This document shows, piece by piece, positions 1-64,000 of a DNA stretch of 64,000 nt. The translations under genes were made by a program, and so were the position numbers. The stretch covers positions 3,776,001-3,840,000 of the forward strand of contig NZ_AP019782.1 of assembly GCF_019669985.1 (NCBI RefSeq), read 5' to 3'. Position 1 is the stretch's first letter. Every line of letters starts with the position of its first letter. The notes under the pieces are model-generated. The model was not told where the DNA came from. It searched no databases and worked only from the letters and a program-made list of their open reading frames with translations. The DNA is from Methylogaea oryzae (GTDB lineage: Bacteria > Pseudomonadota > Gammaproteobacteria > Methylococcales > Methylococcaceae).

Positions 1-988
1 AATTGAATTTGCCGCTGCCGGACGGATATTCCACGCCCAACTTCAGCGCATGGGACTCGCCGTCCACCGGCAAATAGGACAGGAACGTCACCACGTAATC
101 GCTCAGCAGGATATTTTGGATTTGCTCCATGACCTGCGTCATGCGGGTGATGGCGTCGCCGATCAGGAAATAAACGCCGAAGGAATTCTTCGACAAAGAC
201 TCCAGGTTTTTGAAGTACTCCTTCGAAGTCTTGGAGTAGGCCACGGAATAAATGGGCACGGGTATTTTCAAATTCGTGATGCGCCCGTTCAGTTCCTCGC
301 GCGACAAGGCGCTGCCTTCATCGCGGCCGTCCGAGAACACGATGACGGAACAAGAGGCGATATCGCTCACCGAAGAGGCCTCCGATCCCTGCGCGGTCAT
401 GCCGCACAATTGCATGGCGGCGGCAACGCTGTCGTAAAGGCGGGTTTTCTGGCCGTCCACTCGAATATCGGCCAAACGGCGCACCACGGCGTTGCCGTCT
501 CTTTCGAAGTTGGAGACCACATCGTAGCCTTCCTTGGTGTCGCGGATGGACAACACGGCGATCTCGTCCTGCGGCCGCTTGCCGGCGATGTAACGAACCG
601 CGGCTTCCAGCGCCGCGTTAAAGGGCGCGCCGGCCATCGATTTGCTGGCGTCCAGCACCAGGACGGTGCGCACGGCTTCCTGGCGTTGGCGCAACGGCTG
701 AATCACATACTGCCGCTTGGCAACATCGTAAGATTTACCCTTGACCATCAAGCCGACATTCAATTCGTTCAGGTTGACCAAAGGCTGCTGATTCTGGTCG
801 AAGGTGCGGAAATACACCTGCACGTAGGGGTAAAGCGCATAGTTGGTTCGGTAAACCTTCAGGCCGTAGCCGCCCGGCGCGGCAAAACCGTAGCCGTCCG
901 CTCCGGACACGGGAGCATAGGCCAGCGCCAACGCCGCCAGACCCAAGCAAAAAGAACGCAAAGACCACCTGTTGGACTTTCGCAACAT
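1..988 (-). CDS. von Willebrand factor A domain protein, secreted (3' end off the left edge)
   Basis: The frame is open from an ATG at 988 to the window edge, so about 329 residues are visible and the C-terminus is missing. A signal peptide covers roughly residues 1-30 (basic start MLRKSNRW, hydrophobic core, cleavage near VSGA-DG). A vWA domain starts near residue 108 with the metal-site motif D-A-S-K-S (D113, S115, S117), followed later by the VIVFSDGRDEGS strand that usually supplies a further metal ligand. vWA domains mediate metal-dependent protein contacts, so a periplasmic or exported adhesion/scaffold role is likely. GGAGAAG lies 5 nt upstream of the ATG. It follows a Ser/Thr kinase and an FHA-ABC exporter on the same strand and may belong with them. 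Confidence 0.85.
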   Translation of the reverse strand, partial: MLRKSNRWSLRSFCLGLAALALAYAPVSGADGYGFAAPGGYGLKVYRTNYALYPYVQVYFRTFDQNQQPLVNLNELNVGLMVKGKSYDVAKRQYVIQPLRQRQEAVRTVLVLDASKSMAGAPFNAALEAAVRYIAGKRPQDEIAVLSIRDTKEGYDVVSNFERDGNAVVRRLADIRVDGQKTRLYDSVAAAMQLCGMTAQGSEASSVSDIASCSVIVFSDGRDEGSALSREELNGRITNLKIPVPIYSVAYSKTSKEYFKNLESLSKNSFGVYFLIGDAITRMTQVMEQIQNILLSDYVVTFLSYLPVDGESHALKLGVEYPSGSGKFN

Positions 989-1141
989 ACTCGCTTCTCC
1001 TTCCTCGCTATTGTTTTGTTTAGCGCCTTGCTCGACGCCTTTCGTCATTCAACTTATCACACCCGCCGAGACAGAATATAGCCCATCCCCGGGCCATTCG
1101 ACGCGCAACAGCCAACACCGCAAAGCGCTCCGCCCCCTGAT

Positions 1142-2719
1142 TCAGCGAATTTTTTGCGTCTGGCCGGGCGTGATGGACCAGCCGCCTTCGTCGCTGTCGT
1201 GTTTCGGCGGGGCCGGCCGCGGTTCGACGCTGCGGGAAGACGCGGACGAGGCGCGGGTTCCGCCGCCTGAAACGATGGACTCGGTACGCTTGGGAGGCTG
1301 ATCGATGGTTTTGTCCGGCTCCGACTCGCTGCGCGTCTTGTGCAGCAAATTTAGCAAGTCGGCTTCGGAACCGCCCGCCGGAGCGGCGGGCGCGGGGCTT
1401 GGCGCCGGAATGGCCGGCGCGACGGCGGTCGCCGGCGCCGGCACCGCGACGCCCGTCGTGGCTACCGCAGGCGGCTGGGCCGCGGGCGCTGGCCCGGCGG
1501 TGGCGGCTGTCGGCGCGGGCTCCGCTCCCTTGTCCCGCATCAGGTAGGCCGCCCCGCCGATGATCAAAGCCAACACCGCCGCCCCGCCGGCCAACAAGGG
1601 CCAGCGGGCCGGCGCGACGGCCACGGGAGCGGAGACCGGCGGCGGCGTGCCGTGCCCCAAAGGGACGCTGTGGAGGGGCTGGGACAGGGGGCCGGTGCGG
1701 CCCATGGCGGGCCCGAAGGCGATATCGCCCACGCGAACCGTCCGATCGCCCACCATCGCTTCGACGGCGGCGTGGGGCTTTTCCTCCAATACCGCCAGCA
1801 ATTCTTCGATGTTGGCTTGGCGCTCGTTGATGTTCAGGCTCAACGCGCGGCTCAGGGCCGCGTCCACGGCCGCCGGAACGCCTTGCACCAATTCGGCGAT
1901 CGGCACCAGGGGCTTTCCCGCCACCCGCTCGTGGGCCGCCGCCGGCGTTTTGCCGGTCAAGGCGAAATACAGGGTGGCGGCATAGGCGTAGATGTCGGAG
2001 CGCTGGTCGGTGCCGGTGCCCAACACCTGCTCCGGCGGACTGAAGCCGTGGGAAGCGGCGCGTCCCAGGGTGCGGGTCATGCCGCTGTCGGACGCCTTGG
2101 CGATGCCGAAATCGATCAACATCACCCGATCGCCTTCGTCCAGCAGCACGTTCTCCGGCTTGAGGTCGCGGTGGATGATGGGCGGCGTGCGGCTGTGCAG
2201 GTAACTCAACACGTTGCCCAGCTCCAGCGCCCAGGGCTTGAGCGTGGCGTAGGGGATGCCGTTCATGCGGCGGCATTCCGATTGCAGGGTGCGGTTGCCG
2301 CCGAACTTGAGCACCAGGTAGACCATGCCGGCCTCGGTGAAGCGATCGGCGATGTCGGGAATGGCGGGATGCTCCAGGCTGCTGAGCAAGGACACCTCGT
2401 ATTCGTCGAACAGCAGCTCCGGGATTTCCTTGAGCGCCCGGCGCTTGCCGTTGACGCGCTGATCCTCCACCAGGTAGGTGGCGCCGAAACCGCCCTTGCC
2501 CAGCACGGTTTTCACCCGGTAGCGGTCGCCGATCAGGTCGTTTTCCTGCTTGAGCCAGCCGAAGATGCCGCGCACCGCGCCGTTAGGCGCCGTGTCGACG
2601 TGGGCCAGATCCTGACCGCAACCGATGCAGCGGTAGAGGTTGGCGGCGGCCTCCGCCTCGGTATTGCGGGTTTCGCATTTGGAGCAGACGTGAATGTCCG
2701 CTGCCGCGGTTTCGCTCAT
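1142..2719 (-). CDS. membrane-anchored Ser/Thr protein kinase with N-terminal zinc ribbon
   Basis: 525 aa. An N-terminal zinc ribbon has two Cys pairs (C12/C15 and C31/C34). A Hanks-type kinase domain runs from about residue 66 to 315: glycine loop GKGGFG (74-79), the ALKE lysine (K97), HRDLKPEN (catalytic loop, 183-190) and DFG (203-205), all intact, so it should be active. A single membrane span lies at about 373-394, followed by a Pro/Ala-rich C-terminal tail of about 130 residues that is probably periplasmic. It starts 57 bp after the FHA-ABC gene on the same strand; FHA domains bind phosphothreonine, so that exporter is a plausible substrate or partner. Kinase assignment is firm; the partner is inferred. 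Confidence 0.93.
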   Translation of the reverse strand: MSETAAADIHVCSKCETRNTEAEAAANLYRCIGCGQDLAHVDTAPNGAVRGIFGWLKQENDLIGDRYRVKTVLGKGGFGATYLVEDQRVNGKRRALKEIPELLFDEYEVSLLSSLEHPAIPDIADRFTEAGMVYLVLKFGGNRTLQSECRRMNGIPYATLKPWALELGNVLSYLHSRTPPIIHRDLKPENVLLDEGDRVMLIDFGIAKASDSGMTRTLGRAASHGFSPPEQVLGTGTDQRSDIYAYAATLYFALTGKTPAAAHERVAGKPLVPIAELVQGVPAAVDAALSRALSLNINERQANIEELLAVLEEKPHAAVEAMVGDRTVRVGDIAFGPAMGRTGPLSQPLHSVPLGHGTPPPVSAPVAVAPARWPLLAGGAAVLALIIGGAAYLMRDKGAEPAPTAATAGPAPAAQPPAVATTGVAVPAPATAVAPAIPAPSPAPAAPAGGSEADLLNLLHKTRSESEPDKTIDQPPKRTESIVSGGGTRASSASSRSVEPRPAPPKHDSDEGGWSITPGQTQKIR

Positions 2720-2776
2720 GGATACTCTCCCAAACAGCGCTTCATGTTTTCGATTGATATGGCGACGCCTGTGGCG

Positions 2777-5125
2777 TCACTTTTTGTCCTTGAGCTTCAG
2801 CCCCGCCACGGCGGCGGCCAGAAACACCGTCCCCAGCGCCGCCACAATGCCCAAATCGCCCGCCACGCTGCCGGCCACCGGCACCAGCGCCTCGCCGGCG
2901 AAGTCGCGCACCGAACGCACCTCCTCGCTCAACGTCGCTTTCATGGCGTCGTAGGCCCAGTAGGCGATGATGCTGAGCTTGGCGAACCACAGGCCGCCGC
3001 CTTCCAATTTCACCACCGCGCCGGACAGGATCACCTGGGGAATGAGTAGGATCGGCACGGTGGCCACGGCTTTGTCGTTGGAATTGACGAAGGCGCTCAC
3101 CGCCAAGCCCATGGCGGTGGCCGCCATGGAAGAAACGAACAGCACGCCGAAACGCGCCGCCATGTCGCCGGGAATGGACACCATGGCGGCCACCACGCCC
3201 AGCAACATGGCGCATTGCAGCAAGCACAATCCGGCCAGGGGCACGAGCTTGCTGACGATGTAAGGCGCCAGCCCCAGGTTGACCGAGCGCTCGCGCAGAT
3301 AGATGGGCAGCTCCTTCACCAGTTCCCGCGCCGAATTGAGGCAGCCGAACCAAATGGCGGACAGCACCAGGATAAAACCGATCTGGCTCTCCTTGGCCGC
3401 GCGCAGGGCCAAGGCGGCGTCGATCTTGAACACCAGCCCGATCACCAGGGCGATGAGGGGCGCTTGCAGGATCAGAATCAGCAGGTTGCGCCGGTCCGCC
3501 AACATCAGGTCCAGGTTGCGGCTCATCAAGGTGGCGGTCTGCAGCCAGTCGAACCAGCGGCGGCGCGGCGCCGTCGGTTGGGTGATGGGGCCGGTTTGCG
3601 AGCCGTCCGGGTGCAGGCGGCGGCGCACGTAAGTCTCGTAAAAGCTGGAGGCGTGGAATTTTTCCGCCCACTCGGCGGCCGGCCGGCTCTCCAGCAGCTC
3701 GTACACTTCCGACAGCTTGTGGATGCCGAAATAGCCGGTAACGGCCTGGGGCGGGCCGTAAAAGGCCAGCTTGCCCTGGTGCAGCAGCACCACCAAATGG
3801 CAGGCCTCGATGTTTTCCAGGGTGTGGGTGACGCACACCACGGTTTTCTGGTCCTCGGCCAGGGCGCGGAACAGCTCCATCATGCGCTTGTCGGTGCCGG
3901 CGTCCAGGCCGGAGGTCACTTCGTCGAGGAACAGCACGTTGGGGTTGGCCACCAGCTCCACCGCCAGGCTGACCCGCTTCAGCTGGCCGCCGCTCAAGGG
4001 CGCCGGCGTGTCGATGGCCATGGCGGCTTTTTCCGCCAGTCCCACCTTGTCCAACACCTGGCCCACGTAACCGTCCATTTCCAGGTTCGTGGTGTCCGGC
4101 GGCAAGCGCAGGCGCGCCGTGTAATGCAGGGCCCGCTCCACGGCGATCTTGCGGTGGACGATGTCCTGCTGCGGCACGTAGCCGATGGCGGAACGGAACA
4201 GGTCGAAAGCGGCGTATAAATCGGTGCCGTTGTACAGCACGCTGCCGCCGGTGGCAGGCCGCCGGCCGTTGAGGGCGTCCAGCAGGGTGGACTTGCCGGA
4301 GCCGGAAGTGCCGAACAACACCACGAATTCGCCCGGCTCGATCACCAGGCTGATGTCGTCCAGCAGGTTTTTGTTGGCGCCGGTGGCGCTGTCGCGCACG
4401 GTCTTCGTCAGGTGGCGCACTTCGATGCGCACCCGGCCGGAGGAATCGATGGGATCGAGCCGGTCGCCGGTGAACACGAACTCGAAAGCGGCGAACGCCA
4501 GCTTATCGCCCGGCTTGATGGCGGCGCTGCCTTCCAAGCGGCGGCCGTTGACGAAAGTGCCGTTGGTGCTCTGGCAATCCTCCACCGTCCAACCGCCGGG
4601 TTGCTGGGTGAGCTTGGCGTGCTGGCGGGAAATGAGGGGAGAAGGGATCATCAGGTCGCATTGGGGCATGCGGCCGACGACCAGCTGCCCTTCGCGGCCC
4701 TGCCCGACGACGGGCGTCTGCATCAGCGGCGCCTGGCCGCCCACCATGACGGTGGCGGCTATCTCCGGCTTGGGCGCCTGGGCGACGATCACCGTGGCGG
4801 ACGAATCGGGCGCCGCCGCCGGCCGCACGATGCGCACCTGGAAGGCGGTGGCGCCCAACAACAGCCAATCGCCGTCGTTGAGCTTGACCGGCTTGTCCAC
4901 CGGTGCGCCGCTGAGGGTGATGACGGCATTGTCCACCGGTTCGACGAAGGGATCGTCGCCGTCGAGAAACAAGCGGGCGTGCTGCGGCAACACGCCTTCC
5001 CCCGGCAACTGGCACTCTCCTTCCGCGCTCCCCACCACGCCGGGCTGCCCGGCCTGCAGGCCCAGGCTGTGCTGGGCGCGGCTGGTCATGGAAACGAAAC
5101 GGACGATGACGCTAGGATTCGACAT
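2777..5125 (-). CDS. FHA-domain ABC transporter (fused ATPase and permease)
   Basis: 782 aa from the ATG at 5125. An earlier in-frame GTG (5179) lies inside a strong hairpin and adds a tail unlike the family, so it was not used. Order: a first FHA-like domain (about 1-100); a classic FHA domain (about 145-215) with GR, SRQHAKL and STNGTFVNG motifs; an ABC ATPase (about 235-460) with Walker A GTSGSGKST, signature LSGGQLKRVSL and Walker B VLFLDEVTSGLD; then an ABC-2 type membrane region with about six spans (about 530-780). The single-chain ATPase-permease layout resembles ABCG-type half transporters. FHA modules bind phosphothreonine, and a kinase gene follows directly, so phosphorylation-controlled export is the natural reading. 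The substrate is unknown. Confidence 0.92.
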   Translation of the reverse strand: MSNPSVIVRFVSMTSRAQHSLGLQAGQPGVVGSAEGECQLPGEGVLPQHARLFLDGDDPFVEPVDNAVITLSGAPVDKPVKLNDGDWLLLGATAFQVRIVRPAAAPDSSATVIVAQAPKPEIAATVMVGGQAPLMQTPVVGQGREGQLVVGRMPQCDLMIPSPLISRQHAKLTQQPGGWTVEDCQSTNGTFVNGRRLEGSAAIKPGDKLAFAAFEFVFTGDRLDPIDSSGRVRIEVRHLTKTVRDSATGANKNLLDDISLVIEPGEFVVLFGTSGSGKSTLLDALNGRRPATGGSVLYNGTDLYAAFDLFRSAIGYVPQQDIVHRKIAVERALHYTARLRLPPDTTNLEMDGYVGQVLDKVGLAEKAAMAIDTPAPLSGGQLKRVSLAVELVANPNVLFLDEVTSGLDAGTDKRMMELFRALAEDQKTVVCVTHTLENIEACHLVVLLHQGKLAFYGPPQAVTGYFGIHKLSEVYELLESRPAAEWAEKFHASSFYETYVRRRLHPDGSQTGPITQPTAPRRRWFDWLQTATLMSRNLDLMLADRRNLLILILQAPLIALVIGLVFKIDAALALRAAKESQIGFILVLSAIWFGCLNSARELVKELPIYLRERSVNLGLAPYIVSKLVPLAGLCLLQCAMLLGVVAAMVSIPGDMAARFGVLFVSSMAATAMGLAVSAFVNSNDKAVATVPILLIPQVILSGAVVKLEGGGLWFAKLSIIAYWAYDAMKATLSEEVRSVRDFAGEALVPVAGSVAGDLGIVAALGTVFLAAAVAGLKLKDKK

Positions 5126-5171
5126 GGCGGCGGCTCTATCGCTTCTTGTTTTATTCCCTGGAATGGCGAAA

Positions 5172-5193
5172 CGCCCCACCCGCGGGTGGGGCG
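5172..5193 (-). terminator. stem-loop terminator after rlmI
   Basis: A perfect 22-nt palindrome (CGCCCCACCCG / CGGGTGGGGCG) lies 50 bp beyond the rlmI stop. On the minus strand it is followed by TTTC, a weak U tract. It sits between rlmI and the FHA-ABC start and argues against the longer GTG start for the latter. Confidence 0.6.
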
Positions 5194-5242
5194 ACGCTAG
5201 AAGCTTACCGCAGCAGCCCGCCGAAGGCCATGCGGCCAGGGG

Positions 5243-6439
5243 TTACAGGCTAACCGTCGCGTGACACAGGAAGGATTTCAGGTACTCGGTTTCCGGGATG
5301 GCCGGATGCACCGGGTGGTCGGCGCCGTGGCCGCCCTGCTTGAGGATCAGCACGTGACGGTCCACGTGGCGGGCGCAGGAGCGCAGCATGTCGCGCAGGG
5401 CGGCCGGCTCCAGGTGGTGGGAACAGGAAGCCGAGGCGAGGATGCCGTCGTAGTTGAGCACCTGCAGGGCGGCCTGATTGAGGCGGTAATAGGCTTCCGT
5501 GCCGGCCTTGATGTCCTTCTTGCGCTTGATGAGGGCGGGCGGATCCAGCACCACCACATCGAAGCGCTCCTTGGCTTCGCGCAGTTGTCTCAGGTAGTCG
5601 AACACGTCGGACGTCACGGTTTGCACCTTGCCCGCCACGCCGTTGAGCTCGGCGTTTTCCCGCACCAGCTCCAGCGCGGCGGCGGAGGCGTCCACGCACA
5701 CCACTTCCTTGGCGCCCTGCACGGCCGCCGCCAAGCCCCAGGCGCCGCTGTAGCTGAACAGGTCCAGCACGCGCTTGCCTTTACATAGCGCGGCGAGGTC
5801 GCGGCGGTTGTCGCGGTGGTCGTAGAACCAGCCGGTTTTCTGGCCGCCCAGCAGGTCCACACGGAAGCGCGCGCCGTTTTCGACGATTTCCACCGGGCCG
5901 TCCAGCTCGCCGGCCGCCAGGCGGGTGTAATCGTCCAAGCCTTCCATGCGGCGCAGGCTGGAAGTGTTTTTCAGCACCACGGCGCGCGGTTGCAGCAGGT
6001 CTTGCAGCGCCGCCACCACGTCGTCCTGCAGGCGCTCCATGCCGGCCGTGCTGGCCTGCACCGCCAGCACGTCGCCGTAACGGTCCACCACCAGCCCCGG
6101 CAAGCCGTCGCTTTCGCCGTAAACGAGACGGTAATAGGGCTCGCTATAGCAGCGCTGGCGCAGTTGCAGGGCCGCCTTCAAACGCTTGGCCAGGAACGCC
6201 TTGTTGACGGCGGCATTGCCGTCGCGGGTCAGCAAGCGGGCCGCGATAAGGCTGGCCGGATTGACGTAGACCACGCCCAGAGGCTGGCGCTTGGAGTCCA
6301 GCAGCTGCGCCAAATCGCCGGGCTTGAAGGCGACCAGCGGCGTGGCGGCCGTGTCCACCTCGTTGCTGAATATCCACAAATGGCCGTGGCGCAAGCGGCG
6401 GTCTTCGCCTTTTTTCAAACAGAGTTCGGGGAGGGACAT
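5243..6439 (-). CDS. rlmI: 23S rRNA (cytosine-1962-C5)-methyltransferase RlmI
   Basis: 398 aa, the usual length for the RlmI family (about 396). An N-terminal PUA domain (about 1-75: CLKKGEDRRLRHGHLWIFSNEV) is followed by a central domain and a C-terminal Rossmann methyltransferase. The SAM-binding strand is VLDLFSYSGAWGLAAA, and the catalytic motif VVLDPPALIKRKKDI plus a later ASCSHH cysteine complete the m5C signature. It methylates C1962 of 23S rRNA using SAM. Flanked by a terminator hairpin downstream and the tRNA-Met gene upstream, so probably a single transcription unit. Confidence 0.9.
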   Translation of the reverse strand: MSLPELCLKKGEDRRLRHGHLWIFSNEVDTAATPLVAFKPGDLAQLLDSKRQPLGVVYVNPASLIAARLLTRDGNAAVNKAFLAKRLKAALQLRQRCYSEPYYRLVYGESDGLPGLVVDRYGDVLAVQASTAGMERLQDDVVAALQDLLQPRAVVLKNTSSLRRMEGLDDYTRLAAGELDGPVEIVENGARFRVDLLGGQKTGWFYDHRDNRRDLAALCKGKRVLDLFSYSGAWGLAAAVQGAKEVVCVDASAAALELVRENAELNGVAGKVQTVTSDVFDYLRQLREAKERFDVVVLDPPALIKRKKDIKAGTEAYYRLNQAALQVLNYDGILASASCSHHLEPAALRDMLRSCARHVDRHVLILKQGGHGADHPVHPAIPETEYLKSFLCHATVSL

Positions 6440-6557
6440 GGAGATTCCTAAACGATGGACGGCGCACTAAAGGGATGCGCAGGGAAAATGGGCACCGGAC
6501 GCTTATCCTGGCACACTCGCCGCAAAAATCGCATTCGGACGGGACGCGCCGGAGGCA

Positions 6558-6593
6558 AACAAAAAGGGCTTAGGTGGGGAAACCTAAGCCCTT
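6558..6593 (-). terminator. rho-independent terminator of tRNA-Met
   Basis: A 12-bp stem (6564-6575 with 6582-6593) and a 6-nt loop are followed on the minus strand by TTTGTTTG. It lies directly after the tRNA 3' end. Confidence 0.85.
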
Positions 6594-6601
6594 GCTTGAT
6601 T

Positions 6602-6678
6602 TGGTAGCTACGGGTGGACTTGAACCACCGACACCAGCATTATGAATGCTGTGCTCTAACCGACTGAGCTACGTAGCC
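6602..6678 (-). tRNA. tRNA-Met (anticodon CAT, elongator type)
   Basis: 77 nt including an encoded CCA. The minus strand starts GGCTACGTAGCTCAG and has the D-arm GCTCAGTCGGTTAGAGC, anticodon loop CTCATAA-like (TTCATAA), and T-arm GGTGGTTCAAGTCCACC. The acceptor stem is GGCTACG/CGTAGCT with one G-U pair. The opening is the same as that of E. coli elongator tRNA-Met; initiator tRNA features (C1-A72 mismatch, three G-C pairs in the anticodon stem) are absent. Confidence 0.95.
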
Positions 6679-6779
6679 AAGAGCGGGAAATTACAGCTAA
6701 AGTCGTCGTTTTTGTCAAGCCTTTCGGCGTCGGCCGACCGGCGGATTTTTTATTCCCACCCCGTGGAGATCGCTCCAGC

Positions 6780-7004
6780 ATGCCAGCCGCCATCACCGAA
6801 CTATTCAAAACCGCCCGCTGGAAAAGCGCTATCGCCTGCGCCTGGCGCGGACTGCGCAGAGTCAGTGGCGACGACGCCTACGAACGTTATCTGGATCATT
6901 GGCGGCGGTGCCACGCCGGCGAGGGGGGCGAGCCGCTGAGCCGCCGGGCGTTTTTCCGCGCCGAACTGGAACGCAAGTGGAACGGCGTGCGCCGTTGTTG
7001 CTGA
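6780..7004 (+). CDS. YbdD/YjiX family small protein
   Basis: 74 aa. The family signature is present: a short helix, then a Y-x-x-Y-x-x-H block (AYERYLDHWRRCH), an SRRAFFRAELERKW segment and the double-Cys C-terminus (RRCC). YbdD/YjiX proteins usually sit next to CstA-type peptide or pyruvate transporters and their role is unresolved. Here no transporter is adjacent, so it is an orphan copy. It converges on cysQ, with only 4 bp between the stop codons. Confidence 0.75.
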   Translation: MPAAITELFKTARWKSAIACAWRGLRRVSGDDAYERYLDHWRRCHAGEGGEPLSRRAFFRAELERKWNGVRRCC

Positions 7005-7008
7005 CCGC

Positions 7009-7821
<813 letters not shown>

Positions 7822-7895
7822 GGCGGCAGCGGTGGAGTGCGTGGATGGGGTTGCGCGCCGGGCGGCGCTTGCGGCTTGGGGATATACTCTCACCC

Positions 7896-8552
7896 ATGAT
7901 GCCCTGGGAACAAATCGACAGCGTGTTTTTGGACATGGACGGCACGCTGCTCGACCTCAATTTCGATAACCATTTCTGGCAGGAATTCGTCCCGCGCCGC
8001 TACAGCGAAAGCCGCGGCCTGCCCTTGGAAGAAGCCAAGCGCCTGCTGGAGCCGCGCTTCAAAGCCATGGAAGGGCGCATCGAATGGTATTGCCTGGATT
8101 ACTGGAGCGCAGCCCTGGAGCTGGACGTCGCCGGCTTGAAGACGGAAATCGCCGGCCTGATCGCCGTATTGCCCCACGTCACCGACTTCCTCGACGCGGC
8201 GCGTCGGCGGGGCAAGCGGCTGGTGCTGGTGACCAACGCCCATCCCAAGGCGCTGGGCATCAAACTGGAAAAAACCTGTTTGCACGAATTTTTCGACGCC
8301 ATCGTCAGCTCCCACGCCTTCGGCGTGCCCAAGGAAGACGACGCCTTCTGGGGCAAACTGCAAGCGGTGGAGCCGTTTGCCCCCGCACGCACGGCCATGA
8401 TCGACGACAGCCTGCCGGTGCTGCGCTCGGCGCGCCGCTACGGCATCCGCCACCTCTACGCCATCCGCCGTCCCGACTCCCGCCAAGCGCCGCGAGTCGT
8501 CGACGAATTCGCCGCGGTGGACGATTTGCGCGGCCTGTTGCCCCGCGCTTGA
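7896..8552 (+). CDS. yrfG: GMP/IMP nucleotidase YrfG (HAD superfamily)
   Basis: 218 aa from the first of two adjacent ATG codons. HAD motifs: [16 protein letters not shown] (nucleophile and acid aspartates), TNAHP (motif II), K in GVPKEDD (motif III) and MIDDSLPVL (motif IV). The WYCLDYWS segment and overall length match E. coli YrfG, which dephosphorylates purine mononucleotides. A TATACT -10-like hexamer at 7883-7888 ends only 7 nt before the ATG and no Shine-Dalgarno is visible, so the message may be nearly leaderless. Confidence 0.87.
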
Positions 8553-8712
8553 ATGGGCTTGCAATCCGGCCAGGAATAGGCTGAAATGTGACCCAACAAG
8601 CAAACTTTGCGGTCCGCGCCCAGCGCGCTCTCGCCCCTCCCGCGCTCCGCGGGGCGGCAAAGAATCCGTCGAACCCATCCCCAATCACTGCAACAACCTT
8701 CCGGAGACCCTC

Positions 8713-9039
8713 GTGAGTGAAACTATCGTTCACGTAAACGACGACAATTTCGAAGACGCCGTGCTCAAAGCCAGCGGTCCGGTACTGGTGGACTATTGGG
8801 CTGAATGGTGCGGCCCGTGCAAAATGATCGCGCCGGTCCTGGACGAAATCGCCAAGGACTACGAAGGCCGCTTGACCGTGGCCAAGCTCAACATCGACGA
8901 AAACCCCAACACGCCCGGCCGTTACGGCGTACGCGGCATCCCGACGCTGATGCTGTTCAAGAACGGCGAAGTGGACGCCACCAAAGTGGGCGCCATGAGC
9001 AAGTCCCAGTTGGCTGCCTTCATCGACAGCAATTTGTAA
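8713..9039 (+). CDS. trxA: thioredoxin
   Basis: 108 aa with a GTG start. The canonical redox centre WCGPC (C33, C36) sits in [16 protein letters not shown], followed by the cis-proline IPT and a GAMSKSQL C-terminal helix. Standard thioredoxin-1 size. It reduces disulfides of ribonucleotide reductase and other cytoplasmic proteins, recycled by thioredoxin reductase. It lies upstream of rho, a common arrangement in gammaproteobacteria, but its own terminator separates the two. Confidence 0.96.
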
Positions 9040-9044
9040 CCCGG

Positions 9045-9074
9045 AAAAGCCCGTCCCCGCTGGACGGGCTTTTT
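9045..9074 (+). terminator. rho-independent terminator of trxA
   Basis: A 12-bp stem (AAAAGCCCGTCC / GGACGGGCTTTT) with a 5-nt loop and a TTTTT run starts 6 bp after the trxA stop. Confidence 0.93.
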
Positions 9075-9220
9075 CCCTTGTGCTAGATTTCGCCCGCACT
9101 TCAGCCAGGATTAGCCCCGCGTCCCAGCCGGCGCACTCTCCCCAACGGACAACCCCCGATCCCCAATAGGGCGGTTGAGTCCGACGACGATCACCCTTTA
9201 TCACCCCACCCGCCACGTCC

Positions 9221-10477
9221 ATGAATCTGACCGATCTCAAGCGTAAACCCGTACCCGAACTCATCCAGATCGCCGAGTCCCTCGAAATCGAAGGCGTCGC
9301 CCGCGCCAAGAAACAAGACCTGCTGTTCGCCATCCTCAAAAAGCTGGCCAAGAACGGCGACGACATCTACGGCGACGGCGTGCTGGAAATCCTCCCCGAC
9401 GGTTTCGGCTTCTTGCGCGGCGGCGACATGTCCTTCCAGGCCGGCCCCGACGACATCTACGTCTCCCCCAGCCAGATTCGCCGCTTCAGCTTGCGCACCG
9501 GCGACACCATCTCCGGCAAGATACGGCCGCCGAAGGACAACGAGCGCTATTTCGCCATGCTCAAGGTGGAACAGATCAACTACGAGCCGCCGGAAAACGC
9601 CAAGCACAAGATCAACTTCTCCAACCTCACCCCCCTCTTCGCCAACCAGCGCTTCGGCCTGGAACTGGGCAACGGCTCCTCGGAAGACCTCACCGCCCGC
9701 GTCATCGACCTCATCGCCCCCATCGGCAAAGGCCAGCGCGGCCTGATCGTCTCGCCGCCCAAGGCCGGCAAAACGATGATCATCCAGAACATCGCCCAGT
9801 CCATCGCCGAAAAGAATCCCGAGGTATACCTGATCGTGCTGCTCATCGACGAGCGCCCGGAAGAAGTGACGGAAATGCAGCGCGGCGTGAAAGGCGAAGT
9901 GATCTCCAGCACCTTCGACGAACCGCCGGCCCGCCACGTGCAGGTAGCGGAAATGGTCATCGAAAAGGCCAAACGCCTGGTGGAACACAAGCGCGACGTG
10001 GTGATCCTGCTGGACTCCATCACCCGCCTGGCGCGCGCCTACAACACCGTGGTGCCGTCCTCCGGCAAGGTGCTCACCGGCGGCGTGGACGCCAACGCCC
10101 TGGAACGCCCCAAGCGCTTCTTCGGCGCCGCCCGCAACATCGAAGAAGGCGGCAGCCTCACCATCATCGCCACCGCCCTGGTAGACACCGGCAGCCGCAT
10201 GGACGAAGTGATCTACGAAGAATTCAAAGGCACGGGCAACATGGAGTTGCACCTGGAGCGCAAGCTGGCGGAAAAGCGCGTCTACCCCGCCATCAACATC
10301 AACCGCTCCGGCACCCGCCGCGAAGAATACCTGGTGGAAGAAAGCGAACTGCAAAAAGCCTGGATCCTGCGCAAAATCCTCCAGCCCATGGACGAAATGG
10401 CCGCCAGCGAATTCCTGCTGGGCAAGCTGAAAGACACCAAGACCAATGCCGAATTCTTCAACATGATGAAGAAGTAG
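9221..10477 (+). CDS. rho: transcription termination factor Rho
   Basis: 418 aa, the E. coli-type compact Rho. N-terminal helix bundle ([19 protein letters not shown]), a cold-shock-like RNA-binding domain (about 50-125: [23 protein letters not shown]), Walker A PPKAGKTM, Walker [18 protein letters not shown]-loop and R-loop regions, and the [14 protein letters not shown]-terminus. It forms the hexameric RNA helicase that ends untranslated transcripts. The 146-bp leader after the trxA terminator has no other gene; Rho leaders are often autoregulated, but no specific element is obvious here. Confidence 0.98.
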
Positions 10478-10502
10478 GCGGGGCTTCCATCCCGAAACGA
10501 TC

Positions 10503-10528
10503 AAGGGCGCCTCAGGGCGCCCTTTTTT
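10503..10528 (+). terminator. rho-independent terminator of rho
   Basis: Stem AAGGGCGCC / GGCGCCCTT (10503-10511 with 10516-10524), a TCAG loop, and a T6 run. It lies 25 bp after the stop codon. Confidence 0.93.
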
Positions 10529-10537
10529 GTTGCACCC

Positions 10538-10569
10538 CATCGTTTCCACGCTGCAGCGTGGGAACGATG
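10538..10569. repeat. REP-like palindrome, CGTTTCCACGC/GCGTGGGAACG family
   Basis: A 32-nt near-perfect palindrome, CATCGTTTCCACGC then TGCA then GCGTGGGAACGATG reading, directly after the rho terminator. The same arms (CGTTCCCACGC / GCGTGGGAACG) recur at 24123-24148 between glcE and glcD, so this is a dispersed repeat family rather than a local terminator. Confidence 0.75.
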
Positions 10570-10848
10570 CCATGCAGAGCGTGTGTATGACTCAATACCA
10601 CGCGCGCAACACCGGCTTCGACCGTGCTGCCAACGAAATCGCCGATCGCAAGCCCAGTTCGCTTTTCCGTCCCATAATCCCTGGCCTACACGCACGTAAG
10701 CCAGGGATTACAGACGCAACAACGGGTACGCCATACAATCGAACCCGCCGTAGCGCCTTTCTTGATAACAGGGCTTCGGATCGTGCTAAACGGAATCCGT
10801 ATAGTACCGGTATACCAGATTCTGTTTAATCAATTGTTAGGCAAACAT
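10570..10848 (+). repeat. cassette-locus left mosaic, copy 1 (no gene)
   Basis: A gene-free stretch between the REP and the first cassette ORF. It holds three blocks that also occur, in the same order, at 49870-50012: GTAAGCCAGGGATTACAGAC (10696-10715, 18/20 identical to the other copy), a 43-nt palindrome at 10786-10828 beginning CTAAACGGAATCCGTATAG (19 nt identical), and GTTTAATCAATTGTTAGGC (10824-10842, 17/19 identical). The last seven bases, GTTAGGC, match the integron core-site consensus GTTRRRY and stand 6 nt before the next ATG. Nothing else was recognised here. Confidence 0.7.
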
Positions 10849-11271
10849 ATGAGCTGCATACTCCGTGCTGGCGGCAAAGGCGTTGATGTGGATGCGCTGC
10901 TTAGCCAAATATCAATGGCGCCTGATTCTATTTGGCGCAGTGGTGAACAGCGTTATCCCAAGAGCGCCACAAACCAAAAGACAAATGAGCATTCTGGCGT
11001 GCGCTTTTTGGCAAGCGGTGCGGAGTTTTCGGAGTTCCGAAAGCAGATTGAAGAAGCTACAGCGTTTCTCCGTGAGAACCAGAACGATATAAGGGGCCTC
11101 ATGGCTTTTCCAGGTGTCGAAGGGGTGGTACTGGACTTTGGCGCCGAGATTCATCCGCCGGGGTGCGCATCGTTCACCTTCCCGCCTGAGCTATCCGCAA
11201 TCGCTGGAAATCTGGGCCTTTCGTTGTGCTTATCGGTGTACCCGGTGGATGAAGAGGCCGAAGATGCCTAA
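10849..11271 (+). CDS. hypothetical protein, integron-cassette ORF
   Basis: 140 aa from the ATG at 10849; longer frames run through the repeat. No family was recognised. It is a soluble, acidic alpha/beta-looking protein (SCILRAGGKGVDVDALL, FRKQIEEATAFLRENQ, LDFGAEIHPPGCASFTFP) ending DEEAEDA. Its TAA stop lies inside the GCCTAAC inverse core of the downstream attC, as is typical of compact gene cassettes, and the ATG lies 6 nt after a GTTAGGC core. Composition is less GC-rich than the flanking core genes. Function unknown. Confidence 0.7.
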   Translation: MSCILRAGGKGVDVDALLSQISMAPDSIWRSGEQRYPKSATNQKTNEHSGVRFLASGAEFSEFRKQIEEATAFLRENQNDIRGLMAFPGVEGVVLDFGAEIHPPGCASFTFPPELSAIAGNLGLSLCLSVYPVDEEAEDA

Positions 11272-11367
11272 CCATCGGCTCCAGGCGACGCACAAAGCGC
11301 GTCACCTTTTGTTCGTTCAGGCCCTGGGCGCGGCGCTTGTGCGCGCGCCTGAGCCGAAGCGTTAGAG
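11266..11367 (+). other. attC-type integron recombination site 1
   Basis: Outer cores GCCTAAC (11266-11272, RYYYAAC) and GTTAGAG (11361-11367, GTTRRRY with a last-base deviation). The arms fold on one strand: TCGGCTC-C-AGGCG on the left pairs with CGCCTGAGCCGA on the right, leaving one unpaired C, the expected extrahelical base. Further in, GCACAA/TTGTGC and GCGC also pair. The 102-nt length is within the attC range. No integrase gene is present in the window. Confidence 0.8.
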
Positions 11368-11369
11368 CC

Positions 11370-11759
11370 ATGAAGCCACGTCTTCGCAAGCACCCCAACT
11401 TGGACCATGGCCTTCGTTTGCTGAAGGTCCAATGGTGGCGATTGCCGGATTACCGTATCTGGTGGCATATGCGAGCAATTACTGGAAGAGAGCATTTGCA
11501 TGCACGGCGAAAGGATTACCGCGAGCTGCCCTGCGCCCCATTACTTCGTAGACGCAGAATTGAACTGGCAAGCTATTTCGCCGCGCAGGGATTGGCTATT
11601 GATCCGGCGCTGCTCCGACATACTCTGCCTCAAGGTCCTTCAGGGTATTGGCTTGAAAACATCTGTCCCAACCAGGTAGGGTACGCATTGCGTACCACGA
11701 TTCAAGGAACTGCAATATGCATCGCACCGGCCGTGCCACGCGAAACGGTGCACTCATGA
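11370..11759 (+). CDS. hypothetical cassette protein, C-terminus built from a REP insertion
   Basis: 129 aa; the ATG at 11370 follows the attC core (GTTAGAGCC) with no spacer. The N-terminal two thirds are basic and Trp/Arg-rich (KVQWWRLPDYRIWWHMRAITGREHLHARRKDY). No family recognised. From about residue 103 the frame enters a GTAG-headed REP palindrome (11676-11696), which encodes VGYALRT, and then runs on through non-conserved sequence. The original end of the protein is therefore probably lost and the present C-terminus is secondary. It may be a decaying gene. Confidence 0.5.
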   Translation: MKPRLRKHPNLDHGLRLLKVQWWRLPDYRIWWHMRAITGREHLHARRKDYRELPCAPLLRRRRIELASYFAAQGLAIDPALLRHTLPQGPSGYWLENICPNQVGYALRTTIQGTAICIAPAVPRETVHS

Positions 11760-11803
11760 AACCTCCGCATGTCCGTGTCGCGGAATGGTACGCGATGCGT
11801 ACC
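11676..11803. repeat. pair of REP palindromes GGTACGC-N3-GCGTACC (locus 1)
   Basis: Copy A at 11676-11696 is GTAG followed by GGTACGC-ATT-GCGTACC; copy B at 11787-11803 is GGTACGC-GAT-GCGTACC followed by CTCG. The 7-bp arms are perfect in both. A GTAG tetranucleotide before an imperfect or perfect palindrome is the signature of REP sequences mobilised by RAYT (Y1 HUH) transposases. The spacing of about 90 bp and the opposite orientation of the heads suggest a loose REPIN. Further copies lie at 51231-51287. Confidence 0.75.
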
Positions 11804-11960
11804 CTCGGATTGCCCGCCGCAACTCGTTAGCCGCATTCGAAAGTCGCGCCGTAGACTCGCACGCGCTGGAGGCAGGGAGCGAACACGTATAACATTCGCC
11901 CGACGGCGCGGGCCGGACCCGTTCCATTAGCTCCACACCAACCCACGCGGTATTCGCTTC
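11760..11960. other. intergenic region before murI
   Basis: Contains REP copy B and, at its 3' side, a GTTAGCC sequence that could be a decayed core site, then a GC-rich stretch leading to murI. A TATAAC hexamer (about 11889-11894) could be a murI -10 but lacks a good -35. No gene seen. Confidence 0.4.
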
Positions 11961-12764
11961 GTGCACCCTTGTCCCACATCCCCAATCGGCGTGTACGACT
12001 CCGGCGTAGGCGGCGTTTCCGTTTTGCGCGCGCTGCGCGCGGCCTTGCCGGACGAGTCGTATGTCTACGTCGCCGACAGCCGCCATGCGCCGTATGGCGA
12101 CCGGGATCAGGCCTTTCTGGAAGCCCGGGCGCAAGACATCTTCGGCTTTTTTGCCCATCAGCGGGTTAAGGCGGTGGTGCTGGCCTGCAATACCGTCAGC
12201 GTGGCGGCGGCGGCGTCGCTGCGTGCCGCCTATCACTTGCCCGTGGTCGCCATGGAGCCGGCCATCAAGCCGGCCACCCGGATGACGCGCTCCGGCACGG
12301 TGTTGGTGCTGGCCACGGCCTACACCATCCAAAGCCCGTCCGTCGCCCGGCTGTGCCGGACCTTCGCCGGCGAGACCCGCGTGATGCTGCAAGCCTGTCC
12401 GGGATTGGCCGAGCAAGTGGAGCGCGGGCAGTTTGCCGCCCGGTCGACTTACGAGCTGCTGGAGAGCTATGTCCGGCCCGGCGTCGACACGGGCGCCGAT
12501 ACCATCGTGCTCGGTTGCACCCATTACGCCTTCCTGGCGCAGCAGATTGCCGAGGTGGCGGGGCCCGGCGTTTCCATCATCGAACCTTCCCCGGCCATCG
12601 CCCGGCAGCTGGAATTTCGCTTGCAGGGCCTACGCGCCGAAGCCGGCGCAGGCCGGCAGCGGACGGCGTTTTATACGTCGGGCCGTGTGGAGGACCTGCG
12701 CGCTTTCCTAAGCATGGTGGGCGAGGAGGAAGCGGAAGTCTCGGCCATGGGCGATTGGACATAG
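11961..12764 (+). CDS. murI: glutamate racemase
   Basis: 267 aa with a GTG start. It has the two catalytic cysteine motifs of the cofactor-independent racemases, VVLACNTVS and VLGCTHY, plus GVYDSGVGGVSVL at the N-terminus and the DSRHAPYG substrate loop. It supplies D-glutamate for peptidoglycan. Monocistronic between the cassette island and a strong hairpin. Confidence 0.95.
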   Translation: MHPCPTSPIGVYDSGVGGVSVLRALRAALPDESYVYVADSRHAPYGDRDQAFLEARAQDIFGFFAHQRVKAVVLACNTVSVAAAASLRAAYHLPVVAMEPAIKPATRMTRSGTVLVLATAYTIQSPSVARLCRTFAGETRVMLQACPGLAEQVERGQFAARSTYELLESYVRPGVDTGADTIVLGCTHYAFLAQQIAEVAGPGVSIIEPSPAIARQLEFRLQGLRAEAGAGRQRTAFYTSGRVEDLRAFLSMVGEEEAEVSAMGDWT

Positions 12765-12780
12765 GCCGCGTTGACGATAG

Positions 12781-12810
12781 GAACCGCATCGTTCGCGATC
12801 GATGCGGTTC
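12781..12810. terminator. stem-loop between convergent murI and the YkgJ-type gene
   Basis: A perfect 11-bp stem (GAACCGCATCG / CGATGCGGTTC) with an 8-nt loop, 17 bp after murI. No U tract on either strand, so termination is plausible but not certain. Confidence 0.5.
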
Positions 12811-12860
12811 GCCGACTCACCGCATCCTAAGTCCCGGAATCGGCAACGGCGCGACTTTAT

Positions 12861-13930
<1,070 letters not shown>

Positions 13931-13931
<1 letters not shown>

Positions 13932-15397
13932 CAGTCGATGCCCAGCTGGCTCCACAGCTCGTCCACCCGCCGTTTCACGCCCGCCGCCATGGCGATGGGC
14001 GTGCCCCATTCGCGGTGGGTTTCCCCGGGCCACTTGTTGGTGGCGTCCAGGCCGGCTTTGGAGCCCAGGCCCGACACCGGCGAGGCGAAGTCCAAATAAT
14101 CGATGGGGGTGTTTTCCAGGATAGTGATGTCCCGCGCCGGGTCCATGCGGGTGGTGATGGCCCAGATGACGTCGTTCCAGTCGCGCACGTTGACGTCGTC
14201 GTCGGTGACGATGACGAATTTGGTGTACATGAACTGGCGCAGGAACGACCACACGCCCAGCATGACCCGTTTGGCGTGGCCGGGGTACTGCTTCTTCATG
14301 CTCACCACCGCCATGCGGTAGGAGCAGCCTTCCGGCGGCAGGTAGAAATCGACGATTTCCGGGAACTGCTTCTGCAGGATCGGCACGAACACCTCGTTGA
14401 GCGCGACGCCGAGGATGGCCGGCTCGTCCGGCGGGCGGCCGGTGTAGGTGCTGTGGTAGATGGGGTTTTCCCGCTGGGTGATGCGCTCCACGGTGAACAC
14501 CGGGAAGCTTTCCACCTCGTTGTAGTAGCCGGTGTGGTCGCCGAACGGGCCTTCCGGCGCCATCTCATCGGGATAGATGAAACCTTCCAGGATGATTTCC
14601 GCGCCGGCCGGGGCCTGCAAGTCGCTGAGCTGGCACTTCACCACCTCGGTCTTGCTGCCGCGCAACAGGCCGGCGAAGGCGTATTCGCTCAAAGGATCGG
14701 GAATGGGCGTCACCGCCGCCAGGATGGTGGCGGGATCGGCGCCCAGGGCCACCGCCACCGGGAACGGCTCGCCGGGACGGGCCTGTTGCCACTCGCGGAA
14801 ATCCAGCGCGCCGCCGCGGTGGGCCAGCCAGCGCATGATGGTTTTATTTTTGCCGATCACCTGCTGGCGGTAGATCCCCAGGTTCTGCCGGTCCTTGTGC
14901 GGGCCTTTGGTGATGACCAGCGCCCAGGTGATGAGCGGGCCGGCGTCGCCCGGCCAGCAGGTCTGGATCGGATAGTTGCCCAGGTCGATCTCGTCCCCTT
15001 GCAGGATCACTTCCTGGCAGGGCGCGTGGCGCAGTTCCTTCACCGGCATGTTCAGCACCTGCTTGAAGGCCGGCAGCTTGTCGAAGGCGTCGGAAATGCC
15101 CTTGGGCGGATCGGGCTCCTTGAGGAAGGCCAGCAGCTTGCCCACCTCGCGCAAGGCGTCCACGGATTCCGCGCCCATGCCCAAAGCCACCCGGTGCGGC
15201 GTGCCGAATAGGTTGCCCAGCAGCGGCACGTCCGTGCCCTTGCAGCGCTCGAACAGCAGCGCCGGGCCTTGCTTGCGCAGGGTGCGGTCGCAGATTTCGG
15301 TGATTTCCAGCACGGGGTCCACTTCGTGGAACACCCGTTTCAACTCGCCCAGCTTTTCCAGTTGGGCGATGAAGTCGCGCAGGTCGCGGTATTTCAT
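13931..15397 (-). CDS. ubiD: 3-octaprenyl-4-hydroxybenzoate carboxy-lyase UbiD
   Basis: 488 aa, matching E. coli UbiD (497). Start [21 protein letters not shown] and family blocks [74 protein letters not shown]. It uses prenylated FMN to decarboxylate the ubiquinone precursor. The ending ([10 protein letters not shown]) overlaps the downstream YkgJ-type gene by a few bases. Confidence 0.96.
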
Positions 15398-15505
15398 GGA
15401 TGGCTTTCGAGATGGAGGGATGGAGGCAATCTATGCGGCAAGGCCCTGAGCTTGCCGGCGCAAAGCATAACCCAGCCGGCCAGGAAAAGCCGCGGCGAAC
15501 GGGCT

Positions 15506-17041
15506 TTAGAATTCCTTGGCAGGCGCTGCCCGGCGCCTCACAGCCAGCAAAATCCCCAGCGCGATCAACAACACCCACACCACCGGCCCGTCGCCGTAGC
15601 GCACATAGGGCGTGGCGCCGGAGCGGGGTTCGATGTCGGCAGTGAGCACGGCCGATTCGAACTGGGGCAGCTGCTTCACCACCTTGCCGTCCGGGCCGAT
15701 CACCGCCGTCACGCCGGTGTTGGTGGCGCGCAGCATGTAGCGGCCGGTTTCCAGGGCACGCATGCGGGCCATTTGCAGGTGCTGGTGGGGAGCGATGGAG
15801 TCGCCGAACCAGGCGTCGTTGCTGACGTTGACCAGATAAGCGGCTTCCGGCAATCCGACGCGGCCCTCGTTGCCGAAGGCGTCTTCGTAGCAAACCGTCG
15901 CCATCAACGGCCAGCCGCCGGCCTGCAACAACGGCTGGCGGGCGTCGCCGGCGCTGAAGTCGGACAAGGGGATTTGCAGTATGTCCAGGATGAAGCCCAA
16001 TACCGGCTTCAAGGGAAGAAACTCGCCGAACGGCACCAGGTGACGCTTGCGGTAGGCGGCCGGCCTGTCGCCGCCGATGCTGACCAAGCCGTTGTAATAC
16101 TGCGGACCGCCGTCGGCGTCGCCCACCGGCACGCCCACCAGCAAGCTGCTCTCGTGCAATTTGGCGGCTTCGGTCAGCCGCGCGAAGAACGTGTCGGCCA
16201 ATTGGTGGTAAAAAGCCGGCACGGCGGTTTCCGGCCAAACGATGACCTTGGCGTCCCAATGATCCTCGGTCAGCTCCACGTAGCGCTCCAGGATGCGCCA
16301 CTGCTGGCCCGGCACGAACTTGAGCTGCTGGGCGATATTGCCCTGCACCAGGGCCACCGGCAAAGCCGGTCCGGCGGGCTCGGTCCACTGGCCGGCGGGC
16401 AGCTTGGCGGCCGCTAGGCACAGCAGGCCGGCGGCAATCGGCCACAGGCGGCGGCCGGTGCCCGGCAGGCAGACGAACGCGGCCAGTCCCGCCGCCACCA
16501 TCGCCGCCAGACAGCCAACGCCGTACACGCCGGCCAAGGGCGCCAGCTTGCCCAGGGGGCTGGACACCTGGCTGTAGGCGATTTGCAGCCAAGGAAAGCC
16601 GGTGAGGAACCAGCCGCGGAACCATTCGACCAGCACCCACAGCAGCGGCGACAAGGCCAGCAGGTTCAGCGCCGGGCGGGCCGTGCTCCAGCGCCGGCTC
16701 AGATAGCCGGCCAAAGCCGGGTACAGCGCGAAAAACGCCACGAACAGGGCGGTAAGCAAACCGGCGGCGAAGGGGCTGGCGCCGCCGAATTCGTGCATGG
16801 ACACGTAGACCCACGACACGCCGAAACCGAACTGGCCCAGGCCGAACAAATAGCCGCGCCAGGCGGCGCGCTTGGGGCTGGCCCCATGCCAGACGGCGAA
16901 CAGCACCGCCAGGGCGGCGACGGCCAGCCAGCTTTGTTCGTAGGGGGCGAAGGCGAAAGGAAAAGCCAGACCGGCCGACAAGGCCAGGAGGTCGATGAGG
17001 CGGCGCTGGGCCGTGGTAGGGAAGGGCATTTTGTTGTGCAC
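15506..17041 (-). CDS. lnt: apolipoprotein N-acyltransferase Lnt
   Basis: 511 aa. An N-terminal six-span membrane region (about 15-210) is followed by a periplasmic nitrilase-fold domain with the catalytic triad: E in VIVWPETAVPAFY, K in YRKRHLVPFGEFLP, C in VCYEDAFGNE. A final span lies at about 480-500. It adds the third acyl chain to outer membrane lipoproteins. It follows corC on the same strand in the conserved ybeZ-ybeY-corC-lnt order, separated by a REP hairpin. Confidence 0.96.
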   Translation of the reverse strand: MHNKMPFPTTAQRRLIDLLALSAGLAFPFAFAPYEQSWLAVAALAVLFAVWHGASPKRAAWRGYLFGLGQFGFGVSWVYVSMHEFGGASPFAAGLLTALFVAFFALYPALAGYLSRRWSTARPALNLLALSPLLWVLVEWFRGWFLTGFPWLQIAYSQVSSPLGKLAPLAGVYGVGCLAAMVAAGLAAFVCLPGTGRRLWPIAAGLLCLAAAKLPAGQWTEPAGPALPVALVQGNIAQQLKFVPGQQWRILERYVELTEDHWDAKVIVWPETAVPAFYHQLADTFFARLTEAAKLHESSLLVGVPVGDADGGPQYYNGLVSIGGDRPAAYRKRHLVPFGEFLPLKPVLGFILDILQIPLSDFSAGDARQPLLQAGGWPLMATVCYEDAFGNEGRVGLPEAAYLVNVSNDAWFGDSIAPHQHLQMARMRALETGRYMLRATNTGVTAVIGPDGKVVKQLPQFESAVLTADIEPRSGATPYVRYGDGPVVWVLLIALGILLAVRRRAAPAKEF

Positions 17042-17092
17042 GCGGGGTTACGATAATTCGGCGGGAAGGCAGGGGGCGCACCCTTGCCTGTA

Positions 17093-17123
17093 TCGGCGGA
17101 ACCGCTGTCGCGTTCCGCCCTAC
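17093..17123 (-). repeat. GTAG-headed REP palindrome between corC and lnt
   Basis: On the minus strand GTAG is followed by GGCGGAAC-N9-GTTCCGCC, an 8-bp stem. This is another REP-type element with the GTAG head but a different palindrome from those in the cassette islands. It lies in the corC-lnt gap and could affect mRNA stability. Confidence 0.6.
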
Positions 17124-17127
17124 GATT

Positions 17128-17991
17128 TCAGCCGCTTCCCTCTTCGTTTTCCGGCTCGTCCAGCACCCGCAGCTTGAGCAAATGGCAGCGGCGGTTGTCG
17201 GCGCGCAGCACTTCGAAGCGATAGCGGCCCAGGGTGATTTTGTCGCCGCGCTTGGGGACGCGGGCGGCTTGGTGGACGATGAGGCCGCCGATGGTGTCGA
17301 ACTCTTCGTCGGACAGGTCGGCGCTGAAATACTCGTTGAAGTCCTCCACCGGCGTCAGGGCTTTCACCGTGTACTCGTTCTCGCCGCGGCGCAGGATGTA
17401 GTCCTCGTTGTCGAAATCGTATTCGTCGACGATGTCGCCGACGATCTGCTCCAGCACGTCCTCGATGGTGACCAGCCCCGCGGCGTTGCCGTATTCATCC
17501 ACCACGATGGCCATGTGGTTGCGGGTGGAGCGGAACTCCCGCAGCAGCACGTTGAGCCGCTTGCTTTCCGGCACGAACTGGGCCTGGCGCATCAGCTCGC
17601 TGGCGAGGATGCCGGGGTTCTTCATGCCGTGGGCCAACAGGTCTTTCACCAGCAGCACGCCCACCACTTCGGCGCGGTCTTCGCCGATGACGGGATAGCG
17701 GGAATGGGCGGTTTCGATGATGAGGGGGTAAAGGGTTTCCAATTCCGCGTCTTGCGGCACCACCACCATTTGCGCGCGGGGAATCATGATGTCGCGCACC
17801 CGCAGCTCCGACATTTGGAACACGCCCTCGATCATGGAGAGGGCTTCGGGCTCGATAAGGTGGCGCTTCTGGGCGTCGCGCAGTACGTCGATGAGGTCTT
17901 GCCGGTCCTTGGGCTCGCCGGTCAGGTATTGGGCGAAGCGTTCCACCCAGGTTTTGGTTTCGCCGCTACTGTGTGATTGGTCGTCGCTCAT
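17128..17991 (-). CDS. corC: CorC/HlyC-type CBS-domain protein
   Basis: 287 aa. Two CBS domains (about 65-190: VRDIMIPRAQMVVVP..., MAIVVDEYGNAAGLVTIEDVLEQIVGDI) and a C-terminal CorC_HlyC transporter-associated domain (about 205-280: YTVKALTPVEDFNEYF, DEEFDTIGGLIVH). No membrane spans, as in E. coli CorC/YbeX. The family has been linked to magnesium/cobalt efflux and to ribosome or RNA metabolism through its ybeY neighbour. Ends DEPENEEGSG. Confidence 0.93.
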   Translation of the reverse strand: MSDDQSHSSGETKTWVERFAQYLTGEPKDRQDLIDVLRDAQKRHLIEPEALSMIEGVFQMSELRVRDIMIPRAQMVVVPQDAELETLYPLIIETAHSRYPVIGEDRAEVVGVLLVKDLLAHGMKNPGILASELMRQAQFVPESKRLNVLLREFRSTRNHMAIVVDEYGNAAGLVTIEDVLEQIVGDIVDEYDFDNEDYILRRGENEYTVKALTPVEDFNEYFSADLSDEEFDTIGGLIVHQAARVPKRGDKITLGRYRFEVLRADNRRCHLLKLRVLDEPENEEGSG

Positions 17992-18003
17992 GATGATGGA
18001 TCC

Positions 18004-18450
18004 CTACGCGTAAGGGTCTGAATATCCCAAAGACTGCAAGATGCGGATTTCCTCGGCCTCCATGACCTCGGCCTCCGCATCGTCCATATGATCGTAGCCT
18101 AGCAGGTGCAGCACGCCGTGCACGGTCATGTGCGCCCAGTGGGCCTCGGCCGGCTTGTCTTGCTCGGCCGCCTCCCTTTCCACCACCGGCGCGCAGATCA
18201 CCAGATCGCCGATATGGCTGCAGGGCACGCCGGGTGGGGCTTCGAAAGGAAAGCTCAGCACATTGGTGGGGTAATCCTTGCCCCGGTATTCGCCGTTCAA
18301 CTCGGCCGATTCCGTCTCGTCCACCACGCGGATCACCAGCTCGGCCTCGTCGCGCTTGTCTTGCAGGGCGGCCTCCGCCCACTGGCGGAAACGGGCTTCG
18401 CCGGGCACCTGCGCGCCGTCGCAAGCCAGCTGTATTTCCAAATCGATCAT
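18004..18450 (-). CDS. ybeY: endoribonuclease YbeY
   Basis: 148 aa with the metal-binding motif H-x3-H-x5-H ([11 protein letters not shown]) preceded by HMTV. The core region [19 protein letters not shown] is typical. It acts in 16S rRNA 3'-end maturation and 70S quality control. Its start overlaps the end of ybeZ by 4 nt (ATGA) and it lies 12 bp before corC. Confidence 0.95.
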
Positions 18451-19487
18451 GGCCGCGGCGGCTCCGATTCGTCCTTATCCCGCCCCCGGTCGCCGTATGG
18501 GGAAGGCGGATTGGCTTGCTCGTAGGCCTCGTAGGCGGTGACGATGCGCTGCACCAGGGGGTGGCGCACCACGTCCTCGGCGCCGAAAAAGGTGAAGCTG
18601 ATGCCTTCCACCTTGCGCAGCACTTCCACCACCTGGCGCAGGCCCGATTGCTTGTGGCGCGGCAGGTCGATCTGGGTGATGTCGCCGGTGATGACCGCGG
18701 TGGAGCCGAAGCCCACCCGCGTCAGGAACATCTTGATCTGCTCGACGGTGGTGTTCTGCGCTTCGTCCAGGATGATGAAGGCGTCGTTCAAGGTGCGGCC
18801 GCGCATGAAGGCCAGGGGCGCCACTTCGATGACGTTGCGCTCCTGCAATTTCGCCACCCGCTCGAAGCCGAGCATCTCGTACAGGGCGTCGTAGAGCGGG
18901 CGCAAATAGGGATCGACCTTCTGCGCCATATCGCCCGGCAAAAAGCCCAGCTTCTCGCCCGCTTCCACCGCCGGGCGGGCCAGGATCAAGCGCCGCACCC
19001 GGTCCCGCTCCAGGGCTTCCACGGCGCAGGCCACGGCCAGGTAGGTCTTGCCGGTGCCGGCCGGGCCGATGCCGAAATTGATGTCGTTGTGGCGGATATT
19101 GCGCAAATAGGTCTGCTGGTTGGCGCCGCGGGCGCGGATGATGCCGCGCTTGGTGTGGATGGACAGCAGCTCGCCGCCTTCCAGTTGCGCCTCGTCCTTT
19201 TCCATGAGGCGCTGCACGGAGGATTCCTGCAGGGACAAATGCACCCGTTCCGGCGTGATGGCCTCGTCGCGGCTGGCGGCGTAAAGGTCTTCCAGCACCT
19301 TGCCGGCGGCGCTGGCCGACTCCCTGGAACCGATCACCTGGAACTGGTTGCCCCGGCTGGCGATTTCCACGCCCAGGCGCCGCTCGATCTGGCGCAAATG
19401 CTCGTCCAGCGGGCCGCACAAATTGGCGAGCCGCTCGTTGTCGGCGGGCTCCAGGGTTAAATTGACTGCGTTGGGATGGCTGGTCAT
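18447..19487 (-). CDS. ybeZ: PhoH-family ATPase YbeZ
   Basis: 346 aa. An N-terminal KH-like segment precedes the PhoH ATPase: Walker [13 protein letters not shown], then [21 protein letters not shown], and Walker [13 protein letters not shown]. It partners with YbeY in RNA metabolism in many proteobacteria. The charged tail ([19 protein letters not shown]) overlaps ybeY translation start. Confidence 0.94.
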
Positions 19488-19571
19488 AAATGCGAGGGAA
19501 GCGCCGGGAAGGGCTTTGCCTTATCCCGGCCTGCGGACAACAAGGGTAGTGGGCGGTTCACGGTATGCGTT

Positions 19572-20939
19572 TTAGAGTGCCGCCGCATGCCGATCCACCA
19601 ATTCCGCCACGGACGACTCCACCAACCGGCCGCGCAGGGAGTTGGGCAGGGCGTCGGTGATGAGCACGTCGACGAAATGGCCGACCAGGCGCGGATGGCC
19701 TTCGAAATTCACCACCCGGTTGTTTTCGGTGCGGCCACTGAGCTCATGCTCGTTCTTGCGCGAAGCGCCTTCCACCAACACCCGCTGCACCGTGCCGACC
19801 ATGTTGCGGGAAATGGCCGCCGCCATGTCGTTGATGCGCGCCTGCAAGCGGGCCAAGCGGGCCTTTTTCACCTCCGCCGGGGTGTCGTCGGGCATATCCG
19901 CCGCCGGCGTGCCGGGGCGAGGGCTGTAGACGAAGCTGTAGGAATGATCGTAGCCCAGCTCCTCGATGAGGCTCATGGTGTCTTCGAAGTCTTCTTCGGT
20001 TTCGCCGGGGAAACCGATGATGAAATCCGACGACAGGCTGATATTGGGACGCACCGCCCGCAGCTTGCGGATGGTCTCGATGTAGTCGGCGCGCTGGTGG
20101 CCGCGCTTCATCGCCGCCAGGATGCGGTCGCTGCCGCTTTGCACCGGCAGGTGCAAATGGTCCACCAACTGCTGGATTTCGCCGAAGGCCTCGATGAGGG
20201 CGTCGGTGAATTCGATGGGGTGGGAAGTGGTGAAGCGGATGCGGTCGATACCCGGCACCGCCGCCACGTAGTGCAGCAGCAGGGCGAAGTCGGCGATGTC
20301 GCCGTCCGCCATGGCGCCGCGGTAGGCGTTGACGTTTTGCCCCAGCAGATTCACCTCGCGCACGCCCTGCTTGGCCAGGGCGGTGATCTCGGCGATCACG
20401 TCTTCCAGCGGCCGGCTCACTTCCTCACCGCGCGTATAGGGCACCACGCAGAAAGTGCAGTATTTGCTGCAACCCTCCATCACCGACACAAGGGCTTTCG
20501 GCCCTTCCGAGCGCGGCTGCGGCAGGCAATCGAATTTCTCGATTTCCGGGAAAGTCACGTCCACCACGGCGCGGCGCTGCTCCTTCACCTCGTCCAGCAT
20601 GGCCGGCAGGCGGTGCAGGGTTTGCGGGCCGAACACCATGTCCACGTAAGGCGCCCGCTCGCGCAGGGCAGCCCCTTCCTGGCTGGCGACGCAGCCGCCG
20701 ACGCCGATGACCACGCCGGGGCGTTTTTCCTTCAAGGCGCGCCAGCGGCCCAGCTCGGAGAAGACTTTCTCCTGGGCTCGCTCGCGCACGGAACAGGTGT
20801 TGAGCAGCAGCACGTCGGCCTGGGCCGGATCGTCGGTCAGCTCCAGATCATGGGTTTCGCCGAGCAAATCCCGCAGCTTGGCGGAATCGTACTCGTTCAT
20901 CTGGCAGCCGTAGGTTTGGATGAATAGCTTGCGGGTCAT
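19572..20939 (-). CDS. miaB: tRNA-2-methylthio-N6-dimethylallyladenosine synthase MiaB
   Basis: 455 aa from the ATG at 20939 ([15 protein letters not shown]). An N-terminal MTTase domain carries three Cys ligands for the auxiliary cluster (YGCQMN, NTCSVRE, GGCVA). The radical-SAM core has the CxxxCxxC motif ([15 protein letters not shown]), and a TRAM domain closes the protein. It methylthiolates i6A37 in tRNAs reading UNN codons. First gene of the miaB-ybeZ-ybeY-corC-lnt series. Confidence 0.96.
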
Positions 20940-21035
20940 GGATGGCACGCGGTCAAGCGTGCGGAGTTCGGGAAGATGGGGCATTTTAACAGATTTCCCG
21001 CAGTGTCTCCTAAGAGCCCGGCCGAGGGTGCGGGT

Positions 21036-22253
21036 TCAGCGCTGATTCCAGGCCGAGTCCAGCAGCTCGATCCAATGCCGCACCGGCCGTGCCGCGCCGG
21101 ACTGCAGATGGGTCAAGCAGCCGATGTTGGCGGTGGCGATGCACTCCGGCTGTCCGGCCTCCAGGGCCGCCAGCTTCTGTTCCAGCAATTGTTGCGACAG
21201 CCGCGGCTGCAATAGCGAATAGGTGCCGGCCGAGCCGCAGCACAGATGGGCGTCGGCCACGGGCGCCAGGTCGAAACCCAACCGGCGCAGCACGCTTTCC
21301 GTCACGCCGTTGAGCTTTTGCCCGTGCTGCAGGGTGCACGGGGAGTGGAAAGCGACGGTACGCGGCTCGACGGCCAGGCCGTCGAGATTTTCCGCCGCCA
21401 GCACCTCAACGATGTCCTTGGCCAGCGCACCGACGCGGGCGGCCTTGTCGGCGTAGGCCGGATCACGGCGCAGCAGATGGCCGTATTCCTTCACCATCGC
21501 GCCGCAGCCGGAAGCGTTGACCACCACGGCTTCGGCGCCGCTTTCCAACAGGGGCCACCAGGCGTCGACATTGCGCCGCGCAAAATCCAGCGCTTCGTCC
21601 TGGGCCGACAAATGCTGGCTCAAGGCGCCGCAGCAACCCGCCTCGGGCGCCACCACGGCGGAAATGCCCAGCCGGTCCAGCACCCTGGCCGTGGCGGGAT
21701 TGATGTCGGGCGCCAGCGCCGGCTGCACGCAGCCTTGCAGCAAAATGACGCGGCGGGCATGGCGCAGCGGCGGCCAGGCGCCAGCCGGACTCGCGGCCGG
21801 CAACTTGGCCTGCAGCCGGGACGGTAACACCGGCTTCAGCCCGCGCGCCAGGGCCAACACGGCACCGAAACGGCGGCGGTAAGGCAGCACGGTTCTCAGC
21901 AAAAGGCGGAATGATTTGTCCAGCCAGGGCCGCCCTACTTTTTCCTCCACCACCTGCCTGCCGATGTCCAGCAAGCGGCCGTACGCCACTCCGGAAGGAC
22001 AGGCGGTTTCGCAGGAACGACAGGTGAGGCAGCGGTCCAAACGGATTTGGGTGGAAGCCGTCGGCGCCTCGCCTTCCAGCACCTGCTTGATGAGATAAAT
22101 GCGCCCGCGCGGCCCGTCCCGCTCGTCACCCAGCAAGCGGTAGGTGGGACAAGCGGCCGTGCAGAAACCGCAGTGCACGCAACGGCGCAGGATGGCCTCG
22201 GCCTCCTCCCCCTGCGGGGTGTTTTTGATGAAATCGGCGAGATGGGTTTGCAT
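21036..22253 (-). CDS. glcF: glycolate oxidase iron-sulfur subunit GlcF
   Basis: 405 aa from the ATG at 22253 (MQTHLADFIKNTPQGEEAE). Two 4Fe-4S ferredoxin motifs: CVHCGFCTAACPTY and CLTCRSCETACPSG. Two CCG-type domains follow (AGCCGALSQH, CCGSAGTYSLLQP). GlcF passes electrons from the GlcD/GlcE flavin subunits into the respiratory chain during glycolate oxidation to glyoxylate. It is separated from glcE by an intervening toxin-antitoxin pair, with an 8-bp gap to the toxin stop. Confidence 0.95.
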   Translation of the reverse strand: MQTHLADFIKNTPQGEEAEAILRRCVHCGFCTAACPTYRLLGDERDGPRGRIYLIKQVLEGEAPTASTQIRLDRCLTCRSCETACPSGVAYGRLLDIGRQVVEEKVGRPWLDKSFRLLLRTVLPYRRRFGAVLALARGLKPVLPSRLQAKLPAASPAGAWPPLRHARRVILLQGCVQPALAPDINPATARVLDRLGISAVVAPEAGCCGALSQHLSAQDEALDFARRNVDAWWPLLESGAEAVVVNASGCGAMVKEYGHLLRRDPAYADKAARVGALAKDIVEVLAAENLDGLAVEPRTVAFHSPCTLQHGQKLNGVTESVLRRLGFDLAPVADAHLCCGSAGTYSLLQPRLSQQLLEQKLAALEAGQPECIATANIGCLTHLQSGAARPVRHWIELLDSAWNQR

Positions 22254-22261
22254 GGCAAGGG

Positions 22262-22642
22262 CTAGCGGATCAAGCGGATGTCCAGGCCGGCATCCAGGCC
22301 GATCCAGCTGCGGTCCGCCGTTAACACTGGAGCGGCAAGCTCCAGGCCCAGCGCCAGGCAGGCGCGGTCGCCAAGCGACAGTCCCCTGGCTTGGGTTTGC
22401 TGCCAGAGCATGGCCGCTCGGTCGGCCTGGCTGGCGGTGAAGGGCGCGACGGTGAGCCCCATTTCGACCATATCGCCCAGCATCCCTTCCACGTTGGCGC
22501 CTTTGTGCAGGGATTTTTGAACGACCTCGGACCAATTGACGGCGGACATGACGGCACCGTTCAACACCGTCCCGACACTGTCGCCGCCCACTTCGCCATG
22601 CAACCAAGCCAGCAGGGCAGAGGCGTCCAGCACCACGGTCAT
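22262..22642 (-). CDS. PIN-domain ribonuclease toxin (VapC-like)
   Basis: 126 aa. PIN-domain acidic residues are visible: VVLDASALLAWL (first Asp), NWSEVVQK (Glu), LSLGDRACLALG (Asp) and VLTADRSW (Asp). The domain is complete, so a nuclease that cleaves RNA is expected. Its ATG overlaps the antitoxin stop (ATGA), a standard toxin-antitoxin arrangement. It sits in the middle of the glycolate oxidase operon. Confidence 0.9.
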   Translation of the reverse strand: MTVVLDASALLAWLHGEVGGDSVGTVLNGAVMSAVNWSEVVQKSLHKGANVEGMLGDMVEMGLTVAPFTASQADRAAMLWQQTQARGLSLGDRACLALGLELAAPVLTADRSWIGLDAGLDIRLIR

Positions 22643-22905
22643 GCGGAGGTTTCCCGGCGAGCTTCGGTGCGGCGTTCGGCGATAAGTTCTTCGGCCAGGT
22701 TGACGTCTGGCGGAATATGGGCGAAACGCGCCCGTACGCGCTTCTCGACGGCTTCGCGGCGTTCCAGCACCAGGCTTTCGCCCACCAGCCGGGCCACTAG
22801 CCGGTCGCCGGTTTCCAGGTGCAGCGCTTTGCGCAGTTCGGCCGGGATGACCAATCGCCCTTGGGCACCCACTTGAATCTCGTTGCTAAGCAGAGAGGCT
22901 GTCAT
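22639..22905 (-). CDS. AbrB/MazE-type antitoxin
   Basis: 88 aa from the ATG at 22905. The SpoVT-AbrB swapped-hairpin domain occupies the first half (IQVGAQGRLVIPAELRKALHLETGDRLVARLVGESLVLERR); the C-terminal helix (DVNLAEELIAERRTEARRE) should wrap the toxin. Members of this family repress their own operon; a 10-bp inverted repeat 32 bp upstream is a candidate operator. Confidence 0.88.
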   Translation of the reverse strand: MTASLLSNEIQVGAQGRLVIPAELRKALHLETGDRLVARLVGESLVLERREAVEKRVRARFAHIPPDVNLAEELIAERRTEARRETSA

Positions 22906-22936
22906 GGCTGTAGTCTCGTGGCACTTTGATGGCAAT

Positions 22937-22965
22937 TGTGGCACGCCATGCAGTTGCGTGCCACA
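22937..22965. promoter_or_regulatory. inverted repeat upstream of the toxin-antitoxin pair
   Basis: TGTGGCACGC / GCGTGCCACA, perfect 10-bp arms around 9 nt, between the glcE stop and the antitoxin start. It may be the antitoxin operator or a structure between the two genes; it lacks a U tract, so a terminator is less likely. Confidence 0.5.
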
Positions 22966-22977
22966 TGCCGGTAAGCA

Positions 22978-24033
22978 TTACGGGTAGATGCGGCCTGGGT
23001 TGAGGACGCCCACCGGGTCGAAGGCTAGTTGCAGGCGCCGGTGCAGGGCCATGAGAGATTCCGGCAGGGGCTGGAAGACTTGGTCGGCCGGGGCTTGCGG
23101 GCGGAACAGGGTGGCGTGGCCGCCGGCGGCGGCTGCGGCGGCAAACACGGTTGCGTGGGGAGCATCGGTTTTCAGCCAGCGTTGCGCGCCGCCCCAGTCG
23201 TACAGCCATAGACCGGGCAAGTCCAGGGGCGGGGTGGCGGGGGCCAGGGACAAGCGCCACAGGTCGCCGGGTGATTGGAAAAAATTCAGGCGCTGTTCGC
23301 GCAAGTTCTCCCAAAAGCCGTTGTCCATGGTTTCTCCCTCCAGTTGCCGGCAAGCGGCGGCCACCGCCTCGGCCGCGCCGGACAGGCGCAAGTGCAGCAC
23401 GCCGTGATCGCAAGCCATGGCGGAAAACGGCAAGGGGCCGGCGGCGTGGCGGTTCATGGCGGCGATGGCCTCGGTGGCGGACATGGACAGGCGCAGGGTG
23501 GTTTCCGCTTCCGGTTGGGGCAGCACTTTGAGGGAAATTTCCAGCAGCACGCCCAGGGTTCCGTGGGCGCCGGCCATGAGGCGGGAGACGTCGTAGCCGG
23601 CCACGTTTTTCATCACTTCGCCGCCGAAGCGCAGGATTTCGCCCTTGCCGTTGAGGATTTTCACCCCCAGCACGAAGTCGCGCACCGAGCCGCTATAGGG
23701 CCGGCGCGGCCCCGAAAGGCCGCAGGCGACGGTGCCGCCCAGGGTGGCGCCGGGGCCGTGGTGGGGCGGTTCGAAGGCCAGCATCTGGCCGTGTTGGGCC
23801 AACGCCGCTTCGATTTCCGCCAGGGGCGTGCCGGCGCGGGCGGTGAGCACCAGTTCGGAGGGCTCGTAGTGCAGGATGCCGCGGTGTCCGGCGACGGGCA
23901 AAGCCTCGCCCGCCAGCGGGCGGCCGAGGAAGGCTTTGCTGCCGGAGCCTAGAATCGCCAAGGGCCGGTGGTGGCGATAGGCCTGTTCCACCGCCGCCTG
24001 CAATTCGGCGCTGATGTCTTGCTGTTTGCTCAT
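22978..24033 (-). CDS. glcE: glycolate oxidase FAD-binding subunit GlcE
   Basis: 351 aa from the ATG at 24033 (MSKQQDISAEL). An alternative ATG at 24051 adds six residues; still longer frames run into the hairpin cluster and were rejected. FAD-binding PCMH fold: PLAILGSGSKAFLG, ELVLTARAGTPLAEIEAAL, GPGATLGGTVACGLSGPRRPYSGSVRDFVLG, GGEVMKNVAGYDVSRLMAGAHGTLG. The C-terminus FDPVGVLNPGRIYP is typical. Works with GlcD and GlcF. Confidence 0.95.
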   Translation of the reverse strand: MSKQQDISAELQAAVEQAYRHHRPLAILGSGSKAFLGRPLAGEALPVAGHRGILHYEPSELVLTARAGTPLAEIEAALAQHGQMLAFEPPHHGPGATLGGTVACGLSGPRRPYSGSVRDFVLGVKILNGKGEILRFGGEVMKNVAGYDVSRLMAGAHGTLGVLLEISLKVLPQPEAETTLRLSMSATEAIAAMNRHAAGPLPFSAMACDHGVLHLRLSGAAEAVAAACRQLEGETMDNGFWENLREQRLNFFQSPGDLWRLSLAPATPPLDLPGLWLYDWGGAQRWLKTDAPHATVFAAAAAAGGHATLFRPQAPADQVFQPLPESLMALHRRLQLAFDPVGVLNPGRIYP

Positions 24034-24051
24034 GGGCTGGTTTTTTTCCAT

Positions 24052-24150
24052 AGTTCCCACGGTCTCCGTGGGAATGCATCGGGTGACGCTTTGCGTCACA
24101 GGCCGCGCAGCGGCCCTGGCGGCGTTCCCACGCGGGAGCGTGGGAACGAT
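24052..24150. repeat. cluster of four hairpins between glcE and glcD
   Basis: Four consecutive perfect inverted repeats: TTCCCACGG/CCGTGGGAA (24054-24074), GTGACGC/GCGTCAC (24083-24099), GGCCGC/GCGGCC (24101-24115) and CGTTCCCACGC/GCGTGGGAACG (24123-24148). The outer pair belong to one repeat family, also found after rho at 10538-10569; ATGCATC/GATGCAT sequences flank the inner elements. It resembles a composite REP/BIME and could change the expression ratio of glcD to glcE. Confidence 0.75.
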
Positions 24151-24163
24151 GCATTGTTCAACA

Positions 24164-25660
24164 TCAAAATCGTTCCAGATCGCTATGGGGCAGTTCGCCG
24201 CCGTGTATATGCATGCGGCCGAATTCGGCGCAGCGGGCCAGGGTGGGGATGGCTTTGCCGGGGTTGAGCAGGCCCTGGGGGTCGAAGGCGGCTTTCACTG
24301 CGTGAAATTGCTCCAATTCCGCGCTGCCGAACTGCACGCACATCTGGTTGATCTTTTCGATGCCGACGCCGTGCTCGCCGGTGATGGTGCCGCCGGCGGC
24401 GACGCAGGCTTCCAAAATCTGGCCGCCCAGGTCTTCCGCCTTGTCCAGGTCGCCCGGCCGATTGGCGTCGTAGAAGATCAGCGGGTGCAGATTGCCGTCG
24501 CCGGCGTGGAAGACGTTGGCTACCCGCAGGCCGAATTGCTTGGAAAGCTCGGCGATGCGGCCAAGCACCTCCGCTAGGCGCTTGCGGGGAATGGTGCCGT
24601 CCATGCAGTAATAGTCGGGCGACAGCCGGCCCACCGCCGGGAAGGCCGACTTACGGCCGGCCCAGAAGCGCTGGCGCTGTTCGGCACCGGCGGCCAGCCG
24701 CACTTCCGTCGCGCCGGCTTGCTGCAAAATCCGCCGCGCCCGCTCGGTTTCCGCCGCAACCTGTTCCTCCGTGCCGTCCAGCTCGCACAGCAAGATGGCG
24801 CCGGCTTCCACCGGATAGCCGGCGTGGACGAAGGCCTCGGTGGCGCGGATGGACAGGTTGTCCATCATTTCCAGCCCGGCGGGGATGAGGCCGGCGGAAA
24901 TCACCGCCGCCACGGCGTGGCCGGCCTGTTCCTCGCTGGCGAAAGCCGCCAACAGCGTCTGCACCGCGGGCGGTTTGGGCAGTAGCCGCACGGTGGCTTC
25001 CACCACCACGCCCAGCATGCCTTCCGAGCCCATGGCCAGGGCCGGCAGGTCGTAGCCTGGGCCGTCCAGGCCGCTGCCGCCCAGGGTCAGCAATTCGCCG
25101 TCCATAGTCAGCATTTTCACTTGCTGGACGTTGTGCACGGTGAGGCCGTATTTCAGGCAGTGCACGCCGCCGGAGTTCTCGGCGATGTTGCCGCCGATGG
25201 TGCAGGCGATTTGCGAGGACGGGTCCGGCGCGTAGTAAAGCCCGAAGGGCGCGGCCGCTTCGGAAATCGCCAGATTGCGCACGCCGGGCTGGACGCGGGC
25301 GGTGCGGTTGGCGGGGTCGATTGCCAAAATGCGGTTGAGCTTGGACAGCACCAGCAGCACGCCGTTGTCCAACGGCAGGGCGCCGCCGGCCAGGCCGGTG
25401 CCGGCGCCGCGCGCCACCACCGGCACGCCGTTGGCGTGGCACAGCCGCAACAGCGTTTGCGCCTGCTCCACGGTTTCCGGCAACACCGCCAGCCAGGGCA
25501 GCCGGGTGTAGGCGGACAGGCCGTCGCATTCGTACACGCGCAGGTCTTCCTGCCGATGCAGGACGCAGTTCTCCGGCAGGAAGGCGTGCAGTTCGGCGAG
25601 GAACAGGTCGCGGTCGCAGCCGTGCGGCACGCGCTCGGACGGATGGGGTCGATGCGCCAT
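24164..25660 (-). CDS. glcD: glycolate oxidase subunit GlcD
   Basis: 498 aa from the ATG at 25660 (E. coli GlcD is 499). FAD PCMH domain: VLPETVEQAQTLLRLCHANGVPVVARGAGTGLAGGA (split here across residues about 60-95), IGGNIAENSGGVHCLKYG, DLPALAMGSEGMLGVVVEATVRLLP. FAD-oxidase C-terminal region: VFHAGDGNLHPL and ITGEHGVGIEK. It oxidises glycolate (from RuBisCO phosphoglycolate or other sources) to glyoxylate. It starts 2 bp after the rhomboid gene stop. Confidence 0.95.
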   Translation of the reverse strand: MAHRPHPSERVPHGCDRDLFLAELHAFLPENCVLHRQEDLRVYECDGLSAYTRLPWLAVLPETVEQAQTLLRLCHANGVPVVARGAGTGLAGGALPLDNGVLLVLSKLNRILAIDPANRTARVQPGVRNLAISEAAAPFGLYYAPDPSSQIACTIGGNIAENSGGVHCLKYGLTVHNVQQVKMLTMDGELLTLGGSGLDGPGYDLPALAMGSEGMLGVVVEATVRLLPKPPAVQTLLAAFASEEQAGHAVAAVISAGLIPAGLEMMDNLSIRATEAFVHAGYPVEAGAILLCELDGTEEQVAAETERARRILQQAGATEVRLAAGAEQRQRFWAGRKSAFPAVGRLSPDYYCMDGTIPRKRLAEVLGRIAELSKQFGLRVANVFHAGDGNLHPLIFYDANRPGDLDKAEDLGGQILEACVAAGGTITGEHGVGIEKINQMCVQFGSAELEQFHAVKAAFDPQGLLNPGKAIPTLARCAEFGRMHIHGGELPHSDLERF

Positions 25661-25662
25661 GC

Positions 25663-26352
25663 TCAGCGGTTTCGTTCCGCCGACAAGAACAATCGGTGCA
25701 GCAGCATGCCCGCCACGAAGCCGCCTATGTGCCCCCACCAGGCCACGTCGGCATAGGGCTGGGCCATGGGGTCGAAGGTGGTGGCTTTGTAGAGCTGGAT
25801 GATCACCCACAGGCCGACGAAAGCGATGGCGGGGATTTCGGCGAACAGCGGCAGCAGGAAAATGGGGAACCACAGCACGATGCGGGCGTTGGGATAGAGG
25901 AAATAGAACGCCCCCATGATGCCGGCGATGGCGCCCGAGGCGCCCACCGTGGGGATGGCGGAGCTGGCGTTGAAAACGATGTGCATGGCGCTGGCCAGCA
26001 GGCCGCAGGCAATGTAGAACGCCACAAAGCGGGCGCCGCCCATGCGGTCTTCCACGTTGTCGCCGAAAATCCACAGCAGCCACATGTTCAGCACCAGATG
26101 CAGCCAGCTGCTGTGCACGAACAGGCTGACGAGGAACGGGCTGAAGTCGTTGGGCGGAAATCCCGCCAGGGCGGCCCAGTCCGGGTGGGTGTAGCGGCCG
26201 GGCACCAGGCCGTACAGCTGGAAAAACACGTTGCGCTGGGGCTCGTCCAGCAAAAACTGGGTGCCCAGGAACACCGCCGTGTTGAGCCCGATCAAGGTCC
26301 AGGTCATCCACGGCGTATACCGGCAGGATATATTGTCTCGGTAAGGGATCAT
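25663..26352 (-). CDS. rhomboid-family intramembrane serine protease
   Basis: 229 aa with six predicted spans. Catalytic Ser in TVGASGAIAGIMG and catalytic His in AWWGHIGGFVAGM; the WLHLVLNMWLLWIFGDNVED segment matches the HxxxN oxyanion region. It cleaves transmembrane substrates within the bilayer. It lies immediately upstream of glcD on the same strand, but a functional tie to glycolate oxidation is not evident. Confidence 0.92.
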   Translation of the reverse strand: MIPYRDNISCRYTPWMTWTLIGLNTAVFLGTQFLLDEPQRNVFFQLYGLVPGRYTHPDWAALAGFPPNDFSPFLVSLFVHSSWLHLVLNMWLLWIFGDNVEDRMGGARFVAFYIACGLLASAMHIVFNASSAIPTVGASGAIAGIMGAFYFLYPNARIVLWFPIFLLPLFAEIPAIAFVGLWVIIQLYKATTFDPMAQPYADVAWWGHIGGFVAGMLLHRLFLSAERNR

Positions 26353-26521
26353 GGCGGGCCGGCTTTATCGCTGAAAGGGGAGAGGGCCTGTTCGGGCAAG
26401 GCCCGGCCGATTGTACGACAGCGGCGGCGCTTTGGGCCACGCTTGGCGCGGCGACGGTTTTGCACTACTGTGGCGTCGCGAAATTCCTTCGCCACACCGG
26501 CCATCAACCCAATCCATCGCC

Positions 26522-27058
26522 ATGACCCAGCCAGCCAAACCGACCGACCCCCTGCAGTTGTTCCGTTTTTGCCCCCAGTGCGGCCAAGAGGGCCTGCAAG
26601 TCCGCCAAGTGCGCTCCCTCAACTGCCCCGCCTGCGGCTTCCGCTACTTCATCAACAGCGCCACCGCCGTGGGCGGCTTCATTTTCCACGGCGACAAAAT
26701 CATCGTGGCGGTGCGGGGAGAGGAGCCGCAAAAGGGCAAGCTGGATTTGCCCGGCGGTTTCGTGGAGTTCGACGAGGCGGCGGACGAAGGCCTGCGGCGG
26801 GAAATTTTCGAGGAGCTGCAAATCGAAGTCACGGACGTGGCCTACCTGGGCTCGTCCCCCAACGAATATCTGTTCTCCGGCGTGACCTACAAAGTCACCG
26901 ATATCTTCTACACCTGCCGGGCCGACGACATCAGCAAAATCCGCCCCCACGACGATGTGGCCGAATTCCGCCTGATGGATCCCCGCGACGTGGATCCCGC
27001 CGACTTATCGTTCCCTTCGGTACGCGCCGCCTTCGCCATGCTGCTGGCGCGGCTCTAG
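26522..27058 (+). CDS. Nudix hydrolase with N-terminal zinc ribbon
   Basis: 178 aa from the ATG at 26522 (MTQPAKPTDPLQLF); an upstream frame exists but lacks conservation signs. A zinc ribbon (FCPQCGQEG...LNCPACGFRYF) is followed by a Nudix domain with a complete Nudix box (GGFVEFDEAADEGLRREIFEELQI). The layout resembles NudC-like or related nucleotide-diphosphate pyrophosphatases, but the protein is shorter than NudC; substrate not assigned. Convergent with the MFS gene, 4 bp apart. Confidence 0.88.
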   Translation: MTQPAKPTDPLQLFRFCPQCGQEGLQVRQVRSLNCPACGFRYFINSATAVGGFIFHGDKIIVAVRGEEPQKGKLDLPGGFVEFDEAADEGLRREIFEELQIEVTDVAYLGSSPNEYLFSGVTYKVTDIFYTCRADDISKIRPHDDVAEFRLMDPRDVDPADLSFPSVRAAFAMLLARL

Positions 27059-27062
27059 CCGC

Positions 27063-28652
27063 TTAATGCCCGCCGCCGGCGTCGGCGGCAGCAGCGGTTT
27101 TGCTTACCCAGGGCGTCAGCAGCAGCGCCAGGAAAAAAATCAGGCCGAGGATGTGGAACAGGGTATTGAGCGTGAGCACCTCGGCTTCCCGCAGCACCAA
27201 GCCATAAAGCTGCTTCAGCGCGGCCGACTCGCCGTTCGGCAGGCCGGCCGCGGCCAAGCGTTCCTGCAAGGCGGCCAGCAGGGATTGCGCCTGGGGCGAA
27301 CCGGGCGTCACCGATTCGCGCAACATCGCGTAGTGTTCCTTGTTCAACTGGATCATCAGGGTATTGGCCACCGCCAAACCGATGGCCCCGCCCAGGTTGC
27401 GCATCAGGTTGTACAGCCCGCTGGCATTTTTCACCTCCTCCGGCGGCAAGCTGCCCAAGGCCAGGGAATTGATCGGCAGGAAACAGAACATGAGGGAAAA
27501 GCCCCGCAGCGCTTGCGGCCAGAAGAACTCCCAGTAGCCGGACTCGTGGGACAGGCTTCCGTTCATCCAGCTTCCCGTGGCGAACCCCGTCAGCCCCAGG
27601 GCCAAGATTAGGCGCGAATCCAGGCGCTGGGCCAGCGGGCCGGCGACGAAGGCCGAAATGAACTGGAACGCGCCGGTGACCATGACGTACTGGCCAATCT
27701 GCAGGCTGTTCAGCCCCTTGACGCTGGCCAGGTACACCGGCATCAGGTACATCAGCGTGAACGAACCGATGCCGAGTATGAAGCTGAACAGGCAGCCCAC
27801 GGCGAAGTTGCGGTTGCGGAAAGCCCACAGATCCACGATGGGATGGCCGATGGTGAGTTCCCGATGGAACATGGCGATGCCGGAGACCAGGGCGGCCAGG
27901 CTGAAAAACACTATCTCCCGGCTCTCGAACCATTGTTCGCGCACGCCCTCCTCCAACACGAACTGCATGCTGCCGAGAAAGGCGACGATGTAGAGGATGC
28001 CGAGAAAATCGATCTTCTCCAGCAACGCCCAGTCGGGCTCGTCCACCCGCACGAAGCGCCAAATCGCCAAACAGGCCAGCAACCCCGGCAACAGGTTGAT
28101 GAGAAACAGCGCTTTCCAGGACACCACCTCGGTGAGATAGCCGCCCAATACCGGCCCCACGGTGGGCGCGACCATGACCACCACGCCGACCACGACGGTC
28201 ATGGTCGGCTGCAAGCGCGCCGGGAACAGCGTGTAAATCACCGCCATGACGGTCGGTATCATCGCGCCGCCGAACACGCCCTGGAAGGCGCGGAACGCCA
28301 CCATGGACGGCAGGTTCCAGGCCAGCACGCACAACAAGCTCATCAAGGTAAAGCCGCCGCAGGCCAGCACGAACAGGATGCGCGTGGAAAAGGCCCGCGC
28401 CAGCCAGCCGGACAGGGGAATGACGACCACTTCCGCCACCAGATAGGCGGTCTGCACCCAAGTGATTTCGTCCCGCGTCGCCGACAACCCCGCCTGGATC
28501 TGCTCCAGGGAGCTGGCGACGATTTGGATGTCCAAGATCGCCATGAAGACCCCCAGCACCATGGCGAAAAATCCCAGCCATTGCTGCGGGGTGAGCCGCC
28601 TTTCGGCCGCCGCGCCGTCGCCGGGGCCTGTGGTTGGAGAAGCCACCGCCAT
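27063..28652 (-). CDS. EmrB-type MFS drug exporter (DHA2, 14 spans)
   Basis: 529 aa. Start of the transporter core QWLGFFAMVLGVFMAILDIQIV, motif A-like GWLARAFSTRILFV, and the DHA2 motif PTVGPVLGGYLTEVVSWKALFLINLLPG (split in two; about residues 150-180). Length and span count fit EmrB. Proton-driven inner membrane pump; it follows the EmrA-like adaptor on the same strand, 6 bp apart, and the outer membrane factor is divergent across the TetR operator. Confidence 0.92.
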   Translation of the reverse strand: MAVASPTTGPGDGAAAERRLTPQQWLGFFAMVLGVFMAILDIQIVASSLEQIQAGLSATRDEITWVQTAYLVAEVVVIPLSGWLARAFSTRILFVLACGGFTLMSLLCVLAWNLPSMVAFRAFQGVFGGAMIPTVMAVIYTLFPARLQPTMTVVVGVVVMVAPTVGPVLGGYLTEVVSWKALFLINLLPGLLACLAIWRFVRVDEPDWALLEKIDFLGILYIVAFLGSMQFVLEEGVREQWFESREIVFFSLAALVSGIAMFHRELTIGHPIVDLWAFRNRNFAVGCLFSFILGIGSFTLMYLMPVYLASVKGLNSLQIGQYVMVTGAFQFISAFVAGPLAQRLDSRLILALGLTGFATGSWMNGSLSHESGYWEFFWPQALRGFSLMFCFLPINSLALGSLPPEEVKNASGLYNLMRNLGGAIGLAVANTLMIQLNKEHYAMLRESVTPGSPQAQSLLAALQERLAAAGLPNGESAALKQLYGLVLREAEVLTLNTLFHILGLIFFLALLLTPWVSKTAAAADAGGGH

Positions 28653-28658
28653 GCCGCG

Positions 28659-29684
28659 CTACTGCACGCGAACTTTGACCAGCGCCGACAGCCCGGGCCG
28701 CAAGCGGCTCAGGTCGGCGCCGGACCGGAAGAGGATCTTCGCCGGCACCCGCCGCACGATTTTGGTGAAATTGCCGCTGGCGTTTTCCGGCGGCAACAGG
28801 CTGAATTCGGCGCCGGAAGCCGGCGCGAAACTGTCCACCACGCCTTCGAAGCGGCTGTCGGGATAAGCGTCGACGCGAATATCCACCGGCTGCCCCGGCT
28901 GCATGCGCGCGATCTGGGTTTCCTTGAAATTAGCCTCAACGAACACCCCCTCGGCGGGAATCAAATAGGCCAGGACGCTGCCGGGCTGCACCAGCTGCCC
29001 GACCTGCACGCTGCGGTTGCCCAACACCCCGGCCATGGGCGCGACGATGCGGGTGTTGGCCAGGTCGATGCGGGCCAGCTCCAACGCGGCCTCGGCCATC
29101 TTCAGGCGGGCTTGGGACTCGCCGATTTGCGCGTCCAGGGAAGCCAAGCGGCTTTCCTCCTCCTGGCGCGCCGAGCGGGTTTTCTCCCGCTGGGCGCTGG
29201 CCTGCTTATGGGCGGAATCGGCCGCGTCGCGGGTTTGCGCCGATACCGCCCCGTCCGCCGCCAGATTGCCGAAGCGCTTCAAGTCCCTGGCCGCTTTTTC
29301 CAGATCGGCGTCCGCGGCGCGGATATTGGCCTCTTCCTGGCGAATTTTGGCGTCCTGGGAATGCTTGTCGGTTTCCAAAGTGCGGATACGCGCCGTTTCC
29401 GCCAGCACCTGCGCCTCGGCCTGGGCCACCCTGGCCTGGAAATCGTGGTCGTCGATCACCACCAGGAGATCGCCCGGCCGCACCCGCTGGTTGTCCTCGA
29501 ACAGCACCTCCTTCACATAACCGCTCTCCTTCGGGCTGATCAGGCTCATATGCGCCTTCAGGTAGGCGTTGTCGGTGCTCTCGAAGGGACGCACGGCCGT
29601 CAGCCAATAGGCCACGCCCGCGCCTATAGCGGCGGTCACGGAGAGAAGTCCAAGAATGGCCTTGGGAGGCACGGAAAGACGCAT
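28659..29684 (-). CDS. EmrA-like membrane fusion protein (HlyD family)
   Basis: 341 aa. One N-terminal span (AILGLLSVTAAIGAGVAYWL) and the HlyD layout: lipoyl half-motifs (STDNAYLKAHMSLISPKESGYVKEV and VAPMAGVLGNRSVQVGQLVQPG), a long coiled-coil hairpin at about 90-195 with heptad-like Ala/Glu/Arg content, and a beta-barrel region. It links the inner membrane pump to an outer membrane channel. First gene of the minus-strand emr pair, starting 17 bp from the operator palindrome. Confidence 0.92.
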   Translation of the reverse strand: MRLSVPPKAILGLLSVTAAIGAGVAYWLTAVRPFESTDNAYLKAHMSLISPKESGYVKEVLFEDNQRVRPGDLLVVIDDHDFQARVAQAEAQVLAETARIRTLETDKHSQDAKIRQEEANIRAADADLEKAARDLKRFGNLAADGAVSAQTRDAADSAHKQASAQREKTRSARQEEESRLASLDAQIGESQARLKMAEAALELARIDLANTRIVAPMAGVLGNRSVQVGQLVQPGSVLAYLIPAEGVFVEANFKETQIARMQPGQPVDIRVDAYPDSRFEGVVDSFAPASGAEFSLLPPENASGNFTKIVRRVPAKILFRSGADLSRLRPGLSALVKVRVQ

Positions 29685-29701
29685 GGGGTTCGGTTGCCTT
29701 A

Positions 29702-29719
29702 CTAAACGGTGTAGTTTAG
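29702..29719. promoter_or_regulatory. TetR operator candidate CTAAAC-N6-GTTTAG
   Basis: An 18-nt palindrome with perfect 6-bp arms in the 85-bp divergent gap between the EmrA-like gene and the TetR gene. Position between the two starts suits control of both directions by the adjacent regulator. Confidence 0.65.
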
Positions 29720-29769
29720 TCTAATCACCAATGCCCCCTCGGCGCAACCCGATACGATCCAGCGATCCC

Positions 29770-30378
29770 ATGAGCACAGTCCCCACCCCCAAGCGCGCGG
29801 CCATACTGGACGCGGCCAAGCGCGTATTCATCGCCCACGGCTACAGCGGCGCCAGCATGGAAGCCATCGCCGAGGCCGCGCCGGTGTCCAAGCCCACGCT
29901 CTACAGCCACTTCAAGGGCAAGCAGGAACTGTTCGCCGCCGTGGTCGCCGGCCAATGCGAGGCCCTGCTCGGCACCCTCTCTCGCGCCCAGGCCGAGCAG
30001 CCGGATGCGCTGTCCGGCCTGAAAGCCGTCGCCCGCTCCTTCGTCGATCTCGTCTACGCGGAAGAAGCCTTGAGCCTCTACCGCATGATCGTCGCCGAAC
30101 AACCGAAGTTTCCCGACCTGGGAACGCTGGTCTACCGCGCCAGCGCCGACCCCATACTGCACCGGCTGTCGTCCTACCTTACCGAGCTGCATGAAAGCGG
30201 CGCCCTGCGCATCCCCGACGTGGCCACCTCGAGCCGGCTGCTGACGAGCATGCTGAAAGGCGACGAACACTTCCGCTGCCTGATGGGGTTGCAGCCGGCC
30301 TTGAGCGAGGCGGAAAAAGAACGGCTGGTCGACGCCGCCGTCGATCTGTTCCTCAAAGGACACGGTTATGCGGCCTGA
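29770..30378 (+). CDS. TetR-family regulator of the efflux system
   Basis: 202 aa from the ATG at 29770 (MSTVPTPKRAAILDAAKRVF). N-terminal HTH: FIAHGYSGASMEAIAEAAPVSKPTLYSHFKGKQELF. The ligand domain resembles AcrR/TetR_C types with a C-terminal dimer helix. It is divergent from emrAB-like genes and overlaps the outer membrane factor gene by 11 nt, so it is likely the local repressor. Confidence 0.9.
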   Translation: MSTVPTPKRAAILDAAKRVFIAHGYSGASMEAIAEAAPVSKPTLYSHFKGKQELFAAVVAGQCEALLGTLSRAQAEQPDALSGLKAVARSFVDLVYAEEALSLYRMIVAEQPKFPDLGTLVYRASADPILHRLSSYLTELHESGALRIPDVATSSRLLTSMLKGDEHFRCLMGLQPALSEAEKERLVDAAVDLFLKGHGYAA

Positions 30379-31795
30379 AGCCGGCTACTTGCTGCTGCTG
30401 TGCGGCCTGGCCGGCTGCACCGTCGGCCCCGATTACCGGGAACCCGCGGCCAGCGTTCCAGACCGCTGGCAAGCCGACCTGCAAGCAGCCGACGCATTGC
30501 GGCCGGTCGAGCGGGAATCCTTGAAGGACTGGTGGAAGCGTTTCGGCGACACCCGGCTGAACCGGCTGATGGACCTAGCCTTGACCGGCAACCTCGACCT
30601 GAAGATGGCCCTGGCCCGCGTCGGCCAGGCGCGCGCCGAACGCCGCGGCACCCGCGCGGAACTCTTCCCCAAGGTCGACGTGGCGGCGGACGCCCAGCGC
30701 AACGTAAACCCATTCCCCGGCTTCGCGCCCGGCCTCAAATTCAACCTGTTCGAACTGGGCTTCGACGCCCTGTGGGAAATCGACCTGTTCGGCCGCCAGC
30801 AACGCCGCCTGGAGGCGGCCTCCGCCGAGCTGGACGCGGCCACGGAGGACTACGCCCAAGCGCTGGTGACGCTGAGCGCGGACTTGGCGCGCGGCTACAT
30901 CGACTACCGTAGCCTGCAGAACCAGCTGCGCATCACCCGCGCCAACCTGGAAGCGCAGCGGCACACGCTGAAACTGACGGAAAAACTCTTCAATGAAGGC
31001 GTCGGCACTCGCCACGACGTGGTGCGGGCGCGGGCGCAGACGGAAGGCACCGAAGCGCGGCTGCCCGCCCTGGAAGCCCAGCTGATCGCCGCCCAGCGGC
31101 AGCTGGAACTGCTGCTGGGCAAGCCACCCGGCGCCCTGGCGGCCGAGCTGGAAGCGCCGGCCGCCGTGCCGGTGGCCCAGGGCAGGGACATACTCGCCTC
31201 GCCGGCGGAAACCATCGGCCGCCGCCCGGACATCCGCATCGCCGAGCGCCGCCTCGCCGCCGCCACCGCCATGCAAGGCGCCGCCACCGCCGAACTGTTC
31301 CCGAAAGTGTCCCTGTCCGCCTTCCTCGGCCTGCGCAACACCGACATCGAATCCCTGTTCAAATCGGCCGCCTTCTCCTACGGCACCGCCGCCAATTTCA
31401 TGCAGCCGCTGCTCAACTTCGGCCGCATCCGCGCCGGCATCGACCTGGCCGAAGCCAAGCAGCAGGAAGCCTACTTGGCCTACGAAAAAGCCGTGCTGGA
31501 CGCCCTGCGGGAAACCGAAACCGCCATGACCCGCTACCTCAAGGAAGAAGTCCGTCGCCAAACCCTGGCCCTCTCGACGGCGGATTTGCGCGAATCGCTG
31601 CGGCTGGCGCAACGGCGCTACACCGAAGGGGTGGCCTCGTTCCTGGACGTGCTGGACGCCCAGCGCGACCTTTACGCCGCCGACATCGAACTGGCGCGTT
31701 CGGAAGCGGAAGCGTCGACGAATTTGATCGCCGTGTACAAGGCGCTGGGCGGCGGCGCGAACGCCGCGCCGCCGCATAATCCAGAAGGGACTTAG
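30368..31795 (+). CDS. NodT-type outer membrane efflux lipoprotein (TolC superfamily)
   Basis: 475 aa. Lipobox LAGC at about residues 15-18 in LLLLCGLAGCTVGPDYREP, the hallmark TVGPDY start of RND/NodT outer membrane factors. Two repeated helical hairpin halves (WWKRFGDTRLNRLMDLAL..., LNFGRIRAGIDLAEAKQQEAY) and the RYTEGVASFLDVLDAQRDL motif. Completes a tripartite pump with the divergent EmrA/EmrB-like proteins; an unusual feature is its translational overlap with the TetR gene. Confidence 0.92.
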   Translation: MRPEAGYLLLLCGLAGCTVGPDYREPAASVPDRWQADLQAADALRPVERESLKDWWKRFGDTRLNRLMDLALTGNLDLKMALARVGQARAERRGTRAELFPKVDVAADAQRNVNPFPGFAPGLKFNLFELGFDALWEIDLFGRQQRRLEAASAELDAATEDYAQALVTLSADLARGYIDYRSLQNQLRITRANLEAQRHTLKLTEKLFNEGVGTRHDVVRARAQTEGTEARLPALEAQLIAAQRQLELLLGKPPGALAAELEAPAAVPVAQGRDILASPAETIGRRPDIRIAERRLAAATAMQGAATAELFPKVSLSAFLGLRNTDIESLFKSAAFSYGTAANFMQPLLNFGRIRAGIDLAEAKQQEAYLAYEKAVLDALRETETAMTRYLKEEVRRQTLALSTADLRESLRLAQRRYTEGVASFLDVLDAQRDLYAADIELARSEAEASTNLIAVYKALGGGANAAPPHNPEGT

Positions 31796-31966
31796 GCGCG
31801 CCTTCCGCGCCGATCGGCGGCAGGGGATGCGTACCCTGGCTGGCTGCGGCCCTTTTTGCGGGGACGGTGTTGGTTCAGAAACCGGCGCCGGGGAGATCCG
31901 TGCCGCAATCGACGGGGCGCCGAACGGAAACGCGATCCCGTCCGCCATGCGGCGCAAGGCCGTCGT
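31796..31966. other. intergenic region between the efflux channel and fba
   Basis: Convergent gap of 171 bp. Contains GATGCGTACCCT-like sequence (about 31826-31837), a possible half of the REP family seen in the cassette islands. No gene or convincing terminator seen. Confidence 0.4.
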
Positions 31967-32977
31967 CTACCGATAACGTTTCGCCATGCCGCTCAACGGA
32001 ATCGCCTTGATCTTGCCGGCGTGCCCGGCGGAACCGAAAGCTTCGTAGCGCGTGCGGCAAAGCGCCTGCATGGCGTCTCGGGCCGCTTGATAGGTCTTGC
32101 GGGCGTCCAATTCCGAGGCATTTTCCGGCTGCGCCAAAAAGCGCCGCATGGCACCGGTGGAGGCCATGCGCAGGTCGGTGTCGATGTTGACCTTGCGCAC
32201 GCCGTATTTGATTCCTTCGACGATTTCCTCGACCGGCACGCCGTAGGTCTCGGGAATTTCGCCGCCGTATTGGTTGATGACTTGCAGCCACTCCTGCGGC
32301 ACCGAGCTGGAGCCGTGCATGACGAAGTGGGTGTTGGGCAAGCGTTGCTGCAAAGCCTTCAAACGGTCGATGACCAGCACTTCGCCGGTGGGCGGCTTGC
32401 TGAACTTATAGGCGCCGTGGCTGGTGCCGATGGCCACCGCCAAGGCGTCGACTTGGGTTTGCTTGACGAATTCCACCGCTTCGTCGGGATCGGTCAGCAA
32501 GCGGCTGTGGTCGGCATCCTGGCGGTTTTCCAGCGAACCCAGGCAGCCGATTTCGCCTTCGACGGATACGCCGCAAGCGTGAGCCATGTTCACCACGGTG
32601 CGGGTCACCGCCACGTTGTATTCGAAGGAAGCGGGCGTTTTCATGTCCTCCAGCAACGAACCGTCCATCATCACCGAGCTGAATCCCGATTGGATGGCTT
32701 GCGCGCACACGGCCGGCGAGGGCGCGTGGTCGCGGTGCATGACCAGGGGAATATGCGGGTATTGCTCGACGGCGGCGAGGATCAGGTGGCGGAGGAATAC
32801 CTCGCCGGCATAGCGATTCGCGCCGGCCGAGCCTTGCATAATCACCGGGCTGTCGCAGGCGTCGGCCGCTTGCATGATGGCCTGGACCTGCTCCATGTTG
32901 CTCACGTTGAACGCGGGAACCGCAAAGCCCTGCTCGGCGGCGTAATCTAAAAGTTGTCGCAACGACACTAAAGCCAT
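31967..32977 (-). CDS. fba: class II fructose-bisphosphate aldolase
   Basis: 336 aa. Metal and substrate motifs of class II aldolases: VMHRDHAPS (zinc His), [24 protein letters not shown] (zinc His), [13 protein letters not shown] (zinc His) and [13 protein letters not shown]. The length suits the CbbA/Fba group used in both glycolysis and the Calvin or ribulose monophosphate cycles. A strong AAGGAGG Shine-Dalgarno lies about 8 nt before the ATG. Single gene, divergent from an unknown protein. Confidence 0.95.
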
Positions 32978-33211
32978 GATCGGCCCTCCTTAATTTCGGC
33001 GTTATTTTAAATCCTACCCTATCCCCTGGGCAGGTTGCGGCACGGCCGGCGCCGAAATTCGGCGGCACGCCGCCGGAAACGCCGTTATCGGCCCAGTGGT
33101 TTATAGTGTGCAGCCCCCGCGCGACGATGCGGCGCGGGGTTGAGCGATGCGGGCGCGCGCCGCGTCCCGTGGATGAACCAGTCCGACTGTCCTGAACCAG
33201 GGTTTTCCGTT

Positions 33212-33922
33212 ATGAAATGGCCTTTTTTCTTCAAACGTTCCGCCGCCGACGACGGCCGGCTGGATAGCTACAAACGCATGCGGCGGGCGGGACGCGATCT
33301 CAACATGGCGCTCGCCAAACGGCTGCCCAAGGACGCGGTGCCCGAATTCGGCAAAAAACTCGGCCTTTTCAAGGCGGGTACGTTGATCCTGAACAACGAC
33401 GACGAAATCGCAGTGCTGTACGACTATTGCCTGTACCACTACCGGCGCGGCAACAAGAACGTCATCGAACGCTTTCTCGAGCAATCCCCGCCCGCGGCGG
33501 ACTCCTTGGACATGACGCTGTTGCAAGCCATGCTCCAGTCCCGTTTTTCGGCGTTCCGCATCGTAAGCATCACGCCGCGGCAAGGCGCCGTGCTGCTGGA
33601 CCTGGTGCGCGGCGACACCCTGGAGCTGGTTGATCTCGGCATCGCGGAAACCGGCACGGTCGGCACGATCCTGGTCGGCAGGCTCTTGCCGCTGCCGGAC
33701 TTCCACATGTCGACGGGAACCCTGATTCCCCTGTCGGAAGGGGAGTTCGCCGGCAGCATCGTGCCCATCATCGAAAAATTCCTGCCTGCGGGCGAAGACG
33801 GCCGCCGGCCCGCCATGTCGGCCACCCAGGAAGCCTCTTACGTCGGACGGGTGGTCAAGGAGACGCTCCGCGCCGGCGGCATGGAAAACGTGTTTTACAG
33901 CGACATGGAGCGCGTGGGCTGA
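33212..33922 (+). CDS. hypothetical protein, unrecognised
   Basis: 236 aa from the ATG at 33212 (MKWPFFFKRSAADD); an in-frame ATG 36 nt earlier would add 12 residues. No family recognised. It looks soluble: a helical N-terminal part (SYKRMRRAGRDLNMALAKRLP, VLYDYCLYHYRRGNKNVIERFLE) followed by a beta-rich segment (FRIVSITPRQGAVLLDLVRGDTLELVD, VGTILVGRLLPLPDFHMSTG) and a helical end. Codon use is like the core genes, so it is probably a native, conserved protein. Flanked by fba and a DUF1348 gene. Confidence 0.7.
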   Translation: MKWPFFFKRSAADDGRLDSYKRMRRAGRDLNMALAKRLPKDAVPEFGKKLGLFKAGTLILNNDDEIAVLYDYCLYHYRRGNKNVIERFLEQSPPAADSLDMTLLQAMLQSRFSAFRIVSITPRQGAVLLDLVRGDTLELVDLGIAETGTVGTILVGRLLPLPDFHMSTGTLIPLSEGEFAGSIVPIIEKFLPAGEDGRRPAMSATQEASYVGRVVKETLRAGGMENVFYSDMERVG

Positions 33923-33939
33923 CACCGGCCGGCGCCGGC

Positions 33940-34407
33940 TCAAAGCCCCAGTTCGCTCAAGCCGGGGTGATCGTCGGGACGGCGCCCCAAAGGCCAACGG
34001 AACAGCCTTTCCCCTTCCTCGATCGGCAAGTCGTTGATGCTGGCGTAGCGCCGCTGCATCAGGCCGAACTCGTTGAACTCCCAGTTTTCGTTGCCGTAGC
34101 TGCGGAACCAGTGGCCGGAATCGTCGTGCCACTCGTAGGCGAAGCGCACGGCGATGCGATTGCCGGATGTCGCCCACAGCTCCTTGATGAGCCGGTAGTC
34201 CAGCTCCTTGGCCCATTTGCGTTGCAGGAAAGCGCGCACGGCCTCCCGTCCCACGGGAAACTCGCCGCGATTGCGCCAGCGGGTGTCTTCCGTATAGACC
34301 ATCGCCACCCGGTCGGGGTCGCGGGAATTCCAGGCGTCTTCCGCCATGCGCACTTTTTGCGCGGCGGTCTCGGGCGTGAAAGGAGGCAGCGGCGGTTTGG
34401 TTTCCAT
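33940..34407 (-). CDS. DUF1348 (NTF2-like) protein
   Basis: 155 aa. The family pattern is clear: [88 protein letters not shown], then [11 protein letters not shown] and RFRW-like [11 protein letters not shown] SnoaL/NTF2-like fold of unknown activity. Divergent from a TetR regulator with two operators in between; it is the likely regulatory target. Confidence 0.88.
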
Positions 34408-34445
34408 GGTCGTTCTCCGGCTAAGGTTTGACGGCGGCTCGCGCC

Positions 34446-34463
34446 GTAGACAAGTCTGTCTAC
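34446..34463. promoter_or_regulatory. TetR operator 1, GTAGACA-N4-TGTCTAC
   Basis: An 18-nt palindrome with perfect 7-bp arms in the gap between the divergent DUF1348 and TetR genes. An identical-arm copy lies 37 bp away. Confidence 0.8.
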
Positions 34464-34482
34464 GTCATGGACTATAGCGGAC

Positions 34483-34500
34483 GTAGACAGAGCTGTCTAC
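34483..34500. promoter_or_regulatory. TetR operator 2, GTAGACA-N4-TGTCTAC
   Basis: Second 18-nt palindrome with the same 7-bp arms (spacer GAGC, so the whole site is GTAGACAGAGCTGTCTAC), ending 9 nt before the TetR ATG. Confidence 0.8.
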
Positions 34501-34509
34501 AATGACCCC

Positions 34510-35112
34510 ATGAACGCTTCCGACCCCGCCGACTCCGCGACTCGCTCCGCGCGCGAACGCATCCTGCTCACCGCCCACGACCTGTTCTACCGCGACGGCA
34601 TTCGCGCCACCGGCATCGACCGGGTCATCGCCGAATCGGGCGTGACCAAGACGACTTTCTACCGGCATTTCCCCAGCAAAAACGATTTGATCCGGGCTTT
34701 CCTGGAATACCGGCACCGGCGCTGGATGGACTGGTTCGGCGCGGCGTTGCTGCGCCACGGGGCGACGCCCGGCGGCGGCCTGGCGCCCCTGGCGCCGGCG
34801 CTGGCGGAATGGTTCCAAAACCCGATCTTCCGTGGCTGCGCCTTCATCAACAGCGTGGCGGAGCTGGGCGGGGTCTTGCCCGACGTGGCCGACATTTCCC
34901 GCCGCCACAAGGACGACATGATGCGCGCCATCCTGGAACTGCTGCCGGAATCCCCCGACCGCCAAGCCGTCGCGGACGCCGTGGCGGTGGCGGTGGACGG
35001 CGCCATCGTCAAGGCGCAGCTGGAATCGTCCCATGGCCGGACGCCGCAAGCGGCCTTGGCGAGCCTGGAACGCATCGCACGGGCGTTGACGGCGGCCGCG
35101 CCCTCCGCCTAG
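34510..35112 (+). CDS. TetR-family regulator
   Basis: 200 aa. HTH: LTAHDLFYRDGIRATGIDRVIAESGVTKTTFYRHFPSKNDLI. C-terminal domain of the TetR_C type found in regulators of small oxidoreductase or NTF2-like genes (WFQNPIFRGCAFINSVAELG). Two near-identical operators precede it, so autoregulation and control of the divergent DUF1348 gene are likely. Confidence 0.9.
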   Translation: MNASDPADSATRSARERILLTAHDLFYRDGIRATGIDRVIAESGVTKTTFYRHFPSKNDLIRAFLEYRHRRWMDWFGAALLRHGATPGGGLAPLAPALAEWFQNPIFRGCAFINSVAELGGVLPDVADISRRHKDDMMRAILELLPESPDRQAVADAVAVAVDGAIVKAQLESSHGRTPQAALASLERIARALTAAAPSA

Positions 35113-35128
35113 GCCGCATCCCGCGCCG

Positions 35129-35824
35129 TTACAAGCCGAACTCGCGCAGGCGGCGCAAATCGTGGATGGTGATTTGTTTTCCGGAGACGGTGATCAAGCC
35201 GGCTTCGGCCAGATCGTGAAAAATGCGCGACAGAGTTTCCGGCTTCAGGTTGAGGTGCGAAGCGACCACCTGCTTGGAAGTGGGCAGGGACAATTCCGCC
35301 TGGCCGTCGCCCTCCTCGGCGCATTGCTCCAGCAAGTAACCGATGACCCGCTGGGCGCTGGAATGCAGGGAATAGGCCTCCACGTCCTGGATCAGGCCGT
35401 GCAGGCGAATGGACAATCCGGCCAGCATTTTGCGGGCGAAGGAATGGTCCCGCTCCAGCATGGCGAAAATGGGGCCGCTGGGAATATGCGCCAATTGGCT
35501 GTCGATCAAGGCTTCGGCGTAAACCGGGTAGGGCCGGTCGAGGAACATCACCGCTTCGCCGAAGCTTTGGTTGGGGCTGATGATTTCCACCACTTTCTCG
35601 TCGCCCTGGGGCGAGCGGAACGCCAGCTTCATCTGGCCGGACAGCACCACGTAAAAGCCGCGGCAGGGATCGCCCTTGTGGAACAAGGTGCCGCCCTTGG
35701 GCAGCGGCTTGGCGTGGACGCCGGCGGTGATGCCGGCCAGTTGTTCCGCGTCCAGGGCGGCGAACAGGGGCAAGCGGGCGAGCTGTTGTTGAATCTGGTC
35801 TTTAGCGGGTTTGTCTTGCTGCAT
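35129..35824 (-). CDS. Crp/Fnr-family regulator, DNR-like (no FNR cysteine cluster)
   Basis: 231 aa. A cNMP-binding-like sensor domain (about 20-135: GTLFHKGDPCRGFYVVLSGQMKLAF, SFGEAVMFLDRPYPVYAEAL) and a C-terminal HTH (SKQVVASHLNLKPETLSRIFHDLAEAGLI). The recognition helix has the E-x2-SR pattern of regulators that bind TTGAT-N4-ATCAA. The four Fe-S cysteines of FNR are missing, which points to a heme/NO-sensing DNR-type protein. It is divergent from hcp, and a perfect cognate box lies between them. Confidence 0.88.
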   Translation of the reverse strand: MQQDKPAKDQIQQQLARLPLFAALDAEQLAGITAGVHAKPLPKGGTLFHKGDPCRGFYVVLSGQMKLAFRSPQGDEKVVEIISPNQSFGEAVMFLDRPYPVYAEALIDSQLAHIPSGPIFAMLERDHSFARKMLAGLSIRLHGLIQDVEAYSLHSSAQRVIGYLLEQCAEEGDGQAELSLPTSKQVVASHLNLKPETLSRIFHDLAEAGLITVSGKQITIHDLRRLREFGL

Positions 35825-35873
35825 GGCGGCCTCCTTTCGCCGGCTAAGCTAACACACTCGAATCGCGCCTCTT

Positions 35874-35889
35874 CTTGATTAGGATCAAG
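35874..35889 (+). promoter_or_regulatory. FNR/DNR box upstream of hcp
   Basis: CTTGATTAGGATCAAG, a perfect TTGAT-N4-ATCAA palindrome extended by one C-G pair. Its centre is 30.5 bp from a TAACAT hexamer, the geometry of a class II activator site centred at about -41.5. Confidence 0.88.
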
Positions 35890-35911
35890 GAAAGCCGTCC
35901 GCTCCCCTCGC

Positions 35912-35917
35912 TAACAT
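35912..35917 (+). promoter_or_regulatory. -10 element of the hcp promoter
   Basis: TAACAT (4/6 to TATAAT), placed where a -10 should fall if the FNR/DNR box is centred at -41.5. The start point would be near 35923 and the leader about 33 nt, with AGGAGA before the ATG. Confidence 0.55.
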
Positions 35918-35955
35918 GCGCGCACTCCCCACCAACGCACTAGGAGATTGCCGCG

Positions 35956-37623
35956 ATGTTTTGCTACCAATGTGAACAAACCCAACGCTCCGCCAACGGC
36001 GACGGCTGCTCGTCCGCCAAGGGCAACTGCGGCAAGGACGCCGTCACTTCCGACTTGCAGGATCTGCTGGTCCACGCCGCCAAAGGCATTGCCCAGTACG
36101 CCGCCCGCGCCCGCGCCCTAGGCGCGCCGGACAACGAAGCGGGCGGTTTCGTGCTGTACGCCCTGTTCACCACCCTGACCAACGTCAACTTCAACGCCAC
36201 CCGCTTCGTCACCCTGCTGCAGCAGGCGGCCCAGGTGCGCGACCGGGTCAAGGCGCGTTACGAGGAAGCCGCCCGCGCCCAGGGGCTGACGCCGGAAACG
36301 CTGACCGGCGCGGCCGACTGGCAACCGGCGGCGGACATGGACGGCTTGCTGATGCAAGCCACCGAAGTGGGCATCAAGGCCGGTCTGGAACAGGTGGGCG
36401 AGGACATCGTCGGCCTGCGCTCGCTGATACTTTACGGCCTCAAGGGCGTGTGCGCCTACGCCCACCACGCCCACGTGCTGGGCGGCGAGAGCGACGCCGT
36501 CTACGCCGGCGTGGAAAGCGCCCTGGACTTCCTCGCCACCAACCCGGCCGACATGAATGCTTTGCTGGAGCGGGCCATGGCCTTGGGCCAGCTCAACTTG
36601 CAAGTGATGGAGATGCTGGACGGCGCCAACACCGGCACTTTCGGCGCGCCCGAACCGTCCGCCGTGCGGGTGACGCCGGTCAAGGGCAAGGCCATCCTGG
36701 TCAGCGGCCACGACCTGAAAGACCTGGTCAACCTGCTGGAGCAAACCAAAGACACCGGCATCAACATCTACACCCACGGCGAAATGCTGCCGGCCCACGG
36801 CTATCCCAAGCTCAAGGCCTATCCGCACCTGGCCGGCAACTACGGCGGCGCTTGGCAGGACCAGCAGACCGAATTCGCCGACTTCCCCGGCGCCATCCTG
36901 ATGACCTCCAACTGCATCATCGAGCCGCGCCCGCAGTACCGCCAGCGCATCTTCACCGCGGGACCGGTGGGCTGGCCCGGCGTGCGCCACATCGCCGACG
37001 GCAATTTCGCCCCGGTCATCGAAGCGGCCAAGGCGCTGCCCGGCTTCAAGGAAGACGTCGCTGAAAAGACCATCACCGTCGGCTTCGGCCACGATGCGGT
37101 GCTGGGCGTGGCCGACAAAGTCATCGACGCGGTGAAGGCCGGCGCCATCCGCCACTTCTTCCTCATCGGCGGCTGCGACGGCGCCGCACCGGGCCGCAAC
37201 TACTACACGGAGTTCGCCGAAAAAGCGCCCCAGGACAGCGTCATCCTCACCCTGGGCTGCAACAAGTACCGCTTCAACCAGCACGATTTCGGCGACATCG
37301 GCGGCATTCCGCGCCTCTTGGACATCGGCCAGTGCAACGACAGCTATTCCGCCATCAAGATCGCCACCGCCCTGGCCGGCGCTTTCGAATGCGGCGTCAA
37401 CGACCTGCCCTTGTCCCTGATCGTCTCCTGGTTCGAGCAGAAAGCCGCCGCCGTGCTGCTGACCCTGCTGTCCTTAGGGATACGCAACATCCGCCTCGGG
37501 CCGACCCTGCCGGCCTTCCTCACCCCGGCCCTGGTGCAAGCCCTGGTGGACCAGTTCGGCCTGCAGCCCATCACCGACGCCCAGTCCGACATCGACGCGG
37601 CGCTGATGCGCCAGGCGGCTTGA
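35956..37623 (+). CDS. hcp: hydroxylamine reductase / hybrid-cluster protein Hcp
   Basis: 555 aa. N-terminal cluster ligands C3, C6, C18 and C25 (C-x2-C-x11-C-x6-C), the pattern of E. coli-type Hcp. Hybrid-cluster ligands are visible further on: [58 protein letters not shown] and [12 protein letters not shown]. Hcp reduces NO (and hydroxylamine in vitro) and protects against nitrosative stress. Regulated by the FNR/DNR box upstream; followed by an MmoC-like reductase. Confidence 0.97.
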
Positions 37624-37663
37624 GCGCTCAATAACCGAAGCCGATTCAAGCCCCTCCGGGTTC

Positions 37664-37757
37664 CCTCTCCCCCAGGGAGAGGGCTAGGGTGAGGGGATTT
37701 AAAGGCCGCGGCTTTTTATTTCCCCCTCACCCCAACCCTCTCCCGCTGGAGAGGGGG
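37664..37757. repeat. large inverted repeat (CCCTCTCCC family) with nested terminator
   Basis: Arms at 37675-37696 and 37723-37744 are complementary (GGGAGAGGG...GGTGAGGGG against CCCCTCACCCC...CCCTCTCCC), and each arm also folds on itself (CCCTCTCCC/GGGAGAGGG). In the loop, AAAGGCCGCGGCTTTTT at 37701-37717 looks like a terminator. It separates hcp from its reductase gene. This repeat type is widespread in beta- and gammaproteobacteria. Confidence 0.75.
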
Positions 37758-37804
37758 CAGGAAACGCCGTCTTAACTTAATGGCATTCCCAGGAGACCCC
37801 AGGC

Positions 37805-38836
37805 ATGACCGCCTACCCCATCGAACTCACCACCCGCGACGGCGAGCAGATCCGCTTCGACTGCGCGGAAGACCAGAACCTCATCGACGCCGCCGCCGCG
37901 GTGGACATCATCCTGCCGTCCCAGTGCAAGCAGGGCGGCTGCGGCGCTTGCCACGCCCACGCCACCGCCGGCGACTACCTGCTGGGCGAGCACAGCCCCG
38001 ACGCCCTGCCGAAAGACGGCGGCCACGGCAGCCTGCTCATGTGCCGCACCTATCCGCGCAGCGCCCTGAGCATCGCCGCGCCGTTCGACCACAACCGCGT
38101 GCTGTTCCAGGCCATTCCCCGCCGGGAAGCGGAAATCGCCGAACTGGCCGCCATCGGCGAGAACACCGTGCGGCTGGTGTTGCAGTTGTTGCCCGACGCC
38201 GACGACAGCCGCGCCGCCCAGTTCGAGCCGGGCCAGTTCATGGAGCTGGAACTGCCCGGCGGCGATCTGAAGCGGGCCTATTCCCTGGCCAACAACGGCA
38301 ATTGGGAAGGCCGGCTGGAATTCCTCATCCGCCTGCAACCCAACGGCCGTTTTTCCACTTTCCTCAAGGAGCAGGCCAAGACGGGGGACAAACTCATGGT
38401 GCGCGGCCCGCAGGGCGCGTTCGGCCTGGAGGAAACCGGCCTCAGGCCGCGCTGGTTCGTCGCCGGCGGCACGGGCCTCGCCCCCATGCTGTCCATGCTG
38501 CGGCGCATGGCCGAATGGCAGGAACCCCACGAAGCGCGGCTGTTTTTCGGCGTCAATCGGGAGGAGGAGCTGTTCGCCCTGGACGAACTGGAAGAGCTCA
38601 AAGCGGCGCTGCCGCAGCTGCGCGTGGAGATTTGCGTCTGGAAGCCCGGCGACGCCTGGCAGGGATACGCCGGCACGCCGGTGGACGCCCTGCGCCGCGA
38701 CCTGGCCGAGGCGAAAACCACGCCGGACATCTACCTGTGCGGCCCGCCGGCGCTGATCGATTTCGCCGAAACGGCGGCGCGGGAGCTGGGCGTGGGGGAG
38801 GAGCAGATTTTCAGCGAGCGCTTTTTGCCTAGCTGA
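37805..38836 (+). CDS. MmoC-like NADH reductase (2Fe-2S ferredoxin / FAD / NAD), probable Hcp reductase
   Basis: 343 aa. An N-terminal plant-type 2Fe-2S domain (C41, C46, C49, C80; C-x4-C-x2-C) precedes the FAD region (FEPGQFMELELPGGDLKRAYSLAN) and the NAD region (WFVAGGTGLAPMLSMLRRM, DIYLCGPPALID). The order ferredoxin first is opposite to E. coli Hcr (flavin first). The whole chain follows Methylococcus MmoC closely, including GRLEFLIR and the PVDALRRDL block. Next to hcp it most likely supplies electrons to Hcp. A true sMMO role is unlikely, as no mmo genes are nearby. Confidence 0.87.
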   Translation: MTAYPIELTTRDGEQIRFDCAEDQNLIDAAAAVDIILPSQCKQGGCGACHAHATAGDYLLGEHSPDALPKDGGHGSLLMCRTYPRSALSIAAPFDHNRVLFQAIPRREAEIAELAAIGENTVRLVLQLLPDADDSRAAQFEPGQFMELELPGGDLKRAYSLANNGNWEGRLEFLIRLQPNGRFSTFLKEQAKTGDKLMVRGPQGAFGLEETGLRPRWFVAGGTGLAPMLSMLRRMAEWQEPHEARLFFGVNREEELFALDELEELKAALPQLRVEICVWKPGDAWQGYAGTPVDALRRDLAEAKTTPDIYLCGPPALIDFAETAARELGVGEEQIFSERFLPS

Positions 38837-38845
38837 GGCTTATCG

Positions 38846-38908
38846 CCGCCGCCCTCTCCCCAGGGGAGGGCGGCGGGATGGTCCGCGCGGCCGAAACGGC
38901 CGATTTTT
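38846..38908 (+). terminator. hairpins and terminator after the reductase gene
   Basis: A GC-rich inverted repeat at 38846-38877 (CCGCCGCCCTC... with ...GAGGGCGGCGG) is followed by CGGCCG-AAA-CGGCCG-A-TTTTT (38888-38908), a good rho-independent terminator for the plus strand. Confidence 0.75.
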
Positions 38909-39683
38909 AGGGATGCAGTTCCTTGTGCAGGGCGCGGAACTCGTCCGTCACCTTATGGCCGGGCTCACTGTAGATCAGCGGCTTCGCCATGCTGTGGGAC
39001 TCGCGCACTTTCACCGACGGCGAGATGCGCGAGTTGAGCATGGGATGGCCTTCGGCGGCCAGCTCGTCCACCAGCTGTTGGGGCAGGCGGGCGCGGCTTT
39101 GGAACTGGTTGACCACCACGCCTTCGATGTCCAGCTGCGGGTTGTGGTCGGCCTTCACTTCGGCCAAGGCTTCCATCAGGGTATACAGCGCTTCCCGGGA
39201 GAAAGCGTCGCAATCGAAGGGGATCAGGCAGCGCTCGGCGGCGATCAAAGCGGAACGGCTGTAGAAATTCAGCACCGGCGGCGTGTCGATATAGATGCGG
39301 TCGTAGCCGGACAGGGCGTCCAGGGCTTCGCGCAGCTTGTAGATTTTGTGGCGGCCTTCCAAACGGCTTTGCAGGGGTTCCAGCTCGGCGTGGGAGGGCA
39401 GCACGTAGAGGTTTTCGAACGGCGTTTCCAGGATCAGCGCGTCCAGCCCGCTGCCTTGCGCCTTGGCGAAGGGGTTGATGCTGAGGGTGTCCTTGAAGAA
39501 ATTGGCGATGGTGGCGTCCGGGTCGGCCACTTTGCCGCCCAGCAAATACTGGGTGGAATTGCCCTGCACGTCCAAGTCGATAACCAGCGTCTTGGCGCCT
39601 TCGGCGGCGCCGATGGCGGCCAGGTTACACGTGATGGTGGATTTTCCGACGCCACCTTTTTGATTGAAAACGACCCGGCGCAT
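38907..39683 (-). CDS. ParA-family ATPase, orphan
   Basis: 258 aa from the ATG at 39683 (MRRVVFNQKGGVGKST). Deviant Walker A KGGVGKSTITCNLAAIGA, switch motif TLVIDLDVQGNSTQYLLGG, and Walker B IYIDTPPVLNFYS. Such ATPases segregate plasmids, chromosomes or protein cargo. No parB gene is adjacent, and the sequence resembles chromosomal solitary ParA proteins, so a cargo-positioning role is more likely than plasmid partition. Confidence 0.85.
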   Translation of the reverse strand: MRRVVFNQKGGVGKSTITCNLAAIGAAEGAKTLVIDLDVQGNSTQYLLGGKVADPDATIANFFKDTLSINPFAKAQGSGLDALILETPFENLYVLPSHAELEPLQSRLEGRHKIYKLREALDALSGYDRIYIDTPPVLNFYSRSALIAAERCLIPFDCDAFSREALYTLMEALAEVKADHNPQLDIEGVVVNQFQSRARLPQQLVDELAAEGHPMLNSRISPSVKVRESHSMAKPLIYSEPGHKVTDEFRALHKELHP

Positions 39684-39773
39684 AGACGTGCCTCTTTGCT
39701 GAAATGTGGAACGGAGCTTGCGCGAGTTTACCACAACTCCCCTGGGGACATGGGGCGCGGGCGGCGGCGGCGC

Positions 39774-40457
39774 CTAGCCGAAAGCCAGCCACACGCCGCT
39801 GCCGAGGGAGCCGAGCGCCAGGCCGGCGGCCAGCAGGCGGCGGCCGTGCATCCGCGTCCACAGCAGGGTGCCGGTGAGGGACAGCACGATGAGGCTGCCG
39901 GCGATGCTGTCCGCCAGCAGCACCCAGCCCACCCCGGCGCCCATGCCGGTGTGCAGCGAGGTCAGCAGGGCGAAGGCGTTGCCGTCGCGGCGGGTGACGC
40001 CCACCGTGGCGTTGCCGAGGAAGTACTCGGCTTCGACGCCGTAGCCGGGGCCGGCGAAATTCACCGTCCAGCGGGCCGGCTGCGTCAGCTTGCCGCCGCC
40101 CCAAGGCAAAGGCTTGGCCGGCTCGACGCGAACGCGCTGGGGCGGATGCTTGAGCTCCAGCGCCTGCTGCAGCCAGCGGCCGAGGGCGTCCGCATCGGCC
40201 GGCGCCGGTTGCGGCAGGCTCAGCTCGATGCTGTTGCGGTTCCACTGCGCGGCGTGGATGGGCAACACCGTGCGGTGGTTGAGCAGGATGCCGGTCAAGC
40301 CGAACAGCAACCCCAGCACCGCGCCCCACAGCCCGCACCAGGCGTGGATGCGGCGCAGCCACTTGAGGAAAGCGCCGCGGGACAGCCGTTGCGGCAGGAA
40401 CAAATAGCCGCCGGCCGATTTGCGCTGCGGCGGAACGCTAGGATTTTTTATTTGCAT
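39774..40457 (-). CDS. PepSY-associated membrane protein
   Basis: 227 aa. Three or so spans: LKWLRRIHAWCGLWGAVLGLLFGLTGILLNHR (about 35-60), LHTGMGAGVGWVLLADSIAGSLIVLSLTGTLLW (about 170-205), and a last span near the C-terminus. The HxxxG-containing RIHAWCGLW and LHTGMG motifs are typical of PepSY_TM proteins. These often sit beside siderophore receptors and may act as ferric-siderophore reductases. Here it follows the TonB receptor. Confidence 0.85.
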   Translation of the reverse strand: MQIKNPSVPPQRKSAGGYLFLPQRLSRGAFLKWLRRIHAWCGLWGAVLGLLFGLTGILLNHRTVLPIHAAQWNRNSIELSLPQPAPADADALGRWLQQALELKHPPQRVRVEPAKPLPWGGGKLTQPARWTVNFAGPGYGVEAEYFLGNATVGVTRRDGNAFALLTSLHTGMGAGVGWVLLADSIAGSLIVLSLTGTLLWTRMHGRRLLAAGLALGSLGSGVWLAFG

Positions 40458-40498
40458 GATGCATCAACGGTTGGATTTTTCTCCGCAACGGCCGCCCC

Positions 40499-42667
40499 TT
40501 AGAACGTCACGTTGACGCCCGCCGTCACGGCGATGGGCGAGCCCGGCGTGATGTTGGTGTTGCTGTTGGCGGAGGCGAAATACTTCTTGTCCAGCAGGTT
40601 TTCGATATTCACCTGCAGCTGGACGTTTTTGGTGACCTTGTAATAGGTCGCCGCGTCGAAGCGGACAAAGCCCGGCAGGGTGACGGTATTGTCGGTGGCC
40701 GCGTACATCTTACTGCGGTAGATCGCGCCCAGGCCAACGCCCCATTGCGAGGTGATGTCGTAACGATTCCACAGGGAGAAGCTGTGCTCCGGCACCTGGG
40801 CCAGCTTGGCGCCGGCCAGGGCGCTGGAGGACATGCTCTTGGTGATTTCGCCGTTTTGGTAGGCGTAACCGCCGATCACCCGCCAGTCGTCGGTGATGTT
40901 GCCGCTCAGCCCCAGTTCGATGCCGCGGGTGCGCTGGCCGTCCACCAGGAACGACACGGCCGAATTGTTGGGATCGGTGGCCAGGGCGTTGAGGCGGTCC
41001 AGCTGGAAAAACGCCAGGGTGGCCGACAGGTCGGGGCGGATGTCCCATTTCGCGCCCAGCTCGTAGTTCCTGAACTCTTCCGGCTTCAGCGCGGCGTTGG
41101 TCAGCGACAGGGAGCCCAGCTGTTCGCCCGCCCGCGGCACGTAGGCGATGCTGTAGTTGGCGTACAGGGACAACGCGTCGTCGAACGGCTTGAACACCAG
41201 GCCGCCGCGCGGCGACACCAGGTTGTCGTTGGGGGCGAGCGTCTGGCCGTCGCGGCGATTGCGGAAATCCATTTCGAAGCGGTCGTAGCGCACGCCGAAA
41301 ATGGCCTGCCAGTGCTTGTTCAATTCGACCTGGTCCTGCATGTAGCCGGCCATGACTGTGGCGACGCCGTGATTGTCGGCGTCCGTGGCGCTTTGCCGGA
41401 ACGCGACGGGCCCCTCGTAGCGCGGATACGCCAAAGGCACGTTGACCGAGGTGGCGTTGCGCCCCACGGCGGTGAAGTAGCCGGTTTCCCGGTAGTTGCT
41501 GGTTTCCTGGCGGCCGAATTCCGCGCCGGTGAGGAATTTGTGCTTGAAAGGCCCGGTGTCCAACGAAAACGTCAGGTCGGTCTGGTTGAAGAAATTGTCG
41601 CGCTGGGTGGCGTTGTTGTAGGCCGAAATGGCGACTTGGTTGCCGGCGGCGTTGACCGCGCCCGGATAGACGTTCTGATAGAACTTGTCGTACATGGCGT
41701 AGCGGGTGCGGTTGCGCACCGCGGTGCCGCCGCCGAAGTCGTGCTCCAGCAAGGCGTTGAAGGAATCCACCATCACTTGGGCCTTGCTGCGGTCCGGGCT
41801 GCCGAAGAAGGTGGAAACGTCGGAGCGGGCCGGCCGGCCGTTGAACGACGAAACGCCCCGGTCCGCGGTTCGGTCGTCCTGGTAGTGCTCGTAGCCCAGG
41901 GTGACCTTGGTTTGATCGCTGAGCTTCCAGGCCAAGGTCGGGTTAACGCCCCAGCGTCCGGAGTCGAACCCCTCGCGGTAGCTGCGGGAGTCCTCCCACA
42001 TGCTGGTCAGGCGCACGGCGACGCTGTCGTTGATCGCCTGGTCGAAGTCCCCGGTCAAGCGCCATTTGTCGAACGAGCCCACCTGGAAGTTCATTTCGCG
42101 CACGTTGTTCCAGTCCGCCTGCTTGGTGGCGCGGTTGATCAAGCCGCCGGAGCCGCCGCGGCCGAACACCATGGCGTTGGGGCCTTTCAGCACGTCGACC
42201 CGTTCGATGTTGTACAGGTCGCGGAAATATTGCACGTCGTCGCGGATGCCGTCGACGTACATGTCCGACGTGGAGCTGTTGCCGCGGAAAATCGGCGTAT
42301 CCCGGTTGCCTTCGCCCTGGGCGATGCCGACGCCGGGCACGTAGCGTATCGTGTCGGCGATGCTTTTCATGGCCTGATCCTTCATCAGGTCCTGGGTGAT
42401 GACGGTGATGGACTGGGGCAGGTCGATCAAGGCGGTATCGGTCTTCACCGCCGTGCTGTTGGTTTTCGCCTGGTAGCCTTTGACGACATTGGCTTTCTTG
42501 TCTCGCTTGGCGGCGACTTTGACGTCTTTCAACACCACTTCCTGGCTTTCGGCGGGCGCCGGGTCGGCCAACGACGCGACGCTGAACGCCGCGGCCAACG
42601 GCAAAAACGCACCCAGCGTCCATTTGGCTTTGGTCGGTTCCGAATCGATTGAATGGTATTTGGACAT
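40499..42667 (-). CDS. TonB-dependent siderophore receptor
   Basis: 722 aa. Signal peptide at about 1-35, then a TonB box-like segment, a plug domain (LPQSITVITQDLMKDQAMKSIADTIRYVPGV..., IERVDVLKGPNAMVFGRGGSGGLINRATK) and a 22-strand barrel ending in the membrane-insertion residue F (TAGVNVTF). The plug motif and length resemble catecholate or ferrichrome-type receptors (Fiu/FhuE group). The ligand is not assigned. It lies in a Fur-type cluster with hemP, tonB, exbB and exbD. Confidence 0.92.
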   Translation of the reverse strand: MSKYHSIDSEPTKAKWTLGAFLPLAAAFSVASLADPAPAESQEVVLKDVKVAAKRDKKANVVKGYQAKTNSTAVKTDTALIDLPQSITVITQDLMKDQAMKSIADTIRYVPGVGIAQGEGNRDTPIFRGNSSTSDMYVDGIRDDVQYFRDLYNIERVDVLKGPNAMVFGRGGSGGLINRATKQADWNNVREMNFQVGSFDKWRLTGDFDQAINDSVAVRLTSMWEDSRSYREGFDSGRWGVNPTLAWKLSDQTKVTLGYEHYQDDRTADRGVSSFNGRPARSDVSTFFGSPDRSKAQVMVDSFNALLEHDFGGGTAVRNRTRYAMYDKFYQNVYPGAVNAAGNQVAISAYNNATQRDNFFNQTDLTFSLDTGPFKHKFLTGAEFGRQETSNYRETGYFTAVGRNATSVNVPLAYPRYEGPVAFRQSATDADNHGVATVMAGYMQDQVELNKHWQAIFGVRYDRFEMDFRNRRDGQTLAPNDNLVSPRGGLVFKPFDDALSLYANYSIAYVPRAGEQLGSLSLTNAALKPEEFRNYELGAKWDIRPDLSATLAFFQLDRLNALATDPNNSAVSFLVDGQRTRGIELGLSGNITDDWRVIGGYAYQNGEITKSMSSSALAGAKLAQVPEHSFSLWNRYDITSQWGVGLGAIYRSKMYAATDNTVTLPGFVRFDAATYYKVTKNVQLQVNIENLLDKKYFASANSNTNITPGSPIAVTAGVNVTF

Positions 42668-42827
42668 GGTGTTCCCCTTAAGAGTGGACTCGGTTGGTCG
42701 TCATCGGCTGCCTGGCGGAGAACGCTGGGTGGCGTCATGGTTTACGTTGCCCCGGCCGGCGGCTTCCAGCGGCTGGGCGCCATCGGCCGGGACGGCGCCG
42801 CCTGCGCCGATTTCCTCGGCGTCTTGC
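42668..42827. other. gap between exbD and the TonB receptor
   Basis: 160 bp with no gene. A GGGGAA Shine-Dalgarno-like sequence precedes the receptor ATG. No second Fur box was recognised, so the receptor probably depends on the upstream promoter or a site not seen. Confidence 0.4.
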
Positions 42828-43265
42828 TTAGGGTTGCGGATTCGGCGGCGATTCTGGCGCGGAAACGAAGCCGATGCGGCCCACCCCGGCGTTGGCGGCG
42901 TCGGCCAGCGCTTCGGCCACGGCCTGGTAGGGCGTGGCTTTGTCGGCCCGCAGGTGCAGCTCCGGCTGCGGCAGCCGTTGCGCCGCCGCGGCCAGCCGCT
43001 CGCGCAGCGCGGCGCGCTCCACCGCTTCGCCGTTCCAGTACAGGCCGCCGTCGGCGGCGATGGACAGGGCGATGCGCTCCGGCGGGGCCGGGTTGGGCTG
43101 GCTGGACGCCTTGGGCAGGTCGATCTTCACGCCGTGCTCCATGAGCGGCGCGGTAATCATGAAAATCACCAGCAGCACCAGCATCACGTCGATGAGGGGG
43201 ATCATGTTGATTTCCCCCAGGGGCCGGTTGCCGCCGCCGTTCCGGTCGAAGCCGCCGAACGCCAT
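42828..43265 (-). CDS. exbD: ExbD, TonB energising protein
   Basis: 145 aa from the ATG at 43265, which overlaps the exbB stop by one base (TGATG). One N-terminal span carries the proton-channel aspartate in NMIPLIDVMLVLLVIFMITAP; the C-terminal part is periplasmic (KIDLPKASSQPNPAPPERIALSI, ADKATPYQAVAEALADAANAG). Works with ExbB and TonB to energise outer membrane uptake. Confidence 0.93.
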   Translation of the reverse strand: MAFGGFDRNGGGNRPLGEINMIPLIDVMLVLLVIFMITAPLMEHGVKIDLPKASSQPNPAPPERIALSIAADGGLYWNGEAVERAALRERLAAAAQRLPQPELHLRADKATPYQAVAEALADAANAGVGRIGFVSAPESPPNPQP

Positions 43266-44002
43266 CACACGGCTCCCGCGACGCCGTCGGCCGTCGGCGC
43301 ATCCCGCCCGTCGGCGGCGAAATGGCTGCCGGTGGCGAGAAAGGCGAACAGGTCGTGGGCGTAGCCGTCCAGCCGCGCCAGCAGCAGGCGGTTGGAACGG
43401 TTGAAGGCGTTGTAGGCCAGCACGGCGGGAATCGCCACCGCCAATCCGGCGCCGGTCATGATCAAGGCTTCGCCCACCGGACCGGCGATCTTGTCCAGGC
43501 TGGCCTGGCCGCTCAAGCCGATGTTGACCAAGGCGTGGTAGACGCCCCAAACGGTGCCGAACAAGCCGACGAAGGGCGCGGTGCTGCCGACCGAGGCCAG
43601 CACGGTGAGGCCCCATTCCTGCCGGGCGGTTTCCTCCTCGATGGCCCGGCGGATGGCGCGGGTGAGGAACTCCGCCGCCGAGCCGGCTTCGTTGAGGCGG
43701 CCGCTGCCGTGGCGCGCGTGGTGGCGGGCGGCGGCGATGGCGTGTTGCGCCAGGCGGGAAAACGGCTCGGCCGGCGGCTGGCTCTGCAAATGCCGCTCCA
43801 CCGCAACGAGGGAGGGCGAGTCCCAGAAAGCGGCCAGGAAGGCTTGGCTGCGGTGGCCCGCCAGCCAGGCTTGCACGCCCTTGGCGGCGATCAAGTACCA
43901 GGCGGCGGCCGACATGGCCGCCAGGATGGCGAACAGGCTTAGGCCCAAGCCGTCGCTCTGGGCGAGGAAGTGGGCGAGTCCGCCGCTTGCTGTAGATTCC
44001 AT
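43265..44002 (-). CDS. exbB: ExbB, TonB energising protein (MotA/TolQ/ExbB family)
   Basis: 245 aa from the ATG at 44002 (MESTASGGLAHFLAQ). Three spans: at about 20-40 (LFAILAAMSAAAWYLIAAKG), about 130-155 (LTVLASVGSTAPFVGLFGTVWGVYHAL), and about 170-195 (GPVGEALIMTGAGLAVAIPAVLAYNAF). The GLFGTVWG and AIPAVLAYN motifs are diagnostic. Starts 4 bp after tonB. Confidence 0.93.
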   Translation of the reverse strand: MESTASGGLAHFLAQSDGLGLSLFAILAAMSAAAWYLIAAKGVQAWLAGHRSQAFLAAFWDSPSLVAVERHLQSQPPAEPFSRLAQHAIAAARHHARHGSGRLNEAGSAAEFLTRAIRRAIEEETARQEWGLTVLASVGSTAPFVGLFGTVWGVYHALVNIGLSGQASLDKIAGPVGEALIMTGAGLAVAIPAVLAYNAFNRSNRLLLARLDGYAHDLFAFLATGSHFAADGRDAPTADGVAGAV

Positions 44003-44006
44003 GGTG

Positions 44007-44786
44007 TTATCCCTCCAAAGAAAATGCGATAGGCACCAGCACCGAGGCCGGCACCGCCTCCTCGCCGCGCCGCGCCGGCACGAAACGCCAGCGCCGCACG
44101 GCGTCCAGCGCCGCCTCGTCCAGCTCGCCATGGCCGCTGGAGGTGCGCACGTCGGCTTTTTCCGCCGAACCGTCGGCACGCACCAGCACCCGCACCACGA
44201 CGCGGCCTTGCACACCCTGGCGACGGGCGAATTCCGGATAGTCGGGCGCCGGATTGTTGAGGTAGTCGGCGTCGAAACGGGGCGGCGACAAGGGCGCTGC
44301 GTTGGCGGTGGACGCGGCTGCCGACGCTGCGGCAACGGACGGCGCGGCTTGGGATTCCGCCGACGGGGCCGGCGCGGTTTGGTCGCCGCCCGCGATGGCG
44401 ACGGGGGGAGGGGTCGCGGGCTTGCGCGCCGGGCTGGCTTTGGCCGCCGGCGGCAGCGGCTTGGCGATGGGTTTGGGCGGCTGGGCCGGTTGCGGCTCGG
44501 CTTTCGGCGCGGCTGCGGCCGGCCGCGGCGCCGCGACGATGGCGGCCATGATGGCCGCCGGGGCGGCGTCCGGCGCCTTGGCTTCCGGCGCTTGCCGCTG
44601 CCACAGCAGCAGCGCGCCCAAATGCAGCGCGATGGCGATGAACAAGCCGGCGCCCCGCTCGACGGCTCGGCTAGGGTCGGCCGGCTTTTGCACGGACAAA
44701 ATCCTGCCCCCGGCCGACAGGGAAAACGACGGGCGCAACGGCGGGCTGGCGACAAAACCCAAAACGGGATTGCATAGGAATCGCAT
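44007..44786 (-). CDS. tonB: TonB
   Basis: 259 aa. A span at about 46-63 (GAGLFIAIALHLGALLLWQ) with the conserved His, then a Pro/Ala/Lys-rich periplasmic linker (about 65-165), and a C-terminal TonB domain (about 175-259: PDYPEFARRQGVQGRVVVRVLVRADGSAEKADV, ALDAVRRWRFVPARR). The rather long N-terminal cytosolic stretch may mean the true start is downstream. Confidence 0.93.
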   Translation of the reverse strand: MRFLCNPVLGFVASPPLRPSFSLSAGGRILSVQKPADPSRAVERGAGLFIAIALHLGALLLWQRQAPEAKAPDAAPAAIMAAIVAAPRPAAAAPKAEPQPAQPPKPIAKPLPPAAKASPARKPATPPPVAIAGGDQTAPAPSAESQAAPSVAAASAAASTANAAPLSPPRFDADYLNNPAPDYPEFARRQGVQGRVVVRVLVRADGSAEKADVRTSSGHGELDEAALDAVRRWRFVPARRGEEAVPASVLVPIAFSLEG

Positions 44787-44900
44787 GGCGCATCCTCACG
44801 GTCGGTTAGCGGTTAAACCAAGTTGTGTTGGCTTGCTACCTGGGCCGTAAGGCGGGGTGGCTGGCTATGGGGTGTGCCGTTGGCCCGGCACGGGCGCGGC

Positions 44901-45089
44901 TTATTTGGTCAGTATCAACTTGCCGTTGCTGGTGACCCGCAGGCGGTACTCGTCGCCGCCGTGTTCGATGACGACTTCCCGCGCGCCGCCGAACAATTCG
45001 GCGCTGCTCAGCCGCCGCCGCAAGCCGCTGCGCGGTTCGGCGGCCGATTCGCCGCTCTTCATTGTTATCGTAGGCTTATCGTTGCTCAT
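44901..45089 (-). CDS. hemP: HemP hemin-uptake small protein
   Basis: 62 aa from the ATG at 45089 ([16 protein letters not shown]). The conserved HemP core is present: [35 protein letters not shown] (two adjacent segments). HemP is a small DNA-binding or regulatory protein required for heme uptake gene expression in several proteobacteria. It is the first gene after the Fur-like box, so it leads the iron cluster. Confidence 0.88.
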
Positions 45090-45097
45090 GGTGCAAA

Positions 45098-45112
45098 TGC
45101 TAAGCGTTCTCA
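45098..45112. promoter_or_regulatory. Fur-like box before hemP
   Basis: On the minus strand TGAGAACGCTTAGCA matches the 7-1-7 Fur inverted repeat TGATAATNATTATCA at 10 of 14 positions. It lies 9 nt before the hemP ATG and heads an iron/heme uptake gene set. Confidence 0.5.
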
Positions 45113-45191
45113 TTTGCTAGGTCAAGCCCGCGATGCGGCCGCCGCCCGATCGGCGCCGACGATGGCTACTGCGGACGGGTTGCCGTTTCGC

Positions 45192-48064
<2,873 letters not shown>

Positions 48065-48070
48065 CCCCCA

Positions 48071-48670
48071 ATGACTCGCTACTTACTCCCGCTCCTGATC
48101 GCCGCCTGCCTCGCCGGCTGCGGCTTCCATCTGCGCGGCGACGAAAACTCGCCGTTGCGGTCGACCAAAGTGGCCATCCTCGGCGTGTCGACCAGCGACC
48201 CGTTATGGAACGCGCTGACCACCGCGTTCGGCCGCGCCGGCGCCACGGTGCAGACCAGCGCCACGAGCGACTCCGTGGTGATACAACTCGCCATCGCGCA
48301 AACCATTCGCCCCATCAGCCTCAACCGCAGCGGTATCGCCAGGGAATTCGACCTGGGTTACAACGTGACCTACGAGATAAAGAACGCCAAAGGCGAGATC
48401 CTCGACCCGTCTCAAAAACTCAAGATCAGCCGCGAGCAATACAACGACCAGTTCCTCATCATGGGCAGGACCGAAGAAGAAACCCAGATGCGCCTGGAAA
48501 TGCAGGAAGAAGCGGCCGATACCCTGGTGCGCCGTCTGGCGTTCTTGTTGCGCAGGCACCCGCCCGCCGAAGCGGAACCGGCGGCGGCGACCCCGGCCGC
48601 CGCGCCCGCCGCTCCGGCGGAATCCCGCATCAAGGCCGATGCCGACGCCAAAGCCAAAAACGCCGACTAG
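48071..48670 (+). CDS. lptE: LPS-assembly lipoprotein LptE
   Basis: 199 aa. Lipobox LAGC (ACLAGCGFHLRGD), the standard LptE beginning, and an alpha/beta sandwich with FDLGYNVTYEIKNAKGEI and a C-terminal Ala/Pro-rich tail not present in E. coli LptE. It plugs the LptD barrel in the outer membrane. Starts 6 bp after leuS. Confidence 0.93.
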   Translation: MTRYLLPLLIAACLAGCGFHLRGDENSPLRSTKVAILGVSTSDPLWNALTTAFGRAGATVQTSATSDSVVIQLAIAQTIRPISLNRSGIAREFDLGYNVTYEIKNAKGEILDPSQKLKISREQYNDQFLIMGRTEEETQMRLEMQEEAADTLVRRLAFLLRRHPPAEAEPAAATPAAAPAAPAESRIKADADAKAKNAD

Positions 48671-48676
48671 CGCCCC

Positions 48677-49693
48677 ATGCGCTTGAAGCCGGAACAACTG
48701 GACGGCGCCCTGCGCAAAGGCCTGCTGCCGGCCTACGTCATCAGCGGCGACGAACCGCTGCAAGTCCAGGAAGCCGCCGACGCCGTGCGCGCCGCCGCCC
48801 GCCAGGCCGGCTACACCGGCCGGGAGGTGTTCTTCGCCGACAGCGGCTTCGACTGGAACCGCTTGCTGGAAGCCACGGACTCCTCCCCCCTGTTCGGCGA
48901 CCGCAACGTGCTCGACCTGCGCCTGAACGGCGCGCCCGACAAACAAGGCGCGGCGGCGCTGGCCCGTTACGCAGCGCGGGCCGGCGCCGACAACCTGCTG
49001 CTGATCAGCCTGCCCCGCCTCAAACCGGCCGAACAAAAAGCCGCCTGGTTCGCCGATTTGGACAAAATCGGCGCGGTGGTGCAGGTTTGGCCGCTGGAAG
49101 GCCCGCAACTGCTGGACTGGCTCGAACGGCGCCTGCAAAAACGCGGCCTGGCCGCCGACCGCGCCGGCGTGCAACTGCTGGCGTCCCTGGTGGAAGGCAA
49201 CCTGCTGGCCGCCGCGCAAGAGGTGGAAAAGCTCCACGCCCTGCACGGCTCAAGCCGCTTGAGCAGCGACGACATCCTGGAAGCGGTGGCCGACCGCGCC
49301 CGCTACGACATCTTCGGCTTCACCGACGCCGTGCTGGCCGGCCAGCCGGCGCGCATCGTCCGCATGCTGGCCGGCCTGCAAGCCGAAGGCGAAGCCGCCC
49401 CGGTGATCCTGTGGGCCCTGGCCCGCGACATCCGCCTGCTGCTGGCCCTGCACGGCGCCGGCCCGGAAGGCTTCGAAGCCCAGTTGCGCCGCCACAAATC
49501 CCCCGACAAACGCAAACCCCTGCTGCAGCGCGCCCTGCGCCGGCTGCCCGCCGACCACCTGCACGACCTGCTGCGACTGGCCGCCCGCACCGACCGCGCC
49601 ATCAAAGGCATGGAACCGGACGATCCCTGGGACGGCCTGCTCCACCTGGCCCTAGGCCTGGCCGGCAACGCCGTCGTACCGACCGGGCTTTAA
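48677..49693 (+). CDS. holA: DNA polymerase III delta subunit HolA
   Basis: 338 aa. Delta-subunit features: LLPAYVISGDEPLQVQEAADAVRAAAR, AEQKAAWFADLDKIGAVVQVWPLEGPQLLDWLERR, DILEAVADRARYDIFGFTDAVLAG, ARDIRLLLAL. It belongs to the clamp-loader complex. Third gene of leuS-lptE-holA; the next expected gene, nadD, is displaced by a cassette island and proA. Confidence 0.95.
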   Translation: MRLKPEQLDGALRKGLLPAYVISGDEPLQVQEAADAVRAAARQAGYTGREVFFADSGFDWNRLLEATDSSPLFGDRNVLDLRLNGAPDKQGAAALARYAARAGADNLLLISLPRLKPAEQKAAWFADLDKIGAVVQVWPLEGPQLLDWLERRLQKRGLAADRAGVQLLASLVEGNLLAAAQEVEKLHALHGSSRLSSDDILEAVADRARYDIFGFTDAVLAGQPARIVRMLAGLQAEGEAAPVILWALARDIRLLLALHGAGPEGFEAQLRRHKSPDKRKPLLQRALRRLPADHLHDLLRLAARTDRAIKGMEPDDPWDGLLHLALGLAGNAVVPTGL

Positions 49694-50083
49694 CAACCTG
49701 CCGCGGTAGGGAGGTGTTAGCTTCCTCGCATACCCCGCCGTTTCGCGGCTTTCGTCGAGTTACGGCATTCGCCTAAACCCGCCCTTCCGAGCCCCCACCA
49801 CTGCAAGAAGGCCCGACATACCGACCTTGCGAGCAACAGGCATCAGGCCAATGTCGGCAAATGGCGTTTGTAAGCCTGGGCTTACAGACAAGATTTTGCC
49901 CGATAGGTACACTCCGCTTTGCACGAGCATACTAAACGGAATCCGTATAGCACCGATATGCCAGATTCCGTTTAGCATAAGAAATCCTATTATGTTTAAT
50001 CAACTGTTTGGCATCGCAATTGCGTTACTGACAACCCTTTACCATGCGACCAATCTAATCTGAACCCAGCTGGAAACTAGAAT
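49694..50083 (+). repeat. cassette-locus left mosaic, copy 2 (no firm gene)
   Basis: 390 bp after holA. Contains the same three blocks as 10696-10842: GTAAGCCTGGGCTTACAGAC (49870-49889), a 44-nt palindrome with perfect 12-bp arms CTAAACGGAATC/GATTCCGTTTAG (49932-49975), and GTTTAATCAACTGTTTGGC (49994-50012). In this copy 18 bp (49976-49993) separate the palindrome from the last block. A short frame beginning MFNQLFGIAIALL (49992-50063) is probably a by-product. Nothing else recognised. Confidence 0.7.
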
Positions 50084-50479
50084 ATGGACTCAACAATATC
50101 TGACTTGCTTACTCGTCTGGCCGACATTCAGAAGTATGCCTACGACCACCACATTACCAACTATTGGATATGGGCCGGATTGGTTATTCTAAGCCTTATA
50201 TTTGTTGCACTGGGTGCAGGTGCAGCTCTGTGGATGTCGGACTCCAAATTGTCAGGCACGTTTGCCATCGTCAATGGATTAATCATCGGGTTAAATAGTG
50301 GCCTTGGCTTCGGTAACTCAGCTCAGTTCTACCGGCAGCTTGCTGCGGACGCAAAGGTCGCAATCTATGATCTTGAGAGCAACAAGACGTCAAATCAGCT
50401 CAAGAATAGCCAAGAGGTTTACCGACAGTTGCAACAGAAACTAGCGAAAGACCTCCCTGTTGGAACCGGCCCGAAGTAG
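50084..50479 (+). CDS. hypothetical small membrane protein, integron-cassette ORF
   Basis: 131 aa. Two predicted spans at about 27-51 (NYWIWAGLVILSLIFVALGAGAALW) and 60-76 (TFAIVNGLIIGLNSGLGFG), then a coiled-coil-like tail (AKVAIYDLESNKTSNQLKNSQEVYRQLQQKLAKDL). No family assigned; the pattern (two spans and a charged helix) resembles small SLATT-like or effector-type membrane proteins, but this is speculative. Base composition is clearly lower in GC than neighbours. It ends 10 bp before the attC inverse core. Confidence 0.7.
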   Translation: MDSTISDLLTRLADIQKYAYDHHITNYWIWAGLVILSLIFVALGAGAALWMSDSKLSGTFAIVNGLIIGLNSGLGFGNSAQFYRQLAADAKVAIYDLESNKTSNQLKNSQEVYRQLQQKLAKDLPVGTGPK

Positions 50480-50489
50480 ACGCCGTGAT

Positions 50490-50577
50490 GCCCAACATGG
50501 CGCTCAAGCGGAGCGCGGGGACAAGGCTTTTGAATGGAAACGTCATCGCGCCGCGCCCGCTTAGCTTTACGTTAGGA
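50490..50577 (+). other. attC-type integron recombination site 2
   Basis: Outer cores GCCCAAC (50490-50496, RYYYAAC) and GTTAGGA (50571-50577, GTTRRRY apart from the last base). The arms GCTC-AAGCGG and CCGCTTAGC pair with a single unpaired C, the extrahelical base, and GCGCGG/CCGCGC pairs beyond. 88 nt long. It separates two AT-richer ORFs, exactly as in a cassette array. Confidence 0.8.
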
Positions 50578-50587
50578 CGTCCCGGCA

Positions 50588-51220
50588 ATGTCTAGTCCAC
50601 GATTCATAGCAACTCGCAGTGATGGCAGTGATGCCACTTCAGAGTTGCTATCTTTCTCTGAAGCAATTGGCCTCGAATCAGTTGTCTCGGGCAGATATAG
50701 TTTTTTGCTCTTGCTCGAACTATTTGCCGCCGCCAAATCTGGAATGCCCCATCCTGCAAAAGTCGTGAGCCAAATTCGGGTTTTGGAGGGCGTTGAGGCA
50801 GCTAGAGGATTAAAAGCAGCCACCCAATTTAAGCACCCACCACTTCAAGGGCTCTGGCATCAACACTACCTTGAAGATGGGTTAGCGAGCATGGCTCAAA
50901 ATATCCGCAAAGGCATTGACAAATTCGGTCTTCCGTGGGTTAATCAAAAGATTGCAGACGCAAAACTCTCCGGCGAGGAGAGGTATTTCACGGAAGCTGA
51001 TGTAACGCAAATTTCACATGATGCCACTGCGTCCAATTGGGAGCGTCTTATAAACAACGAGGCTCTCACTGGTGAATGGCTTATTTTCGCTAAGCATGAA
51101 GGAAAAAACTACTATCTCAGCCTCGGAAAGCACGACAGTGGTGATGAGCTACTTCGAGCCAGGATTGATACAATTTGCCTACACCAGTTTGCTTTTTTGA
51201 AAGACATCTTAATTGGATAA
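50588..51220 (+). CDS. hypothetical protein, integron-cassette ORF
   Basis: 210 aa; the ATG follows the attC core by 10 nt. No family recognised. It appears soluble and mixed alpha/beta, with an N-terminal FIATRSDGSDATSELLSFSEAIGLESVVSG region, a central LWHQHYLEDGLASMAQNIRKGIDKFGLPWVNQKI segment and a C-terminal HEGKNYYLSLGKHDSGDELLRARID block. Strongly lower GC and different codon usage from the flanking core genes point to recent acquisition. REP palindromes lie just beyond the stop. Confidence 0.72.
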   Translation: MSSPRFIATRSDGSDATSELLSFSEAIGLESVVSGRYSFLLLLELFAAAKSGMPHPAKVVSQIRVLEGVEAARGLKAATQFKHPPLQGLWHQHYLEDGLASMAQNIRKGIDKFGLPWVNQKIADAKLSGEERYFTEADVTQISHDATASNWERLINNEALTGEWLIFAKHEGKNYYLSLGKHDSGDELLRARIDTICLHQFAFLKDILIG

Positions 51221-51388
51221 TTGCAGCCATGTAGGGTACGCACCGCGTACCTTAATCGCCGTTGAAGGTACGCCATGCGTACCCTACGGCAGCGAGTGTT
51301 TCCGCCCAATGCTAAAAATTCGGGCTAAGGGCTCGGCGCAACAAAGCCGCGCCGGATATTAGGCTGCAATCCTCCGATCCTATTCCAC
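51221..51388. other. gap holding the REPIN and a possible decayed cassette end
   Basis: After the REPIN comes GCCCAAT...ATTAGGC (about 51304-51363) with an internal CGGCGC/GCGCCG-type hairpin. It looks like a decayed attC (core GTT changed to ATT), but the arms do not pair well, so it is not called as one. Confidence 0.35.
51231..51287. repeat. REPIN: two REP palindromes in inverted orientation (locus 2)
   Basis: GTAG-GGTACGC-ACC-GCGTACC (51231-51251), a 15-bp spacer, then GGTACGC-CAT-GCGTACC-CTAC (51267-51287). Both 7-bp stems are perfect and the GTAG/CTAC heads point outward, the layout of a REPIN. The same REP occurs twice in the other cassette island. Confidence 0.85.
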
Positions 51389-51826
51389 ATGAAACCATTT
51401 CCTCTTGTCGTTGGCGGCCTCGTCGCGGGACTACTGGTTGTCGCCGGGGAAGCGGTCTTGAACCTATGGATACTCGCCGACGATTGGGCCGAGCTATTCG
51501 CTCGATTAGCGCTTCCGCAACCTAGCCCCGCCGTTGCCGCGCAAGGCGTGCTCAAGCTATTCCTCCTCGGCATTTTTTCCGTATGGCTGGCGGGGATTTT
51601 CCGGCCTAAGTTTTCATACCCCACCCGCTCCGGCATCGCGTCCGGTCTTTGCGTATGGCTACTTGTGTGGGCTTGGGTGCAGTGGGGAATGCTGCTGGCC
51701 GGTTACGTCACCGCGGCCATCGCGGCGACCACGGTTGCCTGGGGATTCGTTGAATTGCCTCTGGCGGTATGGGCGGGCGCTTGGGTGCAGTGGCGACTCT
51801 CAACACCGTGGGCGGAAAGTCGCTAG
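51389..51826 (+). CDS. hypothetical membrane protein (about four spans)
   Basis: 145 aa. Hydrophobic segments at about 3-22 ([20 protein letters not shown]), 50-70, 83-107 ([25 protein letters not shown]) and 110-130. No family recognised; the size and span layout resemble small DUF-type inner membrane proteins. It starts 26 bp after an ATTAGGC sequence and could be a third cassette gene, but its GC content is closer to the core genes than that of the two ORFs before it. Confidence 0.65.
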
Positions 51827-51932
51827 CCCGCGCCCTTTGCCATCCCCCGTCCGCTCTAGTAATCTGCCTCGCTTGCTACATTCGCTCGCCGCTTGCCGCG
51901 GCGCAGCCTTACTTCCATCGGACGAACATCCC

Positions 51933-53204
51933 ATGAGCCAAGCACCTACCGACATCGCCGCCTATATGCGCCAATTGGGCGAACGCGCCGTGGCCGCCGG
52001 CCGCGCCATGAGCCGCGCGGAAACCGCCAAGAAAAACGCCGCCCTCAACGCCATCGCCGCCGGATTGCTCGGCCAAAGCGAGGCCATCCGCGCCGCCAAC
52101 GCCAAGGATCTGGAAGCCGGCCGCGCCGCCGGCTTGGACGCCGCCATGCTGGACCGCCTGGAGCTGACGCCGGCGCGCATCCAGGCCATGGCCGACGGCG
52201 TGAAGGAAATCGTCGCCCTGCCGGACCCGGTGGGCGCCATCACCGATATGGCTTATCGCCCGTCCGGCATCCAGGTGGGCAAGATGCGCGTGCCGCTGGG
52301 CGTCATCGGCATCATTTACGAATCACGGCCCAATGTGACGGTGGACGCGGCGGCCCTGTGCCTGAAGTCGGGCAACGCCTGCATCCTGCGCGGTGGCTCG
52401 GAATCCATCCACAGCAACCAGGCCATCGCCGCCGTGGTGCGCGCCGGCCTGGAACAAGCCGGGTTGCCGGCCGACGCCGTGCTGGTGGTGGAAACCACCG
52501 ACCGCGCCGCCGTGGGCGAGCTGATCACCCTGGAAGGCTATGTGGACGTCATCATCCCGCGCGGCGGCAAGGGCCTGATCGAGCGCATCGCCAAGGACGC
52601 GCGCATCCCGGTCATCAAGCACCTGGACGGCAACTGCCACGTCTACGTCGACGACCACGCCGACATGGACAAGGCCATCGCCGTGGCGGTCAACGCCAAG
52701 TGCCACCGCTACGGCGTGTGCAACGCCATGGAGACCCTGCTGGTGCACCGCCGCATCGCGCCCATGCTGCTGCCGCAACTGGCGGAGAAGTACCGGGAAA
52801 AAGGCGTGGAGCTGCGCGGTTGCCCGCAGACTTGCGCCATCGTCGAGGGCTGCCTCGCCGCCGGCGAGGAAGACTGGGACACGGAATACCTGGCGCCCAT
52901 CCTGGCCGTGAAAGTGGTGCAGGATCTGGACGAGGCCATGGACCACATCCACCGCCACAGCTCGCGCCATACCGAGAGCATCGTCACCGAGGACTACAGC
53001 CGCGCCCGCCGCTTCCTGCGGGAAGTGGACTCCAGCTCGGTGATGGTCAACGCCTCCACCCGCTTCGCCGACGGCTTCGAATACGGCCTGGGCGCCGAAA
53101 TCGGCATCTCCACCGACAAGCTGCACGCGCGCGGCCCGGTGGGCCTGGAAGGGCTGACCACGCAGAAGTTCGTGGTGCTGGGGGATGGGCATATCCGCTC
53201 CTGA
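51933..53204 (+). CDS. proA: gamma-glutamyl phosphate reductase ProA
   Basis: 423 aa from the ATG at 51933 ([16 protein letters not shown]). Aldehyde-dehydrogenase fold: [28 protein letters not shown], catalytic Cys region [18 protein letters not shown], and [35 protein letters not shown]. Reduces glutamyl-5-phosphate in proline synthesis. It precedes nadD and rsfS, an arrangement also seen in other gammaproteobacteria. Confidence 0.96.
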
Positions 53205-53242
53205 GGCCATGCCTGTATACATTCATGTACGGCATGCAGCGC

Positions 53243-53279
53243 CCTTACCAATTGAAGCTGAAAACTTCGATTGGTAAGG
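53243..53279. promoter_or_regulatory. 15-bp hairpin between proA and nadD
   Basis: CCTTACCAATTGAAG (53243-53257) pairs with CTTCGATTGGTAAGG (53265-53279) with one T-G wobble and a 7-nt loop. No U tract; it lies 35 nt before nadD and may be a processing or stability element, or part of a repeat. Confidence 0.55.
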
Positions 53280-53313
53280 CCGTATTGCAATGCGGCTTCG
53301 GTGAGGCCCCGCA

Positions 53314-53940
53314 ATGATCGGCCTGCTCGGCGGCACGTTCGACCCCATCCACTACGGCCATTTGCGCATCGCCCTGGAGGCGAAGGAAGCGCTGGGGTTG
53401 GACGAAGTGCGCTTCATTCCCTGCCGCCAGCCGCCGCACCGGGACACGCCGGGGGCCAGCCCGCAGCAGCGCCTGGAATTGCTGCGCCTGGCCGTGGCGG
53501 ACATGCCGGGCTTCGCCGTGGACACCCGCGAGTTGGAGCGGGACGGGCCGTCCTACATGGTGGACACCCTGGCGTCCCTGCGCGGCGAGCTGGGCGATGC
53601 GCCGCTGTGCTTGATCCTGGGGCAGGACGCTTTCCTCGGCTTGCCGCGCTGGCACCGCTGGCGGGAGCTGACGGATTTCGCCCATCTGGCGGTGGTGCGG
53701 CGTCCCGGGCCGTCCGCCCCGTTGGCCGGCGACCTGGCGTTGTTGGCGGAAGCCCACCGCCGCGAAGCCGGCCGACTGCGCGCCGCCCCGGCCGGCGGCA
53801 TCTGCTTCCTGGAAACGCCCCTGCTGGACATTTCCGCCACCCGCATCCGCGAACTGCTGCGATCCGGCCGCGATCCGCGCTATTTGCTGCCGGACGCGGT
53901 GTTAAAATCCCTGCGCCGCAGCGGCCTGTATTCAACCTGA
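53314..53940 (+). CDS. nadD: nicotinate-nucleotide adenylyltransferase NadD
   Basis: 208 aa. Nucleotidyltransferase motif GLLGGTFDPIHYGHLRIA with the (H/T)xGH site, VRFIPCRQPPHR, LILGQDAFLGLPRWHRW, and the C-terminal ISATRIRELLRSGRDPRYLLPDAV (ISSTxIR signature). Makes NaAD in NAD synthesis. 22 bp before rsfS. Confidence 0.95.
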   Translation: MIGLLGGTFDPIHYGHLRIALEAKEALGLDEVRFIPCRQPPHRDTPGASPQQRLELLRLAVADMPGFAVDTRELERDGPSYMVDTLASLRGELGDAPLCLILGQDAFLGLPRWHRWRELTDFAHLAVVRRPGPSAPLAGDLALLAEAHRREAGRLRAAPAGGICFLETPLLDISATRIRELLRSGRDPRYLLPDAVLKSLRRSGLYST

Positions 53941-53962
53941 AGCCCCATCCCTGGAGAAATCC

Positions 53963-54373
53963 TTGCAAGACCTGATCGAAAACCTGCAACACCATCGCGC
54001 CCAGCAAGGCGCCGTCCGCCAGCCGGCCCTGCCGGTGGAGGAAGTGCTCAAGCTGGTGCTGGCCACCCTGGACGACGGCAAAGCGCAGAACGTCACCGTA
54101 CTGGACGTGCGCGGCAAAACCGGCATCACCGACTACATGGTCATCGCCACCGGCACCTCGGAGCGCCACGTCAAATCCCTCGCCGACCACGTCGAGGAAA
54201 AAGCCAAGCATCAGGGCGTGCCGCCCATCGGCTCGGAAGGCCAGGACGCCTCGGAATGGGTGCTGGTGGACCTGGGCGACGTGATCGTCCACATCATGAA
54301 GCAGCAGGCCCGCGAGCTGTACCAGCTGGAAAAGCTGTGGGGCACCGACTACGATGCGGCGACGACCGGCTAG
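53963..54373 (+). CDS. rsfS: ribosome silencing factor RsfS
   Basis: 136 aa with a TTG start preceded by GGAG. Core motif VLDVRGKTGITDYMVIATGTSERHVKSLADHVEEKA and EGQDASEWVLVDLGDVIVHIMKQQARELYQLEKLWG. A few tens of residues longer at the N-terminus than E. coli RsfS (105 aa); an internal start is possible. It binds uL14 and blocks subunit joining in starvation. Confidence 0.93.
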   Translation: MQDLIENLQHHRAQQGAVRQPALPVEEVLKLVLATLDDGKAQNVTVLDVRGKTGITDYMVIATGTSERHVKSLADHVEEKAKHQGVPPIGSEGQDASEWVLVDLGDVIVHIMKQQARELYQLEKLWGTDYDAATTG

Positions 54374-55190
54374 GCTGATCCGCTGGGCCTTGCTGGCGGC
54401 GCTCGCCGCGCCGGCCTGGGCCGACGTCTACCGTTGGAAGGACCAAGCCGGCCACATCCACTACGGCGACCGGCCGGCGGCCGGCGCCGAGCGCGTCGCC
54501 GGCATCGACGGCGGCGGCCCGGTCTACAACCTGGTGCGCAGCGTGCACGACGGCGATACCGTCACTCTGGAGAGCGGCGCCAAAGTGCGCCTGTTAGGCA
54601 TCAACACCCCGGAAATCGACAGCGCCACGTCTAGCGCCGAAGCCGGCGGCGACGCCGCCAAGCGCTGGCTGGAATCCCGCATCGAAGGGCGCAAAGTCCG
54701 CCTGGAAGGCGACGCCGAAGCCAAGGACCACTACGGCCGCCTGCTGGCCCATTTGTTCAGCGAGGACGGCGAGCACCTCAACCTGGCGCTGGTGAAAGCG
54801 GGCCTTGCCGTCGTCAGTATCTTTCCGCCCAACCTGAAATACGCCGACGAACTGGCCGAAGCGCAGCGCCAGGCGCGGCGGGAACGTCTGGGCGTCTGGG
54901 GCGACGCCGCCTACGCCGTCCGCCCCATCGCCGAGCTGCCGCAACAACGCCGCCGCGGCTGGCAACGCTGGAGCGGCCGCCCCACCGCCTTGGACTACAG
55001 CCGCGATTACGCCCGCTTGATCTTCAGCGACCAAGTGGACGTGACGGTCCCCAAGGAAAACCTCGGCCTGTTTCCGCCGCTGAAGGACCTGGTGGGGAAG
55101 ACGTTGGAAATACGGGGCTGGACGGCCAAGCGCAAGGAGCGCTACACGGTTTTGCTGCGCCATCCCAGCGGCATGGACCTACTGGACTGA
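54354..55190 (+). CDS. secreted thermonuclease-type nuclease with DUF4124 domain
   Basis: 278 aa. A signal peptide (about 1-23, ALLAALAAPAWA-DVY), a DUF4124 domain (VYRWKDQAGHIHYGDRPA) and a staphylococcal-nuclease domain (about 57-185: VRSVHDGDTVTLESGAKVRLLGINTPEID, DHYGRLLAHLF, RQARRERLGVWG). The catalytic Arg and Asp positions are present. Overlaps rsfS by 20 nt. A C-terminal OB-like extension (YARLIFSDQVDVTVP...) follows. Likely periplasmic or extracellular DNA/RNA degradation. Confidence 0.85.
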   Translation: MRRRPARLIRWALLAALAAPAWADVYRWKDQAGHIHYGDRPAAGAERVAGIDGGGPVYNLVRSVHDGDTVTLESGAKVRLLGINTPEIDSATSSAEAGGDAAKRWLESRIEGRKVRLEGDAEAKDHYGRLLAHLFSEDGEHLNLALVKAGLAVVSIFPPNLKYADELAEAQRQARRERLGVWGDAAYAVRPIAELPQQRRRGWQRWSGRPTALDYSRDYARLIFSDQVDVTVPKENLGLFPPLKDLVGKTLEIRGWTAKRKERYTVLLRHPSGMDLLD

Positions 55191-55451
55191 ATCGCCGCCG
55201 ACCGATAAGCCACTACCACCCCACCCTGTCAAATCACATTTTGTGATTGGTTATCTGCGTAGCCGGCGCTTTATTTTATCTGTATGTAAAAGGCCGCGGA
55301 AACGCCTATCGCGCACGGAATAAGGGCGGCGGCCACACCTGCGGCACCAGGAACGCGCGGCCTCGCCCGGTTGCCACGATTTGACGAAGACGGAGCGCAT
55401 GGAAACGCCCGTTCCATCCGCAACGGATCGTTCTTGCCAGCCACCGCAACC
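55191..55451. other. gap before the Tsx-like gene
   Basis: 261 bp. Contains AAATCACATTTTGTGATT (55222-55239), a palindrome reminiscent of Crp/Fnr-family sites (TGTGA-like halves), but no -10/-35 was identified. No gene seen. Confidence 0.4.
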
Positions 55452-56225
55452 ATGCCCCACGCCATCCGCCGCATCACCTTGTCGCTCGCCTTGCTGCTGC
55501 TGTGGGGCAACGACGCCGGCGCTTTCGACTGGTCGTCCACGGAGCTGCAGTATTTGCACGGTTCCGGCTACCGGTTTCCCGGCAACGGCCGGGACGTGGA
55601 CCGTTCCATTTTCACCGTCTCCCACGCCGACGGTTACGCCCTGGGACGCAACTTCTTCTTCCTCGACACGCTCATCACCGAAAGCGGGGAGGCCAGCCAG
55701 ATCAACCTGTACGGCGAAGCCTACACCTACCTGAGCCTGTCCAAGCTCAGCGGCGCCGACCTGAATTACGGCATCCTCAAAGACCTGGACATCGCCGCCG
55801 GCGTCAACCTGGGCGAGAACACCAACAGCACCAAATCCGGCCCCCGGGTGATCCTTTACGGGGCCGCGGTGGAACTCAACCTGCCCGGCTTCAGCCTGTT
55901 CACCGTGGACATCCTGCGCCACGACCAACTGGAACCGGTGTTCGCGGGCTCTTCCTGGCAGTTCACGCCGGTGTGGAAATTCCCGTTCACCGCGTTCGGC
56001 GCCAAGTGGACCTTGGAGGGCTTCACCGACTTCATCACCGGCAAGAACAAAGGCTATGTCCGCCAAGTGCTGTCGCAACCGCAGTTGCGCCTGGACGTGG
56101 GCGACCAATGGGGCCATCCGGACAAGCTCTACGTGGGCATCGAATACCAGTATTGGCACAACAAATACGGCATCAAAGGCCTGAGCGAATCCCTGCCGCA
56201 AGCATTGATCGTATGGAAGTTCTAA
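55452..56225 (+). CDS. Tsx/OmpK-like outer membrane channel
   Basis: 257 aa from the ATG at 55452 (MPHAIRRITLSLALLLLWG). Signal peptide at about 1-24, then a 12-stranded barrel pattern: WSSTELQYLHGSGYRFPG, RSIFTVSHADGYALGRNFFFLDTL, VILYGAAVELNLPGFSLFTVDIL, and the terminal aromatic (ALIVWKF). Resembles the nucleoside-specific Tsx/OmpK channel family; the ligand here is unknown. Two bp before the periplasmic binding protein. Confidence 0.85.
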   Translation: MPHAIRRITLSLALLLLWGNDAGAFDWSSTELQYLHGSGYRFPGNGRDVDRSIFTVSHADGYALGRNFFFLDTLITESGEASQINLYGEAYTYLSLSKLSGADLNYGILKDLDIAAGVNLGENTNSTKSGPRVILYGAAVELNLPGFSLFTVDILRHDQLEPVFAGSSWQFTPVWKFPFTAFGAKWTLEGFTDFITGKNKGYVRQVLSQPQLRLDVGDQWGHPDKLYVGIEYQYWHNKYGIKGLSESLPQALIVWKF

Positions 56226-56227
56226 CC

Positions 56228-57427
56228 ATGGCGAATCGCCGCAATCGCCCGTCGCGCCTGTGTCTCCTCCTGGCCTGGGCGCTGGCCTGCGCCGCCGCCA
56301 ACGCCGCCGCCCCCATCAAAATCGCCGTGGACGGCGAATTCGGCCTGCCCAACTCCACCTCGGCCCAAGCCGTGCGCGCCGGCGCCCAAATCGCCGCCGC
56401 CGAAATCAACGCCGCCGGCGGCGTGCTGGGCCGACCGCTGGAAATCGTCGAGCGCGATAACCGCGCCGTGCCGGCCCGCGCCCTCAACAACCTGCGCGAG
56501 CTGGCGCAGGACCCGGACGTGGTGGCGGTGATGTGCACCCGCTACAGCCCCGTGGTGGTGGAAACCCTGCCGGAAATCCACCGGCTCAAGCTGCCGCTGC
56601 TGGATCCCTGGGCGGCGGCGGACGGCATCACCGACAACGGCTATATCCCCAACTACGTATTCCGCCTGTCGCTGCGCGACGCCTGGGCTTTGGCGGCCAT
56701 GATGCGCTACGCCAAGCAGAAAGGCGCGCACAAGGTCGGCATCCTCACGCCCAACACCGAATGGGGGCGCAGCAGCCTCAAAGCCGCGAAACGCGCCGCC
56801 ATCCAGGAAACCCACCAGGAAATCGTCAGCGTCCAGTGGTATGACTGGGGCGATCCCGGCATCGCCGAACGTTACCAGACGCTACGCCGGGCCGGCGCCG
56901 AGGCCTTGGTGTTCGTCGCCAACGACCGGGAAGCGGTGATCCTGCTCAAGGAAATGGCGCAACTGCCCGTCGAGCAGCGCCTGCCGGTGATTTCCCACTG
57001 GGGCGTCACCGGCGGCGACTTTTTCGAGCAGGCCGGCGCATCCTTGTCCAGCGTGGACTTCGCCGTGGTGCAAACCTATTCCTTCATCGGCAAAACCGAT
57101 CCCGTCGCCCAGCGCGTGCTGGCCGGCCTGCAAAAGCTCACCGGCAACGGCGATCCCCGCAAAGTCGTCGCGCCGGTCGGGGTGGCCCACGCTTACGACC
57201 TGGTCCATCTGCTGGCGCAGGCGATCGAACGGGCGAAAAGCACGGACCGCGCCGCGGTCCGCAACGCCCTGGAAAACCTGGGGCCGTATCAAGGCTTGCT
57301 GGGCCGCTTCAAGCAGCCGTTCACGCGCCAACGCCACGATGCGCTGTCCCCCGACTCGGTGTTCATGGCGCGCTATGCCGCGGACGGCGCCATCGAGCCG
57401 CTGCCCAAAAAACCGGCGGCGCACTGA
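56228..57427 (+). CDS. periplasmic branched-chain-amino-acid-type binding protein
   Basis: 399 aa. Signal peptide (LCLLLAWALACAAANA-AAP, about 10-27) and the Peripla_BP_6 fold: KIAVDGEFGLPNSTSAQAVRAGAQIAAAEINAAGGVLGRPLEIVERDN (two segments), DPWAAADGITDNG, KVGILTPNTEWGRSS. No permease or ATPase genes accompany it. It lies 15 bp before a hybrid histidine kinase, so ligand sensing rather than transport is a fair inference. Confidence 0.9.
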   Translation: MANRRNRPSRLCLLLAWALACAAANAAAPIKIAVDGEFGLPNSTSAQAVRAGAQIAAAEINAAGGVLGRPLEIVERDNRAVPARALNNLRELAQDPDVVAVMCTRYSPVVVETLPEIHRLKLPLLDPWAAADGITDNGYIPNYVFRLSLRDAWALAAMMRYAKQKGAHKVGILTPNTEWGRSSLKAAKRAAIQETHQEIVSVQWYDWGDPGIAERYQTLRRAGAEALVFVANDREAVILLKEMAQLPVEQRLPVISHWGVTGGDFFEQAGASLSSVDFAVVQTYSFIGKTDPVAQRVLAGLQKLTGNGDPRKVVAPVGVAHAYDLVHLLAQAIERAKSTDRAAVRNALENLGPYQGLLGRFKQPFTRQRHDALSPDSVFMARYAADGAIEPLPKKPAAH

Positions 57428-57442
57428 AGGCCCCATGCGAGC

Positions 57443-59689
57443 ATGATCCCCGCGGCACTACGGCAATGGAGCGAGCGTAGCCTCGCCAATGCGTTCGCGC
57501 TGCACGCGGCCGGCATCGCCATCGGCAGCGGCGTGCTGGTGGCGGCCATTTCCCTGTCCATCCTGTTCTGCATCGAGCGAACCGAGCTGCACAATCACTT
57601 AAGGGACAAAGCCCAGCGCGTCGCCGAGCGGATCGAGAACACCATCCTCGTCGTCGACAACGCCGTGCGGGAACTGTCCAAAAGCCCGGTATTCATGACC
57701 GCGCTGCTGGATTCGCGCGGCCGGGACGTTTACGTGGCGCCGTTCCTGGAAAACTACAACCTGCCCATCGCCGCCGCCAGCGGCATGGCCTTGTGCGACA
57801 TCAACGGCCAACGACTGGCGGGCACCCGCTCCGCGCTGTCCGACTGCCGCGCCGATTCCCCGCTGTTCCGGCAAGTGCTGGCCAACGGGCAAAGCGCCAG
57901 CGAGCTGGCTGCGCTGCCCGACGGACACGTGGCCTGGGCGGTGTTTCAGGGCGTCACTTTCACCTATACCGGAACCGTGGAAGGCGTGGTCGTCACGCAG
58001 TTGGATCTGAACGACGTGCTGGCGCCGGCGCCGGCCGACCTGGAGCTGGCCCACGCCGCACTGGCCCGCGCCGGCACTGGGGAAGAGCTCATCGGCGCGA
58101 GCCGGGCCGACGCCGCCACGACGCGCTGGGACACCGTCAGCGTGCCCTTGTTCGGCCAAAAGCCGCACGCCGTGCCGTTCCCCATCGCGGTGGTGGCCGG
58201 CGCCGACCTTTCGCCGTTCAGCCACAAGCTCGCGCCGCTGCTGCAAGGTTACGGCTTGGGCACCTTGGTGCTGGCTTTGGCCGTGGTCTACGGCGTGCGG
58301 CGGATATCGCTGCGCCTGATCGAACCGTTGACCCGGCTCACGCACGCGGCCCAGCACATCGCCGCCACCGGCAACACCAACATCGAAGTGCCGATGACCA
58401 CGTCCGGCGGCGAAGTCGCCCAGCTTACCCAGGCCTTCAACAGCATGGTGACGGCGGTGCAGTCCTCGGAAACCGAGCTGGAGAACAAAGTGGCCGCGCG
58501 CACCCGGGAACTGCGCGAATCCGAGGCCCAGCTGCGCCAAGCCAAGGAAACGGCGGAACAAGCGGCCTTGGTCAAAACCCACTTCCTGGCCAACATGTCC
58601 CACGAAATACGCACGCCCATGAACGCCATCCTCGGCCTATCCGAACTGGGCGAGGAGGAAGCGGACCCGACGGCGATGCGGGATTACCTGAAAAAAATCC
58701 ATCAGGCCGCCGCCAATTTGCTGGGCATCATCAACGACATCCTGGATTTCTCCAAATTCGAATCCGGCAAGCTGGTGCTGGAGCTGCAGCCTTTCGACCT
58801 AGACCAGGTGCTGGCCGAAGTGCGCCAATTGGTTTACCTGAAAGCGGAAGCCAAAAAGCTGGAACTGCGCTTCGACGTCGCCGACGACGTGCCGCGCCGC
58901 TTGGTCGGCGACGCCCTGCGGCTGCGCCAGGTCCTGACCAACCTGCTGTCCAACGCCGTCAAGTTCACCTCGGCCGGACACGTCGCCCTGGACATCCGGC
59001 GCGTGGACGACGCCGGCGGCGGCGTGCTGCTGCAAATGAGCGTGACCGACAGCGGCATCGGCATGACCGCCGAGCAGATCAAGCGGCTGTTCCAGCCGTT
59101 CACGCAAGCCGACGACTCCACCACCCGGCGATTCGGCGGCACCGGCCTGGGCCTGGCGATCACCCGGCAACTAGCGAGAGCCATGGGCGGCGACATCGCT
59201 TGCGAAAGCCGGCCCGGCGCGGGCAGCGCCTTCACCTGCACCCTGCGCTTCGTCCCCGACCGCGCCCCCGACGCCGCCGCCCTCGTCAGCCGCCTCGAGG
59301 CGCCGCCGGCCGGGGCGCGCATCCTGCTGGTGGAGGACAATCCGGTCAACCAGCTGGTCGCCGAAACCCTGCTGAAGAAAGCCGGCCTGACCGTCACCCA
59401 CGCCGCCGACGGCGAAGCCGCCGTGGACCGGCTGCGCCGGCTCCCCGACGGCTACGACCTGGTGCTGATGGACATCCAGATGCCCGTCATGGACGGTTAC
59501 GCCGCCACCCGCGCCATCCGCAACGAACTGCAACTGCGCGAACTCCCCATCATCGCCATGACCGCCCATGCCATGGCGGAAGAAAGGCAACGCTGCCTGG
59601 AGTGCGGCATGAACGACCACCTCGCCAAGCCCATCGACAAGCGGACGCTGCACGAACGGCTGAGCTATTGGCTCAACCGCAAAGGGTGA
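57443..59689 (+). CDS. hybrid sensor histidine kinase
   Basis: 748 aa. A first span (about 18-45: [25 protein letters not shown]), a periplasmic sensor region (about 45-265), a second span (about 272-290), HAMP, a HisKA domain with phospho-acceptor H387 ([19 protein letters not shown]), HATPase ([32 protein letters not shown]), and a C-terminal receiver with D677 ([20 protein letters not shown]) and TAHA/KPI. No separate output protein is adjacent, but a GGDEF and an HD-GYP protein follow within 5 kb. Confidence 0.95.
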
Positions 59690-59705
59690 AGGGGGCGGGG
59701 AAAAC

Positions 59706-60662
59706 CTAATCGCAGACGCAGTCGCGGCGCCGCTTGGCCCGGTACAGCGCCGCGTCGGCGCGGTGCAGCAACTGGTCGCAGGTCTCGCCGCCGGCCGACT
59801 CGGCGACGCCGAAGGAGGCGGTGAGGGAGAAGACCTCGCCGCTCAACGCGGTGAAGCGCATGTCCTTGATGCCCAGGCGCAACCGTTCCGCCACTTCCAG
59901 CGCCTCCGTCTTGCCCATGTCCGGCAGGATGACGAGGATTTCCTCGCCACCGTAGCGCACCGCCAGGTCGCTGGGGCGCAGGCGCGCCAGCAGGGCCGTG
60001 CCGATTTCGTTGAGCACCCGGTCGCCGGACAAATGGCCGTGCACGTCGTTGACTTGCTTGAAGTGGTCGACGTCCGTCATCAGCACGGCCAGCTTGCCGC
60101 CGGCGCGGTTCTGCCGCTCCAGCAGCCGCTCGAAGCTTTCCCGCAGCCAGCGGCGGTTGTACAGGCCGGTGAGGGCGTCGATGCGCGAGGCCTGCTTGAA
60201 TTGGCGGCAGTTTTCGATTTCGCGGGAAACCGTGTGGTTGGTGCGCCGCAGCCGGCTGCACATGACGGTGAGCAGGTTGATGGCCACGTCGTGGGACTTG
60301 CCGATCAGCGACCAGAGAATGTCCCGCGGGATGACGAGCAGTTCGCTGTCCTGCTCCGCGCGAACCAGCGCCGACGGCTCCAGGTTTTCCAGCACGGACA
60401 TCTCGCCGACGCACTCCCCCGGCCCGAGTATGGCCAGCACCTTGTTGCGGGACAGCTTCAGGTGCACCCGCAAGCCGCCTTTGACGACGACGTACAAATG
60501 GGCGTTTTCCTGGCCCGGCGCGAGCAGCAGCTCGCCCGCCGCCAGACTCACCACGTCGCATTCGCCCAGGCTGTCCTCCACGGACGCGGCGTCGACGCCC
60601 TCGAATAGCGCCACCATTTCCAGCGGCAAGTCGTCCAAGGAAAAACGCCGGATAACGTCCAT
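59706..60662 (-). CDS. cNMP-binding / GGDEF diguanylate cyclase
   Basis: 318 aa. An N-terminal cyclic-nucleotide-binding-like domain (about 25-135: LLLAPGQENAHLYVVVKGGLRVHL, LGPGECVGEMSVLENLEPSALVRAEQDSELLVIP), a helical linker, and a GGDEF domain (about 160-318: DALTGLYNRRWLRESFERLL, DVDHFKQVNDVHGHLSGDRVLNEIG, and the active site GGEEI in AVRYGGEEILVILPDMG). The GGEEI signature is competent for c-di-GMP synthesis. Divergent gap of about 70 bp to gmk. Confidence 0.92.
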   Translation of the reverse strand: MDVIRRFSLDDLPLEMVALFEGVDAASVEDSLGECDVVSLAAGELLLAPGQENAHLYVVVKGGLRVHLKLSRNKVLAILGPGECVGEMSVLENLEPSALVRAEQDSELLVIPRDILWSLIGKSHDVAINLLTVMCSRLRRTNHTVSREIENCRQFKQASRIDALTGLYNRRWLRESFERLLERQNRAGGKLAVLMTDVDHFKQVNDVHGHLSGDRVLNEIGTALLARLRPSDLAVRYGGEEILVILPDMGKTEALEVAERLRLGIKDMRFTALSGEVFSLTASFGVAESAGGETCDQLLHRADAALYRAKRRRDCVCD

Positions 60663-60731
60663 CGCCCTATGCTCAATAAACCGCCGAGTTATGGAAACCG
60701 CCGCCCAGCCATGGCCGGCGGCGGGAATCGC

Positions 60732-61855
<1,124 letters not shown>

Positions 61856-61859
<4 letters not shown>

Positions 61860-62365
61860 GCCGTTACCGCCCGCCCGCGCCGAAAAAATCCGCCTACATC
61901 ACGGCGCAGGGCTACCGCGCGCTGGAAGACGAGTTAAAGGGGCTGTGGACGCGCCGCGCCGACGTGACCCAGGCCTTGAGCGAGGCGGCGGCGGAAGGGG
62001 ACCGCTCGGAAAACGCCGAGTACATCTACCGCAAGAAGGAACTGCGCGAAATCGACCGGCGCATCCGCTACCTGCAAAAACGCCTGCCGGATTTGCACGT
62101 GGTCAGCGCACGGCCCAGCGATCCCGACCGGGTGTTTTTCGGCGCCTGGGTGACGCTGGAGGACGACAAGGGAGCGGAAGTCACCTACCGCATCGTCGGC
62201 CCGGACGAGCTCGACCCGGCCCGAGGCTGGATCAGCATGGACTCGCCCATGGCCCGCGCCCTCATGAAAAAAGCCGTGGACGACGAAGCCGCGGTGGCGA
62301 CGCCCGCCGGCGAGGCGCGTTATTACATCGTGGACGTTCGTTATGAACAGGAAGAGGGCTTGTAG
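61856..62365 (+). CDS. greB: transcription elongation factor GreB
   Basis: 169 aa. [30 protein letters not shown] opens the coiled coil; the tip has the acidic pair ([17 protein letters not shown]); the C-terminal FKBP-like domain contains [29 protein letters not shown] and the RYYIVDVRY end. It rescues backtracked RNA polymerase. Coupled with the hemoglobin gene. Confidence 0.94.
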
Positions 62366-62474
62366 TAAAGTTCCAATGCCCCGCCACGCTTTGGCGCGGA
62401 AAGGGAAGATCGGCAAATCGCCCGGATGGACGCACTACCCAGCCGCGGCCTAAGATCGACGGGAGTTGCATTGT

Positions 62475-63542
62475 ATGAACAGCGCCAACGAATTCGCCGA
62501 AGCCCACGTCGTGTTGTGCGACGACTCCATCACCAACGTGATGATTCTCTCCAAGCTGGTGGAATCGGAAGGCATTAGCGACATCCACAGCTTCACCGAC
62601 CCGCGCAAGCTGCTGCCGCACCTCAGGGAGCACGAAAAAGCCATCGACCTGCTGATCCTCGACGTGGAAATGCCGCACATAACCGGCCTGGAGGTCATGC
62701 GGACGCTGCGGGCGGACATCGGCGACCGGATATCCTTCCCCATCGTCGTCATCACCGGCTTGCAGGACCAGGAAATCCGCCACCAAGCCCTGCTCGCCGG
62801 CGCCAACGATTTCATCAACAAGCCGTTCGACCAAGTGGAAGTGGTGCTGCGGGTGAAAAACCTGCTGCGCGTGCGGCGCGCCTTCCGCCTGCAGGCGTCG
62901 CTGGCGCAGCACCTCGAAACCGAGGTGGAGCGCCGCACCGCGGAACTCAACCAGGCGGTCGAAACGCTGGTGCACCGCATGGCGCTGGCGGGCGAAATGC
63001 GCGACAACGAAACCGGCCAGCACGTGGCGCGGGTCGGGCGCTACAGCCGCCTGCTGGCCGAAGGCATCGGGCTGCCGCCGGATTTGTGCTTCATGATCGA
63101 AAAAGCCGCGCCGCTGCACGACATCGGCAAAATCGGCATTCCCGACAGCATCCTGCACAAGAACGGCGGGCTCGACGAGGAAGAGCGGCGCACCATGGAC
63201 CTGCACACGCAAAAAGGCGCGGAACTGCTGGGCGACCACGATTCCCTGCTGATCCAAATGGCCGCCTCCATCGCCGCCAACCACCATGAAAAATGGGACG
63301 GCAGCGGCTATCCGCGCGGCTTGAAGGGCGAGTCCATTCCCGTCGAGGGACGCATCGTCGCCGTGGCCGACGTGTTCGACGCGTTAACCACGACCCGCCC
63401 CTACAAACAGCCCTGGTCGGCGGAACAAGCCATCGGCTTTTTGCGGGAAAACGCCGGCAGCCACTTCGACCCGGCGGTGGTGGAAACTTTCATCGCCCGC
63501 CGCGGCGACATTATGGCGGTGATGGAACAGCTGCGCGACTGA
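62475..63542 (+). CDS. response regulator with HD-GYP phosphodiesterase domain
   Basis: 355 aa from the ATG at 62475 (MNSANEFAEAHVVLCDDS), with GGGAG about 10 nt upstream; a TTG 9 nt earlier is less likely. Receiver domain (about 10-130) with the phospho-acceptor in LLILDVEMPHITG and KPF; HD-GYP domain (about 175-355) with HDIGKIGIP, HHEKWDGSGYP, RIVAVADVFDALT. Expected to hydrolyse c-di-GMP. Complements the GGDEF protein 2 kb away. Confidence 0.94.
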   Translation: MNSANEFAEAHVVLCDDSITNVMILSKLVESEGISDIHSFTDPRKLLPHLREHEKAIDLLILDVEMPHITGLEVMRTLRADIGDRISFPIVVITGLQDQEIRHQALLAGANDFINKPFDQVEVVLRVKNLLRVRRAFRLQASLAQHLETEVERRTAELNQAVETLVHRMALAGEMRDNETGQHVARVGRYSRLLAEGIGLPPDLCFMIEKAAPLHDIGKIGIPDSILHKNGGLDEEERRTMDLHTQKGAELLGDHDSLLIQMAASIAANHHEKWDGSGYPRGLKGESIPVEGRIVAVADVFDALTTTRPYKQPWSAEQAIGFLRENAGSHFDPAVVETFIARRGDIMAVMEQLRD

Positions 63543-63565
63543 CGGGCCGGCGGCGGAGCGGACGG

Positions 63566-64000
63566 TTAACGCTCCTGCACGATGAAAGTGCCCGGAATCA
63601 TGCCCATCCAGCAACTCCAGGGAATCACCCCCGCCTCGCCGGGCGTGAACTCGACGACCTGGCGCCCCGGAGCCAAGGTGAACTCCAGCTTCAGCAGCGG
63701 CACGACGATGCCCTGGTTGCAGGGCGTCAGCTCCTTGGCGTCGATCACCCAGCGCACCGGCACGCCTTGGCGCAACACGAAGGTATCCGGCCGGTAGCCC
63801 TGCTTGGTCACCTCCATGTGGATGGTCTGGTGGCCGGCTTCCACCGCGCTGTCCTCCAGGGTTTCCATCGCCGGCTTGAGCATCACCAAAACCCGCGCCT
63901 TGAGCGCCGCGGCGTCGTAGCTCGATCCCATCAAGGTCAGGCCCCGGTTGAGCATGATGACGCCGAGCACCGCCACCAAAACGCCGGAGACCTTCACCAG
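63566..64000 (-). CDS. C-terminal part of TauE/SafE-type exporter with cupredoxin-like domain (5' end off right edge)
   Basis: About 144 residues visible; the frame stays open beyond the right edge (codon upstream of the GTG is CTG), so the N-terminus is missing. The visible part starts with the end of a membrane segment (SGVLVAVLGVIMLNRGLTLMG) and continues into a cupredoxin-like domain (QGYRPDTFVLRQGVPVRWVIDAKELTPCNQGIVV..., GVIPWSCWMGMIPGTFIVQ) with Cys and Met copper-ligand candidates (C in TPCNQG, C and M in SCWMGM). Such proteins are linked to copper or sulfur compound handling. Partial, so full assignment is tentative. Confidence 0.75.
   Translation of the reverse strand: MVKVSGVLVAVLGVIMLNRGLTLMGSSYDAAALKARVLVMLKPAMETLEDSAVEAGHQTIHMEVTKQGYRPDTFVLRQGVPVRWVIDAKELTPCNQGIVVPLLKLEFTLAPGRQVVEFTPGEAGVIPWSCWMGMIPGTFIVQER

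Follow-up and report, generated by a model that had tools for sequence, protein, structure and literature searches.

Integrons typically carry a single attI beside intI; apart from those of class 1, attI sites have been little characterized, and IntegronFinder does not detect them (PMC9024848). In attI1, which is about 65 bp long, L-R is preceded by two direct repeats, and IntI1 is known to carry out attI x attI reactions (PMC4792948). Cassettes without an integrase are called as CALINs by IntegronFinder 2 in its default setting when two attCs are present (PMC9024848), and, as proposed by Cury et al., they may arise in three ways, namely by off-target insertion, intI loss or rearrangement (PMC8618304). 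Long, fusion-type IntI proteins were assigned by Nemergut et al. 2008 to clade 15, mostly from Deltaproteobacteria, in the passage of that paper cited here (PMC2426708). In the open-licence literature searched, we found no earlier description of a dispersed or orphan attI.

Here we analyse a cassette island, locus 1, within a window of 64 kb (C1:3776001-3840000 of a 4.02-Mb single-contig genome, G000). Our preferred reading, to which we assign a probability of about 0.82 on the basis of sequence comparison, is that locus 1 represents a remnant with two cassettes and an attI of its own at the head, and that this attI would belong to a class of integron integrases with an N-terminal extension (N-extended IntI). 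It appears to be one member of a family of dispersed orphan attI islands in a genome that seems to have no intact integrase left.

The cassette island between rho and murI

The two AT-richer ORFs described in the initial annotation are present (G+C of 0.539 for ORF1 and 0.544 for ORF2, compared to 0.650 for the window), and the window is devoid of any TIGR02249 match, which agrees with the reported absence of intI from the 64 kb. The island itself is real, whereas the left ~210 bases of its reported span (10570-10782) lie outside the unit. For the ORF1 protein, a weak, sub-threshold match to DUF4279 was found and no relative among the viral contigs searched; for ORF2, the plasmid search returned no relative.

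Between the ORFs lies an attC with the outer cores R'' GCCTAAC and R' GTTAGAG and the arms CGGCTC(C)AGGCG / CGCCTGAGCCG, which contain a single extrahelical C. Both this site and the location of the ORF1 stop codon within its inverse core (TAA at 11269-11271) were confirmed as initially proposed. The core sites had been described as GTTRRRY-type, which holds for the GTTAGGC that precedes ORF1 (10836-10842) but not fully for R', whose seventh base is G instead of the consensus Y. The fold of the site beats nearly all shuffled sequences (z of -3.6 on the + strand and -4.1 on the - strand), and an attC descriptor scored it at 15.2, with 0-1 such matches expected by chance per shuffled 64 kb. Furthermore, a covariance model (R1) was built from 19 array attCs of G010 and G108, two relatives that possess intI, belong to other genera and carry intact integrons. 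This model, which contains zero attCs from G000, assigned 30.1 bits to the site on the + strand and 17.8 bits on the - strand. In its cores, arms and extrahelical base, the site is therefore an integron cassette attC. While an attC was correctly reported between the ORFs, R1 recognized none on the 3' side of ORF2.

At the expected position of a second attC, the right end of locus 1 carries a REP-like inverted repeat, and the 3' end of ORF2 contains its GGTACGC...GCGTACC pair. It should be noted that, across the window, GGTACGC(NN)TGCGTACC pairs are confined to the right ends of its two islands (11680-11803 and 51235-51283), both expected positions of a terminal attC, with 8 strand matches compared to 0.19 expected. 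A RAYT-like transposase ORF (L038:3220-3909, assigned by eye) comes after another island of G000, the one at 858 kb.

Table 1. Coordinates of features at locus 1 and locus 2, given as positions in the window.
Feature	Position	Strand	Details
rho	9221-10477		left neighbour of locus 1
attI, N-extended IntI class (predicted)	10783..10842	+	R2 73.3 bits
ORF1, cassette 1	10849..11271	+	140 aa, no family assigned
attC of cassette 1	11266..11367	+	R'' 11266-11272, R' 11361-11367, one extrahelical C
ORF2, cassette 2	11370..11759	+	129 aa, no family assigned; 3' end inside inverted-repeat element
Inverted 20-nt repeat pair, REP-like	11678..11805	.	right end of locus 1, expected second-attC position
GTTAGCC	11826..11832	+	possible right-hand core remnant; R1 negative
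Glutamate racemase gene murI	11961-12764		right neighbour of locus 1
Locus 2 attI copy (predicted)	49929..50012	+	~24-bp internal insertion, core G^TTTGGC at 50006
Locus 2 cassette 1 ORF	50084..50479	+	131 aa, no family; hydrophobic segment by eye
Locus 2 attC	50490..50577	+	R1 68.8 bits
Locus 2 cassette 2 ORF	50588..51220	+	210 aa, no family

The element at the left boundary and its copies

The first cassette of locus 1 is preceded by an element that is shared with other islands. The shared element proper spans ~54 bp (10783-10836) and comprises a hairpin, GTGCTAAACGGAATCCGTATAGTAC, a second (direct) repeat, an L-like box, GTTTAAT, and the core G^TTAGGC, whose G at 10836 forms its right end, while TTAGGC is part of the first cassette. 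With a profile of ten copies (R2), about ten copies were located around the G000 chromosome, nearly all of them before a cassette-like ORF (at 21, 858, 1203, 2774, 2942, 3637, 3691, 3787, 3826 and 3851 kb), together with a further weak match at 3583 kb. The copy at 858 kb is a short form, and the one at 1203 kb has a degraded core without a clear G^TT. At locus 2, R2 matched the attI copy with 45.5 bits, plus 18.3 bits for its separated right part.

With the G of G^TT as the anchor point, identity among the seven full copies amounted to ~0.25 left of -53, was complete for GTGC (7/7), ranged from 0.74 to 0.84 across the element and returned to ~0.25 from about +10. The sequence to the left of the element is unrelated between the G000 copies, except for ~25 bp common to two of them. 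A comparison of 12 copies, including 3 from G010, G108 and a Betaproteobacteria metagenome-assembled genome (MAG), revealed conservation through the G and variable sequence after GTT, as would be expected if each cassette brought its own TTRRRY; in these copies, the G^TTRRRY core is joined to the first cassette. By these comparisons, the left boundary of locus 1 appears to be a conserved attI and not a random target site. An interpretation of the element as the species-type attC was rejected, as it was not scored by R1 and R2 was negative in arrays of true attCs.

Single attCs and element copies are also located together. In the whole-genome R1 search, 150 of 3469 first-look candidates were scored, so that weaker attCs may be missing; it lists one array (2544-2549 kb) and at least 6 single attCs. 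Each of the 6 single attCs listed has an element copy on the same strand no more than 2.5 kb upstream of it. With the addition of two attCs from local searches, this applies to 8 of 8, whereas 20,000 random trials averaged 0.03 such cases and never exceeded 2. Moreover, the island at 1203 kb was reached twice independently, via its attC and via the element. Downstream of the 21-kb and 3691-kb copies, R1 found no attC within 2.5 kb, and for the latter the descriptor gives a weak one.

These same two copies (L035:4445-4519 and L036:3271-3354) are two-sided palindromes with a good model match on both strands. As a separate observation, other islands carry defence-type cargo (L148:3506-4066, L034 for the 2941-kb island, and L036:2518-3243), which includes a ThsB-like TIR protein, an AAA_13 ATPase corresponding to the PADLOC candidate PDC-S06 (840 bits) and a partial PDC-M34A match.

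Association of the element with N-extended integrases

Among 369 genomes of the class, 31 contained R2 matches at E <= 0.01, with ~4 expected by chance. In several of them, a divergent intI starts ~80-130 bp from the element (L130 from G458, L131 from G483, L060, and L122 from G198). Adjacent, divergent pairs of the element and an N-extended intI were found in G000, G198 (twice), G252, G278, G286, G458 and G483, which amounts to nine pairs when L060 is counted, eight of them outside G000. Where intact, these integrases have ~470 aa, including an N-terminal extension of ~150 aa. The one that was scanned matches TIGR02249 with residues 157-466 (447 bits, compared to a cut-off of 265), whereas no Pfam family matched its first ~150 residues. 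For the extension, no usable relative was obtained by a solved-structure search or from a single-sequence AlphaFold model (mean pLDDT 54.5), and none was found among the viral contigs or phages searched. An N-extended integron integrase was found once on a plasmid, that of Ca. Thiodictyon.

The extension (query A4) was detected in 50 of the 369 genomes, and the element is present in 13 of these as well (p = 4e-5, or 1e-4 without G000). Furthermore, ~30 upstream regions of N-extended intI genes were read, and most show a palindrome, a second copy of it and then CTG^TTA. While the sequence of the repeats differs among lineages, the paired repeats co-vary within a site (9.8 of 12 for own pairs versus 8.1 for cross pairs, 0 of 2000 permutations), with attI sequences that were chosen by eye around the core. 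Ordinary attI regions lack such co-variation (7.0 versus 10.2 of 12), and in a negative control, 121 kb of mostly ordinary-intI arrays with ~20 true attCs, R2 gave no match. Since it sits upstream of and divergent from an N-extended intI in nine cases, the element is best identified as the predicted attI of the integrase class with the ~150-aa extension.

Within the N-extended intI genes themselves (L060, L163, L164, L158 and L170), codons for AIRILF/AIRNLF nearly copy the attI hairpin (GCTATACGGATTCTGTTTAGCAC in L060), with ATA used even in a GC-rich gene. A clustering of intI breakpoints at an attI-like site within the gene was considered and rejected, because the junctions, when read singly, had none in common.

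The adjacent, divergent intI seen elsewhere has a counterpart in G000 at 858 kb, where a 5' fragment of an N-extended intI (C1:858016-858360, hmm 7-122) lies beside the element copy; locus 1 has no such neighbour and thus does not combine intI, attI and cassettes in cis, as a complete integron does. At 9 of the 10 examined G000 islands, no intI remnant is present within 1.2 kb, and the link between attI and intI therefore draws on the other genomes and this one relic. The search for an intI elsewhere in the genome, suggested in the initial annotation, also revealed an ordinary intI at 1865 kb, next to ppx, that is disrupted by deletions and a stop codon, and an ordinary intI stub of ~30 codons (by eye) at ~2550 kb. 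The latter heads an array of about nine attCs (L147, C1:2543600-2549190), which appears to be a second, separate decayed integron. All intI genes of G000 thus seem to be broken, so that no known integron integrase of this genome could be expected to move the islands, which are probably frozen. A lone element copy in G010 (L047, C1:2723563), with an HXXEE-like cassette (by eye), lies near a ppx-like gene, which makes ppx a common neighbour of this copy and of the broken 1865-kb intI.

Within the family, the element was found at E <= 0.001 in 6 of 38 genomes, of which the five besides G000 carry one or two matches each. G001, from the same genus, contains no copy; its synteny with G000 is lost directly after rho and murI is missing, so that it offers no clean empty rho-murI site. 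Outside the order, an exact-pattern scan of genome contigs identified the element only in the Betaproteobacteria MAG, while two further pattern matches looked like chance. ORF1 was detected in 2 of the 151 genomes covered by the search; the second copy, in a genome of the same order, is 50% identical and located outside any cassette. Given this rarity and the patchy occurrence of the element, the islands do not behave as fixed, vertically inherited sequence, the outcome that the initial annotation had regarded as contradicting an island. In G480, G323 and G198, several copies are alike upstream of attI and different downstream, which suggests that attI was duplicated together with its upstream part. 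L179 (G480 C4, 3973-5644) contains two attI-like copies in tandem, which are separated by a cassette and a weak attC and have their upstream sequence in common.

Alternative explanations and comparison with described systems

The initial annotation proposed a CALIN or a single-cassette insertion acted on in trans. While the integrase-free cassette island it described is upheld, neither reading of its origin is the best one: locus 1 and locus 2 each have one recognizable attC, where the default CALIN call needs two, and the cassettes sit in a conserved attI common to about ten islands. An island-by-island, off-target insertion by an IntI acting in trans at attG-type secondary sites is known for IntI1 and has been proposed for CALINs (PMC8618304, PMC12444791), and it would agree with islands that lack a local integrase in a genome with broken intI genes. 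However, such targets are alike in a short core only and would have few bases in common left of the cut, whereas here a sharply bounded stretch of 54 bp is shared, and the same sequence is the predicted attI of an integrase class. We therefore regard this explanation as largely refuted and very improbable. That the element might stem from a conserved attC whose upstream cassette was lost, and represent the right half of this site, is scarcely credible, although the layout L'(GTTTAAT)-5 nt-R'(GTTAGGC) resembles a right arm and the element can fold on itself. The upstream flanks lack an R'', R1 did not recognize it (3.1 bits at 10824-10842), R2 remained empty in arrays with about 20 true attCs, and the position of the element beside intI start codons contradicts this view. 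The element is also palindromic, multicopy and sharply bounded, and other REP-like repeats and the RAYT-like ORF occur at island right ends, all of which a MITE or REP-type repeat lying beside cassettes by chance would share. We give this idea next to no credence, since the copies examined almost all stop at G^TT with a cassette ORF alongside and since, in nine cases, the element lies where the attI of an intI gene would be expected.

A different question concerns the origin of the copies. Complete N-extended integrons may have been acquired separately and have lost intI later by deletion, with selection on attI leaving only this part recognizable. The intI fragment that still accompanies the 858-kb copy, the several broken pieces of N-extended intI in G493, G398, G333 and G198, and the upstream similarity of copies in G198, G480 and G323 are in line with such decay in place. 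On the other hand, most G000 copies are devoid of any nearby intI trace, the seven full copies all end at the same base, GTGC, and the absence of copies from G001 limits the time available. We consider decay in place possible, though short of probable.

Under our preferred reading of locus 1 as a remnant headed by its own attI, IntI would have bound both the core boxes of attI and its paired palindromes, the latter perhaps via the extra N-terminal domain of the integrase, and the folded single-strand attC of an incoming cassette would have been joined to the double-stranded attI at G^TT. The constant left half of attI would then have stayed, while the TTRRRY half changed with each cassette. 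With several attI copies spread over the chromosome, one integrase may have served them in trans. Their dispersal could have proceeded in one of two ways: attI and cassette may have inserted as a unit whose left end is fixed, or complete integrons may have been acquired repeatedly and then have lost intI. A multi-port integron, in which one integrase with an extra DNA-binding domain served many dispersed attI sites, and in which the attI copies along with their cassettes had been spread by a specific process with precise boundaries, is a tentative proposal that we regard as rather doubtful.

From these results, the attI of an entire integrase class can be defined by sequence, and the integrase-free cassettes of G000 can be accounted for without off-target insertion. 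Furthermore, with ~ten attI copies in one chromosome, an IntI could in principle recombine the copies with one another, and the combination of an N-extended integrase with paired palindromes represents a testable case for the recognition of attI by its integrase.

Compared with described systems, the islands resemble CALINs (Cury et al., IntegronFinder; PMC9024848, PMC8618304) in having attC-bearing cassettes without a nearby intI, but locus 1 has one attC and a recognizable attI head that is repeated around the genome; the orphan attI islands are thus an attI-headed form beside the proposed CALIN origins. Cassettes inserted at attG (Loot et al. 2024, as cited in PMC12444791) likewise lie in the chromosome away from intI; according to that citation, however, attG comprises scattered, non-classical sites, whereas the target here is a conserved attI. 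The long IntI of clade 15 are similar in being ~120 aa over the usual length and group-conserved, a likeness drawn by length and fusion only from the cited passage (PMC2426708). Like the predicted attI described here, attI1 of class 1 measures ~55-65 bp and has two repeats before L/R and a G^TTRRRY joint, and it lies beside intI (PMC4792948); in our case, the repeats are palindromic, many copies are intI-free, and the cognate integrase has an extra N-terminal domain. The nearest published displaced attI is that of the ΔattI-type cassettes of mobile integrons, in which displaced, attI-derived sequence also still flanks cassettes (PMC12901181). There, a partial, mostly short attI replaces attC at the 3' end of a cassette within one array, whereas here a full-length attI heads separate islands.
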